64,000 bases of DNA from an uncultured Alphaproteobacteria bacterium (GTDB lineage Bacteria > Pseudomonadota > Alphaproteobacteria > Rhizobiales > Aestuariivirgaceae), in NCBI GenBank assembly GCA_937873445.1, contig CALMWF010000041.1, positions 1-64,000 of the forward strand, in the 5' to 3' direction. Both the position numbers and the translations under genes were made by a program. Below are positions 1 to 64,000 of the stretch, one piece after another. The notes below the pieces were generated by a model, which made no database searches, had not been told where the DNA came from, and saw only the letters and a list, made by a program, of their open reading frames with translations. Each line of letters begins with the position of its first letter. Position 1 is the first letter of the stretch.

Positions 1-299
1 GAGCCGCCGCCAATTCAGGCGGAACCCGGTTCATCCCCGCGTGTGCGGGGAACAGGGGGCTGATGGTCAAAAGTATCACGGCTTTGCCGGTTCATCCCCG
101 CGTGTGCGGGGAACAGACGGCCTATAGCCCAAGGCACAGCCGTGATAACGGTTCATCCCCGCGTGTGCGGGGAACAGAGCGTTTTGGACGCCGGCCTCAT
201 GACCGGGGGCGGTTCATCCCCGCGTGTGCGGGGAACAGGCGGCCCCCTCTGTCTCATCGCTCCCGTCATCCGGTTCATCCCCGCGTGTGCGGGGAACAG
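1..299 (-). CRISPR. Type I-E CRISPR array, five repeats, open at the left edge
   Basis: Five identical 29-bp repeats start at 27, 88, 149, 210 and 271. They are separated by four spacers of exactly 32 bp (56-87, 117-148, 178-209, 239-270). Positions 1-26 are part of a fifth spacer, so the array continues outside the window. Each repeat carries the 6-bp-stem core CCCCGCGTGTGCGGGG and, on the transcribed strand, ends in ATGAACCG, the counterpart of the E. coli ATAAACCG crRNA 5' handle. Transcription is therefore on the minus strand, away from cas2. The leader-proximal repeat is 271-299. Repeat and spacer lengths are standard for type I-E. The lack of repeat decay suggests an active array. Confidence 0.98.
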
Positions 300-389
300 A
301 CCAGTTACAACTATATACTATGATTGGATTTTTTCATATGCAGAAAGCCACCGATCCGGGCGTCTTTCCGGAAGGCCGCACTTAAAACT
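300..389 (-). promoter_or_regulatory. CRISPR leader
   Basis: This is the stretch between the stop codon of cas2 and the first repeat. The 50 bp nearest the array are clearly AT-richer than the surrounding genes. In type I-E loci the leader lies exactly here, holding the array promoter and the signals for spacer integration. I see AT-rich -10-like hexamers but no promoter pair I would defend, and no clear IHF site. Confidence 0.75.
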
Positions 390-1610
<1,221 letters not shown>

Positions 1611-1618
<8 letters not shown>

Positions 1619-2393
1619 CCGGGCGCAGCAACATCAATCCGCATCCATAGGCCTTTGATCGGCCAAAGCCTTTATGAACCTTGTCCATGAAGGCAGACGG
1701 ATCACTGACTTCCAGAACGCCCAGAAGATCAGCCACGCCCATCTGTGGACCTGGTGCGCGCTTCCGGAGTTTTGTAGCGGGCCGGAGATCGGCCACGTCT
1801 GCTTGTGGACCGGGTGCCCTATGCTGTCCTGGCAAAGCAATGGCGCGGTAGGTTTTTACCGAGAGACTGCGCAGATGGAATCCAGATTTATCGCCCTGCT
1901 GCGAAAGCCAGCCGGTGAGTGCCATCCGCGCAATCTCGTCCCGTTGTTCACGGTCGTTGACCACCTGTTCCTTGCGCACCTTGTTCATCGCATCCTGCAC
2001 CACATCGCAGCGCTTGCGCCCAGCTCTGCCTTTGGAAGGGTCGATCATCCGATCCACGGTGGCATTGACGCGCAACTCGAAGGCAAGGCGCTGGCCCCGG
2101 TGGAAGGAAATTGAAAAGGGTTTCGTTTCAATGTCGAAGAAGGGCGATCCTGACTGCGGTTCGGGACCGAGAACAAAGAACTTGTCGTCTCCATCCATGT
2201 AGCGCCACAGAAACGCCGCTTCATCTCCTGGCTGTTTGTGGGTGCCAGAAAAAACAGTCCACAGCAGTCGATGGTGAATATCCATGGCAGCGCCCTTTTC
2301 GGGCGGCATGAGATCTTTAAGCAGTGGCGCGACACTGCCCGCTTGGCGCCGCAGAGTGAGCCTGGACAAATGTGTTCTTGTAGTGGGGGTCAT
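1611..2393 (-). CDS. cas6e: crRNA-processing endoribonuclease Cas6e (CasE)
   Basis: Cas6e cleaves the repeat hairpin of pre-crRNA and stays bound as a Cascade subunit. The 260-residue protein ends with the family glycine-rich loop HKGFGRSKAYGCGLMLLRP. An N-terminal HHRLLWTVFSG segment carries the catalytic-region His. Unusually, a segment before the C-terminal loop is duplicated: RAPGPQADVADL is followed 20 residues later by RAPGPQMGVADL. At DNA level this is an imperfect 60-bp-spaced repeat (about 1727-1760 and 1787-1820). The usual family sequence has one copy, so the extra segment looks like an in-frame duplication. The gene overlaps cas5e by 4 bp (ATGA) and cas1 by 8 bp. Confidence 0.95.
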
Positions 2394-3157
2394 CGTGTCA
2401 CCGTTGGCGATTTGTGATCATGGCCAGAGTCCGTCTCATCGGTCGTCATGAATTCCCATTCGTCCCGACCGATGAATGTCCAGGTGGAGCGATTGAGTGG
2501 TTCATCATTCCGGCGGTTATGACGCAGTGGCACTTTGCTGTTTGGCAAAAGCCCGTTGTTGTCGGTGAAAATCACACCCTCGCCGAAACCTGCGGCTCGG
2601 CCCACTTGTTCCGCATGACAATGAAAGGCCTGCGCCAGGCTTTCAGCCGCGATGATGCGGGGCATGACGGGCGCTGAAAGAGGGCAAGACTTTCGTCCCA
2701 GCCACAGCGTGAATTTTGGGGTGAGAAAGGCGTCAGCAAGCAGTTCAAGACTGAGACTGTCCTGGCCGGTAGCGGGGCCCGCGACATAGGCTGCCTGCCA
2801 AACACCGCCTGAGCGGTATTCGCGTTGCGTAATGGATGTGATGGCCTCGCCTGAACCCAGGGCCTGGCGCCGCGTCATGAAGGAGCCCTTGGCCTGCGGA
2901 ATGGACTCGTAGGTGTGAAAATCACGCACGAGGACACCGGAAGAGAGGGTACGGGTCGAAGTCGAAAGGCTCCTTGACAGTTTTTTCTGCCCTTCCACGT
3001 CGGAACGAAGAATGCCAAGAGCTGCGCCCACAAGCCCAAGCAAAGACGAGCGCGTAGGCCGATTGGCCGTTCCTCTTTGGCTGTTGCCAGCTTCCTCGCC
3101 AAAACTGGCGAGGGGTGCTTCCAGCAAAACGACCAGAAAGTCGCGCATGACCGTCAC
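2390..3157 (-). CDS. cas5e: Cascade subunit Cas5e (CasD)
   Basis: Cas5e caps the 5' handle of the crRNA in Cascade. The 255-residue protein begins with the RAMP-type strand MRDFLVVLLEAPLASFGEE, followed by the conserved RPTRSSLLGLVGAALGI, typical of Cas5e. A central YRSGGVWQAAYVAG hairpin region and PLSAPVM near the C-terminal third also fit the family. Translation probably begins at 3157, where ATG overlaps the cas7e stop, or at the internal ATG at 3148. It sits between cas7e and cas6e in an uninterrupted overlapping operon. Confidence 0.95.
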   Translation of the reverse strand: MTVMRDFLVVLLEAPLASFGEEAGNSQRGTANRPTRSSLLGLVGAALGILRSDVEGQKKLSRSLSTSTRTLSSGVLVRDFHTYESIPQAKGSFMTRRQALGSGEAITSITQREYRSGGVWQAAYVAGPATGQDSLSLELLADAFLTPKFTLWLGRKSCPLSAPVMPRIIAAESLAQAFHCHAEQVGRAAGFGEGVIFTDNNGLLPNSKVPLRHNRRNDEPLNRSTWTFIGRDEWEFMTTDETDSGHDHKSPTVTR

Positions 3158-4227
3158 TCCTCGATGGCGTCCATGGCGAAGAGAGCCAGTTCATCAAGAG
3201 TGGCCGATGTGTCGGCGGTGACATTGAGTTCTTTTCCCGCTGACTCCGGTCCACCATAGACGCGCGAGAAGTCGGCCCGCTTCTGTTTGAGCGCCGTGAT
3301 GGAATCCACCATGATATTTGATCCCTTGATGGGCTTGGCAAAGGCGCTGAACAGATTTACCGGCTGACCATTTCCCCGTTCGACCAGAATGAATTCCGGC
3401 CTGACGTGATGGGCAAAACTGTTGACCTTGCCCGATGGTGTCGCCGATGAAAGCGCTTTTACCAGTGCCTTGGCCGCCCGCCGGGCGAGAGGTTTGTCGC
3501 CTGCCAGATTGCCGATCAGGAGGTCAACGTTCACACAGGCATAGATGTAATAAACGCCGGAGCCGTAACCAGCCTCACCGACGAAGCCTGCACCGGCGTC
3601 GGTCGCGTCGCTCTTCAGATCATCAACCGCGGTGTAATAATCATCCTCAACATCGACCTTGTTGGTGGTGATGGCATGGGCGATCTGCACGGCGGCCTCG
3701 CGATTGAAGGCAGGGCTGGCCGCCAGCATGCGGCCAAACATGGCGATATCGACCGCGCCATCGGCGGTCAGCAACACAGGAACGTTTTGTTTTTTGAGTT
3801 CATCTTCGGTTGGCAGCTTTTCAGATTTCAGGAGTTCATCCGCCAGCGCGAAGGCTGCTGACTTTTCATCAGGGGAAACAAAGGCAAGCTGCTCGGTCTG
3901 TAGTGGGGCCTTGTCCTTTTCACCTTTGATCTTGCCGAACAGACCCGCCACCAGGCGGGAAATATTTTTCGCTTTATCTTCGTCGATTTTGTTCTTGAGA
4001 TGATCGTAAATGGCGTCACCCAGGCGTTGGGTGCGCTCGCCCAATTGCCCGGCGAGGGCGGTCTGAAATTCCTCGGAGGTGCGCAGGGCGCGCTTCAAGG
4101 ACTGGCTGGAAATTCGCTGACGCTGCACGCCGCCGACCACGGCAGTCTTGGGCCGGCCGAGATCATCGCGATTGGGATTAGACGGGGGGTAATGGGTGAG
4201 GCAGTGAATCTGGATAAAGCGGTCCAT
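3154..4227 (-). CDS. cas7e: Cascade backbone subunit Cas7e (CasC)
   Basis: Cas7e forms the helical backbone that holds the crRNA guide and makes every sixth guide base flip out of the duplex. From the chosen start the protein has 357 residues. It opens MDRFIQIHCLTHYPPSNPNRD and has the signature QRQRISSQSLKRALRTS, both typical of CasC. I chose the ATG at 4227 over an in-frame GTG at 4245 because AAGGAG lies 7 bp upstream of it. This leaves a 14-bp gap after cse2, the only strong ribosome-binding site inside the Cascade operon, which suits a subunit needed in six copies. Confidence 0.96.
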   Translation of the reverse strand: MDRFIQIHCLTHYPPSNPNRDDLGRPKTAVVGGVQRQRISSQSLKRALRTSEEFQTALAGQLGERTQRLGDAIYDHLKNKIDEDKAKNISRLVAGLFGKIKGEKDKAPLQTEQLAFVSPDEKSAAFALADELLKSEKLPTEDELKKQNVPVLLTADGAVDIAMFGRMLAASPAFNREAAVQIAHAITTNKVDVEDDYYTAVDDLKSDATDAGAGFVGEAGYGSGVYYIYACVNVDLLIGNLAGDKPLARRAAKALVKALSSATPSGKVNSFAHHVRPEFILVERGNGQPVNLFSAFAKPIKGSNIMVDSITALKQKRADFSRVYGGPESAGKELNVTADTSATLDELALFAMDAIEE

Positions 4228-4241
4228 GGCATCGCTCCTTG

Positions 4242-4808
4242 TCACGTGTTCTGCGGTTCAAGAGATTTTATTTCGGCATCGTCATCGGTTGACGTCTGCC
4301 AATAATCGTAGTTCCACCTGCGTTGTGTGGTGTCATTGAAGAAGAGAATGTCACTGACGAATTTCCGCGTGTCGATGGTTTCCTTCCGCAACATCATCAA
4401 TGCGCGGCGCAGGGTGCGGATGGCGGCCTCGTAATCCTTGCTCTCCAGTGCCATGAGAATGGCGCTGAAACGCTGCGGCGAAACGTATTGCGGTCCATCG
4501 GCGGACCCGCCCTTTGCCTCGCCCGCCAGACGGGCAAAACGACGGGGAATTCCGTCGGCACCTTCCACATGAGACAGCAGGACGGCGAGCAGAATGACAT
4601 CATCATCCTTGTTCTTCAGACCTGTGTTGTGAACGGCCTGAAGCAACCGGTGGGTTTGCTGAATTCTCAGCGCGTCCAGCAACTGTGCGCACCGGCGCAG
4701 TTGCGCTGCCGCCGCGCGATCACCCTTCCTGTCGTCCCTGTCTGGGATGAGGGTGCGCCACCAGGTGAGGATCGCACCCACAGCTTCAGCAGCAATGGCT
4801 GTGCTCAT
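4242..4808 (-). CDS. cse2: Cascade small subunit Cse2 (CasB)
   Basis: Cse2 forms the inner dimer of the type I-E Cascade and stabilises the R-loop. The 188-residue helical protein has the expected size (E. coli 160). Its N-terminal TWWRTLIP helix, the basic DRKGDRAAAAQLRRC segment, and the C-terminal RRWNYDYW motif fit CasB. It overlaps cse1 by 4 bp and is followed after 14 bp by cas7e. Confidence 0.93.
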   Translation of the reverse strand: MSTAIAAEAVGAILTWWRTLIPDRDDRKGDRAAAAQLRRCAQLLDALRIQQTHRLLQAVHNTGLKNKDDDVILLAVLLSHVEGADGIPRRFARLAGEAKGGSADGPQYVSPQRFSAILMALESKDYEAAIRTLRRALMMLRKETIDTRKFVSDILFFNDTTQRRWNYDYWQTSTDDDAEIKSLEPQNT

Positions 4809-6481
4809 GACTTCTTCTCCTTGGTCTTGGTCTTGGTTTTTGCCTTGGCCGCCTTCTTCTCCGGCAAGGGCAGTTGCAGCGTGGTGAAGAGACGTTCACC
4901 AGCCTTGCCCCAACCGCTGAAGCCCGCCATCATATGTCCGTGGGCCAGCGCCATGCGCCGGGCCAGCGTCGGATCGCGGCCGGGGGCAGGCAGAACGCGC
5001 TGGAAAATTTCGCCTGCCACCTTTTGCATTTCCTTCAACCAGCTTCGGGCCAGACCCGCCCTCTCCTGATCGGGCTTTTCGAGAAGACTGGCCAATGCGC
5101 GATGAAAAGCCCTTTCGGTGTTTTCGTAGAACGCCATGCGGCTTTCATCAAAGAGGCCAGCGTCCAGTGACGGCTTGGCACTGTCAGAGAACAGCGCTTC
5201 ACGGAGGGCACTGCGCAGAATGATGTGCGCAGCATCACCAGCGTTGGCAAAGCCGATGGCCGTGTTCCGCAGCCTGTCTTCAAGGATCTTGTCATCCGTC
5301 AGGTACAGGGGCTGTTCGGCCCACAGATAGCTCATTGCCTCCATGTTGCTCATGGCCCAGCCCGCAACACGAAGTATCGATGACCCATAGACGTGCAGGA
5401 TCATATTGGCCCGGTCACCACTGGCATCTTCCACATTCAGCGCAGGCAGAGCCAAAGCACCTTTGCCTTCATTCTGGCCAAAGGTGACGGACACCCAGTC
5501 TCGGTAACCGAAGCGGCCCGATTTGGGCTTCACTGAATAGGGCGGATCGCTTTCCTTCTGCCGCCGATAGGGTGTCAGCGGGTGGCGCCAAACGCCGTAA
5601 TTCATGCCCCAGGGCTGCTGGCTGAAGCCGGTCACCAGCCGATCCTCGGCGCCTGTCAGCGGGCAAAACCCCTGCTCATTGGAAAATACCAGCCGGATGC
5701 GCCGGGGCATGCCGAAATAGGCATGGGCGGAATGAACCGCGGAATCATGCTCCGACACTTCCCGCTCGCCATGCTCTTTGTCAGAAACAAGAGTGGGCGC
5801 TACCCAAGGGAAAACCCGCTCCGGTCTAGCAAGGGGATCATCCCAGGAAAAGAAATTCTGGCTGACATTGATGATGATCCGGTGCCACAGGGTGGAAGGA
5901 TTGCCGGGATTGGCGCCAGGAATGATCAGGGTGGTGAGTGGCCCCCCGCCACGCATGGAGGTGCGGTTGCCAGCACCGCCCGATGGCGCAAACTGCTGCA
6001 AGGCATATAGAGCCATGGCGGCGGCGGCCCGCCCCATGGCCGGATAGCGGTGGCGATGGGTGAGAAGGTCGGCGTTCTTGTTCTGGCCGTTGACGCCGGG
6101 TGTATCGATGAGCAGGGCATCGATGTCATTGGCTTCTGTTCGGGAGAACGCCTCGTAGTCCTGCATGAAAAGCGGGCCATCACCATCCAGATTGAAAAAG
6201 GGCACAATGTCTTGCACCAGACTGGCAAGGTCTTCCGCCGTTGGCAGGTTGCCCCAGAGATCTTCCAACGACACAGTGTTGGAAGCAGAGATGTGTGAGA
6301 GGGCCACCGACAGAACGCCGATGCAGAATTCATAGGAAGCAATGTTGAAATCAGGCCGTGGCCAGCAGAAGTCCACCGGCGGATCATCCGCCACCGTCAA
6401 TTCGGTGAAACGGATGAGACTGGTGCGGCCAGACCGCCTCACCACCGGAAAAAGCGGATCTACAAGAAGGTTGTAGGGCAT
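4805..6481 (-). CDS. cse1: Cascade large subunit Cse1 (CasA/Cas8e)
   Basis: Cse1 recognises the PAM and recruits Cas3. The protein has about 558 residues, longer than the 502 of E. coli. It begins MPYNLLVDPLFPVVRR, matching the family opening (NLLxDxxxPV), which is why I prefer the ATG at 6481 over the in-frame ATG at 6496. MRGGGPLTTLI matches the loop found in E. coli CasA. A lysine-rich tail (about 15 residues) closes the protein. Neither candidate start has a good Shine-Dalgarno sequence, while a strong one sits about 110 bp upstream at a five-codon open frame. It is the first gene of the cse1-cas2 operon, which is likely controlled from the gap at 6482-6898. Confidence 0.96.
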   Translation of the reverse strand: MPYNLLVDPLFPVVRRSGRTSLIRFTELTVADDPPVDFCWPRPDFNIASYEFCIGVLSVALSHISASNTVSLEDLWGNLPTAEDLASLVQDIVPFFNLDGDGPLFMQDYEAFSRTEANDIDALLIDTPGVNGQNKNADLLTHRHRYPAMGRAAAAMALYALQQFAPSGGAGNRTSMRGGGPLTTLIIPGANPGNPSTLWHRIIINVSQNFFSWDDPLARPERVFPWVAPTLVSDKEHGEREVSEHDSAVHSAHAYFGMPRRIRLVFSNEQGFCPLTGAEDRLVTGFSQQPWGMNYGVWRHPLTPYRRQKESDPPYSVKPKSGRFGYRDWVSVTFGQNEGKGALALPALNVEDASGDRANMILHVYGSSILRVAGWAMSNMEAMSYLWAEQPLYLTDDKILEDRLRNTAIGFANAGDAAHIILRSALREALFSDSAKPSLDAGLFDESRMAFYENTERAFHRALASLLEKPDQERAGLARSWLKEMQKVAGEIFQRVLPAPGRDPTLARRMALAHGHMMAGFSGWGKAGERLFTTLQLPLPEKKAAKAKTKTKTKEKKS

Positions 6482-6567
6482 GGAACACTCGCGCATTGTC
6501 CAGCCATCACGAAAAAGAGGCTGGACCGATTCAGGATGATCGGCTAAGCGCGGTCACAGACCGCAAG

Positions 6568-6585
6568 TCAGGGTAAGGCGCTCAT
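6568..6585 (-). CDS. Possible five-codon leader or minitoxin ORF
   Basis: On the minus strand GAGAGGTG lies 7 bp before an ATG that opens a frame of five codons (M-S-A-L-P) and then stops. It is the strongest ribosome-binding site between the cas promoter and cse1. It is not in frame with cse1. It could be a leader peptide, a CreT-like mini-ORF, or chance. There is no conservation evidence in a single sequence. Confidence 0.25.
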   Translation of the reverse strand: MSALP

Positions 6586-6655
6586 GCGAGTTCACCTCTC
6601 TTTCTTGGCCGGGCTGATTGTTATCCAGACACACAACCTGGCGTGGTTCCTGTAG

Positions 6656-6683
6656 GGGGCTCCTTCTGGTAAGAAGGAGCCCC
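6656..6683 (-). other. 12-bp perfect hairpin in the predicted cse1 operon leader
   Basis: GGGGCTCCTTCT pairs perfectly with AGAAGGAGCCCC around a 4-nt loop. On the minus strand the hairpin would lie about 25 nt inside the predicted cse1 mRNA. It is followed by CTACAGG, not by a T tract, so it is not a standard terminator for the cas operon. The plus strand also lacks a clear T run behind it. It may stabilise or attenuate the mRNA. Confidence 0.6.
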
Positions 6684-6713
6684 TTCGCATTTTATGCGAC
6701 TGAGTCGAGGGCG

Positions 6714-6741
6714 ATTGTAAAGATTTTGGCACCGCAGTAAA
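6714..6741 (-). promoter_or_regulatory. Predicted promoter of the cse1-cas2 operon
   Basis: On the minus strand TTTACT (6741-6736) and TACAAT (6719-6714) are separated by 16 bp. They match the sigma-70 consensus at 4/6 and 5/6 positions. This is the best promoter I find between cas3 and cse1. The start site would be near 6707, giving a long untranslated leader of about 225 nt. Most of the element is covered by the pseudo-protospacer at 6724-6745. Confidence 0.55.
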
Positions 6742-6745
6742 GCTT
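6724..6745 (-). promoter_or_regulatory. Pseudo-protospacer with AAG PAM for the CreR-like guide
   Basis: On the minus strand AAG (6745-6743) is followed by CTTTACTGCGGTGCC. The pseudo-spacer at 6894-6874 reads CTTTAGTGCGGGGCA. Over 18 positions 15 agree. The mismatches are at 6, 12 and 15, and positions 6 and 12 are bases that type I-E Cascade flips out and does not read. AAG is the classical type I-E PAM on this strand. Binding here would cover the -35 box and spacer of the predicted cas promoter. Confidence 0.7.
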
Positions 6746-6844
6746 TTTTATTTGGGGGAGTTTTTCCCCAGGCACGCCCCCAATAAGCTCCTTCGGTGCA
6801 GGATTTTGCGGCCAATTCGCAATTCAGCCGCAGCGGTACGTTCC

Positions 6845-6923
6845 CAATTGGACCCCGTGTTTACGGGGAAGGCTTATTTTGCCCCGCACTAAAGCGGTTC
6901 ATCCCCGCGTTGGCGAAGATGAG
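6845..6923 (-). ncRNA. CreR/CreA-like cas-regulating RNA: degenerate mini-array
   Basis: Two diverged copies of the CRISPR repeat lie in the same orientation as the array. The first transcribed copy (6923-6895) matches the repeat at 23 of 29 positions and keeps the full ATGAACCG handle. Its stem survives in RNA as CUUCGC/GCGGGG with two U-G wobbles. The second copy (6873-6845) is more diverged, but its stem is intact as CCCCGU/ACGGGG, with the closing pair changed on both sides. The pseudo-spacer between them is 21 nt, not 32. A handle kept in copy one, a hairpin kept in copy two, decay elsewhere, and partial match to the cas promoter are the known hallmarks of CreR/CreA guides. No separate promoter was identified. 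It may be cut from the cas3 transcript. Confidence 0.8.
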
Positions 6924-9730
6924 ACGCATAGACCCAAATTTGCAGCGTATGTCAATGTCGCAGACCCGGCGGCGATGCTCACAGATCCGTTGTGCACTTC
7001 GGCAATGGGGATTGTTTGCTCGAATTCTGGCCAGTTGCATCGGACGTCCGCGATCAGGGCAGCGTTTTCATTCGACAATGACACCTTCTCCCACATTTTT
7101 TTGCGCACGCTGACTTCCGACAATTCCCAGAGCAGACGGTCATCGGCGCCGTCCTTCTGGAAATAGGGAATGAGCCTGTTGCCCTGCCGCCGCGCCAGCC
7201 GGATGGTGACGGTGGCTTCGCCGTCTCTGGTCGGAACGGTTTCATCATTGTTCACGATGGCTTGGTCCAGATTGGAATAGCCCCTTTCAGGGCCAATGAC
7301 ATTCCATGTCGCCAGAGACACCTGCGCGCCACGTTCGCCCGCAACTTTTCCAGACCTTGCCTCAAGGCAATCCGGCACCCTTTCGGCCGCCTCGCCATAC
7401 ACTCCCTCCACCAGGGGGCGCAAATCGTCTGGCACTGAAATGCGCCCGGCGGCAAACAGAAGCCTGGCGCTACGCCACATGACGGTCGGATCACGATAAA
7501 TAGCCGCCGCTTTGCCAAGAACTGGCTCCAGCCACTTGTCATCATGCACATGCGCGGGATCGGGAGAGACAATGGCAATGACCGGCTCCGGTAGAGGGCG
7601 GCCGGATGCTGGTCTCTGGTCCATGTGCCGCCACAGGCGGCCGGCGCGCTGGATAATGAGATCAACCGGAGCGAGATCGGAGATGATGAAATCGAAATCA
7701 AGATCCAAGCTCTGCTCAATAACCTGAGTTGCCACCACAATATGCCCGGCCCGATCCTGCGCGTGTGAATCCTTGCCGAAGCGCGCCAGCACATCAGCTT
7801 CAATGGCCATGCGGTCACCCATGGCAAATCGTGCATGAAAAAGCGTCATCTTGTCAGCCTTCTGGCCTAGCTCAGCAAGCTGCTCATAAACCGCGATGGC
7901 CTCATCCACCGCATTGCAAATAATCGCAACGGCCGCGCCCTTCTCTGCCGCGCCACGGGCCATGGCCATGGCGGCCTGACGGTCTGAAGCGCGCTTGACT
8001 TGAACGGTGCGTGCCAGGCGCCTGTCAAAGGCCACCGGCATATGATGAATCATGGGGTCGGGCGTCAGACAAACCGAGGTCAGCAGGGGATAGGCTGCAG
8101 ATCCTTCTGCCGCCGTCTGCTTCGCCACAACCTTGTTGGCAAAACGATTGCCGCCTAGCCGCCTCCGGAGAAGGGGCTTGGCAAAGGCGTCGGTCATCCG
8201 GTCACGCAAGGTCTGGGGCAAGGTGGCAGAAAGAACGATGGCCGAACCCCCGTTCATGGCATGAACCTGCAACAGCGTCTCCAGCTCCTTGCCCATGTAG
8301 GCGTCGAAGGCGTGAGCCTCATCCACAATAAGCACCCGGCTGCTGAGCGCAAACTGGCGCAACGTCAGGAACCTCTTGCGAATTATGCCAAGGAAAGCCT
8401 GGTCGATGGTGCCCACGCCGATGTCGGCGAAAAGCGCAAGACGGCGGGAGTCAGCAATCCAGCCGTTGCAGAAGGCGCTGGTCGAATCCTGATCAGCGCC
8501 TTCTGCCTGAAGCGCCGCAACGCGCCGCGCCAGGCTGGACCGGCCATGGGCCAAAACCAGAGAGGGCTTATCACCCTTTCCCGCAAAGAAATTCTGATAT
8601 TGGCGGAGCAGTCGGCCATGCATGGCATTGGCCGTGGCTGTGGTTGGAAGGGCAAAGTAGAGACCCTCCGCCTTGCCCCTCGCCATGAGGCGTGCGGCCA
8701 AGAGAAGAGCGGCTTCGGTTTTTCCCGATCCTGTGGTGTCTTCGATGATGAAGAGCTGGGGGCCGTCATCGCTGATGTCGGCTTGCGCGGCCATGCTTTG
8801 CATGGGGCGCGGTGCCGCTGCACAGGGAAGATCAAGAGTTGTGTAATCAGGCGCGGAACAAGGGGTGCTCGCCACCAAACCTTTGGCTTTAAGGGCTTCT
8901 GCGGCACGTTCTTTTGCCTTCGCCCAATAGGCGGCGGCTGACCCGTTGGTCTGTGTCGTGGCAAGGATCGGGAAGAAGGCTTCGTCCGAGCCAACCCAGT
9001 CGGCCACCGTAAGAAGGCCGTTCAACGCAAAGCTGGCTCGGCACAGACCATCTGGCGTCACTTCCGGCAGCGTCGTCACGCCGGAATGGTCGCGCATGAT
9101 TTCTACAGCAGTGATGGCCGCCGCGATGCAGGGCGGGGTGAATGCTTCGGGGTGACTGTGCAGAAGAACGGGGTTGCTGGCGTTTAGCCTGTCAGGTGCC
9201 AGGCCATGGTGGCCCGCCACCAGAGCCTCCAGTTCCTGATGAAGACCGTTCAGGCCGGAAAGGAGGGACTCAATGATGGCGCGGATTGGACCATGACGCA
9301 GGTAGAGCGCCGAGCTTTGCCAATGACCAGGGCCCGGCGGCACATCGGCCGGCTGTAACTTCCCGAGAATGGCCTCCGGCCAGCAAACGCCGCTCTTTGC
9401 CTGAAATGGAACCGTGAATTTGCCGATATCGTGCAGGCCTGCCAGGAAGGCCACCATTCCAGGGACTTTTTCAATTCCTATCTGCAACTGCTGAGACAAG
9501 CGGCTGCACATATGCCGGTTGATGATGGTCAATTGCCAGGCGACAGCGGCAACATCCATGAGATGATGCAGGATGGGTTTGCTCACCACATTTCCGTCGG
9601 CGGCGATCCGCGTCTTTCCCCAAAAAAGATAGGAATCAACGGCACCGCTTGTAGAAAGGTCTGTATTGCCCAGCTCCATCGGACCGAATGATGCCCGAAG
9701 GACAAAAGGAATGCTTGCTCTTCTTTCCAT
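6899..9730 (-). CDS. cas3: CRISPR-associated nuclease-helicase Cas3, type I-E
   Basis: Cas3 unwinds and degrades the target DNA after recruitment by Cascade. The 943-residue protein has an N-terminal HD nuclease domain: HH at 55-56, the HD pair at 100-101 within LHDIGKF, and GHH at about 173-175. A superfamily 2 helicase follows with Walker A TTGSGKTEA at 332-340, the DEAH box at 470-473, SATLP, and QVIEQSLDLDFD. All key residues are present. It is transcribed separately from the Cascade operon, 400 bp upstream of cse1. Its last codons and stop lie inside the first degenerate repeat of the CreR-like element, so that repeat is both coding and structured. The start is uncertain; an in-frame ATG at 9679 is an alternative. 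Confidence 0.96.
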   Translation of the reverse strand: MERRASIPFVLRASFGPMELGNTDLSTSGAVDSYLFWGKTRIAADGNVVSKPILHHLMDVAAVAWQLTIINRHMCSRLSQQLQIGIEKVPGMVAFLAGLHDIGKFTVPFQAKSGVCWPEAILGKLQPADVPPGPGHWQSSALYLRHGPIRAIIESLLSGLNGLHQELEALVAGHHGLAPDRLNASNPVLLHSHPEAFTPPCIAAAITAVEIMRDHSGVTTLPEVTPDGLCRASFALNGLLTVADWVGSDEAFFPILATTQTNGSAAAYWAKAKERAAEALKAKGLVASTPCSAPDYTTLDLPCAAAPRPMQSMAAQADISDDGPQLFIIEDTTGSGKTEAALLLAARLMARGKAEGLYFALPTTATANAMHGRLLRQYQNFFAGKGDKPSLVLAHGRSSLARRVAALQAEGADQDSTSAFCNGWIADSRRLALFADIGVGTIDQAFLGIIRKRFLTLRQFALSSRVLIVDEAHAFDAYMGKELETLLQVHAMNGGSAIVLSATLPQTLRDRMTDAFAKPLLRRRLGGNRFANKVVAKQTAAEGSAAYPLLTSVCLTPDPMIHHMPVAFDRRLARTVQVKRASDRQAAMAMARGAAEKGAAVAIICNAVDEAIAVYEQLAELGQKADKMTLFHARFAMGDRMAIEADVLARFGKDSHAQDRAGHIVVATQVIEQSLDLDFDFIISDLAPVDLIIQRAGRLWRHMDQRPASGRPLPEPVIAIVSPDPAHVHDDKWLEPVLGKAAAIYRDPTVMWRSARLLFAAGRISVPDDLRPLVEGVYGEAAERVPDCLEARSGKVAGERGAQVSLATWNVIGPERGYSNLDQAIVNNDETVPTRDGEATVTIRLARRQGNRLIPYFQKDGADDRLLWELSEVSVRKKMWEKVSLSNENAALIADVRCNWPEFEQTIPIAEVHNGSVSIAAGSATLTYAANLGLCVSSSPTRG

Positions 9731-10173
9731 TTTCCACTGTAACGGAGAGAAGATATTGGCAGCGCTGCATGAGACGCGGTCGTCAGAGGTCAGATAGGCG
9801 AAAAGAAAAGTCGAACGAAGTCATGAGGTTGGGAAGTGGGCCTCCGAGAATAGCTCATCCCTTGAGCACCAGCGCAGGCATTTTGTTTAAAACGGAACGA
9901 ACTCTATGCCGATGATTGGCGGTGGACCCCGTACAGAAGCTGATGAGCGGAAAGTGTGGGAACCATGACCGTGAGCGACGGCTGAGATGGCGATATAGTG
10001 GAATTCGGCTTGGTGATGGTGAAATTGGCGTAGGCAATGCCGTCGAAGGGGCAAATCGCCTTCCACCCCGGTGCCGTGTGCGATTTGGGTGCAGAGGGAC
10101 GCGGAAATGGCTAGAAGTATGTGCACGTGCGGCGGATCAAGCGCGCCCGCTGCGCCCCGGCCCTCCATGGACG
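9731..10173. other. Non-coding gap between cas3 and dusA
   Basis: This 443-bp stretch separates two divergent genes. It must contain the cas3 promoter on the minus strand and the dusA promoter on the plus strand. I cannot pick out a convincing promoter pair. Open frames on either strand have no recognisable product. I see no repeat-like sequence and no second copy of the pseudo-protospacer here. Confidence 0.6.
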
Positions 10174-11184
10174 ATGCAGGAAAAATTGGAAATCAAAGCA
10201 AAGACCTTCGCCGTGGCCCCCATGATGGACTGGACCGACCGGCATTGCCGGATGTTCCATCGGGTGCTGACGCGGAACAGCCTGCTCTATACCGAAATGG
10301 TGACAGCAGCCGCCATCCGCCATGGCGACCGCCAGAGGCTTCTGGGGTTTTCGCCGCCGGAACAGCCGTTGGCGCTGCAGCTGGGCGGCAGTGATCCCGC
10401 CCTGCTGGCCGAGGCGGCGCGGGTGGGTGAGGACTGGGGCTATGGCGAAATCAACCTCAATGTCGGCTGCCCTTCCGACCGGGTGCAGGAGGGCCGCTTC
10501 GGCGCCTGCCTCATGGCCGAGCCGGAACTGGTAGCCGAATGCGTGGCCGCCATGCGCGCCGCCGTGCGCGTGCCGGTCACGGTGAAGTGCCGCATCGGCA
10601 TTGATGATCAGGACGAGGACGAAGACCTGACCCGCTTTGTCGACAGGGTGGCCGCGGCCGGTTGCCGGACCTTCATTGTCCATGCCCGCAAGGCCTGGCT
10701 TCAGGGCCTCAGCCCCAAGGAAAACCGCGAGGTGCCCCCGCTCAACTATGGCCGTGTGCACCGCCTCAAACAGGCCATGCCGCATCTTGCCATCATTCTG
10801 AATGGCGGCCTTGCCTCGCTCGATCAGGCCGAGGCGGAAGGGGCGGGCCTGGACGGCGTCATGCTGGGCCGTGCCGCATATCACGATCCCTGGCTTCTGG
10901 CCGATGTCGACCGGCGCGTCTTTGCGGCCAAAAACCCGGTCACGAGCCGGGTGGAGGCGGTTCACGCCTTTCTGCCTTATATTGAGGCCGAACTGTCCCG
11001 CGGGGTCTGGCTGTCGCGCATTACCCGCCACATGCTGGGCCTGTTTCATGGCCAGCGCGGCGGGAGGTTGTGGCGCCAGGTTCTGTCCACTGAAGCCTGC
11101 CGCGAGGGAGCCGGCGTGGGGGTGGTTCTGCGGGCGCTTTCCGCCGTGGAGGGGGCAGCCGTAAGCCCAGGCCTGCCCGCCTGA
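10174..11184 (+). CDS. dusA: tRNA-dihydrouridine(20/20a) synthase DusA
   Basis: DusA is an FMN enzyme that reduces uridine in the D-loop of tRNA. The protein has 336 residues from the ATG at 10174. It contains the opening APMMDWTDRHCRMFHR, the flavin-pocket LQLGGSDP, and the active-site INLNVGCPSDRVQEGRFGAC with its catalytic cysteine. VHARKAWLQGLSPKENREVPPL is the DusA-specific stretch. An open frame extends upstream, but only the region from 10174 resembles the family. It stands alone as a housekeeping gene next to the CRISPR locus. Confidence 0.95.
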   Translation: MQEKLEIKAKTFAVAPMMDWTDRHCRMFHRVLTRNSLLYTEMVTAAAIRHGDRQRLLGFSPPEQPLALQLGGSDPALLAEAARVGEDWGYGEINLNVGCPSDRVQEGRFGACLMAEPELVAECVAAMRAAVRVPVTVKCRIGIDDQDEDEDLTRFVDRVAAAGCRTFIVHARKAWLQGLSPKENREVPPLNYGRVHRLKQAMPHLAIILNGGLASLDQAEAEGAGLDGVMLGRAAYHDPWLLADVDRRVFAAKNPVTSRVEAVHAFLPYIEAELSRGVWLSRITRHMLGLFHGQRGGRLWRQVLSTEACREGAGVGVVLRALSAVEGAAVSPGLPA

Positions 11185-11289
11185 CCACCCGGAAAAAGCA
11201 GGGTGGAAATGGTCTCGCACGGCTGATACAAGGGCGGCGGGGGCAGTGCTGGCGCGGGAGTCAACCTGCGATCTAAGGGGGAGGGGGCC

Positions 11290-12369
11290 ATGACGCCGCG
11301 TTACCTGATTGCCGCTGTGCCGTTGCTGCTCTGGACCGCACCCGCCCTGGCGCAGCAGGCGCCGGAATATGACTGTTCCTATCTGGCCGCTGTCTCCTTT
11401 GATGCCGACAACAACCACATCACCGCCTGTGCCGCCTCGCAGCGCACGGCGCAATCGCTGCATGTGGTCAATGATGCCGTGGCCCAGGCCCTGCGCCGCC
11501 GCTTTGCCCCTGTCAACGTTTCGCCCGCGGGCCTCACCGTTGATGAGGCAGAGGCGCTGGACCGGCTGTCGTCCTCCGCCATCACCATTGTACCCACCGC
11601 CGATCTGGCTGCCGCCACTCCCGTCGCGCCGCGCTGGAATGTCTGGCTCGATGGCCGCACCAGCCGGATTGACGGCGGGGCCGAACTTTCCGATCTTGAC
11701 GGCCCGCTGACCAATCTGGTGCTTGGCGCCGATTACAAGATTTCCGACGCGGTGATCCTGGGTGTCATGGGCCTGCGCGAAACCTCGCATCAGGAATCCA
11801 TGGGCACGCGCGTTGAGACCGATGGCTGGGGCGCCGGCGTCTATGGCGCCTGGTCCATCAACCAGACCTGGATGCTCTCGGCCAATGGCGCCTGGTACGA
11901 CTTCGACAATGAGGCAAACGGCATCTTCTATGACAACAGCCGCGTGCAGACCGCCGCCGCCCTCACCGGCAATTTCTATTCCGGCACGTGGCGCTTCACG
12001 CCGTCACTGAGTGTGGCCTGGTCGCGCGAAAAGCAGAAGGAGACGTCGGGCGGCTGGCCGGACCAGACCTTCTACACCGGCGCGCTCTCGCCGTCGCTTC
12101 AGATCGGCAACACGGTGGCCCTCTCCGACAGGGTGACGGTGGAGCCCTGGGCCGGCGCACAGCTGGACTGGAACTTCCTCGACAAGACCAGGGAGGAGGG
12201 GCTGGGCACGGTGCGCAGCGACCCGGACACCGATCTGCGCCTGCAGGCCGGGCTGAACTTCAGCTTTGCCGGCCGGGCGCAACTGGCGCTCATCGGGGAA
12301 ATGTCGGGCCTGATCATGGACGACAGCGATGCCTGGATGGGCGGCGCCCAGTTCGCCGTGCAGTTCTAA
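11290..12369 (+). CDS. Outer-membrane beta-barrel (autotransporter-type) protein
   Basis: This is a 359-residue secreted protein. A signal peptide (MTPRYLIAAVPLLLWTAPALA, cleavage probably before QQ) precedes a short domain with two cysteines (YDCSYLA, ITACAAS). From about residue 115 alternating hydrophobic strands form an autotransporter-like beta domain, with repeated Gly/aromatic patterns such as DGWGAGVYGAWS and a final Phe (GGAQFAVQF), the usual end of outer-membrane barrels. The passenger is too short for a classical autotransporter, so it may be a plain barrel or adhesin fragment. It starts behind a purine-rich AAGGGGGAGGGGGCC. Its substrate or role cannot be read from sequence. Confidence 0.75.
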   Translation: MTPRYLIAAVPLLLWTAPALAQQAPEYDCSYLAAVSFDADNNHITACAASQRTAQSLHVVNDAVAQALRRRFAPVNVSPAGLTVDEAEALDRLSSSAITIVPTADLAAATPVAPRWNVWLDGRTSRIDGGAELSDLDGPLTNLVLGADYKISDAVILGVMGLRETSHQESMGTRVETDGWGAGVYGAWSINQTWMLSANGAWYDFDNEANGIFYDNSRVQTAAALTGNFYSGTWRFTPSLSVAWSREKQKETSGGWPDQTFYTGALSPSLQIGNTVALSDRVTVEPWAGAQLDWNFLDKTREEGLGTVRSDPDTDLRLQAGLNFSFAGRAQLALIGEMSGLIMDDSDAWMGGAQFAVQF

Positions 12370-12371
12370 CG

Positions 12372-12520
12372 CATCAGCCCGAAAAGTGCGCAGCGGTTTT
12401 CGGACAAGCTGATGCGCGCCCCACCATCAGCCCGAAAAGTGCGCAGCGGTTTTCGGACAAGCTGATGCGCGCCCCACCATCAGCCCGAAAAGTGCGCAGC
12501 GGTTTTCGGACAAGCTGATG
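12372..12520. repeat. Three perfect tandem copies of a 43-bp palindromic element (53-bp period)
   Basis: Copies at 12372-12414, 12425-12467 and 12478-12520 are identical, as are the two 10-bp linkers CGCGCCCCAC. Each copy is a palindrome: outer arms CATCAGC/GCTGATG and inner arms CCGAAAA/TTTTCGG. The inner core is a widespread intergenic palindrome of Hyphomicrobiales. The element lies between two convergent genes and may also terminate transcription. Perfect identity suggests recent amplification. Confidence 0.95.
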
Positions 12521-12533
12521 GGCAAAGACTCCT

Positions 12534-13013
12534 TCAGTTTTTCAGGATCAGGGTTCCGTCCTGCACCTTGAAGCTTTGCAGGCGGCCAAGGTAGCTCATG
12601 CCGAGCAGCGAACCGCGCAACGCCCCCTCGGGCATCACCAGCGCATCCACGTCATAGACCTTCACCTGGTCGATGTTGACCTTTTTCAGCGTCACGCGCG
12701 CCGCCTTGGCCATGCCATTGGCGGTGCTGACCGGCACATCATAGGTCAGCGTGTCGGGATCAAGGCCGATGCTGTCGGCATCCTCGTGGCTCAACGCCAC
12801 GGCGGTTGCCCCCGTATCCACCATCACCGTCACATCGCGGCCATTGATTTCGGCCTTCACCACATAGTGACCGTTGCTGCCGGATTTGAGCTCGGTCATG
12901 ATCATCAGCTGATAGGCGGGTTCAGGCAAGAGCGGCGTGAAGCCCGGCAGACCCGCGCTCAGAGTGAGCAGAAAGGCAAGACCAAGAGAGGGCAGGGGGC
13001 CGGACCGGCGCAT
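12534..13013 (-). CDS. Retropepsin-like (TIGR02281-type) aspartic protease
   Basis: This is a 159-residue exported or membrane-anchored protein. An N-terminal hydrophobic segment (LGLAFLLTLSAGLPGF) precedes a single retropepsin-like domain with the catalytic motif VMVDTGATAVALS. VTLKKVNIDQVKV and the C-terminal LRGSLLGMSYLGRLQSF complete the fold as in the bacterial clan AA family. Such proteins work as dimers in the periplasm, and their substrates are mostly unknown. I chose the internal ATG at 13013 because it directly precedes the signal-like helix; an in-frame ATG lies at 13037. The gene converges on the outer-membrane protein across the palindromic repeats. Confidence 0.85.
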   Translation of the reverse strand: MRRSGPLPSLGLAFLLTLSAGLPGFTPLLPEPAYQLMIMTELKSGSNGHYVVKAEINGRDVTVMVDTGATAVALSHEDADSIGLDPDTLTYDVPVSTANGMAKAARVTLKKVNIDQVKVYDVDALVMPEGALRGSLLGMSYLGRLQSFKVQDGTLILKN

Positions 13014-13102
13014 GGCAACTCCGTGAACGCAACACACACGGCGGACTCTAGCGGGGGCAGGGTGCCAATTGGTTGATGAAGCGTTGCGATCTGCCGTCAG
13101 GG

Positions 13103-13918
13103 TTAACCAATGCTTGCGGCCAGCGCCGCCAGCATGGCGATTTCGCTCAGCACCTGTGCCGCCCCCACCACATCATCGGTCTGCCCGCCGATGAGCCGCA
13201 TCGACAGCGCCCTGAGGCCCGCCGTGGTGGCCAGCGCCGCCACCAGCGCCATCATGCCCGCCTCCGGCGCAATGAAGACAGCGCCTGCTGCCAACACCAT
13301 GGCGCCGCCGGTGAACAGGGCAAACAGCGTCACCGCCCGGCTTGGCCGGTCGGGATAGACCATGACCATTTCGGTGCGGGCCGGGCGCGTGGCCCACAGC
13401 AGGTCAACGGCCAGTGCCCGCGAAAAGGCGGCCACCCCCGCCAGCAGCAGCACGGTGTCAAGCGGGCGCAGCATCAGCAACTGCTGGTAAAGTGCCGCCC
13501 GTCCCATCAGGCTCAGCACCAGGGCGGCCGTGCCATAGGTGCCAAGGCGGCTGTCGGTCATGATGTCGAGGCGCTGTTCGCGCGTCTCGCCGCCGCCAAA
13601 GCCATCGGCCGTATCGGCCAGGCCGTCCTCGTTGCGGCTGCCGGTCAACAGCATGCCGCCCGCCACCGCCACGATGGCGGCCAGCAGCGGCGGCAGGCGC
13701 AACAGGGCGGCACCCACCAGCATCAGGCCGGTAAGCGCCCCCACCACGGCCCCTGCCAGCGGGAAAAACCGCATGGCCCGCGCCAGCGGCGGCGGGTCCA
13801 GGGTGCGCAGAAAGGGAATGGGCAGACGGGTCTGGAAGCGCAGCGCCAGCAGCAGTTCGGCCAGCGGCCGGAAGCCGCCCGCATCACTGTCGCCTTCGTC
13901 TCTGTCGTCAGCCAGCAT
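13103..13918 (-). CDS. cobS: Adenosylcobinamide-GDP ribazoletransferase CobS
   Basis: CobS joins alpha-ribazole to adenosylcobinamide-GDP, the last step of the cobalamin lower-loop pathway, in the inner membrane. About 271 residues with several hydrophobic helices fit the family. Signature segments are LRFQTRLPIPF near the N-terminus, FFPLAGAVVGAL, and the metal-binding SRNEDGLADTADGFGGG followed by ILxMTDSRLGTYG-like sequence. An alternative start is the ATG at 13948. It is divergent from the CobT-like gene, the usual partner in this pathway. Confidence 0.93.
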   Translation of the reverse strand: MLADDRDEGDSDAGGFRPLAELLLALRFQTRLPIPFLRTLDPPPLARAMRFFPLAGAVVGALTGLMLVGAALLRLPPLLAAIVAVAGGMLLTGSRNEDGLADTADGFGGGETREQRLDIMTDSRLGTYGTAALVLSLMGRAALYQQLLMLRPLDTVLLLAGVAAFSRALAVDLLWATRPARTEMVMVYPDRPSRAVTLFALFTGGAMVLAAGAVFIAPEAGMMALVAALATTAGLRALSMRLIGGQTDDVVGAAQVLSEIAMLAALAASIG

Positions 13919-14020
13919 GATCGCACCCGCCCCCGGCTTTAATACCATTGCTCGGCTGTTGAAAGGCCCCGTGTGACGTCATATGACGCGGAACCGACCC
14001 CCAAGCCAGCAGGTTCCATC

Positions 14021-14917
14021 ATGCCCTCCCTTGCTCCCTCCGGCCTGCCCTTTGACGACATCCGGTCGCTGCTGGGCGCAATGCCCGATCTGCCGCCCTC
14101 TCGCACCACCGGCAAAGCCTGGCTGGCCGCGGTGCAGCAACAGCAACAGGCCGCCGTGGCCCGGCCGGTGCTGGCGGTGTTCATTGCCCGCCATGCCAGT
14201 TCGCTGCTGACCCTCTCGGCTGCGGCGGCCGACGCAGACGAGGTCCGGCTAGCGGCCCTGCAACAGGGCACGGCCCCCGCCGCCCGGGCCTGTGCGGCCT
14301 CCGGTCTTGGCCTCAAGGTGTTTGAACTGGCGCTGGCCCACCCGGCCCCGGACATCTTCACCGCAACTGGCCTCGATGAGGCGGCCTGTGCCGCCACCAT
14401 GGCCTATGGCATGGAGGCGGTGGCGGGCGGCTGTGATGTCCTCGGTCTGGCCGGCTTTGCCGTGGGCGGCGAGGTGGCGGCGGCCGCCCTGGGGCAGATG
14501 CTTCTGGGCGGCGATGGCGGGATGTGGCTTTCCACACCGGAGGGCGAACTGCGCCAGCGCCAGCTGGCGGCCCTGGCCCGCCTTGGCGGCGAAAGGCTGG
14601 ATCCGCTGGAGGCGCTGCGCCGCTTCGGCGGGCGTGAAACGGCAGCCCTGGCCGGAGCACTTCTGGCCGCGCGGCTCAACCATGTGCCGGTGGTGGTCGA
14701 GGGCATGGCAGCCCTTGCCGCCGCCGCCGTTATCCACGCCCTCAGGCCCGATGCCCTGGCCCATGTGCGGCTGGCCGCCGGCCCGGACAAGGGCGCAGCC
14801 CGGCTGGCCGAAAGGCTGGGCCTTGAGCCGCTCCTGGCTGTGGATACCACAGATGCCACGGGGCTTTCTGCCGCCCTGGCGCTGGCCATGCTCAAAACCC
14901 TGGCCGAGGTGGCCTGA
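14021..14917 (+). CDS. cobT: CobT-family protein, strongly diverged (DMB phosphoribosyltransferase homologue)
   Basis: CobT makes alpha-ribazole phosphate from nicotinate mononucleotide and dimethylbenzimidazole. The 298-residue protein aligns by eye with CobT over its whole length. The best-kept part is DPLEALRRFGGRETAALAGA. It is shorter than the usual 340-350 residues, and important motifs are changed. The GDHGV segment reads ARHAS, the GEMGIGNTT loop holding one catalytic Glu reads GFAVGGEVA, and the C-terminal GEGTGAALA with the other catalytic Glu reads TDATGLSAALA. It may be inactive, use another substrate, or act as a partner. The ATG at 14021 is preferred because the family similarity begins there. 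Confidence 0.7.
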   Translation: MPSLAPSGLPFDDIRSLLGAMPDLPPSRTTGKAWLAAVQQQQQAAVARPVLAVFIARHASSLLTLSAAAADADEVRLAALQQGTAPAARACAASGLGLKVFELALAHPAPDIFTATGLDEAACAATMAYGMEAVAGGCDVLGLAGFAVGGEVAAAALGQMLLGGDGGMWLSTPEGELRQRQLAALARLGGERLDPLEALRRFGGRETAALAGALLAARLNHVPVVVEGMAALAAAAVIHALRPDALAHVRLAAGPDKGAARLAERLGLEPLLAVDTTDATGLSAALALAMLKTLAEVA

Positions 14918-14919
14918 GA

Positions 14920-16479
14920 TCAGCTCCTGCCGGCCAGCATGATCAGCTTGCGCTGGCTTTCGGAAACCACGCTGGCTTCGCCCGCCACCTGGCCGCGCGG
15001 CCCGTCCAGCACCCGGCTGCGCGGGAAGCTGCACAGCACTTCCGTGCCCACGCCCTGCTGGCTGTTCACGGTCACATCGCCGTCATGCAGCTTCATCAGC
15101 CCGCGCACAATGGACAGGCCAAGGCCCGCCCCGTCGATGGCCTTGCGGGTGGCCATGCTGCCGCGCCCGAAGGCCCCCAGCGCCTTCTCCACCTCATGGG
15201 CGGGAATGCCGGGGCCATTGTCCTTGACGCTCAGAAACACCGTGCCATCGCTTTTCTGCCCGGCCCTGATGTGAATGACGCCATGTGGCTGGGTGAATTT
15301 GATGGCGTTGTTGATGAGATTGATGGCCACCTGATAAAGCGCCCGGTGATCGCCCGACAGGCGCGGCAGATTGGGGTCAACCTCCATGCGCACCGTGTGG
15401 TGGCGTTCGCGCGCCTTGAGAGAGAGCAGCGCATTGGCCTCGCCCACCACCTCGCCCAGGTTCACCGGCTCATTGTCCAGTTCGCGCCGGCCGGCCTCGA
15501 TGCGCGACAGGTCGAGAATGTCATTGATCAGGGCGAGCAGATGACTGCCGGAATGATGAATGTCGCCGGCATAGGCATGATAGGTACGGTTTTGCAGCGG
15601 ACCGAACATCTCGCGCTCGAGAATTTCCGAAAACCCCATGATGGCGTTGAGCGGCGTGCGCAGTTCATGGCTCATGTTGGCAAGGAAGCTGGACTTGGCG
15701 CGGTTGGCATCTTCGGCCTTGTCGCGTTCGGCTGTCGCGGTGTCGCGCTGGCGCCTCAGTTCGGCAATGAGAATGTCTTTCTGCGCCTTGAACACCACCA
15801 CATCACGCATGGTCTGCTGCAACTGGCGCGCCACGAAAATGAAGAACAGTTCCAGCGCCAGCACCACGCTGGCCAGGGACAGATACAGGGGCTCAGCCAC
15901 AATCAGACAGCGGATGACGATGCCCAGCGTCATGGTGGAGGTGCCGGCCAGCATCACCGGCAGGAACGACCCCATCACCAGCAGCCGCACCACCGCCACC
16001 GCCAGAACGCAGGCCACCAGGAACAGGTGCTGGACAATGGCGGCATGGTCCCAGAACAGATAGAGCGGCGCCACCCAGCTCATGGCAAGCAGCAGTTCGG
16101 TGGCTGAAATCATGCCGATCCAGTCGGCTTGTTCAGACCGCCGCCGCGGCCGCTTGAAGAACTGGCTGGCGAGATAAAGCTGAATGGCCTGAAAGCCGAG
16201 GGCGGCAAAGGCCCAGGCGGCCACCTGCTGGCCGGTCAGCCAGGTGAGCATGCCCAGCGCCACGATGATGGTCAGCACCGGCAGGGCCAGCGCCACCTTG
16301 AGCTGGTTTTTCAGCACCAGGGCCAGCATGTCGCGTTCCCAGGGCACGCGGTCGTAAAGGTGCGGATCGGCGTCGGCCAGCAGGTCGTCCACCAGTTGCG
16401 GTTCGGCTTCATCCGCCGGAAGCGTGTCCGAACGCGTCACCCGGTCGAGAAAGGCCGATGCTGAAACCGATTGCGTCAT
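14920..16479 (-). CDS. Membrane sensor histidine kinase (PleC/DivJ-like core)
   Basis: This is a 519-residue two-component kinase. Residues about 50-215 form several transmembrane helices with no periplasmic sensor domain. A coiled coil (RRQRDTATAERDKAEDANRAK) then leads to the dimerisation and phosphoacceptor box SFLANMSHELRTPLNAIMGF. The ATPase part has an N box (LINNAIKFTQPHG), a G1 box (VKDNGPGIP) and a G2 box (GAGLGLSIVRGL). The REMFGPLQN segment after the H box is typical of the alphaproteobacterial PleC/DivJ/PdhS group. No response regulator lies next to it, so it is an orphan kinase whose partner is elsewhere. Confidence 0.92.
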   Translation of the reverse strand: MTQSVSASAFLDRVTRSDTLPADEAEPQLVDDLLADADPHLYDRVPWERDMLALVLKNQLKVALALPVLTIIVALGMLTWLTGQQVAAWAFAALGFQAIQLYLASQFFKRPRRRSEQADWIGMISATELLLAMSWVAPLYLFWDHAAIVQHLFLVACVLAVAVVRLLVMGSFLPVMLAGTSTMTLGIVIRCLIVAEPLYLSLASVVLALELFFIFVARQLQQTMRDVVVFKAQKDILIAELRRQRDTATAERDKAEDANRAKSSFLANMSHELRTPLNAIMGFSEILEREMFGPLQNRTYHAYAGDIHHSGSHLLALINDILDLSRIEAGRRELDNEPVNLGEVVGEANALLSLKARERHHTVRMEVDPNLPRLSGDHRALYQVAINLINNAIKFTQPHGVIHIRAGQKSDGTVFLSVKDNGPGIPAHEVEKALGAFGRGSMATRKAIDGAGLGLSIVRGLMKLHDGDVTVNSQQGVGTEVLCSFPRSRVLDGPRGQVAGEASVVSESQRKLIMLAGRS

Positions 16480-16655
16480 GTGCCTGTCCCGGTTGCTGCC
16501 TCACAGGTTTTCCTCCGGGCGTCCTATCAGCAATTCGCTAATCCGGGCTTCCCCAGCTGGCTAAAATTTGATCGGTCCGAGGCCCCGTCATGTGCCTTGC
16601 GGCGTCCCGGCAAAGGTGGTTAATCCCATGCCGATTTGTCCATAAAGGCGCCGCC

Positions 16656-17777
16656 ATGACCGCTCTCACCGAAGATCTCATTCTCTCTGCACTCAAGCGC
16701 ATCGCCGCACCCGACGGCCGCGGCAATATCGTCTCTGCCGGTCTGGTTTCGCCGGTTGCCATCAAGGACGGCACCGTCATGTTCTCGCTTGCTGCCGATC
16801 CCGCCCACCTCAAGTCCATGGAGCAATTGCGCGCCGTGGTGGAGCAGGCGGTGAAGGCCATTCCCGGTGTCAGCAAGGCCATGGTCACCCTGACCGCCGA
16901 ACGGGCCCCGTCTGCCGGGCGCAACGGTTCCGAGGCCCCCGCCAGCCAGACCCTGGGCAATGCCGTGCCCGGCATCAAACATCTCGTCGCCGTGGCCTCC
17001 GGCAAGGGCGGGGTGGGCAAGTCCACCACCAGCATCAACATCGCCCTCGCTCTCAAGAGCCTGGGTCTCAGGGTCGCCGTGCTCGACGCCGATGTCTATG
17101 GACCCTCCATGCCCCGCCTGTTCGGCATCAAGGACCGCCCGGAAGCCTCCAGCGCACCGGGCAAGCGCCTCAAGCCCATGAAGCGCTTTGGCGTCGAGGT
17201 CAGTTCCGTGGGCTTTCTGGTGGATGAGGACACACCCATGATCTGGCGCGGCCCCATGGTCATGGCCGCACTCACCCAGTTGCTGCGCGAGGTGGAGTGG
17301 TCGGAAACCGATGTCATGATCATCGACATGCCGCCCGGCACGGGGGATGCGCAATTGACGCTGGCCCAGCAGACGCCGCTGTCCGGCGCGGTCATTGTCT
17401 CCACCCCGCAGGACCTCGCCCTCATCGATGCGCGCAAGGGCATTGCCATGTTCCGCCGGGTCAATGTGCCCATTCTCGGCATCGTCGAGAATATGAGCTA
17501 TTTCATCTGCAACCACTGCGGCACCCGCCATGAAATCTTCGGCCACGGTGGTGCCCGCGCCGAAGCCCAGCGCATCGGCGTTCCCTTCCTCGGCGAAGTG
17601 CCGCTTGATCCCGATGTTCGCAGCCGCTCGGACCGGGGCGAACCGGTGGTGGAATTTCTCCCCGATTCGGCCCATACTGCCCTCTATCGCGGCATTGCCC
17701 GCACAGTCTGGGAGGCGCTGGAGGGCAAGGCCGGCGCCAGGCCTCAGACCCGTGTGGTCTTTGAAGACGAGGCGTGA
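16656..17777 (+). CDS. Mrp/NBP35-family iron-sulfur cluster carrier ATPase
   Basis: Members carry Fe-S clusters and hand them to apo-proteins. The 373-residue protein starts at 16656 (MTALTEDLILSALKRI) with an N-terminal MIP18-like domain (residues 1-85). A deviant Walker A P-loop ATPase follows (SGKGGVGKSTTSINIALAL). DADVYGPSMP, IDMPPGTGDAQLTL and the cluster-binding CxxC in FICNHCGTRHEIFGHGG are all present. It would be useful to the many Fe-S proteins in this window, such as MoaA and the hydrogenase. Regulation is not apparent. Confidence 0.94.
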   Translation: MTALTEDLILSALKRIAAPDGRGNIVSAGLVSPVAIKDGTVMFSLAADPAHLKSMEQLRAVVEQAVKAIPGVSKAMVTLTAERAPSAGRNGSEAPASQTLGNAVPGIKHLVAVASGKGGVGKSTTSINIALALKSLGLRVAVLDADVYGPSMPRLFGIKDRPEASSAPGKRLKPMKRFGVEVSSVGFLVDEDTPMIWRGPMVMAALTQLLREVEWSETDVMIIDMPPGTGDAQLTLAQQTPLSGAVIVSTPQDLALIDARKGIAMFRRVNVPILGIVENMSYFICNHCGTRHEIFGHGGARAEAQRIGVPFLGEVPLDPDVRSRSDRGEPVVEFLPDSAHTALYRGIARTVWEALEGKAGARPQTRVVFEDEA

Positions 17778-17865
17778 CCGCGATCGGCGCCGGTTAAGCA
17801 AATCGTAACAGGCAGCTGATTCACCAGACCAGAGCGGGGCCGTGATTCGCCCCGGAGGGGGAAGG

Positions 17866-18720
17866 ATGATGACTTTCATGCGCGTGGGCGGCGGCATTCT
17901 GGCGGCCGTCGGTGTCGTTCTGGCGCTGCTCAATTTTCTGATGCCCGGCCAGATGCAGGTCATGGGCCTGACGCCGGAAGCAGCCTTTACGCTGCTGGCG
18001 GGCGGCATGGTGGCCATGGGCCTGGGCGGGGTCATGGCGGCCATTGAGGCTGCCCAGGCGGGGGCTGCGGTCCATCTGCCCAGCCTCGCCGCTGATGAGC
18101 CGGTGATGGCCGCGCCTGCGCCGGTTGTTGTGGCGGCGCCGGAAGCCGCCGCGCCGGCGGAACAGATTTCCGAACCCGCGCCCGCGCCCGTTGCAGCCTC
18201 GGCCGAAGGATCGCGCACCGCCGAAGAGCGCATGGCCGCCTTCCGGCGCGAACGCTTCCCCGGCTTTTCCCGCCATCTTGGTGATGCGGCCGGTTCCACC
18301 CTCACCGGCCTTGGCACTGCGGCTGCCGCCACGGCGGCGACCGCCACTGCGGCCTCCGCTTCAGCTCATGACAGTGTGGCCGACACCATTGCCGCTCTGG
18401 AAAAGGCCAAATCCGACATCAACGCCGCCCTCGGCCAGTCCAGCGACAGCCTGACCGACACCGTGGAGGAAGTGGAGGAGGTGGAAACCGCCGCCGCCGA
18501 AGCCGTGGCGGTTGAGGACGAGCCCGCCGCCGAGACCGAGGAGCAGGTGGCCGACGGCGAACTTTACGTGGTTGAGGAAAAAATCATTCGCGGCCGGCCG
18601 GCGCGCGTGCTGTCAGACGGCACCGTGGAAGCCGAAACCGACGAAGGCTGGATGCGTTTCGAGAATCTCGACCATCTCGACGAATATCTGGACGCCACCG
18701 CGCCCGAACTGGGTGTCTGA
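17866..18720 (+). CDS. Hypothetical membrane-anchored acidic protein
   Basis: I do not recognise this 284-residue protein. Two hydrophobic N-terminal segments (VGGGILAAVGVVLALLNFLM and FTLLAGGMVAMGLGGVMAAI) are followed by a long Ala/Pro/Glu-rich low-complexity region. A short conserved-looking C-terminal module follows (GELYVVEEKIIRGRPARVLS...DEGWMRFENLDHLDEYLDA). The ATG at 17866 is chosen because GGAGG lies just upstream. The layout suggests a membrane anchor, a flexible linker and a small cytoplasmic domain. Confidence 0.75.
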   Translation: MMTFMRVGGGILAAVGVVLALLNFLMPGQMQVMGLTPEAAFTLLAGGMVAMGLGGVMAAIEAAQAGAAVHLPSLAADEPVMAAPAPVVVAAPEAAAPAEQISEPAPAPVAASAEGSRTAEERMAAFRRERFPGFSRHLGDAAGSTLTGLGTAAAATAATATAASASAHDSVADTIAALEKAKSDINAALGQSSDSLTDTVEEVEEVETAAAEAVAVEDEPAAETEEQVADGELYVVEEKIIRGRPARVLSDGTVEAETDEGWMRFENLDHLDEYLDATAPELGV

Positions 18721-18740
18721 ACAGCTGCGTCTGACGAGAT

Positions 18741-18766
18741 AACCCCGGAGGCCTGCCTCCGGGGTT
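18741..18766. terminator. Bidirectional hairpin terminator
   Basis: AACCCCGGAGGC pairs perfectly with GCCTCCGGGGTT around a 2-nt loop. It lies between convergent genes and could serve both. The T tract is short. Confidence 0.7.
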
Positions 18767-19298
18767 ATGCTTTGGCCACCACCTCAGGCCCTGTCCAGCC
18801 CGGCTGGGCACGGATCTGGTCCAGCCAGTTTTCGACATGCACCAGCGCGGCAAGGCTCAGGCCCTTCGCCGCCGCGGCCAGCAGTGTGCCGCCCAGCGCA
18901 ATGTCGGCAATGGTCAGCCGCCGCCCGATCAGAAAGGGATGATCCGCCAGATGCTGGTCTGCCATGGCAAGCGCCTGTGCCGTTACCGGTGAAACCGATA
19001 ATTCCCCCCTGTCAGACGTCAGGCAGCCGAAGCAGCGCGCGTCAAACAGCATCCAGCGCATGATCTGGCGGCGCTCGTCATCGCTTTTGGGGCCGAAACG
19101 CCGGGTTTCCTCGGCCAGAAAATCGAGAATGGCCCCGGCCTCGCGGACCGACTGGTCCCCGGCCAGCAAAACCGGGCCGCAGATGTCGGCTGTCTCGGGC
19201 GCCAACCGCCAACTCTGCCCCGCGAGCCCCAGCATCAGCGCCACTTTATAGGTGTCACCGGCGTGCGGACTGCCCAGCACCACATAATGTGCCATCAT
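18765..19298 (-). CDS. Glutathione S-transferase family protein
   Basis: This is a 177-residue thioredoxin-fold/helical protein. The N-terminal HYVVLGSPHAGDTYKVALML resembles the GSH-binding start of GSTs. GDQSVREAGAILDFLAEE carries the SNAIL-type motif that contacts the glutathione gamma-glutamyl group. The C-terminal domain has the hydrophobic HPFLIGRRLTIADIALGG staple motif typical of GSTs. It is a little shorter than usual (about 200). Two adjacent ATGs (19298, 19295) are possible starts. The substrate cannot be predicted. Confidence 0.85.
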   Translation of the reverse strand: MMAHYVVLGSPHAGDTYKVALMLGLAGQSWRLAPETADICGPVLLAGDQSVREAGAILDFLAEETRRFGPKSDDERRQIMRWMLFDARCFGCLTSDRGELSVSPVTAQALAMADQHLADHPFLIGRRLTIADIALGGTLLAAAAKGLSLAALVHVENWLDQIRAQPGWTGPEVVAKA

Positions 19299-19428
19299 CA
19301 CCCCCGGCCGGCCCCTTGGTCAGCATAGGGTGAGTCGCCCCTAGGTTGAATTTGATTTGCACCTGGGCAAGAGCCACAGCCTGGCGCAGCGCAGCCCCTT
19401 CCCGTCGGCCCCCCTGCTGGTCTAGATC

Positions 19429-20847
19429 ATGGCCATGATGCCCCGTCTCACTGCTGTCCTTGACCGTCTTGACCGCCACCTGCCGCAGACCCTGGAAACG
19501 CTGAAGGATTTTCTGCGCTTTCCCTCCATCGGCACCGACCCCGCCCACCATGCCGACTGCCGCGCCACGGCAGAGTGGATGAAGCGCCATCTCGAAGCCC
19601 TGGGCTTCACAGCGGCACTGCATGACACCACCGGCCAGCCCGTGGTGCTGGGTGAATTGGTCCAGCCCGGCCTTCCGGCCGCGGCCCCGCATGTGCTGTT
19701 CTACGGCCATTATGATGTGCAGCCGGTGGATCCGCTGGCGCTGTGGACCCATCCGCCCTTTGCGCCGACCCTTGTAAAGGGTGAGGATGGGCGCGAGCGG
19801 CTCTATGCCCGCGGCGCCGCCGATGACAAGGGCCAGCTCATGACCTTCCTTGCCGCCGTGGCGGCCTGGCGGGCCGAGGGCGGCATTTTGCCCTTCCGCC
19901 TCACCGTGCTCATCGAAGGCGACGAGGAGGGCGACTCGCACCATCTGGAACGCTTTGTTGCCGCCCATGCCAAAACCCTCAAGCCCGACATCTGCTTCAT
20001 CTGCGACACCGGCCTGTGGGATGATGACACGCCGCTCATCTGCACCTCGCTGCGCGGCTGCATCGCCGATGAGGTGACCATCACCGGCCCCCGCATTGAT
20101 CTGCACTCCGGCTATTACGGCGGCCCCGCCGCCAACCCCCTGCACGCGCTGTCCGCAGCACTTGCCGCCCTGCACGATAAAAACGGCCGCGTCACCATAC
20201 CGGGCTTCTATGACGGCATCGCAAAACTCACCCCCCGCCGCCGCAAGGAATTGCAGGCACTGCGCTTCAACACCCGCAAATATCTGGGTGATGTCGGGCT
20301 GAAAATCCCGGCGGGTGAAAGGGGCTACACTGCACTGGAGCAGATCTGGCTGCGCCCCACCGCAGAGGTGAACGGCATGACCGGCGGCTATACCGGCGAA
20401 GGCTCAAAGACCGTGCTGCCGTCAAAGGCCTCGGCCAAGCTCACCTTCCGTCTGGTGGCGGGCCAGAACCCGGCCTTGATCCGCAAGAATTTCCGCGCCT
20501 TCATCAAGGCGCAGTTGCCGCGTGACTGCACCGTCACCTTCGACAACCAGACCCATGACAATCATGCGGTGCTGCTGTCGTCAGACAGTCCGTGGATTGC
20601 CGCCGCCGCCCGGGCGCTGAAGGATGAGTGGGGGCGAAAGCCGGTCATCGGCGGCGAGGGCGGCTCCATTCCCGTGGCTGGGGCCTTTGCCCGCCACCTC
20701 AAGGCTGACAGCCTGCTCATGGGCTTCAGCCGGGCCAGCGACGCGGTGCACAGCCCGGACGAAAAATATGATGTCGATTGTTTCCACCGTGGCGCGCGCT
20801 CCTGGGCGCGCCTCATTGCCGCGCTGGCCGAAGGAGTTTCATCATGA
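19429..20847 (+). CDS. M20-family metallopeptidase (dipeptidase-like), first of a tandem pair
   Basis: This is a 472-residue zinc-dependent exo/dipeptidase of the ArgE/DapE/CPG2 group. Metal-site motifs are visible in order: FYGHYDVQPVDPLALW, RGAADDKGQLMTF (bridging Asp), LIEGDEEGDS (catalytic Glu), CDTGLWDD, and the C-terminal His in DAVHSPDEKYDVD. A dimerisation domain lies between about residues 205 and 330. The stop overlaps the ATG of the next gene by 4 bp, so the pair is co-translated. No obvious Shine-Dalgarno precedes the ATG. Confidence 0.93.
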   Translation: MAMMPRLTAVLDRLDRHLPQTLETLKDFLRFPSIGTDPAHHADCRATAEWMKRHLEALGFTAALHDTTGQPVVLGELVQPGLPAAAPHVLFYGHYDVQPVDPLALWTHPPFAPTLVKGEDGRERLYARGAADDKGQLMTFLAAVAAWRAEGGILPFRLTVLIEGDEEGDSHHLERFVAAHAKTLKPDICFICDTGLWDDDTPLICTSLRGCIADEVTITGPRIDLHSGYYGGPAANPLHALSAALAALHDKNGRVTIPGFYDGIAKLTPRRRKELQALRFNTRKYLGDVGLKIPAGERGYTALEQIWLRPTAEVNGMTGGYTGEGSKTVLPSKASAKLTFRLVAGQNPALIRKNFRAFIKAQLPRDCTVTFDNQTHDNHAVLLSSDSPWIAAAARALKDEWGRKPVIGGEGGSIPVAGAFARHLKADSLLMGFSRASDAVHSPDEKYDVDCFHRGARSWARLIAALAEGVSS

Positions 20848-22241
20848 CCACCCTGGACCAAACCCTCGCTGCCGTGGATCAGGGGCTGGACGAAAGCCTT
20901 GCCCGCCTGTTTGACCTGATCCGCATTCCCTCCATCTCCACCGACAAGGCCTATAAGCCGGAGTGTGAGAAGGCCGCCGGCTGGCTGGTGCGCGAACTGA
21001 AGGATCTGGGTTTTGCCGTGACCGCCCACACCACGCCGGGCATGCCCATGGTGGTGGCCCATTACACCCCTGCGGAGGCCACGGCGAAAACGCCCCACTA
21101 CCTGTTCTACGGCCACTATGACGTGCAGCCGGTGGACCCGCTGTCGCTGTGGGAGACGCCACCCTTTGAACCCGGAATTAAGACCGGCAAGGGCGGCGTG
21201 AAGCAGATCCATGGCCGGGGTGCCGCCGATGACAAGGGCCAGCTCATGACCTTTGTGGAGGCGGCCCGCGCCCTCATCGCCACCACCGGCACCCTGCCCA
21301 TCAAGGTCACCTTTCTCATCGAGGGTGAGGAGGAGAGCGGCTCACCCTCGCTGGTTCCTTTCCTCAAGGCCCATGTGGAAGAGTTGTCCTGTGCGGCGGC
21401 CTTTGTCTGCGACACCAACATGTGGGACGCCAAAACCCCGGCCATCACCACCCGCCTGCGCGGTCTGGTGCATGATGAATTCACCATCACCGGGCCGAAG
21501 ATCGACCTTCATTCCGGCGCCTATGGCGGTGCGGCCATCAACCCGCTGCGGGTGCTGACCAAACTGGTGGCAACCCTGCACGACAGGAACGGCAAGGTCA
21601 CCATTCCCGGCTTCTATGACGGTGTGGCCCCGCTTCCCGCCGCCACCCGCAAGCAGTGGCAGAAACTGAAATTCAGCGAGAAGAAGTTTCTTGGCGATGT
21701 CGGACTGAAATATCCGGCCGGCGAGAAGGGCAAGAGCGTGCTGGAACAGGTCTGGTCGCGGCCCACCGCCGAGGTGAACGGCCTGTGGGGCGGCTACACC
21801 GGGGCCGGCACCAAGACGGTGATTCCCTCCCAGGCCCACGGCAAGATCACCTTCCGGCTGGTGTCCGGCCAGAAGCCGGAAAAGGTGCTGAAGGCCTTCC
21901 GCGCCTTTGCCAAAAGGCAGATGCCGAAGGATTGCACCATCACCTTCTCGCCCCATGGCGGCGGCAGCCCGGCTTCGGAAATTCCCGCTGCCAGCGCAGT
22001 GGTGGCGAAGACCGCTGCCGCCCTGAAGGACGAGTTCCGCCGTGACACGGTGATGATGGGTTGCGGCGGCTCCATTCCCATTGTCCGCTATTTCAAGGAT
22101 GTGCTGGGCATGGATTCGGTGCTGGCGGGCTTCGGCCTGGCCGACGACGCCATTCACAGCCCCAACGAGAAATATGATGTGGCGAGCTTTCATCACGGCA
22201 TCCGCTCCTGGGTGCGCATCATGACCGCGCTGGGACACTGA
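20844..22241 (+). CDS. M20-family metallopeptidase, second of a tandem pair
   Basis: This is a 465-residue paralogue of the gene before it. Both share FYGHYDVQPVDPLSLW, RGAADDKGQLMTF, a catalytic-Glu loop (here IEGEEESGS), the TIPGFYDGVAPLP linker and HSPNEKYDV at the end. The ATG at 20844 overlaps the upstream stop and has AAGGAG before it. The pair looks like a tandem duplication followed by divergence, perhaps for different peptide substrates. The small NTF2-like gene follows after 3 bp, so all three form one operon. Confidence 0.94.
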   Translation: MTTLDQTLAAVDQGLDESLARLFDLIRIPSISTDKAYKPECEKAAGWLVRELKDLGFAVTAHTTPGMPMVVAHYTPAEATAKTPHYLFYGHYDVQPVDPLSLWETPPFEPGIKTGKGGVKQIHGRGAADDKGQLMTFVEAARALIATTGTLPIKVTFLIEGEEESGSPSLVPFLKAHVEELSCAAAFVCDTNMWDAKTPAITTRLRGLVHDEFTITGPKIDLHSGAYGGAAINPLRVLTKLVATLHDRNGKVTIPGFYDGVAPLPAATRKQWQKLKFSEKKFLGDVGLKYPAGEKGKSVLEQVWSRPTAEVNGLWGGYTGAGTKTVIPSQAHGKITFRLVSGQKPEKVLKAFRAFAKRQMPKDCTITFSPHGGGSPASEIPAASAVVAKTAAALKDEFRRDTVMMGCGGSIPIVRYFKDVLGMDSVLAGFGLADDAIHSPNEKYDVASFHHGIRSWVRIMTALGH

Positions 22242-22244
22242 GCC

Positions 22245-22616
22245 ATGGCCCTTGACCCCCTGGCGCGGGCCCGCGCCTATCACGATGCCTTCAATGCCGG
22301 CGATTTCGACACGCTCACCGCCATCATCGCCGAGACCGCCGAATATCACTCGCCCGGCATCAAGGGGGTGTTGCCGGGCCGTGACAATATTCTCAAGGCC
22401 ATTCGCGCTTACCGTAAGGAATTTCCCGATCAGGTGAATGTCGAGGACTCGGTCGAGGTGATTTCACCCCATGCGGTGAAGAGTCATTGGCGCTTCACCG
22501 CCACCAGCAAATCCTCGGGCCGCGTGGTGAAGCGGCAGGGCTGGGAAATCCTCACCTTCAACGCCAGGGGCGAGGTGGTGGCGGTGGATGTGCAGGACGT
22601 GAACCAGGCCGACTAG
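22245..22616 (+). CDS. SnoaL/NTF2-like small protein
   Basis: This is a 123-residue cone-shaped alpha+beta protein. The opening LARARAYHDAFNAGDFDTLTAII and the central ISPHAVKSHWRFTATSKSSGR are typical of the SnoaL-like NTF2 superfamily. Such proteins may be enzymes, binding proteins or immunity-type factors, and nothing here tells which. Its 3-bp distance from the second M20 gene makes co-transcription likely. Confidence 0.8.
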   Translation: MALDPLARARAYHDAFNAGDFDTLTAIIAETAEYHSPGIKGVLPGRDNILKAIRAYRKEFPDQVNVEDSVEVISPHAVKSHWRFTATSKSSGRVVKRQGWEILTFNARGEVVAVDVQDVNQAD

Positions 22617-22660
22617 CACAGCCTTCCGTCTTTGCCCCAACCATCAACGCTTCGTCGTCT

Positions 22661-23305
22661 TCAGGCAGCGAAGCCGCCCAGTTGCGGCGGCCGCATCTCC
22701 GGCGTTGTGCGCTGATCGGCAACCGGGCTGCCCACGGCCAGCCGGGTGGGGATGACCCCCGCCCACACCGGCCAGTCCATGTCTTCGGCATCATCGCCCG
22801 GCGGGCCGCTGCGGATCTTGGCCGAGGCTTCAGAAAGGTCGAGACCGAGAATGGTGGTGGCCTTCAGGTCGGCCTCGGTCATGGGCTTCAGACTGTCCCA
22901 GCGCCCCGGATAAAGCTGCTCGGTGAAGGCCTTGAGCCGGGCAATCTTGTCTTCCCGCTCCGTCACCTTGAAGGCGGTGCCGAAGGCCATGACCGAACGG
23001 TAATTGCACGAGTGGTTGAAGGCCCGCCGCGCCATCACCAGCCCGTCGAGCAGAAAGACACTGACGCAGACCGGCATGGCCGTGGCCTTCTCCATGGCCC
23101 GGCTGGCCGATGAACCGTGCCAGTAGATGTGGTGGCCCTCGCGCCATTGCAGGGTGGGCGTGGCGAAGGGCTGGCCATCCACCACATAGGCAACCGTGCA
23201 TAGCGGCTGGGCATCGAGAATGGCGTGCACGGTGGCCGCGTCATAGTGGGCGCGCTTGTTCAGACGGCGAAGCCTGGTGCGCGGGCTGGGGGCAGTGGTG
23301 GTCAT
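22661..23305 (-). CDS. Pyridoxamine 5'-phosphate oxidase-like FMN-binding protein
   Basis: This protein of about 214 residues has the split-barrel flavin fold. ILDAQPLCTVAYVVDGQPFATPTLQWREGHHIYWHGSSASR, read in pieces, is the usual PNPOx/NimA core with FMN-contacting residues. SVFLLDGLVMARRAFNHSCNYRSV, also read in pieces, is the second half of the barrel. It is divergent from a MocR/PdxR-type regulator 73 bp away, a common pair that suggests control by pyridoxal phosphate. The downstream ATG at 23305 fits better than the one at 23332. Confidence 0.87.
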   Translation of the reverse strand: MTTTAPSPRTRLRRLNKRAHYDAATVHAILDAQPLCTVAYVVDGQPFATPTLQWREGHHIYWHGSSASRAMEKATAMPVCVSVFLLDGLVMARRAFNHSCNYRSVMAFGTAFKVTEREDKIARLKAFTEQLYPGRWDSLKPMTEADLKATTILGLDLSEASAKIRSGPPGDDAEDMDWPVWAGVIPTRLAVGSPVADQRTTPEMRPPQLGGFAA

Positions 23306-23378
23306 GGGTTGATCCTGATCTTGCGCAAGCAAAACTGCCTGTCCTATGGTCTGGCGGAAAGGACCAATTCAACCACCC

Positions 23379-24815
23379 ATGGCCAGACCGCTTTCCACCC
23401 CCTCCACCCTTGACCTTGGCATTGACCGCCACGACCGTGAGCCGATCCAGCAGCAGATTGCCCGCCAGATCCGCGAACTGGTGCTGAGCGGCAGGCTGGC
23501 GCCCCATGCCAAGCTGCCCTCCACCCGCAGCCTGGCCGAGGAACTGGACGTGGCCCGCGCCACGGCGGTGGAGGCCTATGAGCAACTGGCTGGCGAGGGC
23601 TATATCGAAACCCGCTCCGGCTCCGGCACGCGGGTGGCGGCGGTGCTGCCCGAGGTGCTGCTCAACGCCGCCCCGCAACTGACGCCGCGCCGCCCCGCCG
23701 CCCCCGGCAAGATGAAGCGCGAACCGGCCAGGCCCTTCCGCACCGGGCTGGTGGACTGGGATCACTTTCCCCATGACGCCTGGGGCCGCAGCCTGGGCCG
23801 CTTCTGGCGCAATCCGCCCATCGCCCTGCTGGAACACCATGACCCCTTCGGCTGGCTGCCCCTGCGCGCCGCCATTGCCCGCCACCTGTTTGAGTGGCGC
23901 GGCATTGCGGTGGCCCCCGAGCAGGTGGTCATCACCGCCGGCGGCATGGATGCCTTCGATCTCATCCGCCGCGCAATCCTGAAGCCGGGTGACGCCATCT
24001 GGCTGGAGGAACCCGGCTATGCCACCGCCCGCCGGGTCTTTGCCCAGGGCGGGGCCGAGGTGGTGGGGGTGCCCACCGATGGCGAGGGGCTGGTGGTGGC
24101 GCGCGGGCGTGAACGGGCCCCCCAGGCACGCGCCGCCTTTGTCACCCCGGCCCGGCAATACCCCACCGGCGTCACCATGCCCCTGCCGCGCCGGCTGGAG
24201 CTGCTGGACTGGGCCAAGGCGGCGCAGGCGCTGGTCATCGAAGACGATTATGACAGCGAGTTCCGCTATGTCGGCCGGCCGCTGCCGGCGCTGATGAGCC
24301 TCGATACCCAGGACCGCGTCATCTATTCGGGCACCTTCTCCAAGGTGTTCTCGCCCATCATCCGGCTCGGCTTTCTGGCTGTTCCCAGGGCTCTGGTGGC
24401 GACCTTCCGCGAGGCCCGCGCCAGCCATGGCGCTCCGCCCTCGCTGCTGGTTCAGCCGGCGCTGGCGGAATTCATGGAAAGCGGCGCCTTCGCCATACAT
24501 ATCCGGCGCATGCGCCGCATCTATGCCGCCCGCCGCAAGGCGCTGCTTGCTGCCCTGGCCCCCGGTGATCGCCGCCTCTATCACATTGACGCCGCCCCGG
24601 CGGGCCTCACCCTGCTGCTGCGCCTGCCGCAGGAAAAAAGCGACGAGGCGGCAGCCCGCCGGCTGAAGGCGGGGGGCGTGGAGGTGCTGACCCTGTCATC
24701 GCACTTTGCCGGGCCGCTGCGCGAGTCCGGCCTGCTTCTGAGCTTTGCCGGCTTTGACGAGCGCCAACTGGTGCGGGCGGCCGAGGCGCTCATTGCCATT
24801 CTGTCGCAATTCTGA
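23379..24815 (+). CDS. MocR/PdxR-type transcriptional regulator (GntR HTH plus aminotransferase domain)
   Basis: This is a 478-residue fusion regulator. An N-terminal GntR winged helix (REPIQQQIARQIRELVLSGRL, then LPSTRSLAEELDVARATAVEAY in pieces) is joined to a fold-type I aminotransferase domain. That domain has the PLP-lysine segment YSGTFSKVFSPIIRLGF and the PLP-Asp segment IEDDYDSEFRY. Such proteins sense PLP or amino compounds and usually regulate a divergent gene, here the PNPOx-like gene. The ATG at 23379 begins the recognisable domain. Confidence 0.94.
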   Translation: MARPLSTPSTLDLGIDRHDREPIQQQIARQIRELVLSGRLAPHAKLPSTRSLAEELDVARATAVEAYEQLAGEGYIETRSGSGTRVAAVLPEVLLNAAPQLTPRRPAAPGKMKREPARPFRTGLVDWDHFPHDAWGRSLGRFWRNPPIALLEHHDPFGWLPLRAAIARHLFEWRGIAVAPEQVVITAGGMDAFDLIRRAILKPGDAIWLEEPGYATARRVFAQGGAEVVGVPTDGEGLVVARGRERAPQARAAFVTPARQYPTGVTMPLPRRLELLDWAKAAQALVIEDDYDSEFRYVGRPLPALMSLDTQDRVIYSGTFSKVFSPIIRLGFLAVPRALVATFREARASHGAPPSLLVQPALAEFMESGAFAIHIRRMRRIYAARRKALLAALAPGDRRLYHIDAAPAGLTLLLRLPQEKSDEAAARRLKAGGVEVLTLSSHFAGPLRESGLLLSFAGFDERQLVRAAEALIAILSQF

Positions 24816-24916
24816 CGGGGGCGCGGCGATTTGCGCCATGCCTTGCCCGTCACATTGCGCTGCTTTGCCGCAAGCGCGGGCGAGCATTCGCCACAATGCG
24901 CGATAATCTAGGCCGC

Positions 24917-25060
24917 ATGCGCAGGCATGTATTCGCCATCACCGTTGCGGTCCTCATCACACTGGCCGCCATTGCCGCCCTGTTCACGGGCGGCGACATC
25001 ATGCCTGGCAATGCCGACATTCCCACGGCCGCATTGACCACGCCATCCACCAATCCATAA
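24917..25060 (+). CDS. Possible 47-residue single-pass membrane peptide
   Basis: This is a short open frame. It starts with two arginines and a histidine, then a clear hydrophobic segment (FAITVAVLITLAAIAALF), then a polar Thr/Pro-rich tail (DIPTAALTTPSTNP). The layout of positive N-terminus, membrane helix and outside tail is that of a small inner-membrane protein. No strong ribosome-binding site precedes the ATG. It fills the gap between two convergent genes. I have no family for it. Confidence 0.45.
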   Translation: MRRHVFAITVAVLITLAAIAALFTGGDIMPGNADIPTAALTTPSTNP

Positions 25061-25070
25061 GGGGACGCAA

Positions 25071-26078
25071 TCAGCCGCCGGTGACGTTCATGTGGCGGGC
25101 CAGGGCAGGGCGGTTCTGCGCCCGGTCAATGACAAAGTCATGCCCCCTGGGCTTGCGGGCAATGGCACCATCAATGGCCGCATGCAGCGCCTCATCACCC
25201 TCTGAGGCGCGCAAGGGCGCCCGCAGGTCGGCGGCATCCTCCTGGCCCAGGCACAGATAGAGTGTGCCGGTGCAGGTCAGCCGGACACGGTTGCAGCTTT
25301 CACAGAAATTGTGGCTGAGCGGGGTGATGAAGCCCAGTCGCCCGCCGGTTTCGGCTACCGTGACATAGCGCGCCGGGCCGCCGGTGCGGTAGTCAGAATC
25401 CTGCAGTGTGAAACGCTGCGCCAGCCTCTCGCGCACCAGCGACAGGGGCAGGTAATGGTCGGTGCGGTCGCCCTCCACATCGCCCATCGGCATGGTTTCG
25501 ATCAGGGTGAAGTCCATGCCTTCGCCATGGGCAAAGCGGATCATCTCGGGAATTTCGTCCTCGTTGACGCCCTTCAGCGCCACGGCATTGAGCTTGATGC
25601 GAATGCCCGCCCGCTGGGCTGCCCTGATGCCGTTCAGGACCTTGCTGATGTCGCCCCAGCGCGTCACCGCCCGGAAGCGGTCGGGGTCAAGCGTGTCCAG
25701 CGACACATTGATCCGCCGCACCCCGCAATCGGCCAGGGCATCGGCAAAAGTCTTCAGCAGGTTGCCATTGGTGGTGAGCGTCAGTTCCTTCAGCGCCCCC
25801 GATGTCAGGTGGCGGCCCAGGCTTTTCACCAGCGTCATCACCCCCTTGCGCACCAGCGGCTCGCCGCCCGTGAGCCGAAGCCGCGTCACCCCCCGGGCCA
25901 CAAACGCCGAACACACCCGGTCCAGTTCTTCGAGGGTCAGCAGATCGCGCTTGGGCAGAAAGGTCATGTCCTCCGCCATGCAGTAGACACAGCGCAGATC
26001 GCAACGGTCGGTCACCGACACGCGCAGATAGGTCACCTTCCGGCCAAAGCGATCAATGAGAGGAGACTGGGACACCAT
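25071..26078 (-). CDS. moaA: GTP 3',8-cyclase MoaA
   Basis: MoaA is the radical SAM enzyme of the first step of molybdenum cofactor synthesis. The 335-residue length is typical. The N-terminal cluster motif is [15 protein letters not shown] (CxxxCxxC). The C-terminal second cluster has [14 protein letters not shown]...LCLGQ. The usual [12 protein letters not shown] and LDTLDPDRF are present. It ends in GG, which is functionally required in MoaA proteins. It is alone here; other moa genes must be elsewhere. Molybdopterin enzymes are therefore expected in the organism. Confidence 0.97.
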
Positions 26079-26225
26079 GGCCCATTATCGGAGGCGCTCC
26101 AGCAGGGGTCAACTGCCTTTTCGACAGCACCGTTCACCTTATTGTTGGAAAGTTCCCGGGCGGTGATCCGCCGTTAACCCCGGCGAAAGCCTCATCCCGT
26201 CAGATGGCGCCGAACGTGGTGACCC

Positions 26226-26786
26226 ATGGTTGTTATTCACACCGATGATATCGATTCCGACCTGCGCTGGCTTCTCGGCGCGGTGGCGCGCGGCCTGTCG
26301 CACAGCGGTGGTGATGCGGTTGTTCCCGCCCTGCGGAGCATGGCCAGCTATGACCTTGCCGGAGCGGCCCTGGTGCCGCCGCCGCCCCACCCCATTGCCG
26401 TCACCAGCCAGCTTGCCCCCGCCATTGCCGAAGCAGTGCTGCATCAGCCCGATGTGGCCGCCGCCCTGGCCGCCCTCAGCGACCATCTGCACTGGCAGGA
26501 AATGGCCGACGGTGTCGGTCTGGCCCAACTCGTCGGCCCTCAGGGGTTCATCGCCGGCCAGGCGCACCAGCTTGATATTCTGCTTCTGACGCCGGCCGCG
26601 CGCCACAGCCTGCCCGCTGTGGCCAACGCTCTGTGGTGGCCGCTCACCGGCCCCTCGCGCTGGCTCAACGGCAGTGATGTGACCGTGAAACCGGGTGGCG
26701 TGATGGCCGCCACCGGAGATGCCGTCCCCACCATCATCGCCGGGCGCATGCCGCTCCTCGGTCTGTGGCTCGGCACCGGTCAATAG
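26226..26786 (+). CDS. Hypothetical protein, degenerate cupin resembling the DMSP lyase-like family
   Basis: This is a 186-residue soluble protein with no recognised full domain. The C-terminal third (PLTGPSRWLNGSDVTVKPGG, then PLLGLWLGTG) follows the pattern of cupins of the DddL/DddQ-like family, whose barrel ends in PLLALYLW-x-G. However, the His/Glu metal ligands of those enzymes are not visible, since only a single His is found where a HxH...E motif would be. If related, it has lost the metal site. It faces the amidase tail to tail, overlapping by 7 bp. The assignment is tentative. Confidence 0.5.
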   Translation: MVVIHTDDIDSDLRWLLGAVARGLSHSGGDAVVPALRSMASYDLAGAALVPPPPHPIAVTSQLAPAIAEAVLHQPDVAAALAALSDHLHWQEMADGVGLAQLVGPQGFIAGQAHQLDILLLTPAARHSLPAVANALWWPLTGPSRWLNGSDVTVKPGGVMAATGDAVPTIIAGRMPLLGLWLGTGQ

Positions 26787-28231
26787 CCGGGCGGCGGCAC
26801 AAAGCCGCCAAACTCCTTTTCCAGCAATTCGGCAAAGCGAATGGCGGTCATGTCGCCATAGCTGCGGGCAATGATCTGCACCCCCGCCGGCAGGCCCTGC
26901 GCCGTCTGCCCCATGGGCGCCACCGTCGAGGGCAGATAGAAATTGCCGGAATAACCCGCCCAGAACAATTGATCCGTGGTCGGAACATCATGGCCATTGA
27001 CCGTGATCGTCCGGCTGTGGCGTTCGCCCTCATGGTCATGCGGAAAGGCGGCCGACGCGGCAGCGGGACACAGCATCACATCCCAGTCATCAAAAAACGC
27101 CTCCCACAGAAGGCGCATCTGATGGCGGCGTTCATGGGCGTTAAGCCAGTCGCGGTGGCGCATGACATAGGCCCGCGTCATGGTGGCGTGATAGCTGCGG
27201 TCATCGCCTGAAAAGCCCTCTGCCCTGGTCAGATTGGCGGCAAAATCGGCATCCGACTGGCGGCGGCTGGTGGCGGCCCGCAACAGCGTGATGTAGTTCT
27301 CAAAGGCTTCCGCCGTGGAAAAGGCGGGCCTGGCCTCGAAGGACATGGTCTTCACCCGGCGCTTGAGGAAACCGGCAAGCCTCACCAGCAGATCCTGCAC
27401 CGGCTGATCAACCTCGCTTTCCGGCGCCGTCAGCATCACCGCCACGCGAAAATCCTTAAGCCGCCGCTGGCGCGCCGGCGGCAGGGTAAAGGTCATGGCC
27501 CGCGCTTCCGGCCCGGCCGGTCCCACCAGCACCTTCATCATGGCGGCCAGGTCACCCGCCGACCGCGCCATGGGGCCGCCCACGCTGATGTCCGAGGGTG
27601 ACACCGAGCCGGTGAGCGTCTGCCCCTTCAGCGAAATGATGCCGAAACTCGGCTTGTGGCCATAGACGCCGCAGTAATGGGCGGGATTGCGGATGGAGGC
27701 ACCAATGTCGGACCCCACCTCTAGGCTGGCCATGCCGGTGGCGAGCGCCACCGCGCCCCCGCCCGACGAGCCGCCGGGGCTGCGCGTCACATCCCACGGA
27801 TTGCTGGTGGTGCCGTAAATGGCATTGAATGTCTGCCAGTCGGCCAGCAGCAGCGGCACATTGGTCTTGCCATAGAGAACGGCACCCGCCGCCGTCATGC
27901 GGCGCACGGCCTCCGAGTCGGTCGCGGCAATGTTGTCGCGAAAGCGCGGATCGCCCCAGGTGGTGGGCGTTCCGGCCCAGTCGAAACTTTCCTTGATGGT
28001 CATGGGCACGCCATCCAGCGGCCCCAGTGCCTTGCCCCGGGCATGGCGCCGGTCGGCGGCATCGGCGGCGCGCCGCGCCCGGTCAATGTCGGCCACCACC
28101 ACGGCATTGAGCGTGTCGTTGTGCAAGGCATATTGGTCAAGCGCCGCCTGCAGCAGCTCACGAGCCGAAACCTTGCGGGCACGCAGCAGGCGGGCCTGCG
28201 CCAGAGCGGAAAGAAAACACAGTTTGGTCAT
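26780..28231 (-). CDS. Amidase signature-family hydrolase
   Basis: This is a 483-residue serine hydrolase of the amidase signature family. The catalytic triad is visible: Lys in PMTIKESFDW, the cis-Ser in GGSSGGGAVALA, and the nucleophile Ser in GSDIGASIRNPAHYCG. Substrate amides cannot be predicted. The preferred start is the ATG at 28231 (MTKLCFLSALAQA), which begins the usual N-terminal helix. The longer frame to 28282 has no family similarity. Confidence 0.93.
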   Translation of the reverse strand: MTKLCFLSALAQARLLRARKVSARELLQAALDQYALHNDTLNAVVVADIDRARRAADAADRRHARGKALGPLDGVPMTIKESFDWAGTPTTWGDPRFRDNIAATDSEAVRRMTAAGAVLYGKTNVPLLLADWQTFNAIYGTTSNPWDVTRSPGGSSGGGAVALATGMASLEVGSDIGASIRNPAHYCGVYGHKPSFGIISLKGQTLTGSVSPSDISVGGPMARSAGDLAAMMKVLVGPAGPEARAMTFTLPPARQRRLKDFRVAVMLTAPESEVDQPVQDLLVRLAGFLKRRVKTMSFEARPAFSTAEAFENYITLLRAATSRRQSDADFAANLTRAEGFSGDDRSYHATMTRAYVMRHRDWLNAHERRHQMRLLWEAFFDDWDVMLCPAAASAAFPHDHEGERHSRTITVNGHDVPTTDQLFWAGYSGNFYLPSTVAPMGQTAQGLPAGVQIIARSYGDMTAIRFAELLEKEFGGFVPPPGY

Positions 28232-28332
28232 GACAATCCCTGTCGTGGGCGCGAAGCCTAACCCGCCTTGGCTCCGCCGCAAAGCGCCGCGTGGTCCAAG
28301 ACAGGGGGTTTCGCTTCCGCTATGGGCAGGTC

Positions 28333-29265
28333 ATGAGCCAATCGCAACACGGCGGAATCATGACCGGCTATGCCCTCGCTGCGGCCGGGGCGGCACTGTT
28401 TTCCACCAAGGCCATCTTCATCAAGCTGGCCTTTCAGGATGTGGCCAACGGCTCGCTGCTTCTGGCCTGGCGGATGATCTTTGCCCTGCCGGTGTTTGTG
28501 GTGGTGGGGGCGCTGACTCTGGCCCGGCGCCGCCGTGAAGGGCTGGCGCCACCGGGGCTGCCCAATGTGGTGCGCGCCATGTTCACCGGCATCATCGGCT
28601 ATTACGTGGCCGCCATTCTCGACTTCAAGGGCCTGGAATATATCAGCGCCCAGATGGAACGGCTGGTGCTGTTCACCTATCCCATCTTTGTCATGGTGCT
28701 GGGCTATGCCTTCTTCAGTCAGCGCCTCACCCGCACTGGTGTTCTGGGCGGGCTCATCACCTATTCCGGTCTGGCGCTGGTCTTTGGCTCCGGCCTGTTC
28801 GCGGGCGGCAGGGGCGTCATCACCGGCACGCTGCTGGTGCTGGGAGCGGCCCTGTCCTTCGCCCTCTATCAATTGCTGGCCAAGCGCAACATTCAGGTGC
28901 TGGGGGCGGCCCTGTTCACCGCCATTTCCCTTGCCACCTCGGCGGTTGCCTCCATCATCCACTATATGGTGGAAAGCGGTGGTGCGAATTTTTCCGCGCC
29001 GCCGCGCTTTCTCATGCTGGCGGCGGGCACGGCGGCCATCGCCACCATCATTCCGTCCTTCCTGATGAATGCCGGCATGGCCAGGATCGGGCCGCAGTCG
29101 GTGGCCATGATCTCCACCCTGTCGCCGGTGGTGACCATTCTTCTGGCCGTGTGGATTCTGGGCGAACCCTTCAGCTGGGTTGATGCCGCAGGCTCAAGCC
29201 TGGTGCTGCTCGGCGTGGCGCTCTACACCTTTGGCGACAGCAAGGCTCAGAAGGGGCCGGCCTAG
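28333..29265 (+). CDS. EamA/DMT-family transporter
   Basis: This is a 310-residue inner-membrane protein with ten predicted helices, formed by two EamA repeats (residues about 10-145 and 155-290). Characteristic pieces are GAALFSTKAIFIKLAF, FKGLEYISAQMERLVLFTYP and the second-repeat ALYQLLAKRNIQVLG. DMT proteins usually export metabolites such as amino acids. Starts at 28333 or 28360 are possible. The stop overlaps that of the convergent MttB-family gene. Confidence 0.9.
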   Translation: MSQSQHGGIMTGYALAAAGAALFSTKAIFIKLAFQDVANGSLLLAWRMIFALPVFVVVGALTLARRRREGLAPPGLPNVVRAMFTGIIGYYVAAILDFKGLEYISAQMERLVLFTYPIFVMVLGYAFFSQRLTRTGVLGGLITYSGLALVFGSGLFAGGRGVITGTLLVLGAALSFALYQLLAKRNIQVLGAALFTAISLATSAVASIIHYMVESGGANFSAPPRFLMLAAGTAAIATIIPSFLMNAGMARIGPQSVAMISTLSPVVTILLAVWILGEPFSWVDAAGSSLVLLGVALYTFGDSKAQKGPA

Positions 29266-30812
29266 CCCACAGTATCTGGCAACGTCTCTTTCTTCCTCGC
29301 CATGAAGTCCTGCAGGGCCTCGTCAATGCCTTCGTCCAGCGCCGGGGCCTGATAGGCGGCAAGCGCCTTCTTCCACGCCGCATTGGCCCGCACCGTGATG
29401 TCCTTCGAGCCGTCGTCGCGCCACTGTTCATAGCTGTTGTTGTCGGCCAGCGTTGAACGCCAGAAGGCGGTTTCAAAATTGGCCTGGGTGTGGGCGCAGC
29501 CAAGGTAATGCGACCCCGGCCCCACCTCATTGATGGCGTCCAGCGCCTGGCCATTGTCCGAGAAATCAATGCCCGTGGCAAATTTCTGCAGCATGGTGAG
29601 CTGGTCGGCGTCGATCATGAACTTTTCATAGGACGACACCAGCCCGCCCTCCAGCCAGCCCGCCGCATGCAGGCAGAAATTGACCCCGCCCAGAAGCGTC
29701 GGCCACAGCGTGTTGGCGCTTTCATAGGCCGCCTGTGCATCGGGCGCCTTGGAGCCGCACAGCCCGCCGCCGGACCGGAACGGCACCCGAAGCCGCCGCG
29801 CCAGTTGCGCCGCGCCAAACAGCACATGGGCCGGTTCCGGCGTGCCGAAGGTGGGCGCACCCGACTGCATGGAAATGGACGAGGCGAAGGTGCCGAACAC
29901 CACCGGCGCACCGGGGCGGCACAATTGCGCGAAGGCCATGCCCACCGAGGCTTCGGCGAGGATTTGCGTGAGCGTGCCCACCACCGTGACGGGCGACATG
30001 GCGCCCGAGAGAATGAAGGGCGAGATGACCGTGGCCTGACCGGCCCGCGCATATGCCTTGAGGGCACCCAGCATGGTGCCGTCAAACACCATGGGCGAAT
30101 TGGCGTTGATGAGATTGATGAGCACGCAGTTCTGGTCGACGAACTCCGCCCCGAAGACGAGCTTCGCCATGGCGATGGAATCGAGCGCCCGGTCGGGATG
30201 GGTCACCGACCCCATGAACGGCTTGTCGGAATAGCGGATGTGGGAATAGACCATGTCGAGATGGCGCTTGGCCACCGGCACGTCCACCGGCTCGCACACC
30301 GTGCCGCCCGAATGGTGCAGGCTCGGCGACAGATAGGCGAGCTTCACGAAATTGCGGAAATCCTCGATGGTGGCATAGCGGCGGCCGCCTTCCAGGTCAG
30401 ACACGAAGGGCGGGCCATAGACGGGGGCGAACACCGTGGCATCACCGCCCACCTGCACGCTGTTGGCAGGGTTGCGGGCATGCTGGATGAAGGTTTCCGG
30501 CGCCGTCTTGAGCAGCGAGAACACCAGTCCCTTGGGAAAGCGCACCCGCTCACCCTTGACGTCTGCCCCGGCCTCCTTCCACATTTGCAGGGCCTCCGCA
30601 TCGTCGCGGAAGTCAATGCCGATCTCCTCCAGAATGCGCTCGGCATTGGCCATGATGAGGCCGATCTGGTCCTCGGAGAGGGGCTCGTAGAGCTTCACCT
30701 TGCGGCGGATGAAACCAGCCTGGTTCACCGTGGTGGTGGTGCGGGCGGCACGGCGTGCATCAGCCCCGCCACGGGCGCGGCGGGAAGGGGCGGAGGGGGC
30801 GGCATCGGTCAT
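29262..30812 (-). CDS. Trimethylamine methyltransferase (MttB)-family protein
   Basis: This is a 516-residue member of the MttB superfamily of corrinoid-dependent methyltransferases. The N-terminal basic linker precedes LSEDQIGLIMANAERILEE, then AAYESANTLWPTLLGGVNF and AAGWLEGGLVSSYEKF, which are typical of the barrel. Family members without pyrrolysine demethylate compounds such as glycine betaine. The frame is open throughout, so there is no in-frame TAG. No corrinoid protein or reductive activase lies nearby, which is usual for alphaproteobacterial orphans of this family. The substrate is unknown. Confidence 0.9.
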   Translation of the reverse strand: MTDAAPSAPSRRARGGADARRAARTTTTVNQAGFIRRKVKLYEPLSEDQIGLIMANAERILEEIGIDFRDDAEALQMWKEAGADVKGERVRFPKGLVFSLLKTAPETFIQHARNPANSVQVGGDATVFAPVYGPPFVSDLEGGRRYATIEDFRNFVKLAYLSPSLHHSGGTVCEPVDVPVAKRHLDMVYSHIRYSDKPFMGSVTHPDRALDSIAMAKLVFGAEFVDQNCVLINLINANSPMVFDGTMLGALKAYARAGQATVISPFILSGAMSPVTVVGTLTQILAEASVGMAFAQLCRPGAPVVFGTFASSISMQSGAPTFGTPEPAHVLFGAAQLARRLRVPFRSGGGLCGSKAPDAQAAYESANTLWPTLLGGVNFCLHAAGWLEGGLVSSYEKFMIDADQLTMLQKFATGIDFSDNGQALDAINEVGPGSHYLGCAHTQANFETAFWRSTLADNNSYEQWRDDGSKDITVRANAAWKKALAAYQAPALDEGIDEALQDFMARKKETLPDTVG

Positions 30813-30909
30813 GTCTAAACCCTGAAAAGTGATGTGCTCTATGTCTAGAGCCTAGCCCTGGGCGGGCTGATGCGGCAAGCGGCGCGCCTTGGCGCGGAAA
30901 CGACCTTCC

Positions 30910-32085
30910 TCACCAGATCACGGCAAGCTGTTGTGGCCCGTGCAGGTGGTAAAGATCGGCCATGGCGGCGGGGGCAGCGAGGCGCAGGCCCGGCAGGCGC
31001 TGGAACAGCAGGGGGATGGCGGTCTGCAAGTGCAGGCGGGCCAGCGGCGCGCCAAGGCAGAAATGCACCCCCGCCGAAAAGGCAAGATGCGGGTTGGGCG
31101 TGCGCGCCGGGTTGAAGGCGTGGGGGTGGGCAAAGCGCTGCGGATCGAGATTGGCGGCCGCCAGAAGCAGGCCAACACTGTCGCCCGCCTTCAGCGTCAC
31201 GCCGCCCACCGTCACGTCGCGCAGGGCATGGCGGGTGAAAAGCTGCATGGGCGGCGCAAGGCGCAAGGCCTCCTCCACATGGCCCGGCGTAATGCCCTGC
31301 CGGATGCCGCGGCCGAGCAGCAACCGCACCACATTGACGAAGGCCAGGGCCAGCGCCTCGTGTCCCGCCGTCAGCAGCAGCATGGCGCTGGCGGCCATGT
31401 CGCTGGCAGAGATGGTTCCCGTTTCCTGTGCGGCGCGGAGCCGGGCCAGACCGCTCTCCGCCGGGGCCGCCAGCGCCAGCTTGGGAATGAGCCGGGCAAA
31501 TTCTGCCGCCGCCTGTTCTGCATCCTGGGCCATGGCCTCATCGCAGCAGGCGAGATAGCGCCGCACCATGCGGTGGCCCAGCGCCGCCACCGTCTGGCCG
31601 TGGCGGGCCTCCACCCCCATGATGTCGAAAATGCTCAGCACCGAAAGCGGTGTGGCAAAGTCGGCCAGAAGGTCGGCCTGGCCCTGGGCTGCCATGCGGT
31701 CAATCAGCTCATGGGCCAGCCGCGCCACCTCGGCCGCACGCCCCCGCAACAGACGTTTGTGAAACAGCGGCGCCACCAGCCCGCGCAGCCGGGCGTGGTC
31801 TGGTCCTTCCCGCTCGAAAAACGAATGGGCCGAAAATTGATCGAAGGCCGGCGTGGGCCGGGCCGGGCAGAAGCCGAAGCCGCCATCCGCCTTGCGGCCA
31901 AAGCGGCGGCTGCGCAGAATGGCATTGACCGTGGCAAAATCGGCAAAGCACCACTGCCGCCGCTGCCGCCAGTAGAACGCCGGACAATCCGCCAGCAGCC
32001 GCGCATAGGCCGCCGCGGGATTCTGCACGAAGGCCGGATCGCGCGGGTCAAGATCAAGTGTGCGTGACTTGGAATCGATCTGCAT
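30910..32085 (-). CDS. Cytochrome P450
   Basis: This is a 391-residue soluble bacterial P450. The heme-thiolate loop is FSAGVHFCLGAPLARL with the proximal Cys. The K-helix ExxR is EALR. The I-helix reads LLTAGHEALALAF, where most P450s have AGHETT. The acid of the acid-alcohol pair is present, but the oxygen-activating Thr is replaced by Ala. Ferredoxin or reductase partners are not adjacent. It is divergent from the MFS exporter with only 18 bp between the starts. Confidence 0.94.
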   Translation of the reverse strand: MQIDSKSRTLDLDPRDPAFVQNPAAAYARLLADCPAFYWRQRRQWCFADFATVNAILRSRRFGRKADGGFGFCPARPTPAFDQFSAHSFFEREGPDHARLRGLVAPLFHKRLLRGRAAEVARLAHELIDRMAAQGQADLLADFATPLSVLSIFDIMGVEARHGQTVAALGHRMVRRYLACCDEAMAQDAEQAAAEFARLIPKLALAAPAESGLARLRAAQETGTISASDMAASAMLLLTAGHEALALAFVNVVRLLLGRGIRQGITPGHVEEALRLAPPMQLFTRHALRDVTVGGVTLKAGDSVGLLLAAANLDPQRFAHPHAFNPARTPNPHLAFSAGVHFCLGAPLARLHLQTAIPLLFQRLPGLRLAAPAAMADLYHLHGPQQLAVIW

Positions 32086-32103
32086 GGCCTGTATTTAGCG
32101 GCC

Positions 32104-33339
32104 ATGACCGAAACACGCAGCGTGACAGACGCCCACAGGCCGGGGGCGGAACGGCCAGCCTTTGAGTTCATCGTGCTGGTGGCGCTGCTCACCTCCATGG
32201 TGGCACTGTCCATCGATTCCATGCTGCCCGCCCTCGGCCAGATGGCGGCGGAACTGGGCGCCCCTCACCCGAACGACCGGCAGTTCATTCTGCTCGGCTT
32301 TTTCGCCGGCATGACGCTGGGCACGCTGCTGTTCGGCCCGCTGTCGGACGCGCTGGGCCGCAAGCCCGCCATTCTTGCCGGTCTTGCATTTTTTGCAGCC
32401 GGGGCGGCACTGTGCATCGTCGCGCCCTCCTTTCCGGTGCTCATTGCGGGACGTGCGCTGCAGGGCTTCGGCGCGGCGGGACCGCGCATTGTTTCCATCG
32501 CCATGGTGCGCGACGGCGCCAAAGGCGCGGCCATGGCCCGGGTCATGTCCTTCGTCATGTCGGTGTTCATGCTGGTGCCCATGCTCGCCCCCAGCCTCGG
32601 CCAGTTGATGCTGATGCTGTCGGGCTGGCGCAGCATGTTCGTGCTGTTCATCATCATGGCCGCGCTGGCGGCGCTGTGGCTCACCTTGCGCCAGCGTGAA
32701 ACCCTGCAGCCCGAAAACCGCAGGCCGCTGGCCGCCGCCACTCTTGCGCATGGGGCCTGGCACTTTCTGTCGTCACCGGTGTCGCTGGGCTACACGCTGG
32801 CTTCGGGCGCGCTGTTTGGCGCCTTCACCTGCTATCTCTCCACCTCGCAGCAGATCTTCGTCGAACAGTATCAGCAGGGCCGGCTCTATCCCCTGTGGTT
32901 CGGCGCTCTGGCGCTGGCCATGGCCATCTCCATGCAGGTCAATGCCCGGCTGGTGCGCCATCACCCCATGGAAAGGGTGAGCCGCCTGGCGCTGGCGGCC
33001 TCCATCCTGCTGTCGCTGGTCATGGTCGCCGTCACCCTTGCTGCCCATGGCCATCCGCCGCTCTGGGTGCTGGCGATTTATTTCTTCGGCCTGTTTTTCT
33101 GCAACGGACTGATGTTCGGCAATTTCAACGCCATGGCGCTGGAGGCCATGGGCCACATGGCCGGTCTGGCGGCGGCCCTGTCCGGCACCCTGTCATCATT
33201 TGTGGCGGTGGTTCTGGGCACTCTGGCGGGCCAGTCCTATGACGGCACCATGACCCCCCTCAGCCTGGCCTTTGCGGGTTTCAGTGTGCTGTCGTGGATC
33301 GCGGCGCGCTGGGCGGCGGCGCATCGGCCCGTGAAATAA
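32104..33339 (+). CDS. Bcr/CflA-type multidrug MFS exporter
   Basis: This is a 411-residue inner-membrane protein with 12 predicted helices. It has the major-facilitator motif between helices 2 and 3 (GPLSDALGRKPAILAG) and the drug:H+ antiporter pattern around RALQGFGAAGPRIVSIAMVRD, read in pieces. These identify the 12-helix drug-exporter (Bcr/CflA) subfamily. The gene ends at a strong terminator. Confidence 0.92.
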   Translation: MTETRSVTDAHRPGAERPAFEFIVLVALLTSMVALSIDSMLPALGQMAAELGAPHPNDRQFILLGFFAGMTLGTLLFGPLSDALGRKPAILAGLAFFAAGAALCIVAPSFPVLIAGRALQGFGAAGPRIVSIAMVRDGAKGAAMARVMSFVMSVFMLVPMLAPSLGQLMLMLSGWRSMFVLFIIMAALAALWLTLRQRETLQPENRRPLAAATLAHGAWHFLSSPVSLGYTLASGALFGAFTCYLSTSQQIFVEQYQQGRLYPLWFGALALAMAISMQVNARLVRHHPMERVSRLALAASILLSLVMVAVTLAAHGHPPLWVLAIYFFGLFFCNGLMFGNFNAMALEAMGHMAGLAAALSGTLSSFVAVVLGTLAGQSYDGTMTPLSLAFAGFSVLSWIAARWAAAHRPVK

Positions 33340-33365
33340 AAGCCCCGCCACGAGGGCGGGGCTTT
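33339..33365. terminator. Bidirectional rho-independent terminator
   Basis: AAAGCCCCGCC and GGCGGGGCTTT form an 11-bp perfect stem around ACGAG. A-rich and T-rich flanks allow use in both directions, for the exporter and for the HU gene. Confidence 0.9.
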
Positions 33366-33386
33366 GTCGGGAAAACAGAGAGAAGC

Positions 33387-33680
33387 TTAGATCGCTTCCT
33401 TGACTTCCTTGGCGGCGCGGAAGGCCAGCTTCTTGGAAGCCTTGATCTTGATCTGCTCGCCGGTGAGCGGGTTGCGGCCCAGACGCGCCGGGCGCTTCTT
33501 CACCTGGAAGATGCCAAGGCCGGTGATGCGCACCTTGTTGCCCTTCTTCAGGTTCTTCACGGTCATTTCCACGAAATCGCCGAGAAGGGTGCTCACGGCC
33601 TTCTTGGACATGTCGTGCTTGGCGGCCAGATCGGCGGCCATCTTGGTGAGAGCAACCGTCAAAACCTTTTCGTCAGCCAT
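33387..33680 (-). CDS. HU-family DNA-binding protein
   Basis: This is a 97-residue nucleoid protein. It has the family helix-helix start, the beta-arm signature GLGIFQVKKRPARLGRNPLT (the Pro-containing arm that enters the minor groove), and IKIKASKKLAFRAAKEVKEA at the end. Size and motif fit HU rather than IHF. It bends and compacts DNA. It has its own promoter region upstream (33681-33856) and a strong terminator downstream. Confidence 0.93.
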   Translation of the reverse strand: MADEKVLTVALTKMAADLAAKHDMSKKAVSTLLGDFVEMTVKNLKKGNKVRITGLGIFQVKKRPARLGRNPLTGEQIKIKASKKLAFRAAKEVKEAI

Positions 33681-33856
33681 GTTTATCTCCGTTGGTTACG
33701 AATCAATGCGCCATGGTTAGCGCAAGGCGCGATTCGATAAAACCCTTATTTCTAGCGGCTCTTTTGAATCGCGCCGGAAAAGAGATGGACGAATCAAGGC
33801 GATTTTGAGTCGGGCCGAAGCGAAAGTCGCTTCGTTTGCAGATTCATTTCAATGAT

Positions 33857-35182
33857 TTAGCGCCCGGGCTGCAGACGCTGCGCCGCCGCAACCCGCCCGA
33901 TCAGGGGCAGCAGCGCGGCCAGTTCCGGGCCATGATCGAGCCCCGTCAGCGCCAGACGCAAGGGCATGAACAGTGTTTTGCCCTTGCGCCCGGTGGTTGA
34001 TTTGACTGCCTCGGTCCACGCCTTCCACGTGTCGCCGGTCCAGGGTTCTGATGGCAGCAGGGCCAGGGCTTCGGTCAGGAAAGACCGGTCCTCCGGCGCT
34101 GTCACGTCTGCCACCGGGCCATCAATCACCTGCCGCCAGAGGCCCGCATCGGTCAGCCTTTCAACATTGCCGCGCACCGCCAGCCAGAAGGCCTCGCTCT
34201 CGCCCGGCAGCCGGTCCTTCACCGCCGTCCAGGGCAACAGATGGAGCAGGCGGGCATTGAGGTGGAGGAGTTCTCTTTCGTCAAAGCGGGCCGGTGCGCG
34301 CGACAGCTTGCCGAGATCAAAGCCGGCCACCAGTTCCGAAATGTCCGGACACGGATGAATATTTTCGGAGGTGCCCAGAAGCGCCGCCATGGAAACGACC
34401 GCCATGGGCTCCAGCCCGTCGGCGCGCATGGCGGCGATGGACAATGCCCCCAAGCGCTTGGACAGGCCCTTGCCGTCAGCTCCGGTGAGCAGGCTGTGGT
34501 GGGCATAGGCCGGAACCGCGCCGCCCAGCGCTTCGGTGATCTCGATCTGCACCGCCGTATTCACCACATGGTCTTCGCCGCGGATGACGTGGCTCACCCC
34601 GAAGTCCATGTCATCAATGACCGAGGGCAGGGTGTAGAGATAGGAACCGTCCTCGCGCACCAGCACCGGATCGGAAAGATTGGCGGTGTTGACATGCTGG
34701 GGGCCGCGGATGAGATCGTGCCACTGCACATCGCGGCCATCCAGCCGGAAGCGCCAGTGCGGCCTGCGGCCCTCGGCCTCCAGCCTCGCGCGCTCGGCGT
34801 CGGTGAGCTTCAGCGCCGCCCGGTCATAGATCGGCGGCAGGCCGCGCGCCTGCATGCGCTTGCGCCGCCGTTCCAGTTCGTCTGCCGTTTCATAGCAGGG
34901 ATAAAGCCGCCCGGCGGCGCGCAGGGCGCTTGCCACCGCGGCATAGCGGTCAAATCGCTTCGACTGCCATTCCACCCGTGTTGGCGTGATGCCAAGCCAG
35001 GCCACATCGGCGGCAATACCGTCGGCAAATTCCTGGGTGGAGCGCGCCACATCGGTGTCGTCATAGCGCAGAATGAAGCTGCCGCCCGTCTTCAGCGCAA
35101 ACAGCCAGTTCAGAATGGCGGTGCGCGCATTGCCGATGTGAATGCGGCCGGTGGGCGAGGGCGCGAAGCGGACAACCGTCAT
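33857..35182 (-). CDS. gltX: Glutamate--tRNA ligase
   Basis: This is a class I aminoacyl-tRNA synthetase of 441 residues. The HIGH motif is [20 protein letters not shown] and the KMSKS-like motif is GKGLSKRLG. The C-terminal anticodon-binding domain is present ([20 protein letters not shown], in pieces). It is somewhat shorter than E. coli GltX (471). Many alphaproteobacteria carry two GltX copies with different tRNA preference, and this could be either. It overlaps nadE by 4 bp, forming an operon. Confidence 0.94.
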
Positions 35183-36816
35183 GATGGATCGCGATAGGCG
35201 TTGGTGATGGGATAGCGCCGGTCGCGGCCGAAATTGCGCCGGGTGATCTTGACGCCGGGGGCCGCCTGACGGCGCTTGTATTCGGCAATGTAGAGCATGT
35301 GCTGAATGCGCCGCACCAGTTTCTCGTCGTGCCCGCGCGCGGCGATTCCGGCCACCGTCTCCTCATTCTCCACCAGCCCCTGCAGGATGTCGTCCAGCAC
35401 CGCATAGGGCGGCAGCGTGTCCTGATCGGTCTGGTTGGGGCGCAGCTCAGCGGTGGGCGCCTTGGTGATGATGCGTTCGGGGATCACCCGGCCCTGACGG
35501 TTGCGCCAGGCCGCCAGACGATAGACCTCGGTCTTGTAGACATCCTTGATGGGATTGTAGCCGCCGTTCATGTCGCCATAGAGCGTGGCATAGCCCACCG
35601 ACATTTCCGACTTGTTGCCGGTGGTCAGCACCATGGCGCCGAACTTGTTGGATATGGCCATGAGAATGACGCCGCGCGCCCGCGACTGGATGTTTTCCTC
35701 GGTCACCCCTTCATTGGTGCCTGCAAACAGCGGCTGAAGGGCCGACAGAAACCCTTCGACCGGCGCTTTGATCGGCACCACATCATAACGCACCCCCAGC
35801 AGACGGGCACATTCCTCGGCATCGGTCAGACTGTCCTTGCTGGTGTATTCATAGGGCAGCATGACGCAATGAACGCGCGCAGCCCCCAGCGCATCCACCG
35901 CCATGGCCGCCACCACGGCGGAATCAATGCCGCCCGAAAGCCCCAGCACCACACCGGGAAAACGGTTCTTGTCGACATAGTCGCGCAGACCCAGAACGCA
36001 GGCCTGCCAGGTTTCCTCCTCCTGTTCGGGAATGCGCGCCTGCTCGCCCTTTTCCATGCGCCAGCCGTGCTTTTCCTTCACCCAGTGGGTGAGCGCCACG
36101 GCCTCCTCGAACATCGGGCACTGCAGGGCGAGCGTCCGGTCGGCATTGAGCACGAAGGAGGCGCCGTCAAACACCAGCTCATCCTGCCCGCCCACCTGAT
36201 TGACATAGGCAAGCGGCAGTCTGGTTTCGGTAACCCGCCCCACCACCAGATTGAGGCGCACGTCATCCTTGTTGCGTTCAAAGGGCGAGCCGTTGGGCGA
36301 CAGCAGGATTTCTGCCCCGGCATCCGCCAGCGTCCTGCACACCGTCTCGGTCCAGATGTCCTCGCAAATGGGCACGCCAAGGCGCACGCCACGGAAATTG
36401 ATCGGCGCCGGCGGCGGCCCGGCATTGAACACGCGCTTTTCGTCAAACACGCCATAGTTCGGCAGATCGGCCTTGTAGCGCAGGGCGGCAATGCGCCCCC
36501 GGTCGAGCAGGGCCACGGCATTGTAAAGATGTTTGCCCTCGCGCCAGGGCAGGCCCATGAGAATGCCGGGACCATCGGCCGTGTCGCGTGCCAGCTCCGT
36601 CACCGCGTCGCGGCAGGCGGTCACAAAGGCCGCCCGCAACACCAGATCCTCCGGCGGATAGCCGCAGATGAAGAGTTCTGGAAACACCACCAGATCAGCA
36701 CCTCTGGCCTGCGCCAGCGCATCCCGCGCCTTGGCCAGGTTCTGGGCAATGGCGCCCACGGTGGGGTTCAACTGGGCAAGGGCGATGGTGAGTCTCTCGG
36801 TCATGGCGAGGGTCAT
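35179..36816 (-). CDS. nadE: Glutamine-dependent NAD+ synthetase
   Basis: NadE amidates nicotinate adenine dinucleotide in the last step of NAD synthesis. The protein has 545 residues from the ATG at 36816, with two domains. The N-terminal nitrilase-type glutaminase has Glu in [15 protein letters not shown], Lys in [16 protein letters not shown] and the nucleophile Cys in GVPICEDIW. The C-terminal ATP-PPase has the [13 protein letters not shown] loop and [21 protein letters not shown] start at 36804 is also possible. The longer frame is unrelated to the family. Confidence 0.95.
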
Positions 36817-36884
36817 AGAGCAACTGCCTGTAAAACTGAATGCCCCGCGATTGACGCCAGCAGCCTTTCCGCCCAGAACAGGGC

Positions 36885-38378
36885 ATGGCCGAAACCCTTG
36901 CCCCGTTGCTGCGCCGACAGCCACCGGAAGCTCCGGCGCTGCTGGCGCCGGAGCGCACACCCCTGAGCCATGGCGCCCTGGCGGAGCTGTGCGCGCGGGT
37001 TGAGCAGACGCTGCGCCGCGCCGGGCTGGGCCGGGGCAACCGGCTGGCCATGGTGCTGCCCAACGGGCCGGACATGGCGGCAGCCTTTGTGGCGGTGGCC
37101 AATGCTGTCACCGCCGCCCCCCTGAACCCCGCCTATACCGAGGATGAATTCCGCTTCTACATGGCCGATGCGCGGGCCGATGCACTGCTGACCGATGCGG
37201 CACCATCCCCGGCGCGGCAGGCTGCGGCAGCCCTCGGCCTTCCCGTTATCACCCTGACACCGCGTGACGGCGCTGGTGACTTTGACCTGACCGTGGACCA
37301 GCCCATTGCCCGCCGTCATGACGAGCCGGGACCGGCGCTGGTCATGCACACCTCCGGCACCACGGCGCGGCCCAAGCTGGTGCTGCTCACCGCCGCCAAC
37401 CTGCTGGCCTCGGCAGACAATATCCGCCGCAGCCTGCGGCTGGCGCCCGAAGATCGCGGTCTCACCATCATGCCGCTGTTTCACATCCACGGCCTCATGG
37501 CGGGTGTTCTGGCGCCGCTGGCGGCGGGGGGCTCCATCTTCTGCACACCGGGCTTCAACGCGCTGAAATTCTTTGCCTGGCTCGCCGAGTCGGGAGCCAA
37601 CTGGTACACGGCGGTGCCCACCATGCATCAGGCCATTCTGGCCCGCGCCGGGCGCAATCCTGATGTCATCGCGGCCCATCCGCTGCGCTTCATCCGCTCC
37701 AGTTCAGCCGCGCTGCCCGCGCCGGTCTTTGCCGCGCTGGAACAGACCTTCGCCTGCCCGGTCATCGAGGCCTATGCCATGACCGAGAATGCCCATCAGA
37801 TGACCTCGAACCAGTTGCCCCCCGGCAGCCGCAAGCCCGGCAGCGTGGGCTGTGCCGCCGGTCCGGAAGTGGCGGTGATGGCCGAAGACGGCAGGCTGCT
37901 GCCGCCGGGTGAACTGGGCGAGGTGGTGACGCGCGGGGCCAATGTCACGCCCGGTTATGAGAACAACCCCGCCGCCAACGCCGCCGCCTTCGCCCATGGC
38001 TGGTTCCATACCGGCGATCAGGGGGTGATGGATGAGGAGGGTTTCCTGTGCCTCACCGGCCGCCTCAAGGAACTGATCAACCGGGGCGGCGAGAAGATTT
38101 CACCCCTTGAGGTGGATGCCGTGCTGCTCAGCCACCCGGCAGTGGGCCAGGCACTGACCTTTGCCATGCCCCACGCCAGCCTGGGCGAGGAGGTGGCGGC
38201 CGCCATTGTGCTGCGCGAGGGCCAGACGGTGAGTGAGGGCGCGCTGCAGGAATTTGCCCGCGCCCGCCTTTCCGCCTTCAAGGTGCCGCGCCGCGTTGTC
38301 ATCGTGGATGACATTCCCAAGGGCCCCACCGGCAAATTGCAGCGCATCGGGCTGGCGCAGAAACTGGGGCTGGCATGA
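36885..38378 (+). CDS. Acyl-CoA synthetase (AMP-forming; oxalate--CoA ligase-like)
   Basis: This is a 497-residue ANL-superfamily enzyme. The AMP-binding P-loop is MHTSGTTARPKLVLLT. PLFHIHGLMAGVLAPL, AYAMTENAHQMTSN and the hinge GRLKELINRGGEKISPLE follow. The catalytic Lys lies in PKGPTGKLQRIGL. The HIHG-L and NRGGEKI patterns resemble the fungal/plant Pcs60-type oxalyl-CoA synthetase, but the exact acid is uncertain. The stop overlaps the start of panE (ATGA). Confidence 0.88.
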   Translation: MAETLAPLLRRQPPEAPALLAPERTPLSHGALAELCARVEQTLRRAGLGRGNRLAMVLPNGPDMAAAFVAVANAVTAAPLNPAYTEDEFRFYMADARADALLTDAAPSPARQAAAALGLPVITLTPRDGAGDFDLTVDQPIARRHDEPGPALVMHTSGTTARPKLVLLTAANLLASADNIRRSLRLAPEDRGLTIMPLFHIHGLMAGVLAPLAAGGSIFCTPGFNALKFFAWLAESGANWYTAVPTMHQAILARAGRNPDVIAAHPLRFIRSSSAALPAPVFAALEQTFACPVIEAYAMTENAHQMTSNQLPPGSRKPGSVGCAAGPEVAVMAEDGRLLPPGELGEVVTRGANVTPGYENNPAANAAAFAHGWFHTGDQGVMDEEGFLCLTGRLKELINRGGEKISPLEVDAVLLSHPAVGQALTFAMPHASLGEEVAAAIVLREGQTVSEGALQEFARARLSAFKVPRRVVIVDDIPKGPTGKLQRIGLAQKLGLA

Positions 38379-39361
38379 CCAGGCTGTGCATTTTCGGGGC
38401 AGGGGCCATTGGCGGCGAGATTGCCGCCCGTCTGGCCCGGTCGGGCGACTGCGCGGTTTCGGTGGTGGCGCGCGGTGCCCATCTGGAGGCCATCCGGACG
38501 GGCGGCCTGCGCCTCATCGACGGGGATGATGAATTCACCGTGGCCGTGGCGGCATCAGACGACCCCGCCCGCCTTGGCCCGCAGGATTATGTGATTGTCG
38601 CCACCAAGGCCCATGACATGGCCGCGCTGGTGGAGCCGCTGCAGCCGCTGCTGAAGGCCGACACCGCGCTGGTCTTTGCCCAGAACGGCATTCCCTGGTG
38701 GTATTTCCATGGCCATGGCGGGGCGCTGGAAAACCGCCGCCTGGAAAGCGTTGATCCGGGCGGGGTGCTGTGGGAGCGCCTGGGGCCGGAACGCGCCCTT
38801 GGCACGGTGGTGTGGTTTGCGGCTGTGCTGGTGGCACCGGGGGTGATCCGCCATGCCTATGGTGAGCGCCTGCCGGTGGCGGAACCGCGGGGCGAAAAGA
38901 CGGAGCGCGTGCAGCGCCTGAGCCATCTTCTCAGCCGTGCCGGCTTCAAAAGCCCGGTGAAGCCCGACCTCCGCCCCGAAATCTGGCTGAAGCTCTGGGG
39001 CAATCTGAGCTTCAATCCGGTCAGTGTGTTAACCCAGGGCACGCTGGAACAGCTCGCCGCCGACCCCCATGCCCGCGCAGTCATTGCCGCCATGATGGCC
39101 GAGGCGCAAACCGTGGCCGAGGCGCTGGGCATCCGCTTTCCCGTCTCCATTGCTGAGCGCATTGCCATGGCCGCGCGGGTGGGGGCCCACCGCACCTCCA
39201 TGCTGGAGGACGTGCTGGCCGGACGGCCCACCGAACTGGAGGCCCTGCTGGGCGCGGTTATCGAGTTGGGAAAAGTCACCGAACATGCTACTTCTGCCTT
39301 GAAATTGGTTTACGATCTGGCCAGATTCCGCAGCCGTATGGCGGTCGGCCAGACGGCATGA
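38375..39361 (+). CDS. panE: 2-dehydropantoate 2-reductase family protein
   Basis: This is a 328-residue NADPH-dependent reductase. The Rossmann motif is LCIFGAGAIGGEIAARLA. A catalytic Lys lies in LRPEIWLKLWGNLSFNPVSV with the usual Asn after it. LGIRFPVSIAERI and TSMLEDVLAGRPTELEALLG are typical of the C-terminal ApbA/PanE domain. PanE makes pantoate for CoA, but paralogues act on other 2-oxo acids. The operon with an acyl-CoA synthetase makes either reading possible. Confidence 0.85.
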   Translation: MTRLCIFGAGAIGGEIAARLARSGDCAVSVVARGAHLEAIRTGGLRLIDGDDEFTVAVAASDDPARLGPQDYVIVATKAHDMAALVEPLQPLLKADTALVFAQNGIPWWYFHGHGGALENRRLESVDPGGVLWERLGPERALGTVVWFAAVLVAPGVIRHAYGERLPVAEPRGEKTERVQRLSHLLSRAGFKSPVKPDLRPEIWLKLWGNLSFNPVSVLTQGTLEQLAADPHARAVIAAMMAEAQTVAEALGIRFPVSIAERIAMAARVGAHRTSMLEDVLAGRPTELEALLGAVIELGKVTEHATSALKLVYDLARFRSRMAVGQTA

Positions 39362-39381
39362 TTTGACAATGGAGCAGCACG

Positions 39382-40362
39382 ATGCGTCTCGACAATGAAC
39401 AGCCCAGCGACAACATTCAGGACGAGCGCGGTCGGGGCGGTGGCATCGGCTTTCCGGGCGGCGGCGGCTTCCGCCGGGTCAATATTCCCATCGGTGGCGG
39501 GTCCGGTGGCTTCTCCATGTCGACCATCATCTTCATGGTCATCGCCTATCTGGCTCTGAAATTCCTGTTCGGCATTGATCTGCTGTCCATGTTCAACGGC
39601 GGCGGCATTCCCCTGCCGCGTGAGGTGACCGAACAGATGCAGCTGCCCCAGGGCAATGCCGAGGTCGACAACCCCCAGGCCGACATGCAGGGCGGCGGCA
39701 ATCCGTCCGCCGCCGCAACCGATCAGGGCCGGGAGTTCGTGGCCCGGGTGCTGGGCTCCACCGACCGGGTGTGGACCGGCGTATTCAGCAACATGGGCCG
39801 CGAATATGAAAAGCCCTCCGTGGTGCTGTTCAACGGCTTTGTGCAGTCAGCCTGCGGCCTGGCGCAGTCGGCCATGGGCCCCTTCTATTGCCCGCCGGAT
39901 CACAAGGTTTACATCGACCTGTCCTTCTATCAGGACATGAAGAACAAGCTGGGTGCCCCCGGCGACTTCGCCCAGGCCTATGTCATCGCCCATGAAATCG
40001 GCCATCATGTGCAGAACCTGTTCGGCATCGCCGGCAAGGTGTCGGCGGCGCGCATGCGCGTGTCCGAGGAGGAGGGCAACGACCTTTCCGTGCGCATGGA
40101 GCTTCAGGCCGACTGCTTCGCCGGCCTGTGGGCGGCCCAGGCCGATGCCACCAAGAACATTCTGGAGCAGGGCGACATCGAGGAAGGCATCAACGCGGCC
40201 TCGCAGATCGGTGACGACCGGCTGCAGAAGCGTTCGCAGGGTTATGCCGTGCCGGATACCTTCACCCACGGGTCATCGGCCCAGCGCGTGCGCTGGTTCA
40301 AAACCGGCCTGCAGGCCAAGGACGTGCGCGATTGCGACACCTTCGGCACCGACAATCTGTAA
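39382..40362 (+). CDS. YpfJ-type neutral zinc metallopeptidase
   Basis: This is a 326-residue membrane-anchored protease. A Gly/Arg-rich cytoplasmic N-terminus (GRGGGIGFPGGGGFRRVN) and a hydrophobic segment (STIIFMVIAYLALKFLFGI) precede the peptidase domain. The zinc motif is AYVIAHEIGHHVQNLFG (HExxH form HEIGH), and MELQADCFAGLWA carries the third ligand. The family is widespread but poorly characterised. It starts 20 bp after panE, so it may be co-transcribed. Confidence 0.93.
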   Translation: MRLDNEQPSDNIQDERGRGGGIGFPGGGGFRRVNIPIGGGSGGFSMSTIIFMVIAYLALKFLFGIDLLSMFNGGGIPLPREVTEQMQLPQGNAEVDNPQADMQGGGNPSAAATDQGREFVARVLGSTDRVWTGVFSNMGREYEKPSVVLFNGFVQSACGLAQSAMGPFYCPPDHKVYIDLSFYQDMKNKLGAPGDFAQAYVIAHEIGHHVQNLFGIAGKVSAARMRVSEEEGNDLSVRMELQADCFAGLWAAQADATKNILEQGDIEEGINAASQIGDDRLQKRSQGYAVPDTFTHGSSAQRVRWFKTGLQAKDVRDCDTFGTDNL

Positions 40363-40382
40363 GTCTGTGCAACCCATGAAAT

Positions 40383-40404
40383 AGGGCGCCCGTGCGGGCG
40401 CCCT
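40383..40404 (+). terminator. Hairpin terminator after the metallopeptidase gene
   Basis: AGGGCGCCCG and CGGGCGCCCT form a 10-bp stem with a TG loop. It is followed on the plus strand by GTTGCTTTCTG, a weak T-rich tail. Confidence 0.75.
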
Positions 40405-40429
40405 GTTGCTTTCTGCGCAAGTGCTGCGC

Positions 40430-40723
40430 TCAGGCCTTGTTCATGGCGTTCTTGATCAGGCCCACCACGATCATCAACACGGCGCCGCCAATGCCACCAC
40501 CGGCGAACTGCTGGATGATGGCACCAATGTCGAGGCCGGAAGTGGCTGCTGCTGTGCTGCCACCCAGAAGTGATCCGAGAATCTGGCCGCCGATACCGCC
40601 GCCAAGAATGCCCGAAATGGTGTTGCCAAGCGTGCCCAGGCTTTTTTCCTTGAGCGCGGCACCGGCCGCGTTGCCGCCCAGCGCACCCGCCGCCAGCTGA
40701 ATAAGCAATGATGTAATATCCAT
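40430..40723 (-). CDS. Small glycine-rich membrane protein of unknown function
   Basis: This is a 97-residue protein beginning MDITSLLIQLAAGALGGNAA. It is very rich in Gly, Ala, Ile and Leu, with a C-terminal hydrophobic segment (GGAVLMIVVGLIKNAMNKA). It resembles small alphaproteobacterial inner-membrane proteins of unknown function. I chose the ATG at 40723 because the upstream extension is polar and unlike the rest. Confidence 0.75.
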   Translation of the reverse strand: MDITSLLIQLAAGALGGNAAGAALKEKSLGTLGNTISGILGGGIGGQILGSLLGGSTAAATSGLDIGAIIQQFAGGGIGGAVLMIVVGLIKNAMNKA

Positions 40724-40859
40724 GGAACCCCCGACCTTTGAACTGCAACAATTTGCAGCTGGGTCATTATAGCGTGCCCTGATCTTGGGCAAAGCAAAAT
40801 ATGGGGTGTTGCCGGATCCGCCTTACAACTGGTTGTAGTGATTCGTCGCGCATGCGCCA

Positions 40860-42299
40860 TCAATAGGCGTTTTCGCTTTTCAGCAGGGCAAAGGGTGTTT
40901 TCACCAGAATGGCCAGATCAAGCGCCAGCGACCAGCGGTCGATGTAATCGAGGTCGAATTTCACCCGCTGTTCGATCTTTTCATGGGTGTCGGTTTCGCC
41001 GCGCCAGCCGTTGATCTGGGCCCAGCCGGTAATGCCGGGCTTCACCTTGTGCCGGGCGAAGTAACCCTCCACCACCTGTTCGTAAAGAGCATCCGCAGCC
41101 TTGGCCTGGGTGGCGTGCGGCCGTGGTCCCACCAGCGACAACTCGCCGGTGAGGACATTGAACAGTTGCGGCAGCTCATCAAGCGATGTCTTGCGGATGA
41201 TGCGTCCAACCCGGGTGACGCGCGGATCATCCCTGGTCACCAGCCTCGATGCATGGGCATCGCTCATGTCGGTATACATGGAGCGGAACTTGTACACTTC
41301 GATCAGTTCGTTGTTGAAACCATAGCGCCTCTGCTTGAACAGCACCGGGCCCTTGCTTTCAAGCTTCACCGCCAGCGCCACCGCTGCCATGACCGGCGCC
41401 AGGGCAATGATGGCCAGTGTGGCGATGAGCCGGTCCATGCTTTCCTTGAGAAACAGGTTCCAGCCCGACAGCGGCCGGTCAAACACCGACAAAAGCGGCA
41501 GGTCACCCAGATGACTGTAGGCGCGCGGCGACAGTTTCAGCGCCGAGGACTGGCCGGAAATGCGGATATCGACCGGCAGCTCCCACAGCCGTTTCAGGAT
41601 TTGCAGCAGCCGCTGTTCGGCGGCCATCGGAATGGCGACAATAATGAGATCAACCCGGTTCTGGCGGGCATAGGGGGCCAGGTCGGCAATCTTGCCAAGC
41701 TTGGCATGGCTGTGGATAGAATGCGGGCTGCGGTTGTCGAAGCGGTCGTCAAACAGGCCGACAATGTCGATGTCAAGATCGCGTGAGCCTTCCAGTGTGG
41801 TGATGGCATCCTCGGCCGCCTTGCCGCCCCCGACAATGGCAATGCGCGGCACAAAGCGGCCGGCCCGTTCGGCCGGCACGGCCCAGGCCTGGGCTGCAAA
41901 CCGCGTCACGGGAAAATGGACGGCGACAAGCGCCACCCAGCCCAGAACCCAGCTCTGCGCAGCGCTGCCAAAGGCCGGGCGGCTGAGCAGGAACAGGCCG
42001 AACCCCGCCGCCAGGGCAGCGAGCATCGATTTGGCCGTTACCGCCGCGCCCCGTGTCCAGCGCCGCGGCTCATAAAGGCCAAGGCTGCGGATGATAAACA
42101 CCGTGCCCAGGCTGAGCAGAACCGCCATGAAGCCGATCATCGCGCTAGCGTCGCTGCGCGCCAGCGGCACACTGGCCAGACCCGTGAGCAGACTGCCGCT
42201 GAGCAGCACGGTCATGTCAGCCGCCTTCATCAGCCGTCCTGTGACTTCGCTCTCAATATGCCGTGCCGAGGCTGTCCCTGCTGCCATGTTCGTTCCCAT
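40860..42299 (-). CDS. Undecaprenyl-phosphate hexose-1-phosphate transferase (WcaJ-type)
   Basis: This is a 479-residue polyisoprenyl-phosphate glycosyl-1-phosphate transferase that starts exopolysaccharide repeats. N-terminal membrane helices and a Rossmann-like domain (PRIAIVGGGKAAEDAITTLE) precede the catalytic part. That part has FKESMDRLIATLAIIALAPV, YKFRSMYTDM, the Asp-Glu pair of RKTSLDELPQLFNVLTGE, and SLVGPRPHA. No other polysaccharide genes lie nearby. Confidence 0.93.
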   Translation of the reverse strand: MGTNMAAGTASARHIESEVTGRLMKAADMTVLLSGSLLTGLASVPLARSDASAMIGFMAVLLSLGTVFIIRSLGLYEPRRWTRGAAVTAKSMLAALAAGFGLFLLSRPAFGSAAQSWVLGWVALVAVHFPVTRFAAQAWAVPAERAGRFVPRIAIVGGGKAAEDAITTLEGSRDLDIDIVGLFDDRFDNRSPHSIHSHAKLGKIADLAPYARQNRVDLIIVAIPMAAEQRLLQILKRLWELPVDIRISGQSSALKLSPRAYSHLGDLPLLSVFDRPLSGWNLFLKESMDRLIATLAIIALAPVMAAVALAVKLESKGPVLFKQRRYGFNNELIEVYKFRSMYTDMSDAHASRLVTRDDPRVTRVGRIIRKTSLDELPQLFNVLTGELSLVGPRPHATQAKAADALYEQVVEGYFARHKVKPGITGWAQINGWRGETDTHEKIEQRVKFDLDYIDRWSLALDLAILVKTPFALLKSENAY

Positions 42300-42640
42300 C
42301 CCAATCCAGGGCGGACTCCGCCCCCTTGCCCTGCTCTGGCAGACGGGTCTTTATGGACGGTGAAAATCGCTTTCCGCGGTCAAGGCATCGAGCCGCATGG
42401 TAAATGCCGCACTGCCAGAAATTGCGCCTGCGCCGCTGAGGCCCGGAACCCACAGGGGCAAGGTCAGAGCGCTTCCCCCTTGACCACCCGTCACTTTCCG
42501 GCAAGTCTGGACCATAGAGGGGCACGAAACTGCCCCCAACGAGAACAAACAGTCACTGGCGCCACCGGTGGACTGGAAGCAGGGGCTGTAGCACCGCTTT
42601 CCGTCTGGCCCTAACGCCCCCAACAGGAAGGACGCAAGAC
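42300..42640 (+). promoter_or_regulatory. Upstream region of the aap operon
   Basis: This 341-bp gap separates divergent genes. It must hold the aapJ promoter and that of the sugar transferase. I see no unambiguous -35/-10 pair. An AGGAAGGA ribosome-binding site lies about 10 bp before the aapJ ATG. No repeat or RNA structure stands out. Confidence 0.5.
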
Positions 42641-43672
42641 ATGAAGAAATATGCCTGGATCATCGGTGCCGCGGTGAGCCTTGCCGCCGCCGGGGCGGCC
42701 TCGGCCGGTACCCTCGATGACGTGAAGGCCAAGGGCTTTATCCAGTGCGGGGTGAGCCAGGGCCTCATCGGCTTCTCCAACCCGGATGCCCAGAACAACT
42801 GGACCGGTCTTGACGTTGACTATTGCCGGGCCGTGGCCGCGGCCGTTTTCGGTGACGCCAGCAAGGTGAAGTACACCTCGCTTTCCGCCAAGGACCGCTT
42901 CCCCGCGCTGCAATCCGGCGAAATCGACATCCTGTCGCGCAACACCACCTGGACCATGGGCCGCGACACCGCCCAGGGTCTGAAATTTGCCGGCGTCATG
43001 TATTACGATGGCCAGGGCTTCATGGTGAAGAAGGCGCTCGGGGTTGATTCCGCCCTCAAGCTCAACGGCGCTGCGGTCTGCACCCAGACCGGCACCACCA
43101 CCGAGCTGAACCTCGCCGACTACTTCAAGGCCAACAAGATGGAATACAAGCTGGTGGCCTTCGAGAAGAACGAGGAAGTGCTGGCCGCCTATCAGGACGG
43201 CCGTTGCGATGCCTACACCACCGACCAGTCCGGCATCTATGCCGAGCGCCTGAAGCTCGCCACGCCGGATGACCATCTGGTTCTGCCGGAACTCATTTCC
43301 AAGGAACCGCTGGGCCCGCTGGTGCGCCAGGGTGATGACGCCTGGTTCAACGTTGCCAAGTGGACCTATTATGCGCTGCTGAACGCCGAGGAACTGGGCG
43401 TTACCGCCGCCAATGTTGATGAGATGATGAAGTCGGAGAATCCGGAGATCAAGCGTCTGCTCGGTGTGAAGAACGCCGACGGCACGGCCCAGGGCTTCGG
43501 CACCGGCATCGGCCTGTCCGAGGAATGGGCCTATAACATCGTCAAGCAGGTCGGCAACTACGGCGAAATCTTCGAGCGCAATCTGGGTCAGAGCACCAAC
43601 ATGAAGATTGCGCGCGGCAAGAACGCGCTGTGGAAGGATGGCGGTCTGCAATACGGCATGCCCATCCGCTGA
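42641..43672 (+). CDS. aapJ: General L-amino acid ABC transporter, periplasmic binding protein
   Basis: This is a 343-residue solute-binding protein of the polar amino-acid family. The signal peptide is MKKYAWIIGAAVSLAAAGAA. The mature part has the AapJ/BztA pattern: VKAKGFIQCGVSQGLIGFS, DVDYCRAVAAAVFGD, VLSRNTTWTMGRD-like sequence, and DAYTTDQSGIYAERL. It captures a broad range of L-amino acids. It is first in aapJQMP and is separated from aapQ by a hairpin that could set its excess expression. Confidence 0.95.
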   Translation: MKKYAWIIGAAVSLAAAGAASAGTLDDVKAKGFIQCGVSQGLIGFSNPDAQNNWTGLDVDYCRAVAAAVFGDASKVKYTSLSAKDRFPALQSGEIDILSRNTTWTMGRDTAQGLKFAGVMYYDGQGFMVKKALGVDSALKLNGAAVCTQTGTTTELNLADYFKANKMEYKLVAFEKNEEVLAAYQDGRCDAYTTDQSGIYAERLKLATPDDHLVLPELISKEPLGPLVRQGDDAWFNVAKWTYYALLNAEELGVTAANVDEMMKSENPEIKRLLGVKNADGTAQGFGTGIGLSEEWAYNIVKQVGNYGEIFERNLGQSTNMKIARGKNALWKDGGLQYGMPIR

Positions 43673-43683
43673 ACGACACTGCG

Positions 43684-43708
43684 GGAAGCCCGGCCCATCC
43701 GGGCTTCC
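43684..43708 (+). terminator. Intra-operon hairpin between aapJ and aapQ
   Basis: GGAAGCCCGG and CCGGGCTTCC form a 10-bp perfect stem around CCCAT, followed by TGCTG rather than a T run. Such hairpins after binding-protein genes stabilise the upstream mRNA and cause partial termination. Confidence 0.7.
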
Positions 43709-43890
43709 TGCTGTGGCGCCTGTGGCGCGGGGCGCGGATGGGGATCTGCTGGCATCAGCACCTCCGCCCCCGCTTTTCACAGGTGGCCGCTTTTTCTGAT
43801 TGCTGACGGTTTCGTCACCAGTCAGGCAGCTACAAAGACCGGTAAACGGCACAGGGGGGGATACATGACAACGGGGCGGAGCCATACGGC

Positions 43891-45075
43891 ATGAGCCAGG
43901 CTTCAGGCCATACCGGCGACCGGCGCATCTCCCTGTGGAATGATCCGCGCGTCCGCTCGGTTGCCGCGCAGGTGTTTCTGGCGCTGGTGCTGATTGCCTT
44001 TTATTTCGCCATCTTCCAGAACCTGACCGAGAACCTGAAGCTCCGCAACATCACCTCGGGCTGGGATTTCCTCAACAAGACGGCGGGGTTTGATATCAAC
44101 ACCTCGCTCACCGGCTATAATTCCAACTCATCTTATTACGAGGCGCTGAAGGCCGGGTTCCTGAACACCCTGCTGGTGGCTGTGCTGGGCATCATCTTTG
44201 CCACCGTCATCGGCTTCATCGTCGGCGTCATGCGCCTGTCCAAGAACTGGGTTGTTGCCAAGGTTGCCACCGCCTACATCGAGATTCTGCGCAACATTCC
44301 CCTGCTGCTGCAGATCTTCGTCTGGTATGGCGCGGTTCTGAAACCGCTGCCCGGCCCGCGTGATGCCCTGTCCATTGGCGGTGTGGCCTTCCTGTCCAAT
44401 CGTGGCCTGGTGCTGGCCCGGCCCATCTGGGGTGATGGCGCCTGGATGGGGCTGGTCGGCCTGGCGCTGGCCCTTGTGCTTGCCGTGGTCATTGGCCGCT
44501 GGGCCAAGCGCCACCAGATGGCCACCGGCATTCACTTTCCGGCCCGCTGGGTGGGGGCAGGCCTGATCATCGCTTTGCCGCTGGCATTCTTCGCCCTGGC
44601 CGGCTGGCCGGTCACCTTTGACTATCCCGAACTCGGCGGCTTCAACTTCAAGGGCGGCGCCACCATCGTGCCGGAATTCATGGCCCTGCTGCTGGCCTTG
44701 TCGATATACACCGCCACCTACATCGCCGAGGCGGTGCGCGCCGGCATTCAGGCCATCAGTCACGGCCAGACCGAGGCCGCTCTGGCGCTGGGGCTGAGGC
44801 AAGGGCTGGTGACCCGGCTGGTGGTCATGCCGCAGGCCATGCGGGTCATCATTCCGCCCCTGGCCAGCCAATATCTCAATCTCACCAAGAATTCGTCACT
44901 GGCGGTGGCCATCGGCTATCCTGATCTTGTCTATACCGGCGGCACGGTGCTGAACCAGACCGGTCAGGCGGTGGAAATCGTCTTCATCTGGATGGCAGTT
45001 TATCTCTCGCTCAGCCTGATTACCTCGGCCTTCATGAACTGGTTCAACGCCAAGATGCGGCTGGTGGAGCGCTAG
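43891..45075 (+). CDS. aapQ: General L-amino acid ABC transporter, permease AapQ
   Basis: This is a 394-residue inner-membrane permease of the HisM/AapQ family. The N-terminal LWNDPRVRSVAAQVFLALVL, TGYNSNSSYYEALKAGFLNT (the start of the permease core) and EILRNIPLLLQIFVWY are typical. The coupling-helix EAA loop is QTEAALALGLRQGLVTRLVV. The next gene starts directly after its stop codon. Confidence 0.94.
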   Translation: MSQASGHTGDRRISLWNDPRVRSVAAQVFLALVLIAFYFAIFQNLTENLKLRNITSGWDFLNKTAGFDINTSLTGYNSNSSYYEALKAGFLNTLLVAVLGIIFATVIGFIVGVMRLSKNWVVAKVATAYIEILRNIPLLLQIFVWYGAVLKPLPGPRDALSIGGVAFLSNRGLVLARPIWGDGAWMGLVGLALALVLAVVIGRWAKRHQMATGIHFPARWVGAGLIIALPLAFFALAGWPVTFDYPELGGFNFKGGATIVPEFMALLLALSIYTATYIAEAVRAGIQAISHGQTEAALALGLRQGLVTRLVVMPQAMRVIIPPLASQYLNLTKNSSLAVAIGYPDLVYTGGTVLNQTGQAVEIVFIWMAVYLSLSLITSAFMNWFNAKMRLVER

Positions 45076-46842
45076 ATGGCCAAGCCTCCCAAAAAACCGG
45101 CCCGGCGCAGCGCGGTGCGAAAGACCGCGGCCAGGCCGGCGCGCCAGCCCGCCAAACGCGCCACCCCCGCGGCAGGAAAGCCTTCGCCGGAAGCAGCCAT
45201 GGTTGCAGCGCTGCCGCCTGCTGCGCTGACAGCGCCTGTGCCGCCCGCACATCAAGGCCTGCGTGACCGTTATGATTATGTGCGCAGCGAAGAAGCCCCG
45301 CTTCTGCCCGCGCCGCGCAAAACCACCGGTGTCTATGGCTGGGTGCTGCGCAACCTGTTCTCCTCGCCGCTCAATACCATCCTCACCTTTGTGGTAGGGG
45401 GCCTTGCCCTCTGGGTGATCTGGAGTCTGCTCGATTGGGCCATCATCCGCGCCGCCTGGAGCGGTGACAACCGTGAGGTCTGCGCCGCACCTGGCGTTGG
45501 CGCCTGCTGGCCCTTTGTCTGGGCAAAGATCGGCCAGTGGATCTACGGTTTCTATCCCATTGACCAGCGCTGGCGGCCCAATCTCGTTTTTCTGATCGGG
45601 GCGGCCGCCATCATTCCCATGCTCATTCCCTCTCTTCCCTATAAAAAGTGGAATGGCATTTTCCTCCTCACGCTCTTCCCGCTCATCGCCATCATCCTGC
45701 TCACCGGCGGCCACTTCCCCATTACCACGACGGCCTTTGTCGGCGCCGCGCTGACGGTGGCTGCGCTGGCTGCCCTCACCCCGGTTGCCGCCTTCGGCCT
45801 GGAAAGCGGCATGAAGCGCAACCGCTGGGGGATCATTCTGGTGGCGCTGGGGGTGCTGCCCGCCATACTGGGCTTTGTTGCCATCATCGCCGAAGCCCTG
45901 CTGGGCCTGTTCTCCACCGTGTCCGGCTGGGCTGGCCTGGTGCCGCTCGTCTCTCTGTTTGATGGATTGAGTCAGCGCCTTGCCGATGGTCTTAACGCGG
46001 TCTTTTCCGTTACTGGCCTGCCGCTGCTGGTTGCCCTTCTGGTCATTTCAGGGGCGGCCCTGTCGCTGTTTGCGGTCTATCGCAGCGGCCCGGTCAACCG
46101 GGGCATTGTCTGGGGCTGGCTTGGTCTGCTGGTGGCGGTGCTGGCCACCATGGCGCTGCTGACCCTCGACTTCGGCCTGAGCCGGGTTGAAACCAACAAT
46201 TGGGGCGGCCTTCTTGTCACATTGGTGGTGTCCATTACCGGCATTGCCGCCTCGCTGCCGCTGGGCATCCTGTTTGCGCTGGGGCGGCGTTCGAAAATGC
46301 CGGTCATCCGGGCCTTTTCGGTGCTGTTCATCGAAGTCTGGCGTGGTGTGCCGCTGATCACCGTGCTGTTCATGGCCTCCATCATGCTGCCGCTGTTTTT
46401 CCCGGCGGGCACAAACTTCGACAAGCTGATCCGTGTGCTGATCGGCATTGCCCTGTTTTCGGCCGCCTATATGGCCGAGGTGGTGCGCTCCGGCCTGCAG
46501 GCCATCGGCAAGGGCCAATATGAAGGCGCCATGGCGCTGGGCCTGTCCTATTGGCAGATGATGCGCATGATTGTTCTGCCGCAGGCGCTGAAGGTTGCCA
46601 TTCCCAATATTGTCGGCAACTTCATCGGTCTGTTCAAGGACACCACGCTGGTGACCATCATCGGTCTGTTTGATTTTCTCGGCATCATCGTCACCGGCGC
46701 CAACGACGCCAATTGGGCCAGCCCGCAGACTGGCCCCACCGGCTATTTCGTCGCCGCCTTGGGCTTCTGGCTGTTCTGCTTCGGCATGTCCCGCTATGCC
46801 GCCTTCATCGAACGCCGGCTGCACACCGGTCACAAGAGGTAA
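45076..46842 (+). CDS. aapM: General L-amino acid ABC transporter, permease AapM (enlarged)
   Basis: This is a 588-residue permease. The C-terminal half (from about residue 370) is a normal HisQ/AapM core with [15 protein letters not shown] and the EAA loop [20 protein letters not shown]. Usual AapM proteins have about 380-430 residues. The extra length has two parts: an N-terminal Lys/Arg/Ala/Pro-rich tail of some 50 residues and additional hydrophobic segments between about 170 and 350. The frame is intact, so this is a real expansion and not a frameshift. Confidence 0.9.
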
Positions 46843-46844
46843 TC

Positions 46845-47615
46845 ATGGCTGAAACAGCGCGCAAGAAATTCCAGATCGGTGACGAAGTGGCCATCGACAT
46901 TCGCGCCATGAACAAATGGTATGGCGACTTTCATGTGCTGCGTGACATCAACCTCACCGTTCACAAGGGGGAGCGCATCGTCATTGCCGGTCCGTCAGGC
47001 TCCGGCAAATCCACCCTGATCCGCTGTATCAACCGGCTGGAAGAACACCAGCAGGGTGACATTGTGGTCGACGGCATTCCCCTCACCGAGGATCTGAAGA
47101 AGATTGATGAAGTGCGCCGCGAGGTCGGCATGGTGTTTCAGCACTTCAACCTGTTCCCCCATCTGACGGTTCTGGAAAACTGCACGCTGGCACCCATCTG
47201 GGTGCGCAAGATGCCCAGAAAGGACGCCGAGGAAACCGCCATGAAATACCTGACCCGGGTGAAAATCCCGGAACAGGCGAAAAAATATCCGGGTCAGTTG
47301 TCGGGTGGCCAGCAGCAGCGCGTCGCCATTGCCCGCGCCCTGTGCATGAGCCCCAAGATCATGCTGTTTGACGAGCCGACATCCGCCCTTGATCCCGAGA
47401 TGATCAAGGAGGTTCTGGACGTGATGGTGGACCTGGCTGAAAGCGGTATGACCATGCTGTGCGTGACCCATGAAATGGGTTTTGCCAAGCAGGTTGCCAA
47501 CCGCGTCATCTTCATGGACCGCGGCCAGATCGTCGAGCAGAACGAACCGGAAGAGTTCTTCACCAACCCGAAGAATGAACGCACCAAGCTGTTCCTCAGC
47601 CAGATTCTGCATTGA
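46845..47615 (+). CDS. aapP: General L-amino acid ABC transporter, ATPase AapP
   Basis: This is a 256-residue nucleotide-binding subunit. The Walker A is [18 protein letters not shown], the signature is [15 protein letters not shown], the Walker B is [16 protein letters not shown], and the H loop is VTHEMGF. The ATG at 46845 follows AGAGGTAATC closely, 2 bp after the aapM stop. It completes the transporter. Confidence 0.96.
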
Positions 47616-47766
47616 ACTGGCGCAGCGCGTGACGCTGCGTTCATGGTTCCTTAACCAATCAATTCGACGGGCAGCAGCTCAGCCAGTTGTGGCTGGTTCT
47701 GCCTAATTCTTCATTTACCTTGAATCCCGATACTGCCACCCGGAAAACCATCGGGAACGCACCACA

Positions 47767-50100
47767 GTGCTCGCCAACAAACGGCCTCTCAGCCTGCCGG
47801 AACCGGATACAGCGGAACACGAAGCGCTGATCAAGATTGAGCAGATCGATACGATCGCCCGCCTGTCCACCCTGTCCGTCATCACGCTGTTTCTCGTTGT
47901 TCTGGTCACCGCCTGGCTGTTCTGGTCTCCGGCCAATGCCTTCTACTTTGTCGGACTGGCGGCCCTGGGAGGGGTGGTTGCTGGCACATCCCTGTGGTCC
48001 AACTGGCGCTGGATTCACGCCGTCGACAAGGAGCAGCTGACCAGCAACACCTTGCATCTGGCCACTTTGCTGGCCTTGCTGGGCGGTGTGCTGCTGGCAT
48101 CGGTTCCGGTGCGCTTGTTCATTCCGGCGTCGCCGCAGGATAGGTTGCTGGTTGTTTCCATCTGCGCCGGCATTCTGTCCACCGGAATTACCCTGGCGGC
48201 TGTTCCCAGAGTGGCTTTCGTGTTTGTCACACCGGTGACGCTGGGGTCGCTGTGGGCGCTCGTCAAAAGCGACGAATGGTCAAACATCCTGCTCGCTGCA
48301 CTTCTGGTCATTTACGCGACCTTCCTTGCTCTGCTGTCACTTTATCTGAGCCGCCTGGTGCGCAGCCGTGCCATAGACCGCATCAACCTGCACCGCGAAC
48401 GCGCCCTGACCGCTGTTCTGTTGCGTGACTTTGAAGACAGCGCCAGTGACTGGCTATGGGAAACCGATGCGGATCTGCGTTTTGACCATGTGCCAGACCG
48501 CATTGCCGACATGACCAATATGCCGAAAGGCAGTCTCGAGGGACGCAAGCTTATCGACCTGCTTGACGGCATTGTCATGCCCGATAGCCGCGCCGAGCTG
48601 GAACGCATCCGCACCCTCACCGCCGAGCGCAAGTCCTTCCGTGACGTGCTGGTCCATGTTTGCATCGGCAGTCTGGAACGCTGGTGGCTGGTTAGCGGCA
48701 AGCCCTCCTTTGACCGCAATGAGAAATTCACCGGCTATCGTGGCGTCGGCACCGACACCACCGACAAGAAAAAGGCCGAGGACCGGCTGCACTATCTTGC
48801 CCTCCATGACGGCATGACCAATCTGGCCAACCGGGCCCAGTTCATGCGTCGGCTGGCGTCCGCCCAGGCCAGCCTGGAAGACATCGGCAAGTTTGCCGTG
48901 CTGTGTCTCGATCTCGATGAATTCAAGGCGGTCAACGACGCCTTTGGACACAGCAGCGGTGATGCTCTGCTGGTGCAGGCTGCCGAGCGTATGCGCTCCA
49001 TTCTGTCGCCGGATGTCTGCCTCGCCCGGCTGGCCGGCGATGAGTTTGCCATTCTGGTGACCGGTGAGGAGAATTGCCGCCGTGACCAGCTGGCCGAGAT
49101 GGGTCAGTCCATCATTGAGGCGCTCGGCCATCCTTTCCGGCTCGACAGCGTCAACGCCCACATCGGCGTCAGCATTGGTGTTGCCATGGCGCCTGATGAT
49201 GGTGTGGACGAGGTTCTGCGCCGGGCTGATCTGGCGCTCTATCAAAGCAAGCGCAAGGGCAAGAACACGCTCCACTTCTACCAGGCTGACATGGACGCCA
49301 TGCGCGATGCCCGCCGCATGATGGCAGCCGACCTGCGCACGGCCCTGAGCCGGGGAGAATTCGTGCTGCACTTCCAGCCCATGGTGCATGCCGTGACCCG
49401 CACCATCCAGGGCTTTGAGGCGCTGGTGCGCTGGCAGCATCCAAGCCGCGGTCTGGTGCCGCCCGCCGAGTTCATTCCGCTTGCCGAGGAGACCGGCATC
49501 ATTGTCGTGATGGGTGAATGGATCATCCGTGAAACCTGCCGCGTGGCGCAGAGCTGGCCCTTGCCGCTGCGCGTCGCGGTCAACCTGTCGCCGGTTCAGT
49601 TCCGGCACTCCGACCTGCCCAGCGTGGTGGAGAGGGCGTTGCGCGAATCCGGCATTGATCCTGGCCGGCTTGAGCTCGAACTGACGGAAAACGCCTTCCT
49701 GGAGGAGACCGAGGAGACCGAGGAGACGCTGCACCGCCTGCGCGCTCTTGGTGTCAAACTGTCCCTTGATGATTTCGGAACCGGCTACTCCAGTCTGAGC
49801 TATCTCCGCCGCATCGCCTTCGACAAGGTCAAGATCGATCGCAGCTTCGTCAAATATCTGCCGGAGGACTCGCGCGATCTGTCCATCGTCCGGGCCGTGG
49901 TCGACATTGCCTCCAACATGGGCATGGCCATCACCGCTGAAGGCGTCGAAACTGATGAGCAGAGCCGCTGCCTGCTGCAGCAAGGCTGCCACCAGCTTCA
50001 GGGCTACCTGTTCTCAAAACCGGTAACCCAGGACGAGGCACTGGCCATGATGAATGCCATGTTGCCTCAGGCTCCAGTCGAAAAAGCCCTCGCTGTCTGA
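47767..50100 (+). CDS. Membrane GGDEF-EAL protein with PAS domain (cyclic-di-GMP)
   Basis: This is a 777-residue signalling protein that starts with GTG. Residues about 35-205 form several transmembrane helices, followed by a PAS domain (about 225-345). The GGDEF domain (about 350-510) has the variant active site RLAGDEFAIL, a form still compatible with cyclase activity. The EAL domain (about 525-765) keeps FEALVRWQHP, ELTENAFLEE, DDFGTGYSSLSYL, KIDRSFV and EGVET, so phosphodiesterase activity is likely. No partner gene is adjacent. Confidence 0.94.
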   Translation: MLANKRPLSLPEPDTAEHEALIKIEQIDTIARLSTLSVITLFLVVLVTAWLFWSPANAFYFVGLAALGGVVAGTSLWSNWRWIHAVDKEQLTSNTLHLATLLALLGGVLLASVPVRLFIPASPQDRLLVVSICAGILSTGITLAAVPRVAFVFVTPVTLGSLWALVKSDEWSNILLAALLVIYATFLALLSLYLSRLVRSRAIDRINLHRERALTAVLLRDFEDSASDWLWETDADLRFDHVPDRIADMTNMPKGSLEGRKLIDLLDGIVMPDSRAELERIRTLTAERKSFRDVLVHVCIGSLERWWLVSGKPSFDRNEKFTGYRGVGTDTTDKKKAEDRLHYLALHDGMTNLANRAQFMRRLASAQASLEDIGKFAVLCLDLDEFKAVNDAFGHSSGDALLVQAAERMRSILSPDVCLARLAGDEFAILVTGEENCRRDQLAEMGQSIIEALGHPFRLDSVNAHIGVSIGVAMAPDDGVDEVLRRADLALYQSKRKGKNTLHFYQADMDAMRDARRMMAADLRTALSRGEFVLHFQPMVHAVTRTIQGFEALVRWQHPSRGLVPPAEFIPLAEETGIIVVMGEWIIRETCRVAQSWPLPLRVAVNLSPVQFRHSDLPSVVERALRESGIDPGRLELELTENAFLEETEETEETLHRLRALGVKLSLDDFGTGYSSLSYLRRIAFDKVKIDRSFVKYLPEDSRDLSIVRAVVDIASNMGMAITAEGVETDEQSRCLLQQGCHQLQGYLFSKPVTQDEALAMMNAMLPQAPVEKALAV

Positions 50101-50132
50101 TCCGCAACCGCAGTCCTTAACGCCCAGAAACA

Positions 50133-50159
50133 AAACGCCGCGCGGGCAGCGCGGCGTTT
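50133..50159. terminator. Bidirectional terminator between the GGDEF-EAL gene and the hydrogenase operon
   Basis: AAACGCCGCGC and GCGCGGCGTTT form a perfect 11-bp stem around GGGCA. It sits between convergent genes and has A/T-rich ends for both directions. Confidence 0.88.
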
Positions 50160-50180
50160 CGCATGCAGGGTCAGTCTCGG

Positions 50181-51425
50181 TTACTCGAGGTGCTCGGCAA
50201 TGACTTCGACGAGGCTGTCGAGGCCCCCCTGCCATTTCCAGTATTCCTTGCTTTCATCCATGGTGAGCCGACAGTTGGCGCAGGACGACACCATGGTCGC
50301 AGCACCGGTCTTGGCCACCTGGTCGATCTTGAGCTTGAACACCTTGTGACGCAGATCGGCAGCCCGGCCCATGGCCTGCACACCGCCACCGCCGCCACAG
50401 CACCAGTTGTAGTCGGCAGCCGGTGTCATCTCGCGGAAGTCCTTGGCAAAGCCTTCCAGCAGATAGCGGGCATCCTGGGTGGCGCCGCCACGGCGCGAAA
50501 TCTGGCACGGGTCGTGATAGGTGATGGACCCGTCCAGCGGCTTGAGCTTCAGTTTGCCTTCGCGTTTCAGCCGCGCCAGATATTCGGTGATGTGCAGCAC
50601 TTCAAAGGGCAGGGGCCGGCCGATGGTGTTGCCGCCGCTCCAGCGCATCGCGCCATAGGCATGGCCGCATTCCGGGATGACGACAGTTTTGGCGCCCACC
50701 TTCTCAGCCGCCTCGACGATGCGCAGCGTCATGATCTTGGCAATGTCGGATTTGCCCGCCAGATAGCCGAAGTTGGTGGCCTCATAACCCTTGGTCGAGA
50801 AGGTGTAGTTGATTCCCGCCTTGTTCAGGATCTTGGCCATGGCCACGATGGAATCGGGATATTTCATCATCTCGATGGACGAGACGGTGAGCAGCACGTC
50901 GGCCTTGGCCTTGTCCACCGCAATCTCGATTTCGTTCTCGTCGGCCAGCCATTCCAGCCGGTCGGCAAGCTTGTCCGGCGACAGGCCGAGCGGGCTGCCA
51001 TGGTCACGCGACATTTCGGCCGCCTGTTGCAGATCCTCCGGCCCCAGGCCCGCTGCCGCAAAGGCCTGACGCGCCCGCCCGACAATGCCGGCAATGTCGA
51101 TGGCCATGGGGCAGATGGTGGTGCAGCGCCCGCACATGGTGCAGGTGTCGAACAGCAGTTCTTCCCATTCCTTCAGGTCAGCCTCGGTGATGGCCGGCGC
51201 CAGCCCCAGCCAGTTCAGCGGCCACTTGTTGTTCTTCATGGCCTTGGCAATGGGGAACAGCTTGTAGGCCGGGGTGTGCCGGGGATCACCCGAGGTCTGG
51301 TAGAAATGGCAGGCCTCGGCGCACTGGCCGCAATGCACGCAGGCCTCGGTATAGGCCGAGAGATATTCCTCGGTCTGGGCCAGAAAGGTCTTGGCGGCGG
51401 CCTTGACGTTAACGGGAGCATTCAT
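50181..51425 (-). CDS. isp2: Hydrogenase-associated HdrD-like iron-sulfur protein Isp2
   Basis: This is a cytoplasmic electron-transfer protein of about 414 residues. Two [4Fe-4S] motifs lie near the N-terminus: CVHCGQCAEACHFY and CTMCGRCTTICPMAID. The C-terminal half has cysteine-rich CCG-type segments (YHDPCQIS, NWCCGGGGG, SSCANCRLTMD) as in heterodisulfide reductase subunit D. The ATG at 51425 is chosen because GGAGGATC lies just before it. It is last in the operon. With Isp1 it would link H2 oxidation to quinone or to sulfur metabolism. Confidence 0.9.
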   Translation of the reverse strand: MNAPVNVKAAAKTFLAQTEEYLSAYTEACVHCGQCAEACHFYQTSGDPRHTPAYKLFPIAKAMKNNKWPLNWLGLAPAITEADLKEWEELLFDTCTMCGRCTTICPMAIDIAGIVGRARQAFAAAGLGPEDLQQAAEMSRDHGSPLGLSPDKLADRLEWLADENEIEIAVDKAKADVLLTVSSIEMMKYPDSIVAMAKILNKAGINYTFSTKGYEATNFGYLAGKSDIAKIMTLRIVEAAEKVGAKTVVIPECGHAYGAMRWSGGNTIGRPLPFEVLHITEYLARLKREGKLKLKPLDGSITYHDPCQISRRGGATQDARYLLEGFAKDFREMTPAADYNWCCGGGGGVQAMGRAADLRHKVFKLKIDQVAKTGAATMVSSCANCRLTMDESKEYWKWQGGLDSLVEVIAEHLE

Positions 51426-51439
51426 GATCGATCCTCCGC

Positions 51440-53185
51440 TCAAGCCACGTTGATCTGCAGGTTGGCCTCGCCATCCGGGTTCACCACATGCACCGCGCAG
51501 GCAATGCAGGGGTCGAAGCTGTGGATGGTGCGCTGGATTTCCAGCGGCTGGTCGGGCTTGGCCAGGGTGTGACGGTCCATCAGGGCCGCCTCATAGGCGC
51601 CGGGCTTGCCAGCGGGGTCACGCGGACCGGCATTCCAGGTGGAGGGCACCACCGCCTGGTAATTGTCGATCTTGCCGTTCTTGATGACGATCCAGTGGGC
51701 CAGCGCCCCGCGCGGTGCTTCCATGAAGCCGACGCCGCGGGCTTCCTTCGGCCAGCTGGCAGGATTCCACTTCGCCGGATTGTGCACCGTCAGGTCGCCC
51801 GCCTTGATGTTGGCGATCAGGTTGTTGTACCAGCCCATCATCTGGTCGGCGATGATCTTGGTCTCCAGCGTCCGCGCCGCGGTGCGGCCCAGGGTGGAGA
51901 ACATGGCGGTGAGCGGCAGGTCGAGCTTCTTCAAGGCCATGTCGGCCAGCGCCTTGGTGGGTTCATGGCCCTTGGCATAGAGCATCAGCACCCGGGCCAG
52001 CGGCCCCACTTCCATGACATTGCCCTTCCAGCGCGGCGACTTGAGCCAGGAATAGCTCTTGTCCACCTCAAGCTGGTCATAGGGCGGCTTCGGCCCGGAA
52101 TAGTTGAGGGTGGTTTCACCCGCATAGGGATGCAGGCCCTTGTCGTTGCCGCCGGCATAATCATACCAGCTGTGCGACACGAATTCCTGCACCTCGTCGT
52201 CCTTGTTCAGGTCAATGGGGTGAATGGTGTTGAGATCGCGGTTCAGGATGGCGCCCTGCGGCACCAGCCACGATGACGGATCGCCATAGCCCTTCTCGGG
52301 GAAGTCGCCATAGCACATGAAGTTGCCGACGCCTTCGCCGCGGGCGAACCAGTCCTTGTAGAAGGAGGCCACGGCCAGCGTGTCGGGCACATAGACCTGA
52401 TCGACAAAGGCCTGCATCGAGGTGATGATGCCCTTGATCTGTTCCAGGCCGGAGATGTTGACGGCAGTGCCGGCCACACCGGATGCCGCCGAGTCGGACA
52501 GGCTGATGGGGGCCGGAGCGCCGCCCACCAGGAAGTTCGGATGCGGATTCTTGCCGCCGAAGATGGCGTGGAACTTGGCCACCTCGCGCTGCCACACCAG
52601 CGCTTCCAGATAATGCGCCACCGCCATGAGATTGGCCTCGGGCGGCAGCTTGAATTCCGGATGGCCCCAGAAGCCCTGGGCGAAGATGCCAAGCTGGCCC
52701 GCCTCCACAAAGCCCTTCACCTTCTTCTGCACGTCGGCGAAATAGCCGGGGCTGGACTTGGGATAGTTCGACAGCGACTGGGCCAGCGTCGAGGTGGCGG
52801 CCGGATCAGCCGACAGGGCCGACACCACATCCACCCAGTCGAGGGCATGCAGGTGATAGAAGTGCATCACATGGTCATGCACATACTGCGCGCCGATCAT
52901 CAGGTTGCGGATGAGCTGGGCATTGGCCGGAATTTCATATTTCAGGGCGTCCTCCACGGCGCGCACCGAGGCAATGCCGTGGACAAGCGTGCACACGCCG
53001 CAGATGCGCTGGGCAAAGGCCCATGCGTCGCGCGGGTCGCGGCCCTTCAGGATCAATTCAATGCCGCGCACCATGGTGCCGGATGAATAGGCCTGGGAGA
53101 TGGCGCCCTCGGGCGTGGTTTCCGCCTCGATGCGCAAGTGGCCTTCGATGCGGGTGATGGGATCAACAACGATACGTTGGGACAT
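51440..53185 (-). CDS. hynL: [NiFe] hydrogenase large subunit (Isp type, group 1e-like)
   Basis: This is the 581-residue catalytic subunit. The proximal nickel ligands are in RICGVCTLVHG (Cys62, Cys65) and the distal ones in DPCIACAVH near residue 560. The 15 residues after that His are the peptide cut off by the maturation protease. RIEGHLRIEAE and GVCTLVHGIASVRAVEDAL, in pieces, are typical of group 1. Gene neighbours Isp1 and Isp2 place it in the Isp-linked subgroup known from Thiocapsa and Aquifex. Maturation genes hypA-F are not in the window. Confidence 0.95.
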   Translation of the reverse strand: MSQRIVVDPITRIEGHLRIEAETTPEGAISQAYSSGTMVRGIELILKGRDPRDAWAFAQRICGVCTLVHGIASVRAVEDALKYEIPANAQLIRNLMIGAQYVHDHVMHFYHLHALDWVDVVSALSADPAATSTLAQSLSNYPKSSPGYFADVQKKVKGFVEAGQLGIFAQGFWGHPEFKLPPEANLMAVAHYLEALVWQREVAKFHAIFGGKNPHPNFLVGGAPAPISLSDSAASGVAGTAVNISGLEQIKGIITSMQAFVDQVYVPDTLAVASFYKDWFARGEGVGNFMCYGDFPEKGYGDPSSWLVPQGAILNRDLNTIHPIDLNKDDEVQEFVSHSWYDYAGGNDKGLHPYAGETTLNYSGPKPPYDQLEVDKSYSWLKSPRWKGNVMEVGPLARVLMLYAKGHEPTKALADMALKKLDLPLTAMFSTLGRTAARTLETKIIADQMMGWYNNLIANIKAGDLTVHNPAKWNPASWPKEARGVGFMEAPRGALAHWIVIKNGKIDNYQAVVPSTWNAGPRDPAGKPGAYEAALMDRHTLAKPDQPLEIQRTIHSFDPCIACAVHVVNPDGEANLQINVA

Positions 53186-53209
53186 GATGAGTGAACCTTT
53201 CTTCCCGCC

Positions 53210-53869
53210 TTAGATTTTCACGCCGCGGCGGCCATAGACCACGCCGGTGCGGCTCCGGGTGAGGAACACCAGGAAGGCGTGCATGAGTTTGCCGAAGGGG
53301 AACCAGACCAGCATCAGCGCAAAGCTGAGGATGTGCAGCGCCAGCAGGGTTTCATAGCGCAGCCACAGATGGTTGATGGTCATGATGCCGGTAATGACCG
53401 GCAGCACCGTCACCAGCCAGGTGATGTAGTCGTTGCCGGTGGATATGAGCTTGAGCACCGGGTTGGTCAGCCGCCGCACCAGCGCGCCGACCAGCGAGGC
53501 CAGCGTGACAATGGCGGCCAGCGTGATGACGCCGGTGGGCAGGCCCGGCCAGGAGATGCCGAACACGTCCTTGATGAACTGGATGTGCTGGGCCAGCCCG
53601 AACACCACAATGGCCAGACCGAGATGGAAGGCATAGCCGTTCACCAGCGCGAACACCGATGACTTGAGATAGGGGTCGGCCGGCCACATGTGGCGCCAGA
53701 AGCCGCGCAAACCCTGGCCGAAGGCCGAGCCGCTGTCGGCCCTGGCGGGCGAGTTGTCGCTGGCCTTGGGCAGCAGCACCAGCGAAAACAGGCGCCACAG
53801 CACACCGATGAGGAAGACGGCAAAGGCGATGGAGAGCGCCGGGCCGCGGGCAAAATCCAGAAGGGTCAT
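53210..53869 (-). CDS. isp1: Hydrogenase membrane cytochrome b subunit Isp1
   Basis: This is a 219-residue integral membrane protein with about five helices, resembling NarI/DsrM-type cytochromes b. His residues likely to bind heme occur in NGYAFHLGLAIVVFGLAQHI and LALHILSFALMLVW. It starts at the ATG overlapping the small-subunit stop by 4 bp, placing it between the small and large subunit genes. This order (S, isp1, L, isp2) separates isp1 from isp2, whereas the classical order is S-isp1-isp2-L. Confidence 0.88.
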   Translation of the reverse strand: MTLLDFARGPALSIAFAVFLIGVLWRLFSLVLLPKASDNSPARADSGSAFGQGLRGFWRHMWPADPYLKSSVFALVNGYAFHLGLAIVVFGLAQHIQFIKDVFGISWPGLPTGVITLAAIVTLASLVGALVRRLTNPVLKLISTGNDYITWLVTVLPVITGIMTINHLWLRYETLLALHILSFALMLVWFPFGKLMHAFLVFLTRSRTGVVYGRRGVKI

Positions 53870-54930
53870 GATTGCTTCTCCTTGATCGCCTGATTCTTGC
53901 GCTTGCGGGCCAGCAGGGCCGAGGCCGCACCGGCGGCCACACCCGCCGCCACCGCCCCGCCGATGAGGGCGGCGCGCTTGTCGGTCCAGGCGGCCAGCGG
54001 CGCATAGAAGCTGCCCTTGTCCCAGAAACCGGGTTCGGAGCAGCCGAGGCAGCCATGGCCCGACTGGATCGGGAAGGAGGTGCCGCCGTTCCACTTCAGC
54101 GTGGCACAGGCATTGTAGGTGACAGGGCCCTTGCAGCCCACTTCAAACAGGCACCAGCCGTTGCGGGCGCCCTCGTCGTCAAAGCTCTTGGCGAACTGGC
54201 CGCGTTCATAGAAGGGCCGCCGGTAGCAGCGGTCATGAATGTTGTCGCCGAAGAAGGGCTTCGGCCGGCCGCGCTCGTCCAGTTCCGGCAGTTTGCCGAA
54301 GGTGATGATGTAGGCCACCGTGCCGGTGATCGCCTCGGCGATGGGGGGGCAGCCCGGAATGTTGATGATCGGCTTGTCCTTGATGATGTCGGACACCGGC
54401 ACCGCACCCGTCGGATTGGGCTTTGCCATGGGAATGCCGCCATAGGCCGAGCAGGTGCCCACGGTGATGATGGCAAAGGCATCCTTGGCGCATTCGATCA
54501 GCGTTTCGCGGTTCGACTTGCCGCCGATCACCGAATAGACGCCGTCATCGCGGGTGGAGATGGAGCCGTCCACCACCAGCACATATTTGCCCTTGTTTTC
54601 TTCCATCGCCTTCTGGCGGGCAACTTCCGCCGCCTGGCCGGACACCGCCATCAGCGTCTCGTGATAGTCGAGCGAGATGAGGTCGAAAATCAGCTCTTCC
54701 AGCGACGGGCTGAAGGACCGGGTGATGGATTCGGTGCAGCCCGTGCATTCCTGGAATGACAGCCAGATGACCGACTGCCGCTTGGCCGCCGCCAGCGCCT
54801 GGGCCATGGCCCTGGGCGCGGTGGGGGGCAGCGCCATCAGGCTGGCCAGCCACGTTGTATATTTAAGGAGTGACCGGCGGGAAATGCCGCGTTGCGACAG
54901 ATGTTCGCCAATGGTGAGGTGGTCAGACAT
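53866..54930 (-). CDS. hynS: [NiFe] hydrogenase small subunit with Tat signal
   Basis: This is a 354-residue Fe-S subunit. The twin-arginine motif is SRRSLLKYTTWLASLMALPP. Proximal cluster ligands are in SFQECTGCTESITRS. Later cluster regions are VEVGCKGPVTYNAC-like sequence and HGCLGCSEPGFWD. A C-terminal hydrophobic segment (ALIGGAVAAGVAAGAASAL) anchors it in the membrane on the periplasmic side. The ATG at 54930 has GGGAGG upstream. The gene overlaps the protease gene by 8 bp. Confidence 0.95.
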   Translation of the reverse strand: MSDHLTIGEHLSQRGISRRSLLKYTTWLASLMALPPTAPRAMAQALAAAKRQSVIWLSFQECTGCTESITRSFSPSLEELIFDLISLDYHETLMAVSGQAAEVARQKAMEENKGKYVLVVDGSISTRDDGVYSVIGGKSNRETLIECAKDAFAIITVGTCSAYGGIPMAKPNPTGAVPVSDIIKDKPIINIPGCPPIAEAITGTVAYIITFGKLPELDERGRPKPFFGDNIHDRCYRRPFYERGQFAKSFDDEGARNGWCLFEVGCKGPVTYNACATLKWNGGTSFPIQSGHGCLGCSEPGFWDKGSFYAPLAAWTDKRAALIGGAVAAGVAAGAASALLARKRKNQAIKEKQS

Positions 54931-55462
54931 GCGAGGGTTGCCTCCCGTTTGCAAGGTGTTCGTCTGAGGAAGAGGAAGGGGGTGACACGGTCCAGGACTC
55001 GGCCAGCGCCAGGGCCTGCCGGACAGCGGCAGGGATGGCGGCAGCCACGGCCTCTGTCGGCTCCAGACCCCAGGTGAGACAGTCCGGCTGGATGCCGATG
55101 AGGGCGCGGCGCTCCGGCAGGGCGTCCGACAGGGCGGCAGCCATCAGCAGATCGGCCAGCGCCACCTCATGGGCGCTGCGTTTGACGCCTGAGAGCGCCC
55201 GGTCCATCTCGGCGCCGATGAAGACGCGCATTGTGCCCGGCGCTTCGCCCAGTTCCATGGCATCAACGGCAATGAGATGGTCGGCGTCCTCAATCTCCGG
55301 CAGCAGCGCCAGACCGATGGTGCCGCCATCCCGGACAATGAAATGGGGCGCGGCGTGCGGCTCCAGGGCCTGAATGACGTGTATGCCCACCCCGTCATCG
55401 GTGAGCAGCGAATTGCCGATGCCCAGGACGAGGGTTGTGGTGGGGTGAGTGCCGGTGCGCAT
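54923..55462 (-). CDS. Hydrogenase maturation protease
   Basis: This is a 179-residue endopeptidase of the HybD/HyaD family. It trims the C-terminus of the large subunit after nickel insertion. LVLGIGNSLLTDDGVGIHV carries the conserved GIGN and first nickel-sensing acid, and LIAVDAMELGEAPGT the second. It is first in the operon, unusual since these genes normally follow the structural genes. AAAGGA 7 bp before the ATG at 55462 favours that start over 55468. Confidence 0.92.
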   Translation of the reverse strand: MRTGTHPTTTLVLGIGNSLLTDDGVGIHVIQALEPHAAPHFIVRDGGTIGLALLPEIEDADHLIAVDAMELGEAPGTMRVFIGAEMDRALSGVKRSAHEVALADLLMAAALSDALPERRALIGIQPDCLTWGLEPTEAVAAAIPAAVRQALALAESWTVSPPSSSSDEHLANGRQPSHV

Positions 55463-55524
55463 GCGCATTTCCTTTGCGCTTATTCAGATATTCGTAGAGA
55501 ATAATATTGAGCGATCCGAGGGTG

Positions 55525-55538
55525 CTGATCCAGATCAA
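55525..55538 (-). promoter_or_regulatory. FNR/FixK-type box upstream of the hydrogenase operon
   Basis: CTGATCCAGATCAA matches the alphaproteobacterial anaerobox TTGAT-N4-ATCAA at 9 of 10 fixed positions. Its centre (55531.5) is 41 bp upstream of a start site near 55491, implied by the minus-strand -10 box TATTCT (55503-55498). This is the class II activator spacing. Oxygen-limited induction is predicted. Confidence 0.8.
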
Positions 55539-55883
55539 AGTGGGGTGTTTCAGGCCCCCCTGCGGCACCGTGACATAGCCAAAAAACACCCGAACGGGGA
55601 CAAAGATGCAACGCCTTGATATACATAATAAATCATTGACATATATGCAGATTAAAGGCTTCTTTTGGCCGCCGAAACAGCCGGATTTTGCCCTGCGGTC
55701 CGCCAATTTGGCACGGTCCATTCGCTGGAGTCTGGGGCCAATGCAAGGATTGCATATCCGAGCAATACCATCGCCGACCAAGTAAAACAGGTATAAGAAA
55801 TACTTCTTTATCGAATCGCCCACATGGGGGCGTCCTGCATCCGCAGAGAGGGGCAGGAAAGGCCAAGGGGAAGGGGACGGAAG
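55539..55883. other. Non-coding gap between the hydrogenase operon and the SulP genes
   Basis: This 345-bp stretch is AT-richer than its surroundings, notably at 55616-55660. It must contain the promoter of the first SulP gene. A TTGACA (55636-55641) has no -10 at a proper distance. TATAAG at 55791-55796 could be a -10 without a clear -35. The open frames here have no recognisable product. Confidence 0.55.
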
Positions 55884-57677
55884 ATGCGCAATGCCACAGG
55901 ACTGGAACGGGCCCTGCCCATGCTCCACTGGCTCAGGCGCTATGATCGTCTTACCTTTGCCCGCGATGCCCTGGGGGCGGCGATTGTCTCCTTTCTCTTC
56001 ATCCCCCAGTCCCTCGCCTATGCCCTGCTGGCCGGCCTGCCGGTGTCGGCTGGTCTCTATGCCTCCATCGTGCCGCTCATGGGCTATGCCCTGTTCGGCA
56101 CCAGCCGGTTTCTCGCCGTCGGGCCGGTTGCCGTCATTTCCCTGCTCACCGGCTCGGCCCTGGAACCGCTGGCCGCCGCCGGCAGCCCTGAACACGCCGG
56201 GCTGGCCCTGACGCTGGCCCTGCTGTCCGGCCTCATGCTGGCGGCCATGGGGCTTTTCCGTCTGGGCTTCCTCGCCAACTTCCTCAGCCACCCGGTGGTC
56301 TCGGGCTTTGTTACTGCCTCGGTCATTCTCATTGCCGCCAGCCAGATGAAGAACATCTTTGGCATCCACGCCTCGGGCAACACCCTGTTTGAACTGCTGC
56401 CGCAGCTTGCCGCCAATCTGCCCGCCCTGCATTTGCCCACCACACTGGTCGGCATCTTCTCACTGGCGCTGCTGGTGTTCATGCGCAGGCGCGCTGCCCC
56501 GCTGCTGGGCAGCATGGGCTTCACCCCGTCCACCGCGGCCATGCTGTCGCGCATGGGGCCGCTGGTTGCCGCCTTTCTCACCATTGTGGCTGTCATGGTG
56601 CTGGGGCTGGAGGCCAAGGGCGTCAAGGTTTTGGGGCCGCTGCCCAGCGCCATTCCCACCCTCACCCTGCCGCCCCTGGAGCTCCGCACCATCACCCAGC
56701 TGCTGCTGCCCGCCTTTCTCATCAGCATCATCGGTTTTGTCGAATCCATCTCGGTCGCCCACACCTTTGCTGCCAAGCACCGCGATATCATTCTGCCCAA
56801 TAATGAACTCATGGGCCTGGGGGCGGCCAATATTCTCAGCGCCTTCTGCGGGGCCTTTCCGGTGTCGGGCGGTTTTTCGCGCTCGGTGGTGAATTATGAC
56901 GCCGGCGTGCAAACGCCCCTTGCCGCCATTCTCACCGGCATCGGCATTGCCATTGTGGTGGCCTTCCTTGCCCCCTTCATTGCCCATGTGCCGCAGGCTG
57001 TGCTTTCGGCCATCATCATTGTGGCGGTCATGTCGCTGGCCGACTTCTCCATCCTGCGCAACACCTGGGCCTATTCGCGCGCCGATTTTGCCGCTGCCGC
57101 CGTCACCATTGCCATCACCCTCATTGAAGGCGTGGAGATTGGCATTCTGGCTGGTGTGCTGGTGTCCATTGCACTGCTGCTCTACCGCGCCAGCCGCCCG
57201 CACATTGCCACCGTCGGTCTGGTGCCCAACACCGAGCACTTCCGCAACGTCAAGCGCCATGAGGTCATCACCTCCGACAAGGTGCTGAGCGTGCGCGTTG
57301 ACGAGAGCCTGTTCTTTGCCAATGCCCGCTATCTGGAAGAGCAGCTTACCAGCCTTGCCGCCGAAAACCGCACCATGGAACATCTGGTTCTCATCTGCTC
57401 GGCCATCAACAGCATTGATGCCTCGGCGCTGGAGAGCCTCGAATCGATCAACCAGCAGCTTTGGGACATGGGCGTCACCTTCCATCTGTCGGAGGTGAAG
57501 GGGCCGGTGATGGACCGGCTGAAACGGTCACATTTTCTTGAGCATCTGAAGGGCCGCATCTATCTCTCGCACTACCAGGCCCTGCAGGAACTCGATCCCT
57601 CCGTGATAAAACGGGGTGAAGAGCAGCATGCCGCACTGCGCGCCGTGGTCGAGGACATGCAGCCAGCACAGTCCTGA
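55884..57677 (+). CDS. SulP-family anion transporter with STAS domain, copy 1
   Basis: This is a 597-residue inner-membrane transporter. The SulP signature SFLFIPQSLAYALLAGLPVS lies in the first helices. The domain has a long helical core (to about residue 430) followed by a cytoplasmic STAS domain (HLVLICSAINSIDASALES, SEVKGPVMDRLKRSHFLEHL). Substrates of the family include sulfate, bicarbonate and other oxyanions. The ATG at 55884 is preceded by AAGGGGACGGAAG. A close paralogue follows after 83 bp. The sulfur-related genes downstream make sulfate a plausible substrate. Confidence 0.93.
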   Translation: MRNATGLERALPMLHWLRRYDRLTFARDALGAAIVSFLFIPQSLAYALLAGLPVSAGLYASIVPLMGYALFGTSRFLAVGPVAVISLLTGSALEPLAAAGSPEHAGLALTLALLSGLMLAAMGLFRLGFLANFLSHPVVSGFVTASVILIAASQMKNIFGIHASGNTLFELLPQLAANLPALHLPTTLVGIFSLALLVFMRRRAAPLLGSMGFTPSTAAMLSRMGPLVAAFLTIVAVMVLGLEAKGVKVLGPLPSAIPTLTLPPLELRTITQLLLPAFLISIIGFVESISVAHTFAAKHRDIILPNNELMGLGAANILSAFCGAFPVSGGFSRSVVNYDAGVQTPLAAILTGIGIAIVVAFLAPFIAHVPQAVLSAIIIVAVMSLADFSILRNTWAYSRADFAAAAVTIAITLIEGVEIGILAGVLVSIALLLYRASRPHIATVGLVPNTEHFRNVKRHEVITSDKVLSVRVDESLFFANARYLEEQLTSLAAENRTMEHLVLICSAINSIDASALESLESINQQLWDMGVTFHLSEVKGPVMDRLKRSHFLEHLKGRIYLSHYQALQELDPSVIKRGEEQHAALRAVVEDMQPAQS

Positions 57678-57760
57678 CCGGGGCCGCGGCGGTGGACACG
57701 CCATCCCCGGGGCGATAAGCCACGCGCCATCAACCGGTTCGTCCGCAGCCGTGGTTTCTG

Positions 57761-59554
57761 ATGCGCAACCCCACCCGTGCCGAACGCCTGCTGCCCCTTC
57801 TCTATTGGCTGCGGCGCTATGACCGTTCAACCTTTCTCGGCGACGCCTTCGGGGCCGCCATTGTTTCCTTCCTGTTCATTCCGCAATCCCTTGCCTATGC
57901 CGTGCAGGCGGGGCTGCCGCCCTCGGCTGGTCTCTATGCCTCCATTGTGCCGGTCATGGGCTATGCCCTGTTCGGCACCAGCCGTTCGCTGGCCATCGGG
58001 CCCTTCGCCATCACCTCGCTGATGACCGGCACCATCCTGTCGCGCTTTGCCGTTCACGGCTCGCCCGAATATGCCGCGCTGGCGCTGGTGCTCGCAGTGC
58101 TGTGCGGCCTGTTTCTCATCGCCATGGGTCTGGCGCGGCTGGGCTTCCTGGCCAATTTCCTGAGCTACCCCGTCACCTCGGGCTACATCACCGCCTCGGC
58201 GCTGCTCATTGCCCTGAGCCAGTTCAAACTCATTCTCGGTGTGCATGGCGCGGGCACCACGCTGCCGGAAATCCTGCCCCATCTGTGGCAGAGCCTGCCC
58301 TCCACCCATCTCCCCACGGCCATCATCGGCGTTTCCGCCATTGCCGCCCTGTCACTGGCCCGCAGCCACCTGGCGGGCCTCCTGACGCGCTGGGGGGCAG
58401 GGGCAGGGGCTGCCAGTCTGGTGGCCCGTGCCGCACCGCTGCTGGTGGCCGCCCTGGCGGGGCTTGCCGTTCATCAGTGGCATTTGAAGGATCGCGGCGT
58501 GGCCATTGTCGGGGCGCTGAAGGGGGGCCTGCCGCCGCTCACCATTCCGCCCTTCGACCCCGCCAGCTGGGCGGCTCTGGCACCCTCGGCAGCACTTCTC
58601 GCCTTCGTCGGTTTCATCGGCTCTGTTTCCACCGCCCAGACCTTTGCCGCCAAGGAACGGGCCAGGGTTCTGCCCGATCACGAACTGCTGGCCCAGGGTG
58701 CCGCCAATGTGCTGGCCGGATTCTTCGGCGGCTTTCCCGTCACCGGCGGCTTTTCCCGCACCGTGGTCAATCACAGTGCCGGTGTCCGCACCCCTGTCGC
58801 GTCCATCTTCACCGGCATTGGCATAGCCCTGGTCTCCGGCCTGCTGGCGCCCTTCCTTTATTATCTGCCGCAGGCGGTTCTGGCCGCCATTGTCATTGTC
58901 GCCGTCATGTCGCTCGCCGATGTGCAGACGCTGAAATCCACCTGGGCCTATTCACGCGCCGACTTCACCGCCGCCGCCGTTACCATTGTCACCACCCTGA
59001 TGGCAGGGGTGGAGATGGGCGTGCTCGCCGGTGTGCTTGTTTCCATCGCCCTTTACCTCTACCGCGCCAGCCGCCCCCATATGGCGGTGGTCGGTCTGGT
59101 GCCCAACACCGAGCATTTCCGCAATGAGCAGCGCTATGATGTCATCACCTCCGGCACGGTGCTGGGCGTGCGCGTTGATGAAAGCCTGTTCTTCGTCAAT
59201 GCCCGCTTTCTGGAAGAGCAGCTGGCCGCCCTTGCCGCCCAGCACAAGGAGATCCGTGATCTGGTGCTGATCTGCTCGGCCGTGAACAGCATTGACGCCT
59301 CGGCCCTGCAAAGCCTCGAGGCCATCAACCAGCAGCTTCACGACATGGGCGTTGCCTTCCATCTGTCCGAGGTGAAGGGGCGGGTCATGGACCGTCTGCA
59401 GCGCTCGGACTTCCTCAAGCGCCTCACCGGCCGGGTCTATCTGTCCCATTATCAGGCCATGGCCGAACTGGACCCGGAGGTGATCCGGCGCGGCGACGAG
59501 CAGCATGCAGCACTCCGCGCCGTGGTCGCGGAGATGACGCCGAAACCAGATTAG
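57761..59554 (+). CDS. SulP-family anion transporter with STAS domain, copy 2
   Basis: This is a 597-residue paralogue of the gene before it. Long stretches are the same or similar, for example SFLFIPQSLAYAVQAGLPPS, YRASRPHMAVVGLVPNTEHF and SEVKGRVMDRLQRSDFLKRL. Differences are concentrated in the middle of the transport core. The pair appears to be a tandem duplication. The gene ends head-on with the rhodanese gene, with stop codons overlapping by 4 bp, so no terminator fits between. Confidence 0.93.
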   Translation: MRNPTRAERLLPLLYWLRRYDRSTFLGDAFGAAIVSFLFIPQSLAYAVQAGLPPSAGLYASIVPVMGYALFGTSRSLAIGPFAITSLMTGTILSRFAVHGSPEYAALALVLAVLCGLFLIAMGLARLGFLANFLSYPVTSGYITASALLIALSQFKLILGVHGAGTTLPEILPHLWQSLPSTHLPTAIIGVSAIAALSLARSHLAGLLTRWGAGAGAASLVARAAPLLVAALAGLAVHQWHLKDRGVAIVGALKGGLPPLTIPPFDPASWAALAPSAALLAFVGFIGSVSTAQTFAAKERARVLPDHELLAQGAANVLAGFFGGFPVTGGFSRTVVNHSAGVRTPVASIFTGIGIALVSGLLAPFLYYLPQAVLAAIVIVAVMSLADVQTLKSTWAYSRADFTAAAVTIVTTLMAGVEMGVLAGVLVSIALYLYRASRPHMAVVGLVPNTEHFRNEQRYDVITSGTVLGVRVDESLFFVNARFLEEQLAALAAQHKEIRDLVLICSAVNSIDASALQSLEAINQQLHDMGVAFHLSEVKGRVMDRLQRSDFLKRLTGRVYLSHYQAMAELDPEVIRRGDEQHAALRAVVAEMTPKPD

Positions 59555-59937
59555 CCGTTGGCCTTGTTCAGCGCCGTCAGCAATTTGCGCAGCAGCAGGG
59601 CGCCCGCCGCCCCCTTCTCGTCACCAATGATGGGCAGGCCTGCCGCCTTCCACGCCTCGATGCCGCCTTGCAGCAGCAGGGCCTTGCCGCTCACCATCTG
59701 GCCCAGCCGTTCAGCCTCGTCATCGGTGCGGTTGCCGTGCTGGCAATAGAAGATAACGGTCTTGCCGCCGGAGTCGATGTGGGCCGGCAGCGCTGACAGC
59801 GGATAAAGCCGGTCGCCGTCAATGCGCTCGGCATTGTGTTCATAGTCCTCGCGGATATCCACCAGCACCGCGCCACGCTTTATATAATGTGCGGCCTGCC
59901 TTGGCGTGACGTTGCGGGCGGGAGGGCGCGGGGCCAT
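59551..59937 (-). CDS. Rhodanese-like sulfurtransferase
   Basis: This is a single-domain rhodanese of 128 residues. TPRQAAHYIKRGAVLVDIRE starts the domain. The active-site loop is YCQHGNRTD, with the persulfide-forming Cys in a six-residue loop CQHGNR. LLLQGGIEAWKAAGLPI ends it. The ATG at 59937 lies 1 bp after the stop of the lipoate-ligase gene, so both form an operon. Rhodaneses with sHdr/Lbp loci act as sulfur carriers that feed the pathway. Confidence 0.92.
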   Translation of the reverse strand: MAPRPPARNVTPRQAAHYIKRGAVLVDIREDYEHNAERIDGDRLYPLSALPAHIDSGGKTVIFYCQHGNRTDDEAERLGQMVSGKALLLQGGIEAWKAAGLPIIGDEKGAAGALLLRKLLTALNKANG

Positions 59938-59938
59938 C

Positions 59939-61597
59939 TCAGCTCTCCGCCGCACCGGTCTTGCAGGCGCAGGCGCCGCCGCAGGCCGCGGCCCGCTCGC
60001 GGTATTTGGCTTCACCGGGCCGCTGCTCCACGCCGCTGATGGCGGGCCTTGCCGGATTGACCGGCACCTGGGCCATGACCTTGGTCACCGCCTCGAGATC
60101 AAGCCGCGCTTCGGCCTTGAAGGCCCCGGCATAGGCCAGATGTTCCTCGTTCAACTCGTAACAGGTGGCCCCCTCGATATCGAGCAGCACCGCATCCATG
60201 CCGCTGTCGCGGAAGGCGTGGTGGCGCTTGAGGAAGAAGTCGCCGCAGCACATGCCGACATAGCTCTGCACGCCGGCGTCCTTCATCTTGCCCAGGGTTT
60301 CGGCCAGATGCTCGAAATTGGTGATGGTGATCACCTCCATGTTGCGTTCGCGCGCCAGCGTATAGGCATCGCCCACCTCGCACAGGCCGCACTCCACGCA
60401 GTCAATGGTGTGGCGCCACTTGCACCAGTTGGGCTTGGCGCAATAGGGCACCAGCATGACACTGGCCCGCGCCAGTGCGGCCTGCGGGTCGGCACCGCTG
60501 CCCGCCAGCATGACGCCGCTGGCCTGTTCCGGCGTCAGCCCGATCAGGCGCTGCAGGCCGCGCTTGGCGGCGGCGCGGTCAATGAGCCGCGCCACATCCG
60601 TTGCGCCAAAGCCCGCCGCATCAAGCGGGTGAGCATAGAGCCAGTCGCGCGCCCGCCCGGCCACATCGGTGATGGCTGTGCCGTGCAGGGCAGCGGCCAG
60701 CTGGTTCAGTGCATCCTGGGGTGAGAAGTGGCCGTCGGTGGCAAAGCGCAGCGCCGTCACCGTTTCATCGGCGGCAAGCGTCAGCGCCACCCGCAGCGTT
60801 GCCCCCTCCACCTTGTCCTTGGTTTCGAAAGTGTCGCCCGCCACCGGCCATGGCAGCATGGCCATGGGCAAGGCATCCGCCACGGCGGGCAGGGGGCTGG
60901 TCACGGCCACAGCGTTCAGCACCGCCGCAGCGGCGGCAGCCAGCGCGGTCTGAATCTCACCGGGCTCCGGCACCCGGCCCATCACCGTGGCCAGATCCGT
61001 CATCCGCTCGCGCGCATGTTCCAGCCCCGTCACGGTCAGCTTTTCCGTGGGCACCAGCAGGGCTTTCATGGCCCCGGCAATATCAAGCTCCACCAGCAGC
61101 GTGCCAAACAGCAGGACGCTGTCGTCCGCCTCGGCCAGAAACACCGAGGCAATTTTCTGCCGACCCGCCACCTGCAGGTCATTGGGGGCTTTGAAAAGCG
61201 TCTCAACCCCCAGCCGCGCCAGTCCCGCCTGAACCATCTCGGCCCCGCGCCGCAGCCGATCGGCCACCGTGTCACCCAGCGCCAGCTTCGGCACCACGAG
61301 GCTGAAACACTGCTGGCCGGGGTCGAGATAGAGCGCGCCCCCCGCCGTGATCCGCCGCACCACCCCGATGCCCCTGTCCGTGCAATGCGAAAGCCGCACC
61401 TCGCGCTCCAGCGCCTGATGGCGCCCGATGCTGGCGGTCGGCGTGAAACGGTGAAAGCGCAGTTCGTCGCCCGTCAGTCCGCGGCCATGGGCCAGAAGCC
61501 GCGCGGCATCATCCTGGGCATGGCCAGCGCCAACGCCGGCGTCACTGACCGTCAGGACCTGTCGCGGCACGCGCAACGGATGGGGGTTGGTGTTCAT
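59939..61597 (-). CDS. Lipoate-protein ligase fused to a DUF116 domain (sLpl(AB)-like)
   Basis: This is a 552-residue fusion. Residues 1-230 form an LplA-type ligase (FHRFTPTASIGRHQALE, RRITAGGALYLDPGQ, KAPNDLQVAGRQKIASVFLA) and 250-330 an LplB-like accessory domain (FETKDKVEGATLRVALTL). From about 385 to 530 there is a cysteine-rich DUF116-like domain (VPYCAKPNWCKWRHTIDC, VECGLCEVGDAYTLARE, MCCGDFFLKRHHAF). A short C-terminal tail holds CGGACAC. The ligase resembles the sLpl(AB) enzymes that attach lipoate or octanoate to LbpA in sulfur oxidisers. Fusion to DUF116 is notable. It is divergent from the radical SAM gene. Confidence 0.8.
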   Translation of the reverse strand: MNTNPHPLRVPRQVLTVSDAGVGAGHAQDDAARLLAHGRGLTGDELRFHRFTPTASIGRHQALEREVRLSHCTDRGIGVVRRITAGGALYLDPGQQCFSLVVPKLALGDTVADRLRRGAEMVQAGLARLGVETLFKAPNDLQVAGRQKIASVFLAEADDSVLLFGTLLVELDIAGAMKALLVPTEKLTVTGLEHARERMTDLATVMGRVPEPGEIQTALAAAAAAVLNAVAVTSPLPAVADALPMAMLPWPVAGDTFETKDKVEGATLRVALTLAADETVTALRFATDGHFSPQDALNQLAAALHGTAITDVAGRARDWLYAHPLDAAGFGATDVARLIDRAAAKRGLQRLIGLTPEQASGVMLAGSGADPQAALARASVMLVPYCAKPNWCKWRHTIDCVECGLCEVGDAYTLARERNMEVITITNFEHLAETLGKMKDAGVQSYVGMCCGDFFLKRHHAFRDSGMDAVLLDIEGATCYELNEEHLAYAGAFKAEARLDLEAVTKVMAQVPVNPARPAISGVEQRPGEAKYRERAAACGGACACKTGAAES

Positions 61598-61648
61598 CGT
61601 CCTCCCGCGGCGCTCTGGCGGCGACCGTCACCCCACCATAATATCAGA

Positions 61649-61664
61649 TTGTCCTTATGGACAA
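61649..61664. promoter_or_regulatory. Dyad TTGTCC-N4-GGACAA in the lipoate-gene divergent region
   Basis: A perfect 6-bp inverted repeat around TTAT lies between the divergent lipoate-ligase and radical SAM genes. Its place suggests an operator controlling one or both directions. No regulator gene is in the window. Confidence 0.45.
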
Positions 61665-61713
61665 GTCACCCTTGCGTCAGCGCCATTGATCCCCGTGTCG
61701 GAAGCAGGCATGA

Positions 61714-61731
61714 TATTCCAAAATGTGAATA
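61714..61731. promoter_or_regulatory. Dyad TATTC-N8-GAATA before the radical SAM gene
   Basis: A perfect 5-bp inverted repeat with an 8-bp spacer ends 15 bp before the ATG at 61747. AT-rich dyads of this size are typical of ArsR-family repressors, which control many sulfur-oxidation loci. The link to such a repressor is inference. Confidence 0.45.
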
Positions 61732-61746
61732 AACCCGGGAGATGTC

Positions 61747-62784
61747 ATGAGCTGGCAAACGGCCCTTGGCCGGATTGAAGACCTGGAGGACGCGGCGTTC
61801 GATCCCGCCCTCGTTGCCGCCATGGAGGCGCGCGGCGATCTCATCCGGCATCGCACCATCACCTTTTCCACCCCCACCTTCAAGGAATATGACACCGGCG
61901 ACCTGAAGGGCTGCGGCAAGAACAGTTTTCCCGCCTTCTCCATCACCGGCTCGGCCTGCGCGCTGAATTGCGATCACTGCCAGACAAAGATTCTCGAACC
62001 CATGATCCCGACTCTGCACCCGGAAGACCTCGACCGGCGGGTGCGCGACCTCATCATGCTCCAGAACCTGCAGGGCTTCCTGCTGTCGGGCGGCTCCAAC
62101 CGGCACAATGAAATCAAGTATGAGCGCTTCTATCCGGTTTTGGAAAAGCTGAAGCGCGATTTTCCCAGCCTGCGCATCGCCATTCACACGGCACTCACCG
62201 ATGAACCGGCGGCAAGGCGCATGGAGGCGGCGGGCATCGACACCGCCATGATGGATGTGATCGGCGCCGATGAAACCATCCGCGATGTCTATCACCTCAA
62301 CCGGCCGGTGGCGGATTTCGAGCAGACCCTGGCCGCCCTCTGCGCCACCACCATGCAGGTCTCGCCCCACATCGTCATCGGCCTGCACTATGGCCGCATT
62401 CTGGGCGAGCAGACGGCCCTCGACATGGTGGCGCGCTACAAGACCCATGCGCTGGTGCTGGTGGTCATCATGCCCTTCTATGCCAAGCCCGGCACTTTCG
62501 TGGAGCCGGATGTGCATGAGGTCGGGCGGATCTTCCTGTCGGCCCGTGAAACTCTGGCCGACCGCGATGTGCTGCTGGGCTGCGCCCGCCCCGGCGGCAT
62601 GCACAAGCGCATGACCGACGCCTATGCCGTCATGGCCGGGCTGGACGGCATTGCCTTCCCGGCGGAGGGAGCGGCCCCCGTGGCCCGTGCCATTGGCCGC
62701 AGCTTTACACAGCAGCATTCCTGCTGCTCGGTGAAACTCGACCCCGCCACCGGCCGCGCGGCGGTTGCCACCTGTGCCGCATGA
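61747..62784 (+). CDS. Radical SAM protein, probable lipoyl synthase component (LipS-type)
   Basis: This is a 345-residue radical SAM enzyme. The cluster motif CALNCDHC (CxxxCxxC) lies in FSITGSACALNCDHCQTKIL. SGGSNRHNEIKYERF is the glycine-rich SAM contact. A second set of Cys occurs near the end (GCARPGG, SCCSVK). In sulfur oxidisers two radical SAM proteins, LipS1 and LipS2, together make lipoate on LbpA, and this gene has the right neighbours. Which of the two it is cannot be decided here. It overlaps the next gene by 4 bp. Confidence 0.8.
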   Translation: MSWQTALGRIEDLEDAAFDPALVAAMEARGDLIRHRTITFSTPTFKEYDTGDLKGCGKNSFPAFSITGSACALNCDHCQTKILEPMIPTLHPEDLDRRVRDLIMLQNLQGFLLSGGSNRHNEIKYERFYPVLEKLKRDFPSLRIAIHTALTDEPAARRMEAAGIDTAMMDVIGADETIRDVYHLNRPVADFEQTLAALCATTMQVSPHIVIGLHYGRILGEQTALDMVARYKTHALVLVVIMPFYAKPGTFVEPDVHEVGRIFLSARETLADRDVLLGCARPGGMHKRMTDAYAVMAGLDGIAFPAEGAAPVARAIGRSFTQQHSCCSVKLDPATGRAAVATCAA

Positions 62785-63854
62785 AAAGCCCCGCACCCGT
62801 TGATGTTCTGGTGATCGGCCTCGGCCCGGCCGGGGCAGCGGCGGCGGCCGCTGCGGCAGGCGACGGCCGCAGGGTCATGGGCGTTGACCGCCGCGAACAG
62901 GCGGGAGAGCCGGTGCAATGCGCCGAATTCGTTCCCTCCCTCATCGGCCTTGAGGTGGCCGATCTGTCAGCGTCCATCCGCCAGGCCATCGAGGGCATGG
63001 TCACCTATGTCGAAACGGAAGCGGGCGACCACAGCCCGGATTTTCGCGGCGTCATGATCTCGCGCGCCGATTTTGACCGCGATCTGGTGAAGAAGGCGGA
63101 AGGGGCCGGTGTTGAATGCCGCTTCAGCAGCCCAGTCCGGGCCATTGCCGCCGACGGCGCGGTGGAACTGGCCTCGGGTGAAATCATCCGGCCACGGATC
63201 ATCATCGGAGCCGACGGGCCGCGTTCCTTCGTCGGCCGCACCATTGGCCGGGTCAATGACGACTGTGTGGAATCGCGCCAGATCACCGTGCCGCTGAAAA
63301 AGCCCCACAACGCCACCGATATTTTCCTCTCCGCTGCCTTTCCCGGCGGCTATGGCTGGCTCTTCCCCAAGGGCGAGGTGGCCAATCTCGGCATCGGGCT
63401 GGCGCCGCAATGGAAGGACCAGTTGAAGCCGCTTCTGGACACGCTGCACCGCCGCCTGGTTGACGAAGGCCGCGTCGGCGCGGAGGTGCTGGGCCTCACC
63501 GGTGGTCTCATTCCCGTGGGCGGCATGCTGAAGGCGGTGGGTCATCTCGGCCCCACTGCAGTCTTTCTTGCCGGCGATGCCGCGGGTCTCGCCAATCCGG
63601 TCACCGGGGCGGGCATTTCCGCCGCCGTCATTTCCGGCACCATGGCAGGCCGCGCCGCCAGGGCGCTGCTGTCGGGGCGCGAAAACGCCGCCGCCGACTA
63701 TATTGAAGAGCTGGATGATCTGTTCGGCCCGTCGCTGGCGCGGGCGCTGAAGCGCCGCCAGGCGCTGCTGGATTGCTATGCCCGCAATGAATTGCCCCAG
63801 ACCGACGATCTGCGCGTCGGCTGGATTGCCTATCCCGAATACTGGGCGGCCTGA
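62781..63854 (+). CDS. Geranylgeranyl-reductase-like FAD oxidoreductase (LipT-type)
   Basis: This is a 357-residue flavoprotein. The FAD motif is VLVIGLGPAGAAAAAAAA, followed by EPVQCAEFVPS, typical of the geranylgeranyl reductase family. RPRIIIGADGPRSFVGR and the second FAD motif FLAGDAAGLANPVTGAGI are present. In lipoate-assembly clusters such a protein is called LipT and may supply electrons to the radical SAM lipoyl synthases. It overlaps the upstream gene by 4 bp and is followed by another gene after 14 bp. Confidence 0.85.
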   Translation: MKSPAPVDVLVIGLGPAGAAAAAAAAGDGRRVMGVDRREQAGEPVQCAEFVPSLIGLEVADLSASIRQAIEGMVTYVETEAGDHSPDFRGVMISRADFDRDLVKKAEGAGVECRFSSPVRAIAADGAVELASGEIIRPRIIIGADGPRSFVGRTIGRVNDDCVESRQITVPLKKPHNATDIFLSAAFPGGYGWLFPKGEVANLGIGLAPQWKDQLKPLLDTLHRRLVDEGRVGAEVLGLTGGLIPVGGMLKAVGHLGPTAVFLAGDAAGLANPVTGAGISAAVISGTMAGRAARALLSGRENAAADYIEELDDLFGPSLARALKRRQALLDCYARNELPQTDDLRVGWIAYPEYWAA

Positions 63855-63868
63855 GAACGAGGAACACC

Positions 63869-64000
63869 ATGAGCTGCATCAAGAACGAAACCGCCACCCC
63901 CGCCGAACCCGTTCCCGGCGGGCTTGATTTCAATCCCTTCGAGGTGATGGTGCCGCGCCCCGCCGGTGAAACACCGGCGGAAATGAAGAACGGCGCCCGC
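63869..64000 (+). CDS. 5' end of a further gene of the lipoate block, cut by the window edge
   Basis: Only 44 codons are visible, starting MSCIKNETATPAEPVPGGLD and continuing with FNPFEVMVPRPAGETP. CGAGGA precedes the ATG at a normal distance. No motif is reached before the edge. From its place after LipS- and LipT-like genes it may encode the second radical SAM lipoyl synthase subunit, but this is inference from context only. Confidence 0.7.
   Translation, partial: MSCIKNETATPAEPVPGGLDFNPFEVMVPRPAGETPAEMKNGAR

Follow-up and report, generated by a model that had tools for sequence, protein, structure and literature searches.

The gap between cas3 and cas8e in the window, by which we mean the whole 64,000-nucleotide stretch of alphaproteobacterial DNA analysed here, contains a repeat-guide-repeat unit (creA) whose guide matches, directly beside an AAG, a site lying over a promoter upstream of cas8e; the same layout recurs in 21 other loci of the window's class, and the differences between guide and target are concentrated at positions 6 and 12. 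We lean towards the view that the gap holds a CreTA-type module, in which Cascade guided by creA would block the promoter of a CreT-like leader, on a transcript that probably also carries the cas operon. The comparison alone indicates that promoter control by RNA-guided Cascade is selected for in many type I-E systems within the class of the window. The 22 loci, of which three are carried by named plasmids, allow addiction (CreTA) and feedback (CreR) to be compared side by side.

The creA unit and its target in the cas3-cas8e gap

The locus is a type I-E CRISPR-Cas system in which a cas gene set and an array are present. On the minus strand, cas3 is followed, after a gap of 402 bases, by cas8e, cse2, cas7e, cas5e, cas6e, cas1 and cas2. 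The last seven proteins pass the cut-offs of the type I-E models, and the cas3 product passes two general Cas3 domain models (helicase and HD) and scores under the threshold of the full-length model NF007248. The genome contains 40 copies of the repeat, located at two contig ends. No ORF longer than 64 codons was found on the minus strand of the gap, and an Rfam search of the gap region returned a single match at chance level. Elsewhere in the window, at 12372-12530, a 53-base unit is present in three tandem copies just past a 359-codon ORF.

Table 1. Features of the type I-E locus in the window, with positions counted from its first letter
Feature	Position	Strand	Remarks
cas3	6899..9730	-	last codons extend into psiR1
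Putative creA promoter	6927..6955	-	TTGACA (6955-6950) N17 TCTATG (6932-6927), inside the 3' end of cas3
psiR1	6923-6895	-	CTCATCTTCGCCAACGCGGGGATGAACCG; degenerate CRISPR repeat with intact 8-nt handle AUGAACCG
Guide (psi-spacer)	6894-6874	-	CTTTAGTGCGGGGCAAAATAA; 21 nt, not the full 32
psiR2	6873-6845	-	GCCTTCCCCGTAAACACGGGGTCCAATTG; hairpin kept, handle largely lost
AAG at PAM position	6745-6743	-	AAG in 19 of 22 loci, the PAM being partly used for their selection
Protospacer-like target	6742-6722	-	CTTTACTGCGGTGCCAAAATC; 15 of 18 identical to guide
Target promoter, TTTACT-N16-TACAAT	6741-6714	-	sole promoter-like site found in 6480-7000
Leader hairpin, 12 bp	6683-6656	-	no T-run on the minus strand
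Shine-Dalgarno GAGAGGT	6600-6594	-	ahead of candidate creT
Candidate creT mini-ORF	6585-6568	-	ATG AGC GCC TTA CCC TGA (MSALP); only mini-ORF in the leader led by a Shine-Dalgarno
Hairpin, 7 bp	6549..6565	-	directly after the candidate creT mini-ORF
cas8e (cse1)	4805..6496	-	TIGR02547, E 9.5e-60; first cas gene downstream; second possible start at 6481
CRISPR array, five repeats	26..301	-	near contig end; more copies at the end of contig C18

The 3' end of cas3 and the gap after it carry, in transcriptional order, psiR1, the guide, psiR2, the AAG and then the protospacer-like site over the promoter (Table 1). psiR1 is identical to the array repeat at 23 of 29 positions (counted manually); its predicted fold is a hairpin of 10 bp (-13.9 kcal/mol, z -4.85), and psiR2 folds into a 6-bp stem (-9.9 kcal/mol, z -2.79) in which one C-G pair has become U-A. 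Two degenerate repeats flank the guide with the handle kept in psiR1, the arrangement by which the creA of a CreTA system is recognised, and haloarchaeal creA has likewise been described as retaining the handle in psiR1 while that of psiR2 is degenerate (PMC9458426). The stop codon of cas3, TGA (6901-6899), sits inside the handle of psiR1. The stop of the upstream gene is the TGA of this handle in 4 of the 17 loci of the strict scan described below, namely the window (L001), L020, L080 and L086, where the upstream gene was called cas3 by model (L001), by annotation (L080, L086) or by assumption (L020). Because a perfect TTGACA recurs 31-33 bases ahead of psiR1 in 7 of the 22 loci, window included, creA may have a transcription start of its own; the promoter scan of 6480-7000 did not report this putative promoter, the -10 of which is poor.

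The initial annotation had proposed that the guide agrees with the cas promoter at 15 of the first 18 positions, next to an AAG, and that the mismatches at 6 and 12 fall on bases flipped out in type I-E Cascade. Comparison of guide and target bore this out. The mismatches lie at positions 6, 12 and 15, the AAG stands directly at the PAM position, the protospacer covers the -35 box and most of the spacer of the promoter, and 6 and 12 belong to the flipped bases of the type I-E crRNA, which are 6, 12, 18, 24 and 30 (PMC5965380). The promoter scan returned this one site, against a mean of 0.2 in shuffled sequences. Seed positions 1-5 and 7-11 of the guide match the target at 10 of 10 positions, flanked by AAG and overlapping the predicted promoter, which is the pairing pattern of CreTA.

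A chance match of the guide to the promoter was ruled out by shuffles, by a pattern search of the genome and by the recurrence across loci. At least 15 of 18 matches were obtained in 32 of 50,000 Markov shuffles of 6497-6873, counting either strand and with no PAM required. The pattern AWG-CTTTANTGCGGNGC has a single mismatch-free occurrence in the genome (2.58 Mb), one place with one mismatch (ATG-CTTTGTTGCGGTGC, contig C35) and eight with two; the reversed control pattern was found at 6 places in all, genome-wide. Blastn of the array (2111 bases) against phages gave three records, two of them consisting of scattered pieces at 68 and 76% identity and the third of a 37-base stretch with E 0.05. 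The PAM assignment rests on the targets of the guides and not on array spacers.

Recurrence of the layout, mismatch register and guide lengths

Type I-E Cas8e genes were gathered from relatives, the order, the class, the phylum, further groups and plasmids. After removal of repeat fetches of the same place, 99 regions upstream of cas8e were oriented and scanned, 71 of them from within the window's class and 28 from outside it (25 genomic regions and 3 plasmids). The combination of psiR1, a guide and, downstream on that strand, a target flanked by a PAM was found in 22 of the 99 regions, the window included (17 in a strict scan and 5 in a relaxed scan). All 22 are among the 71 regions of the window's class; none of the 28 regions outside it was positive, which argues only weakly for absence because the handle consensus was modelled on the repeats of this class. 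Regions that start inside cas8e or at contig ends are uninformative when negative, which holds certainly for L025 and probably for L026, L103 and L120. Among the genomes of the same genus, Cas8e was found in 1 of 36, at 39% identity, and that locus (L002) is without a repeat-like site.

An earlier loose scan matched 23 of 120 shuffled regions, and loose matches without later confirmation were dropped. The strict scan initially gave 22 loci, of which 17 were kept; L022, L038, L083, L108 and L116, as scored there, were dropped for lying on the other strand, for distance from the second repeat or for weakness, and the second matches of L005 and L020 were dropped as well. Before dropping, 41 of 990 shuffled regions matched at the strict threshold, or about 4 per 99; this shuffle control belongs to the strict scan and not to the relaxed one, which added L007, L013 and L099 together with L022 and L108, both with a different guide than before, and from which L085, L111 and L118 were dropped. 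L005 (p 0.06) and L020 (p 0.09) are weak when taken singly. Three of the positive loci are on plasmids, all alphaproteobacterial: L080 in Paracoccus aestuarii, L081 in Frigidibacter mobilis and L086 in Acidiphilium cryptum.

The guides are mostly unrelated between loci, the homologous groups being L014/L016 and L023/L094/L097, and in these related loci guide and target change together (position 5 in L014/L016; positions 1, 4 and 15 in L023 versus L094/L097). L015 is of one genus with L014/L016 and has similar flanks and a different guide, each guide having its own matching target. The 900 bases upstream of cas8e in L035 contain both a creA-like unit and a run of CRISPR repeats. In L003 (the same place as L018), at about -300 to -60, a psiR1-like repeat stands behind a TTGACA with no matching target. 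Between this repeat and cas8e come a small ORF and a hairpin resembling a terminator, and the repeat is perhaps a relic of creA.

Over the 22 loci, mismatches occupy 32 of the 44 cells at positions 6 and 12 versus 11 of the 220 at positions 1-5 and 7-11; these loci were selected ignoring 6 and 12, where 73% mismatch is about the level of free drift. A symmetric test was also applied, in which positions 1-14 were treated alike and at least 10 of 14 matches and an AAG or ATG were required, so that L081 (PAM AAA) falls outside. It was passed by 16 of the 99 real regions versus 20 of 1980 shuffled ones, and mismatches again fell on 6 and 12 (23 of 32 cells, versus 14 of 192 at the other twelve positions; Fisher 7e-15). 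When the real guides were kept and the downstream sequence was shuffled, 192 of 32,000 trials passed. Selection blind to the PAM (at least 12 of 14 matches) gave 13 loci, 10 with AAG, 2 with ATG and 1 with AAA. Given the recurring layout and the accumulation of mismatches at 6 and 12, binding is therefore well supported: Cascade loaded with the guide should bind the AAG site with mismatches at flipped-out bases. In the tested type I-B CreA, a change of base 6 or 12 was harmless and a change of any other of the first twelve bases abolished protection (PMC8501985). The comparison indicates that the 6-base register of Cascade is recorded by evolution in the guide-target differences that are allowed, and perhaps in guide length too.

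The distance between psiR1 and psiR2 in 21 loci is 20 (3 loci), 21 (5), 26 (3), 31 (3), 32 (5) or 33 (2), L099 (34, with a poor psiR2) being excluded from this set. Guide lengths therefore form clusters at 20-21, 26 and 31-33 nt, in steps of about 6 nt, with three loci only in the 26 class; the 21-nt guide of the window belongs to the short class. For a period of 6 the mean vector is 0.78, a value reached by 0 of 20,000 uniform draws from 19-34, and it is 0.83 in the 18 loci without homologs. Period 6 is close to the best of the periods from 4 to 11 that were tried (0.81) and not exactly the best, and much of the 6-nt periodicity is due to two clusters 11-12 nt apart. Six bases correspond to one Cas7 step, and Kuznedelov in 2016 reportedly described Cascades of altered stoichiometry on shortened spacers. 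When a Haloarcula spacer was shortened to 24 bp, repression persisted while interference and priming were lost (PMC10989794). In a limited literature search we found no description of creA guide lengths in 6-nt steps, which leaves their absence from print unproven.

The output of the target promoter

Under the favoured CreTA reading, creA (psiR1-guide-psiR2) would be transcribed from a TTGACA promoter of its own inside the 3' end of cas3. Cas6e would cut the transcript, and the crRNA-like product with its 21-nt guide would begin AUGAACCG-CUUUAGUGCGG. Cascade carrying this RNA would find the AAG at 6745-6743, pair over about 11-18 bases with 6 and 12 unpaired, and block the promoter without permitting cutting by Cas3. 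The target promoter would transcribe a CreT-like leader in which a stable hairpin precedes a Shine-Dalgarno and an ORF of five codons, one of them TTA; with Cascade lost or inhibited, the leader would be expressed and translation would be starved of a rare tRNA. The transcript probably includes the cas operon, because neither a terminator nor another promoter was seen before cas8e, and a shortage of Cascade would raise both the leader and the cas operon.

In the window, it is the hairpin, the Shine-Dalgarno and the ORF with the rarest codon, together with similar mini-ORFs in 11 of the 17 strict loci, that point to CreTA. Across 14 window genes (5562 codons), no other of the 61 sense codons is as rare as TTA. 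The mini-ORF of the window is not significant alone, as 13.8% of shuffles contain a rare-codon mini-ORF, and its one rare codon, with no tandem pair, counts against CreTA. In the survey, mini-ORFs were defined as ORFs of at most 40 codons led by a Shine-Dalgarno between target and cas8e, and five codons were counted as rare. Eleven of the 17 strict loci (window included) have such a mini-ORF, with a rare codon in 11 of 11 and two consecutive ones in 6, against shuffle expectations of 4.28, 2.46 and 0.28, respectively. Examples are ATG ACC ATC AGG ATA TAA (L020), GTG CTA AAA ATA CCC TAG (L080) and ATG GCT ATC ATA ATA (L005). Among the relaxed loci, mini-ORFs are present in L007 (with TTA) and L013 and absent from the other three; the short ORF nearest the Shine-Dalgarno in L013 contains none of the five rare codons. 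The 22 loci are divided into 13 with a mini-ORF (12 with a rare codon), 3 with a 103-codon ORF and 6 with neither. In homologous mini-ORFs about 90-150 bases upstream of cas8e, the codon pair AGA AGA of L023 corresponds in position to ATA ATA in L094/L097. The presumed tRNA target has been exchanged naturally between them, which offers a natural test of the tRNA-sequestering idea. Two tested CreT toxins carry AGA AGA or AUA AUA (PMC8501985).

Other elements of the leader vary among the loci. A hairpin of at least 7 bp between target and mini-ORF is present in only 7 of the 11 (L001, L004, L020, L023, L035, L080 and L097); that of L023 has a T-rich tail and could be a terminator ending transcription before the mini-ORF. 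After the mini-ORF, a terminator-like hairpin was flagged by script in L005, and one of 15 bp with five T was recognised by eye in L004. Read on the plus strand, the leader hairpin of the window (6654-6685) has the form of an intrinsic terminator, with 14 pairs and a T-rich tail. A lax search that did not require a -10 placed a hexamer resembling TTGACA (5 or 6 of 6) 14-33 nt past the start of the target in 13 loci out of the 21 besides the window. In the window the target is overlapped by the predicted promoter, and for the TTTACA that lies 21 nt downstream no good -10 follows at 16-18 nt. In L014, L015 and L016, from -431 relative to cas8e, the target promoter faces a conserved 103-codon ORF with a TTG start and a strong Shine-Dalgarno; the L014 product has only a weak Pfam match, to sigma-70 region 3, and may be a regulator or a CreP-like protein.

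A real possibility, which we hold tentatively, is that the unit is a CreR, through which guide-loaded Cascade represses the cas8e-cas2 promoter and so senses free Cascade, the leader ORF and hairpins being incidental or serving translation of cas8e. CreRs have been reported for type I-E (PMC13131331), and from target to cas8e the window shows one promoter and no terminator. A Shine-Dalgarno-led mini-ORF before cas8e is missing from six loci of the 22 (L022, L081, L086, L096, L099 and L108), which counts against CreTA, and these six resemble cas autorepression; the end of the target in L099 falls on the ribosome-binding region of cas8e. However, the leader of the window has the hairpin, the Shine-Dalgarno and the mini-ORF with the rarest codon, and L004 and L005, the two best-scoring Cas8e relatives with the layout, have mini-ORFs followed by terminator-like hairpins. 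The feedback loop of Cascade on the cse1-cas2 operon, as suggested in the initial annotation, is retained in part. Its target site stands, with the AAG and a 6/12 pattern that recurs in 21 other loci, mostly with different guides, but the regulated unit need not simply be cse1-cas2, since the promoter is separated from cas8e by the 12-bp hairpin, the Shine-Dalgarno and the short ORF containing the rarest codon. Feedback on the cas operon may also occur alongside a CreTA output, because the stretch from the mini-ORF to cas8e showed neither a terminator nor a second promoter. Both outputs, toxin and cas autorepression, seem to exist in the family, and the window may combine them.

A bolder proposal, which we consider rather unlikely, is that the guides of alphaproteobacterial type I-E systems have shrunk in whole Cas7 steps (32, 26 and 20 nt, each +/-1), that the smaller Cascade represses and cannot license Cas3, and that the promoter of the window serves a TTA mini-toxin and the cas operon together, CreTA and CreR in one. 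If this were true, a single event, Cascade shortage, would both arrest the cell and refill the cas genes.

It is very improbable that the unit is a decayed or self-acquired spacer, that is, an ectopic repeat-spacer unit matching the promoter by accident and with no present function. Both repeats are indeed degenerate and the match is just 15 of 18, but the degeneration is selective: the handle of psiR1 and both hairpins survive and a C-G pair is replaced by U-A, in keeping with published creA (PMC9458426). The layout is also shared by 22 of the 99 regions, with position-specific mismatches. That the leader of the window is the remnant of a longer small gene, like the 103-codon ORF (weak sigma-70 region 3) under the target promoter of L014-L016 or the small ORF with its terminator-like hairpin behind the repeat-like site of L003, is scarcely credible, as the minus-strand ORFs of the window's gap are all of 64 codons or fewer.

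Comparison with known CreTA and CreR systems

CreTA has been tested in type I-B (PMC8501985) and type I-F (PMC10097628) systems. In a limited literature search, with the originals of Li et al. 2021 and Liu et al. 2023 outside its scope, we found no report of CreA in Alphaproteobacteria. The candidate in the window resembles the type I-B CreTA of Haloarcula hispanica and Halobacterium hubeiense in its 1-5 plus 7-11 seed beside a PAM over a promoter, its candidate rare-codon mini-ORF and its hairpin, and it shares the psiR1-guide-psiR2 order with the creA of H. hubeiense (PMC8501985). The type I-B systems are described with an archaeal promoter, the PAM TTC, tandem AGA or AUA codons and a hairpin after the mini-ORF (PMC8501985), whereas the window has a type I-E system, AAG, one TTA and a larger hairpin ahead of the mini-ORF.

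Within the same subtype, Citrobacter rodentium has a tested toxin, repressed by Cascade, in its cas3-casA gap; the creA there is putative, and repression of this toxin needs Cascade and not cas3 (PMC12055562). Subtype, gap and a type I-E PAM are common to this CreTA and the window. The C. rodentium system differs in that its putative creA is on the strand opposite to the toxin, its toxin ORF of 96 bp is described as free of rare codons and its PAM is ATG (PMC12055562). The type I-F CreTA of Acinetobacter is similar in its site in the gap (there cas3-csy1), its two psiR and its Shine-Dalgarno-led mini-ORF downstream of the target; it differs from the window in subtype, in its 33-bp ORF and in a creA divergent from creT (PMC10097628).

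CreR (Liu et al. 2023 Cell Host Microbe) has been reported for types I-B, I-E and V-A (PMC13131331, PMC12737573). CreR is described as a small guide RNA with partial complementarity to a cas promoter (PMC13131331, PMC12737573), which the predicted guide RNA of the window would resemble. CreRs are generally described without a toxin gene, whereas the window has a candidate mini-ORF between the target and the cas genes. What is new with respect to these known kinds, CreTA and CreR, is the spread of the layout in the window's class and the clustering of guide lengths at 20-21, 26 and 31-33 nt.
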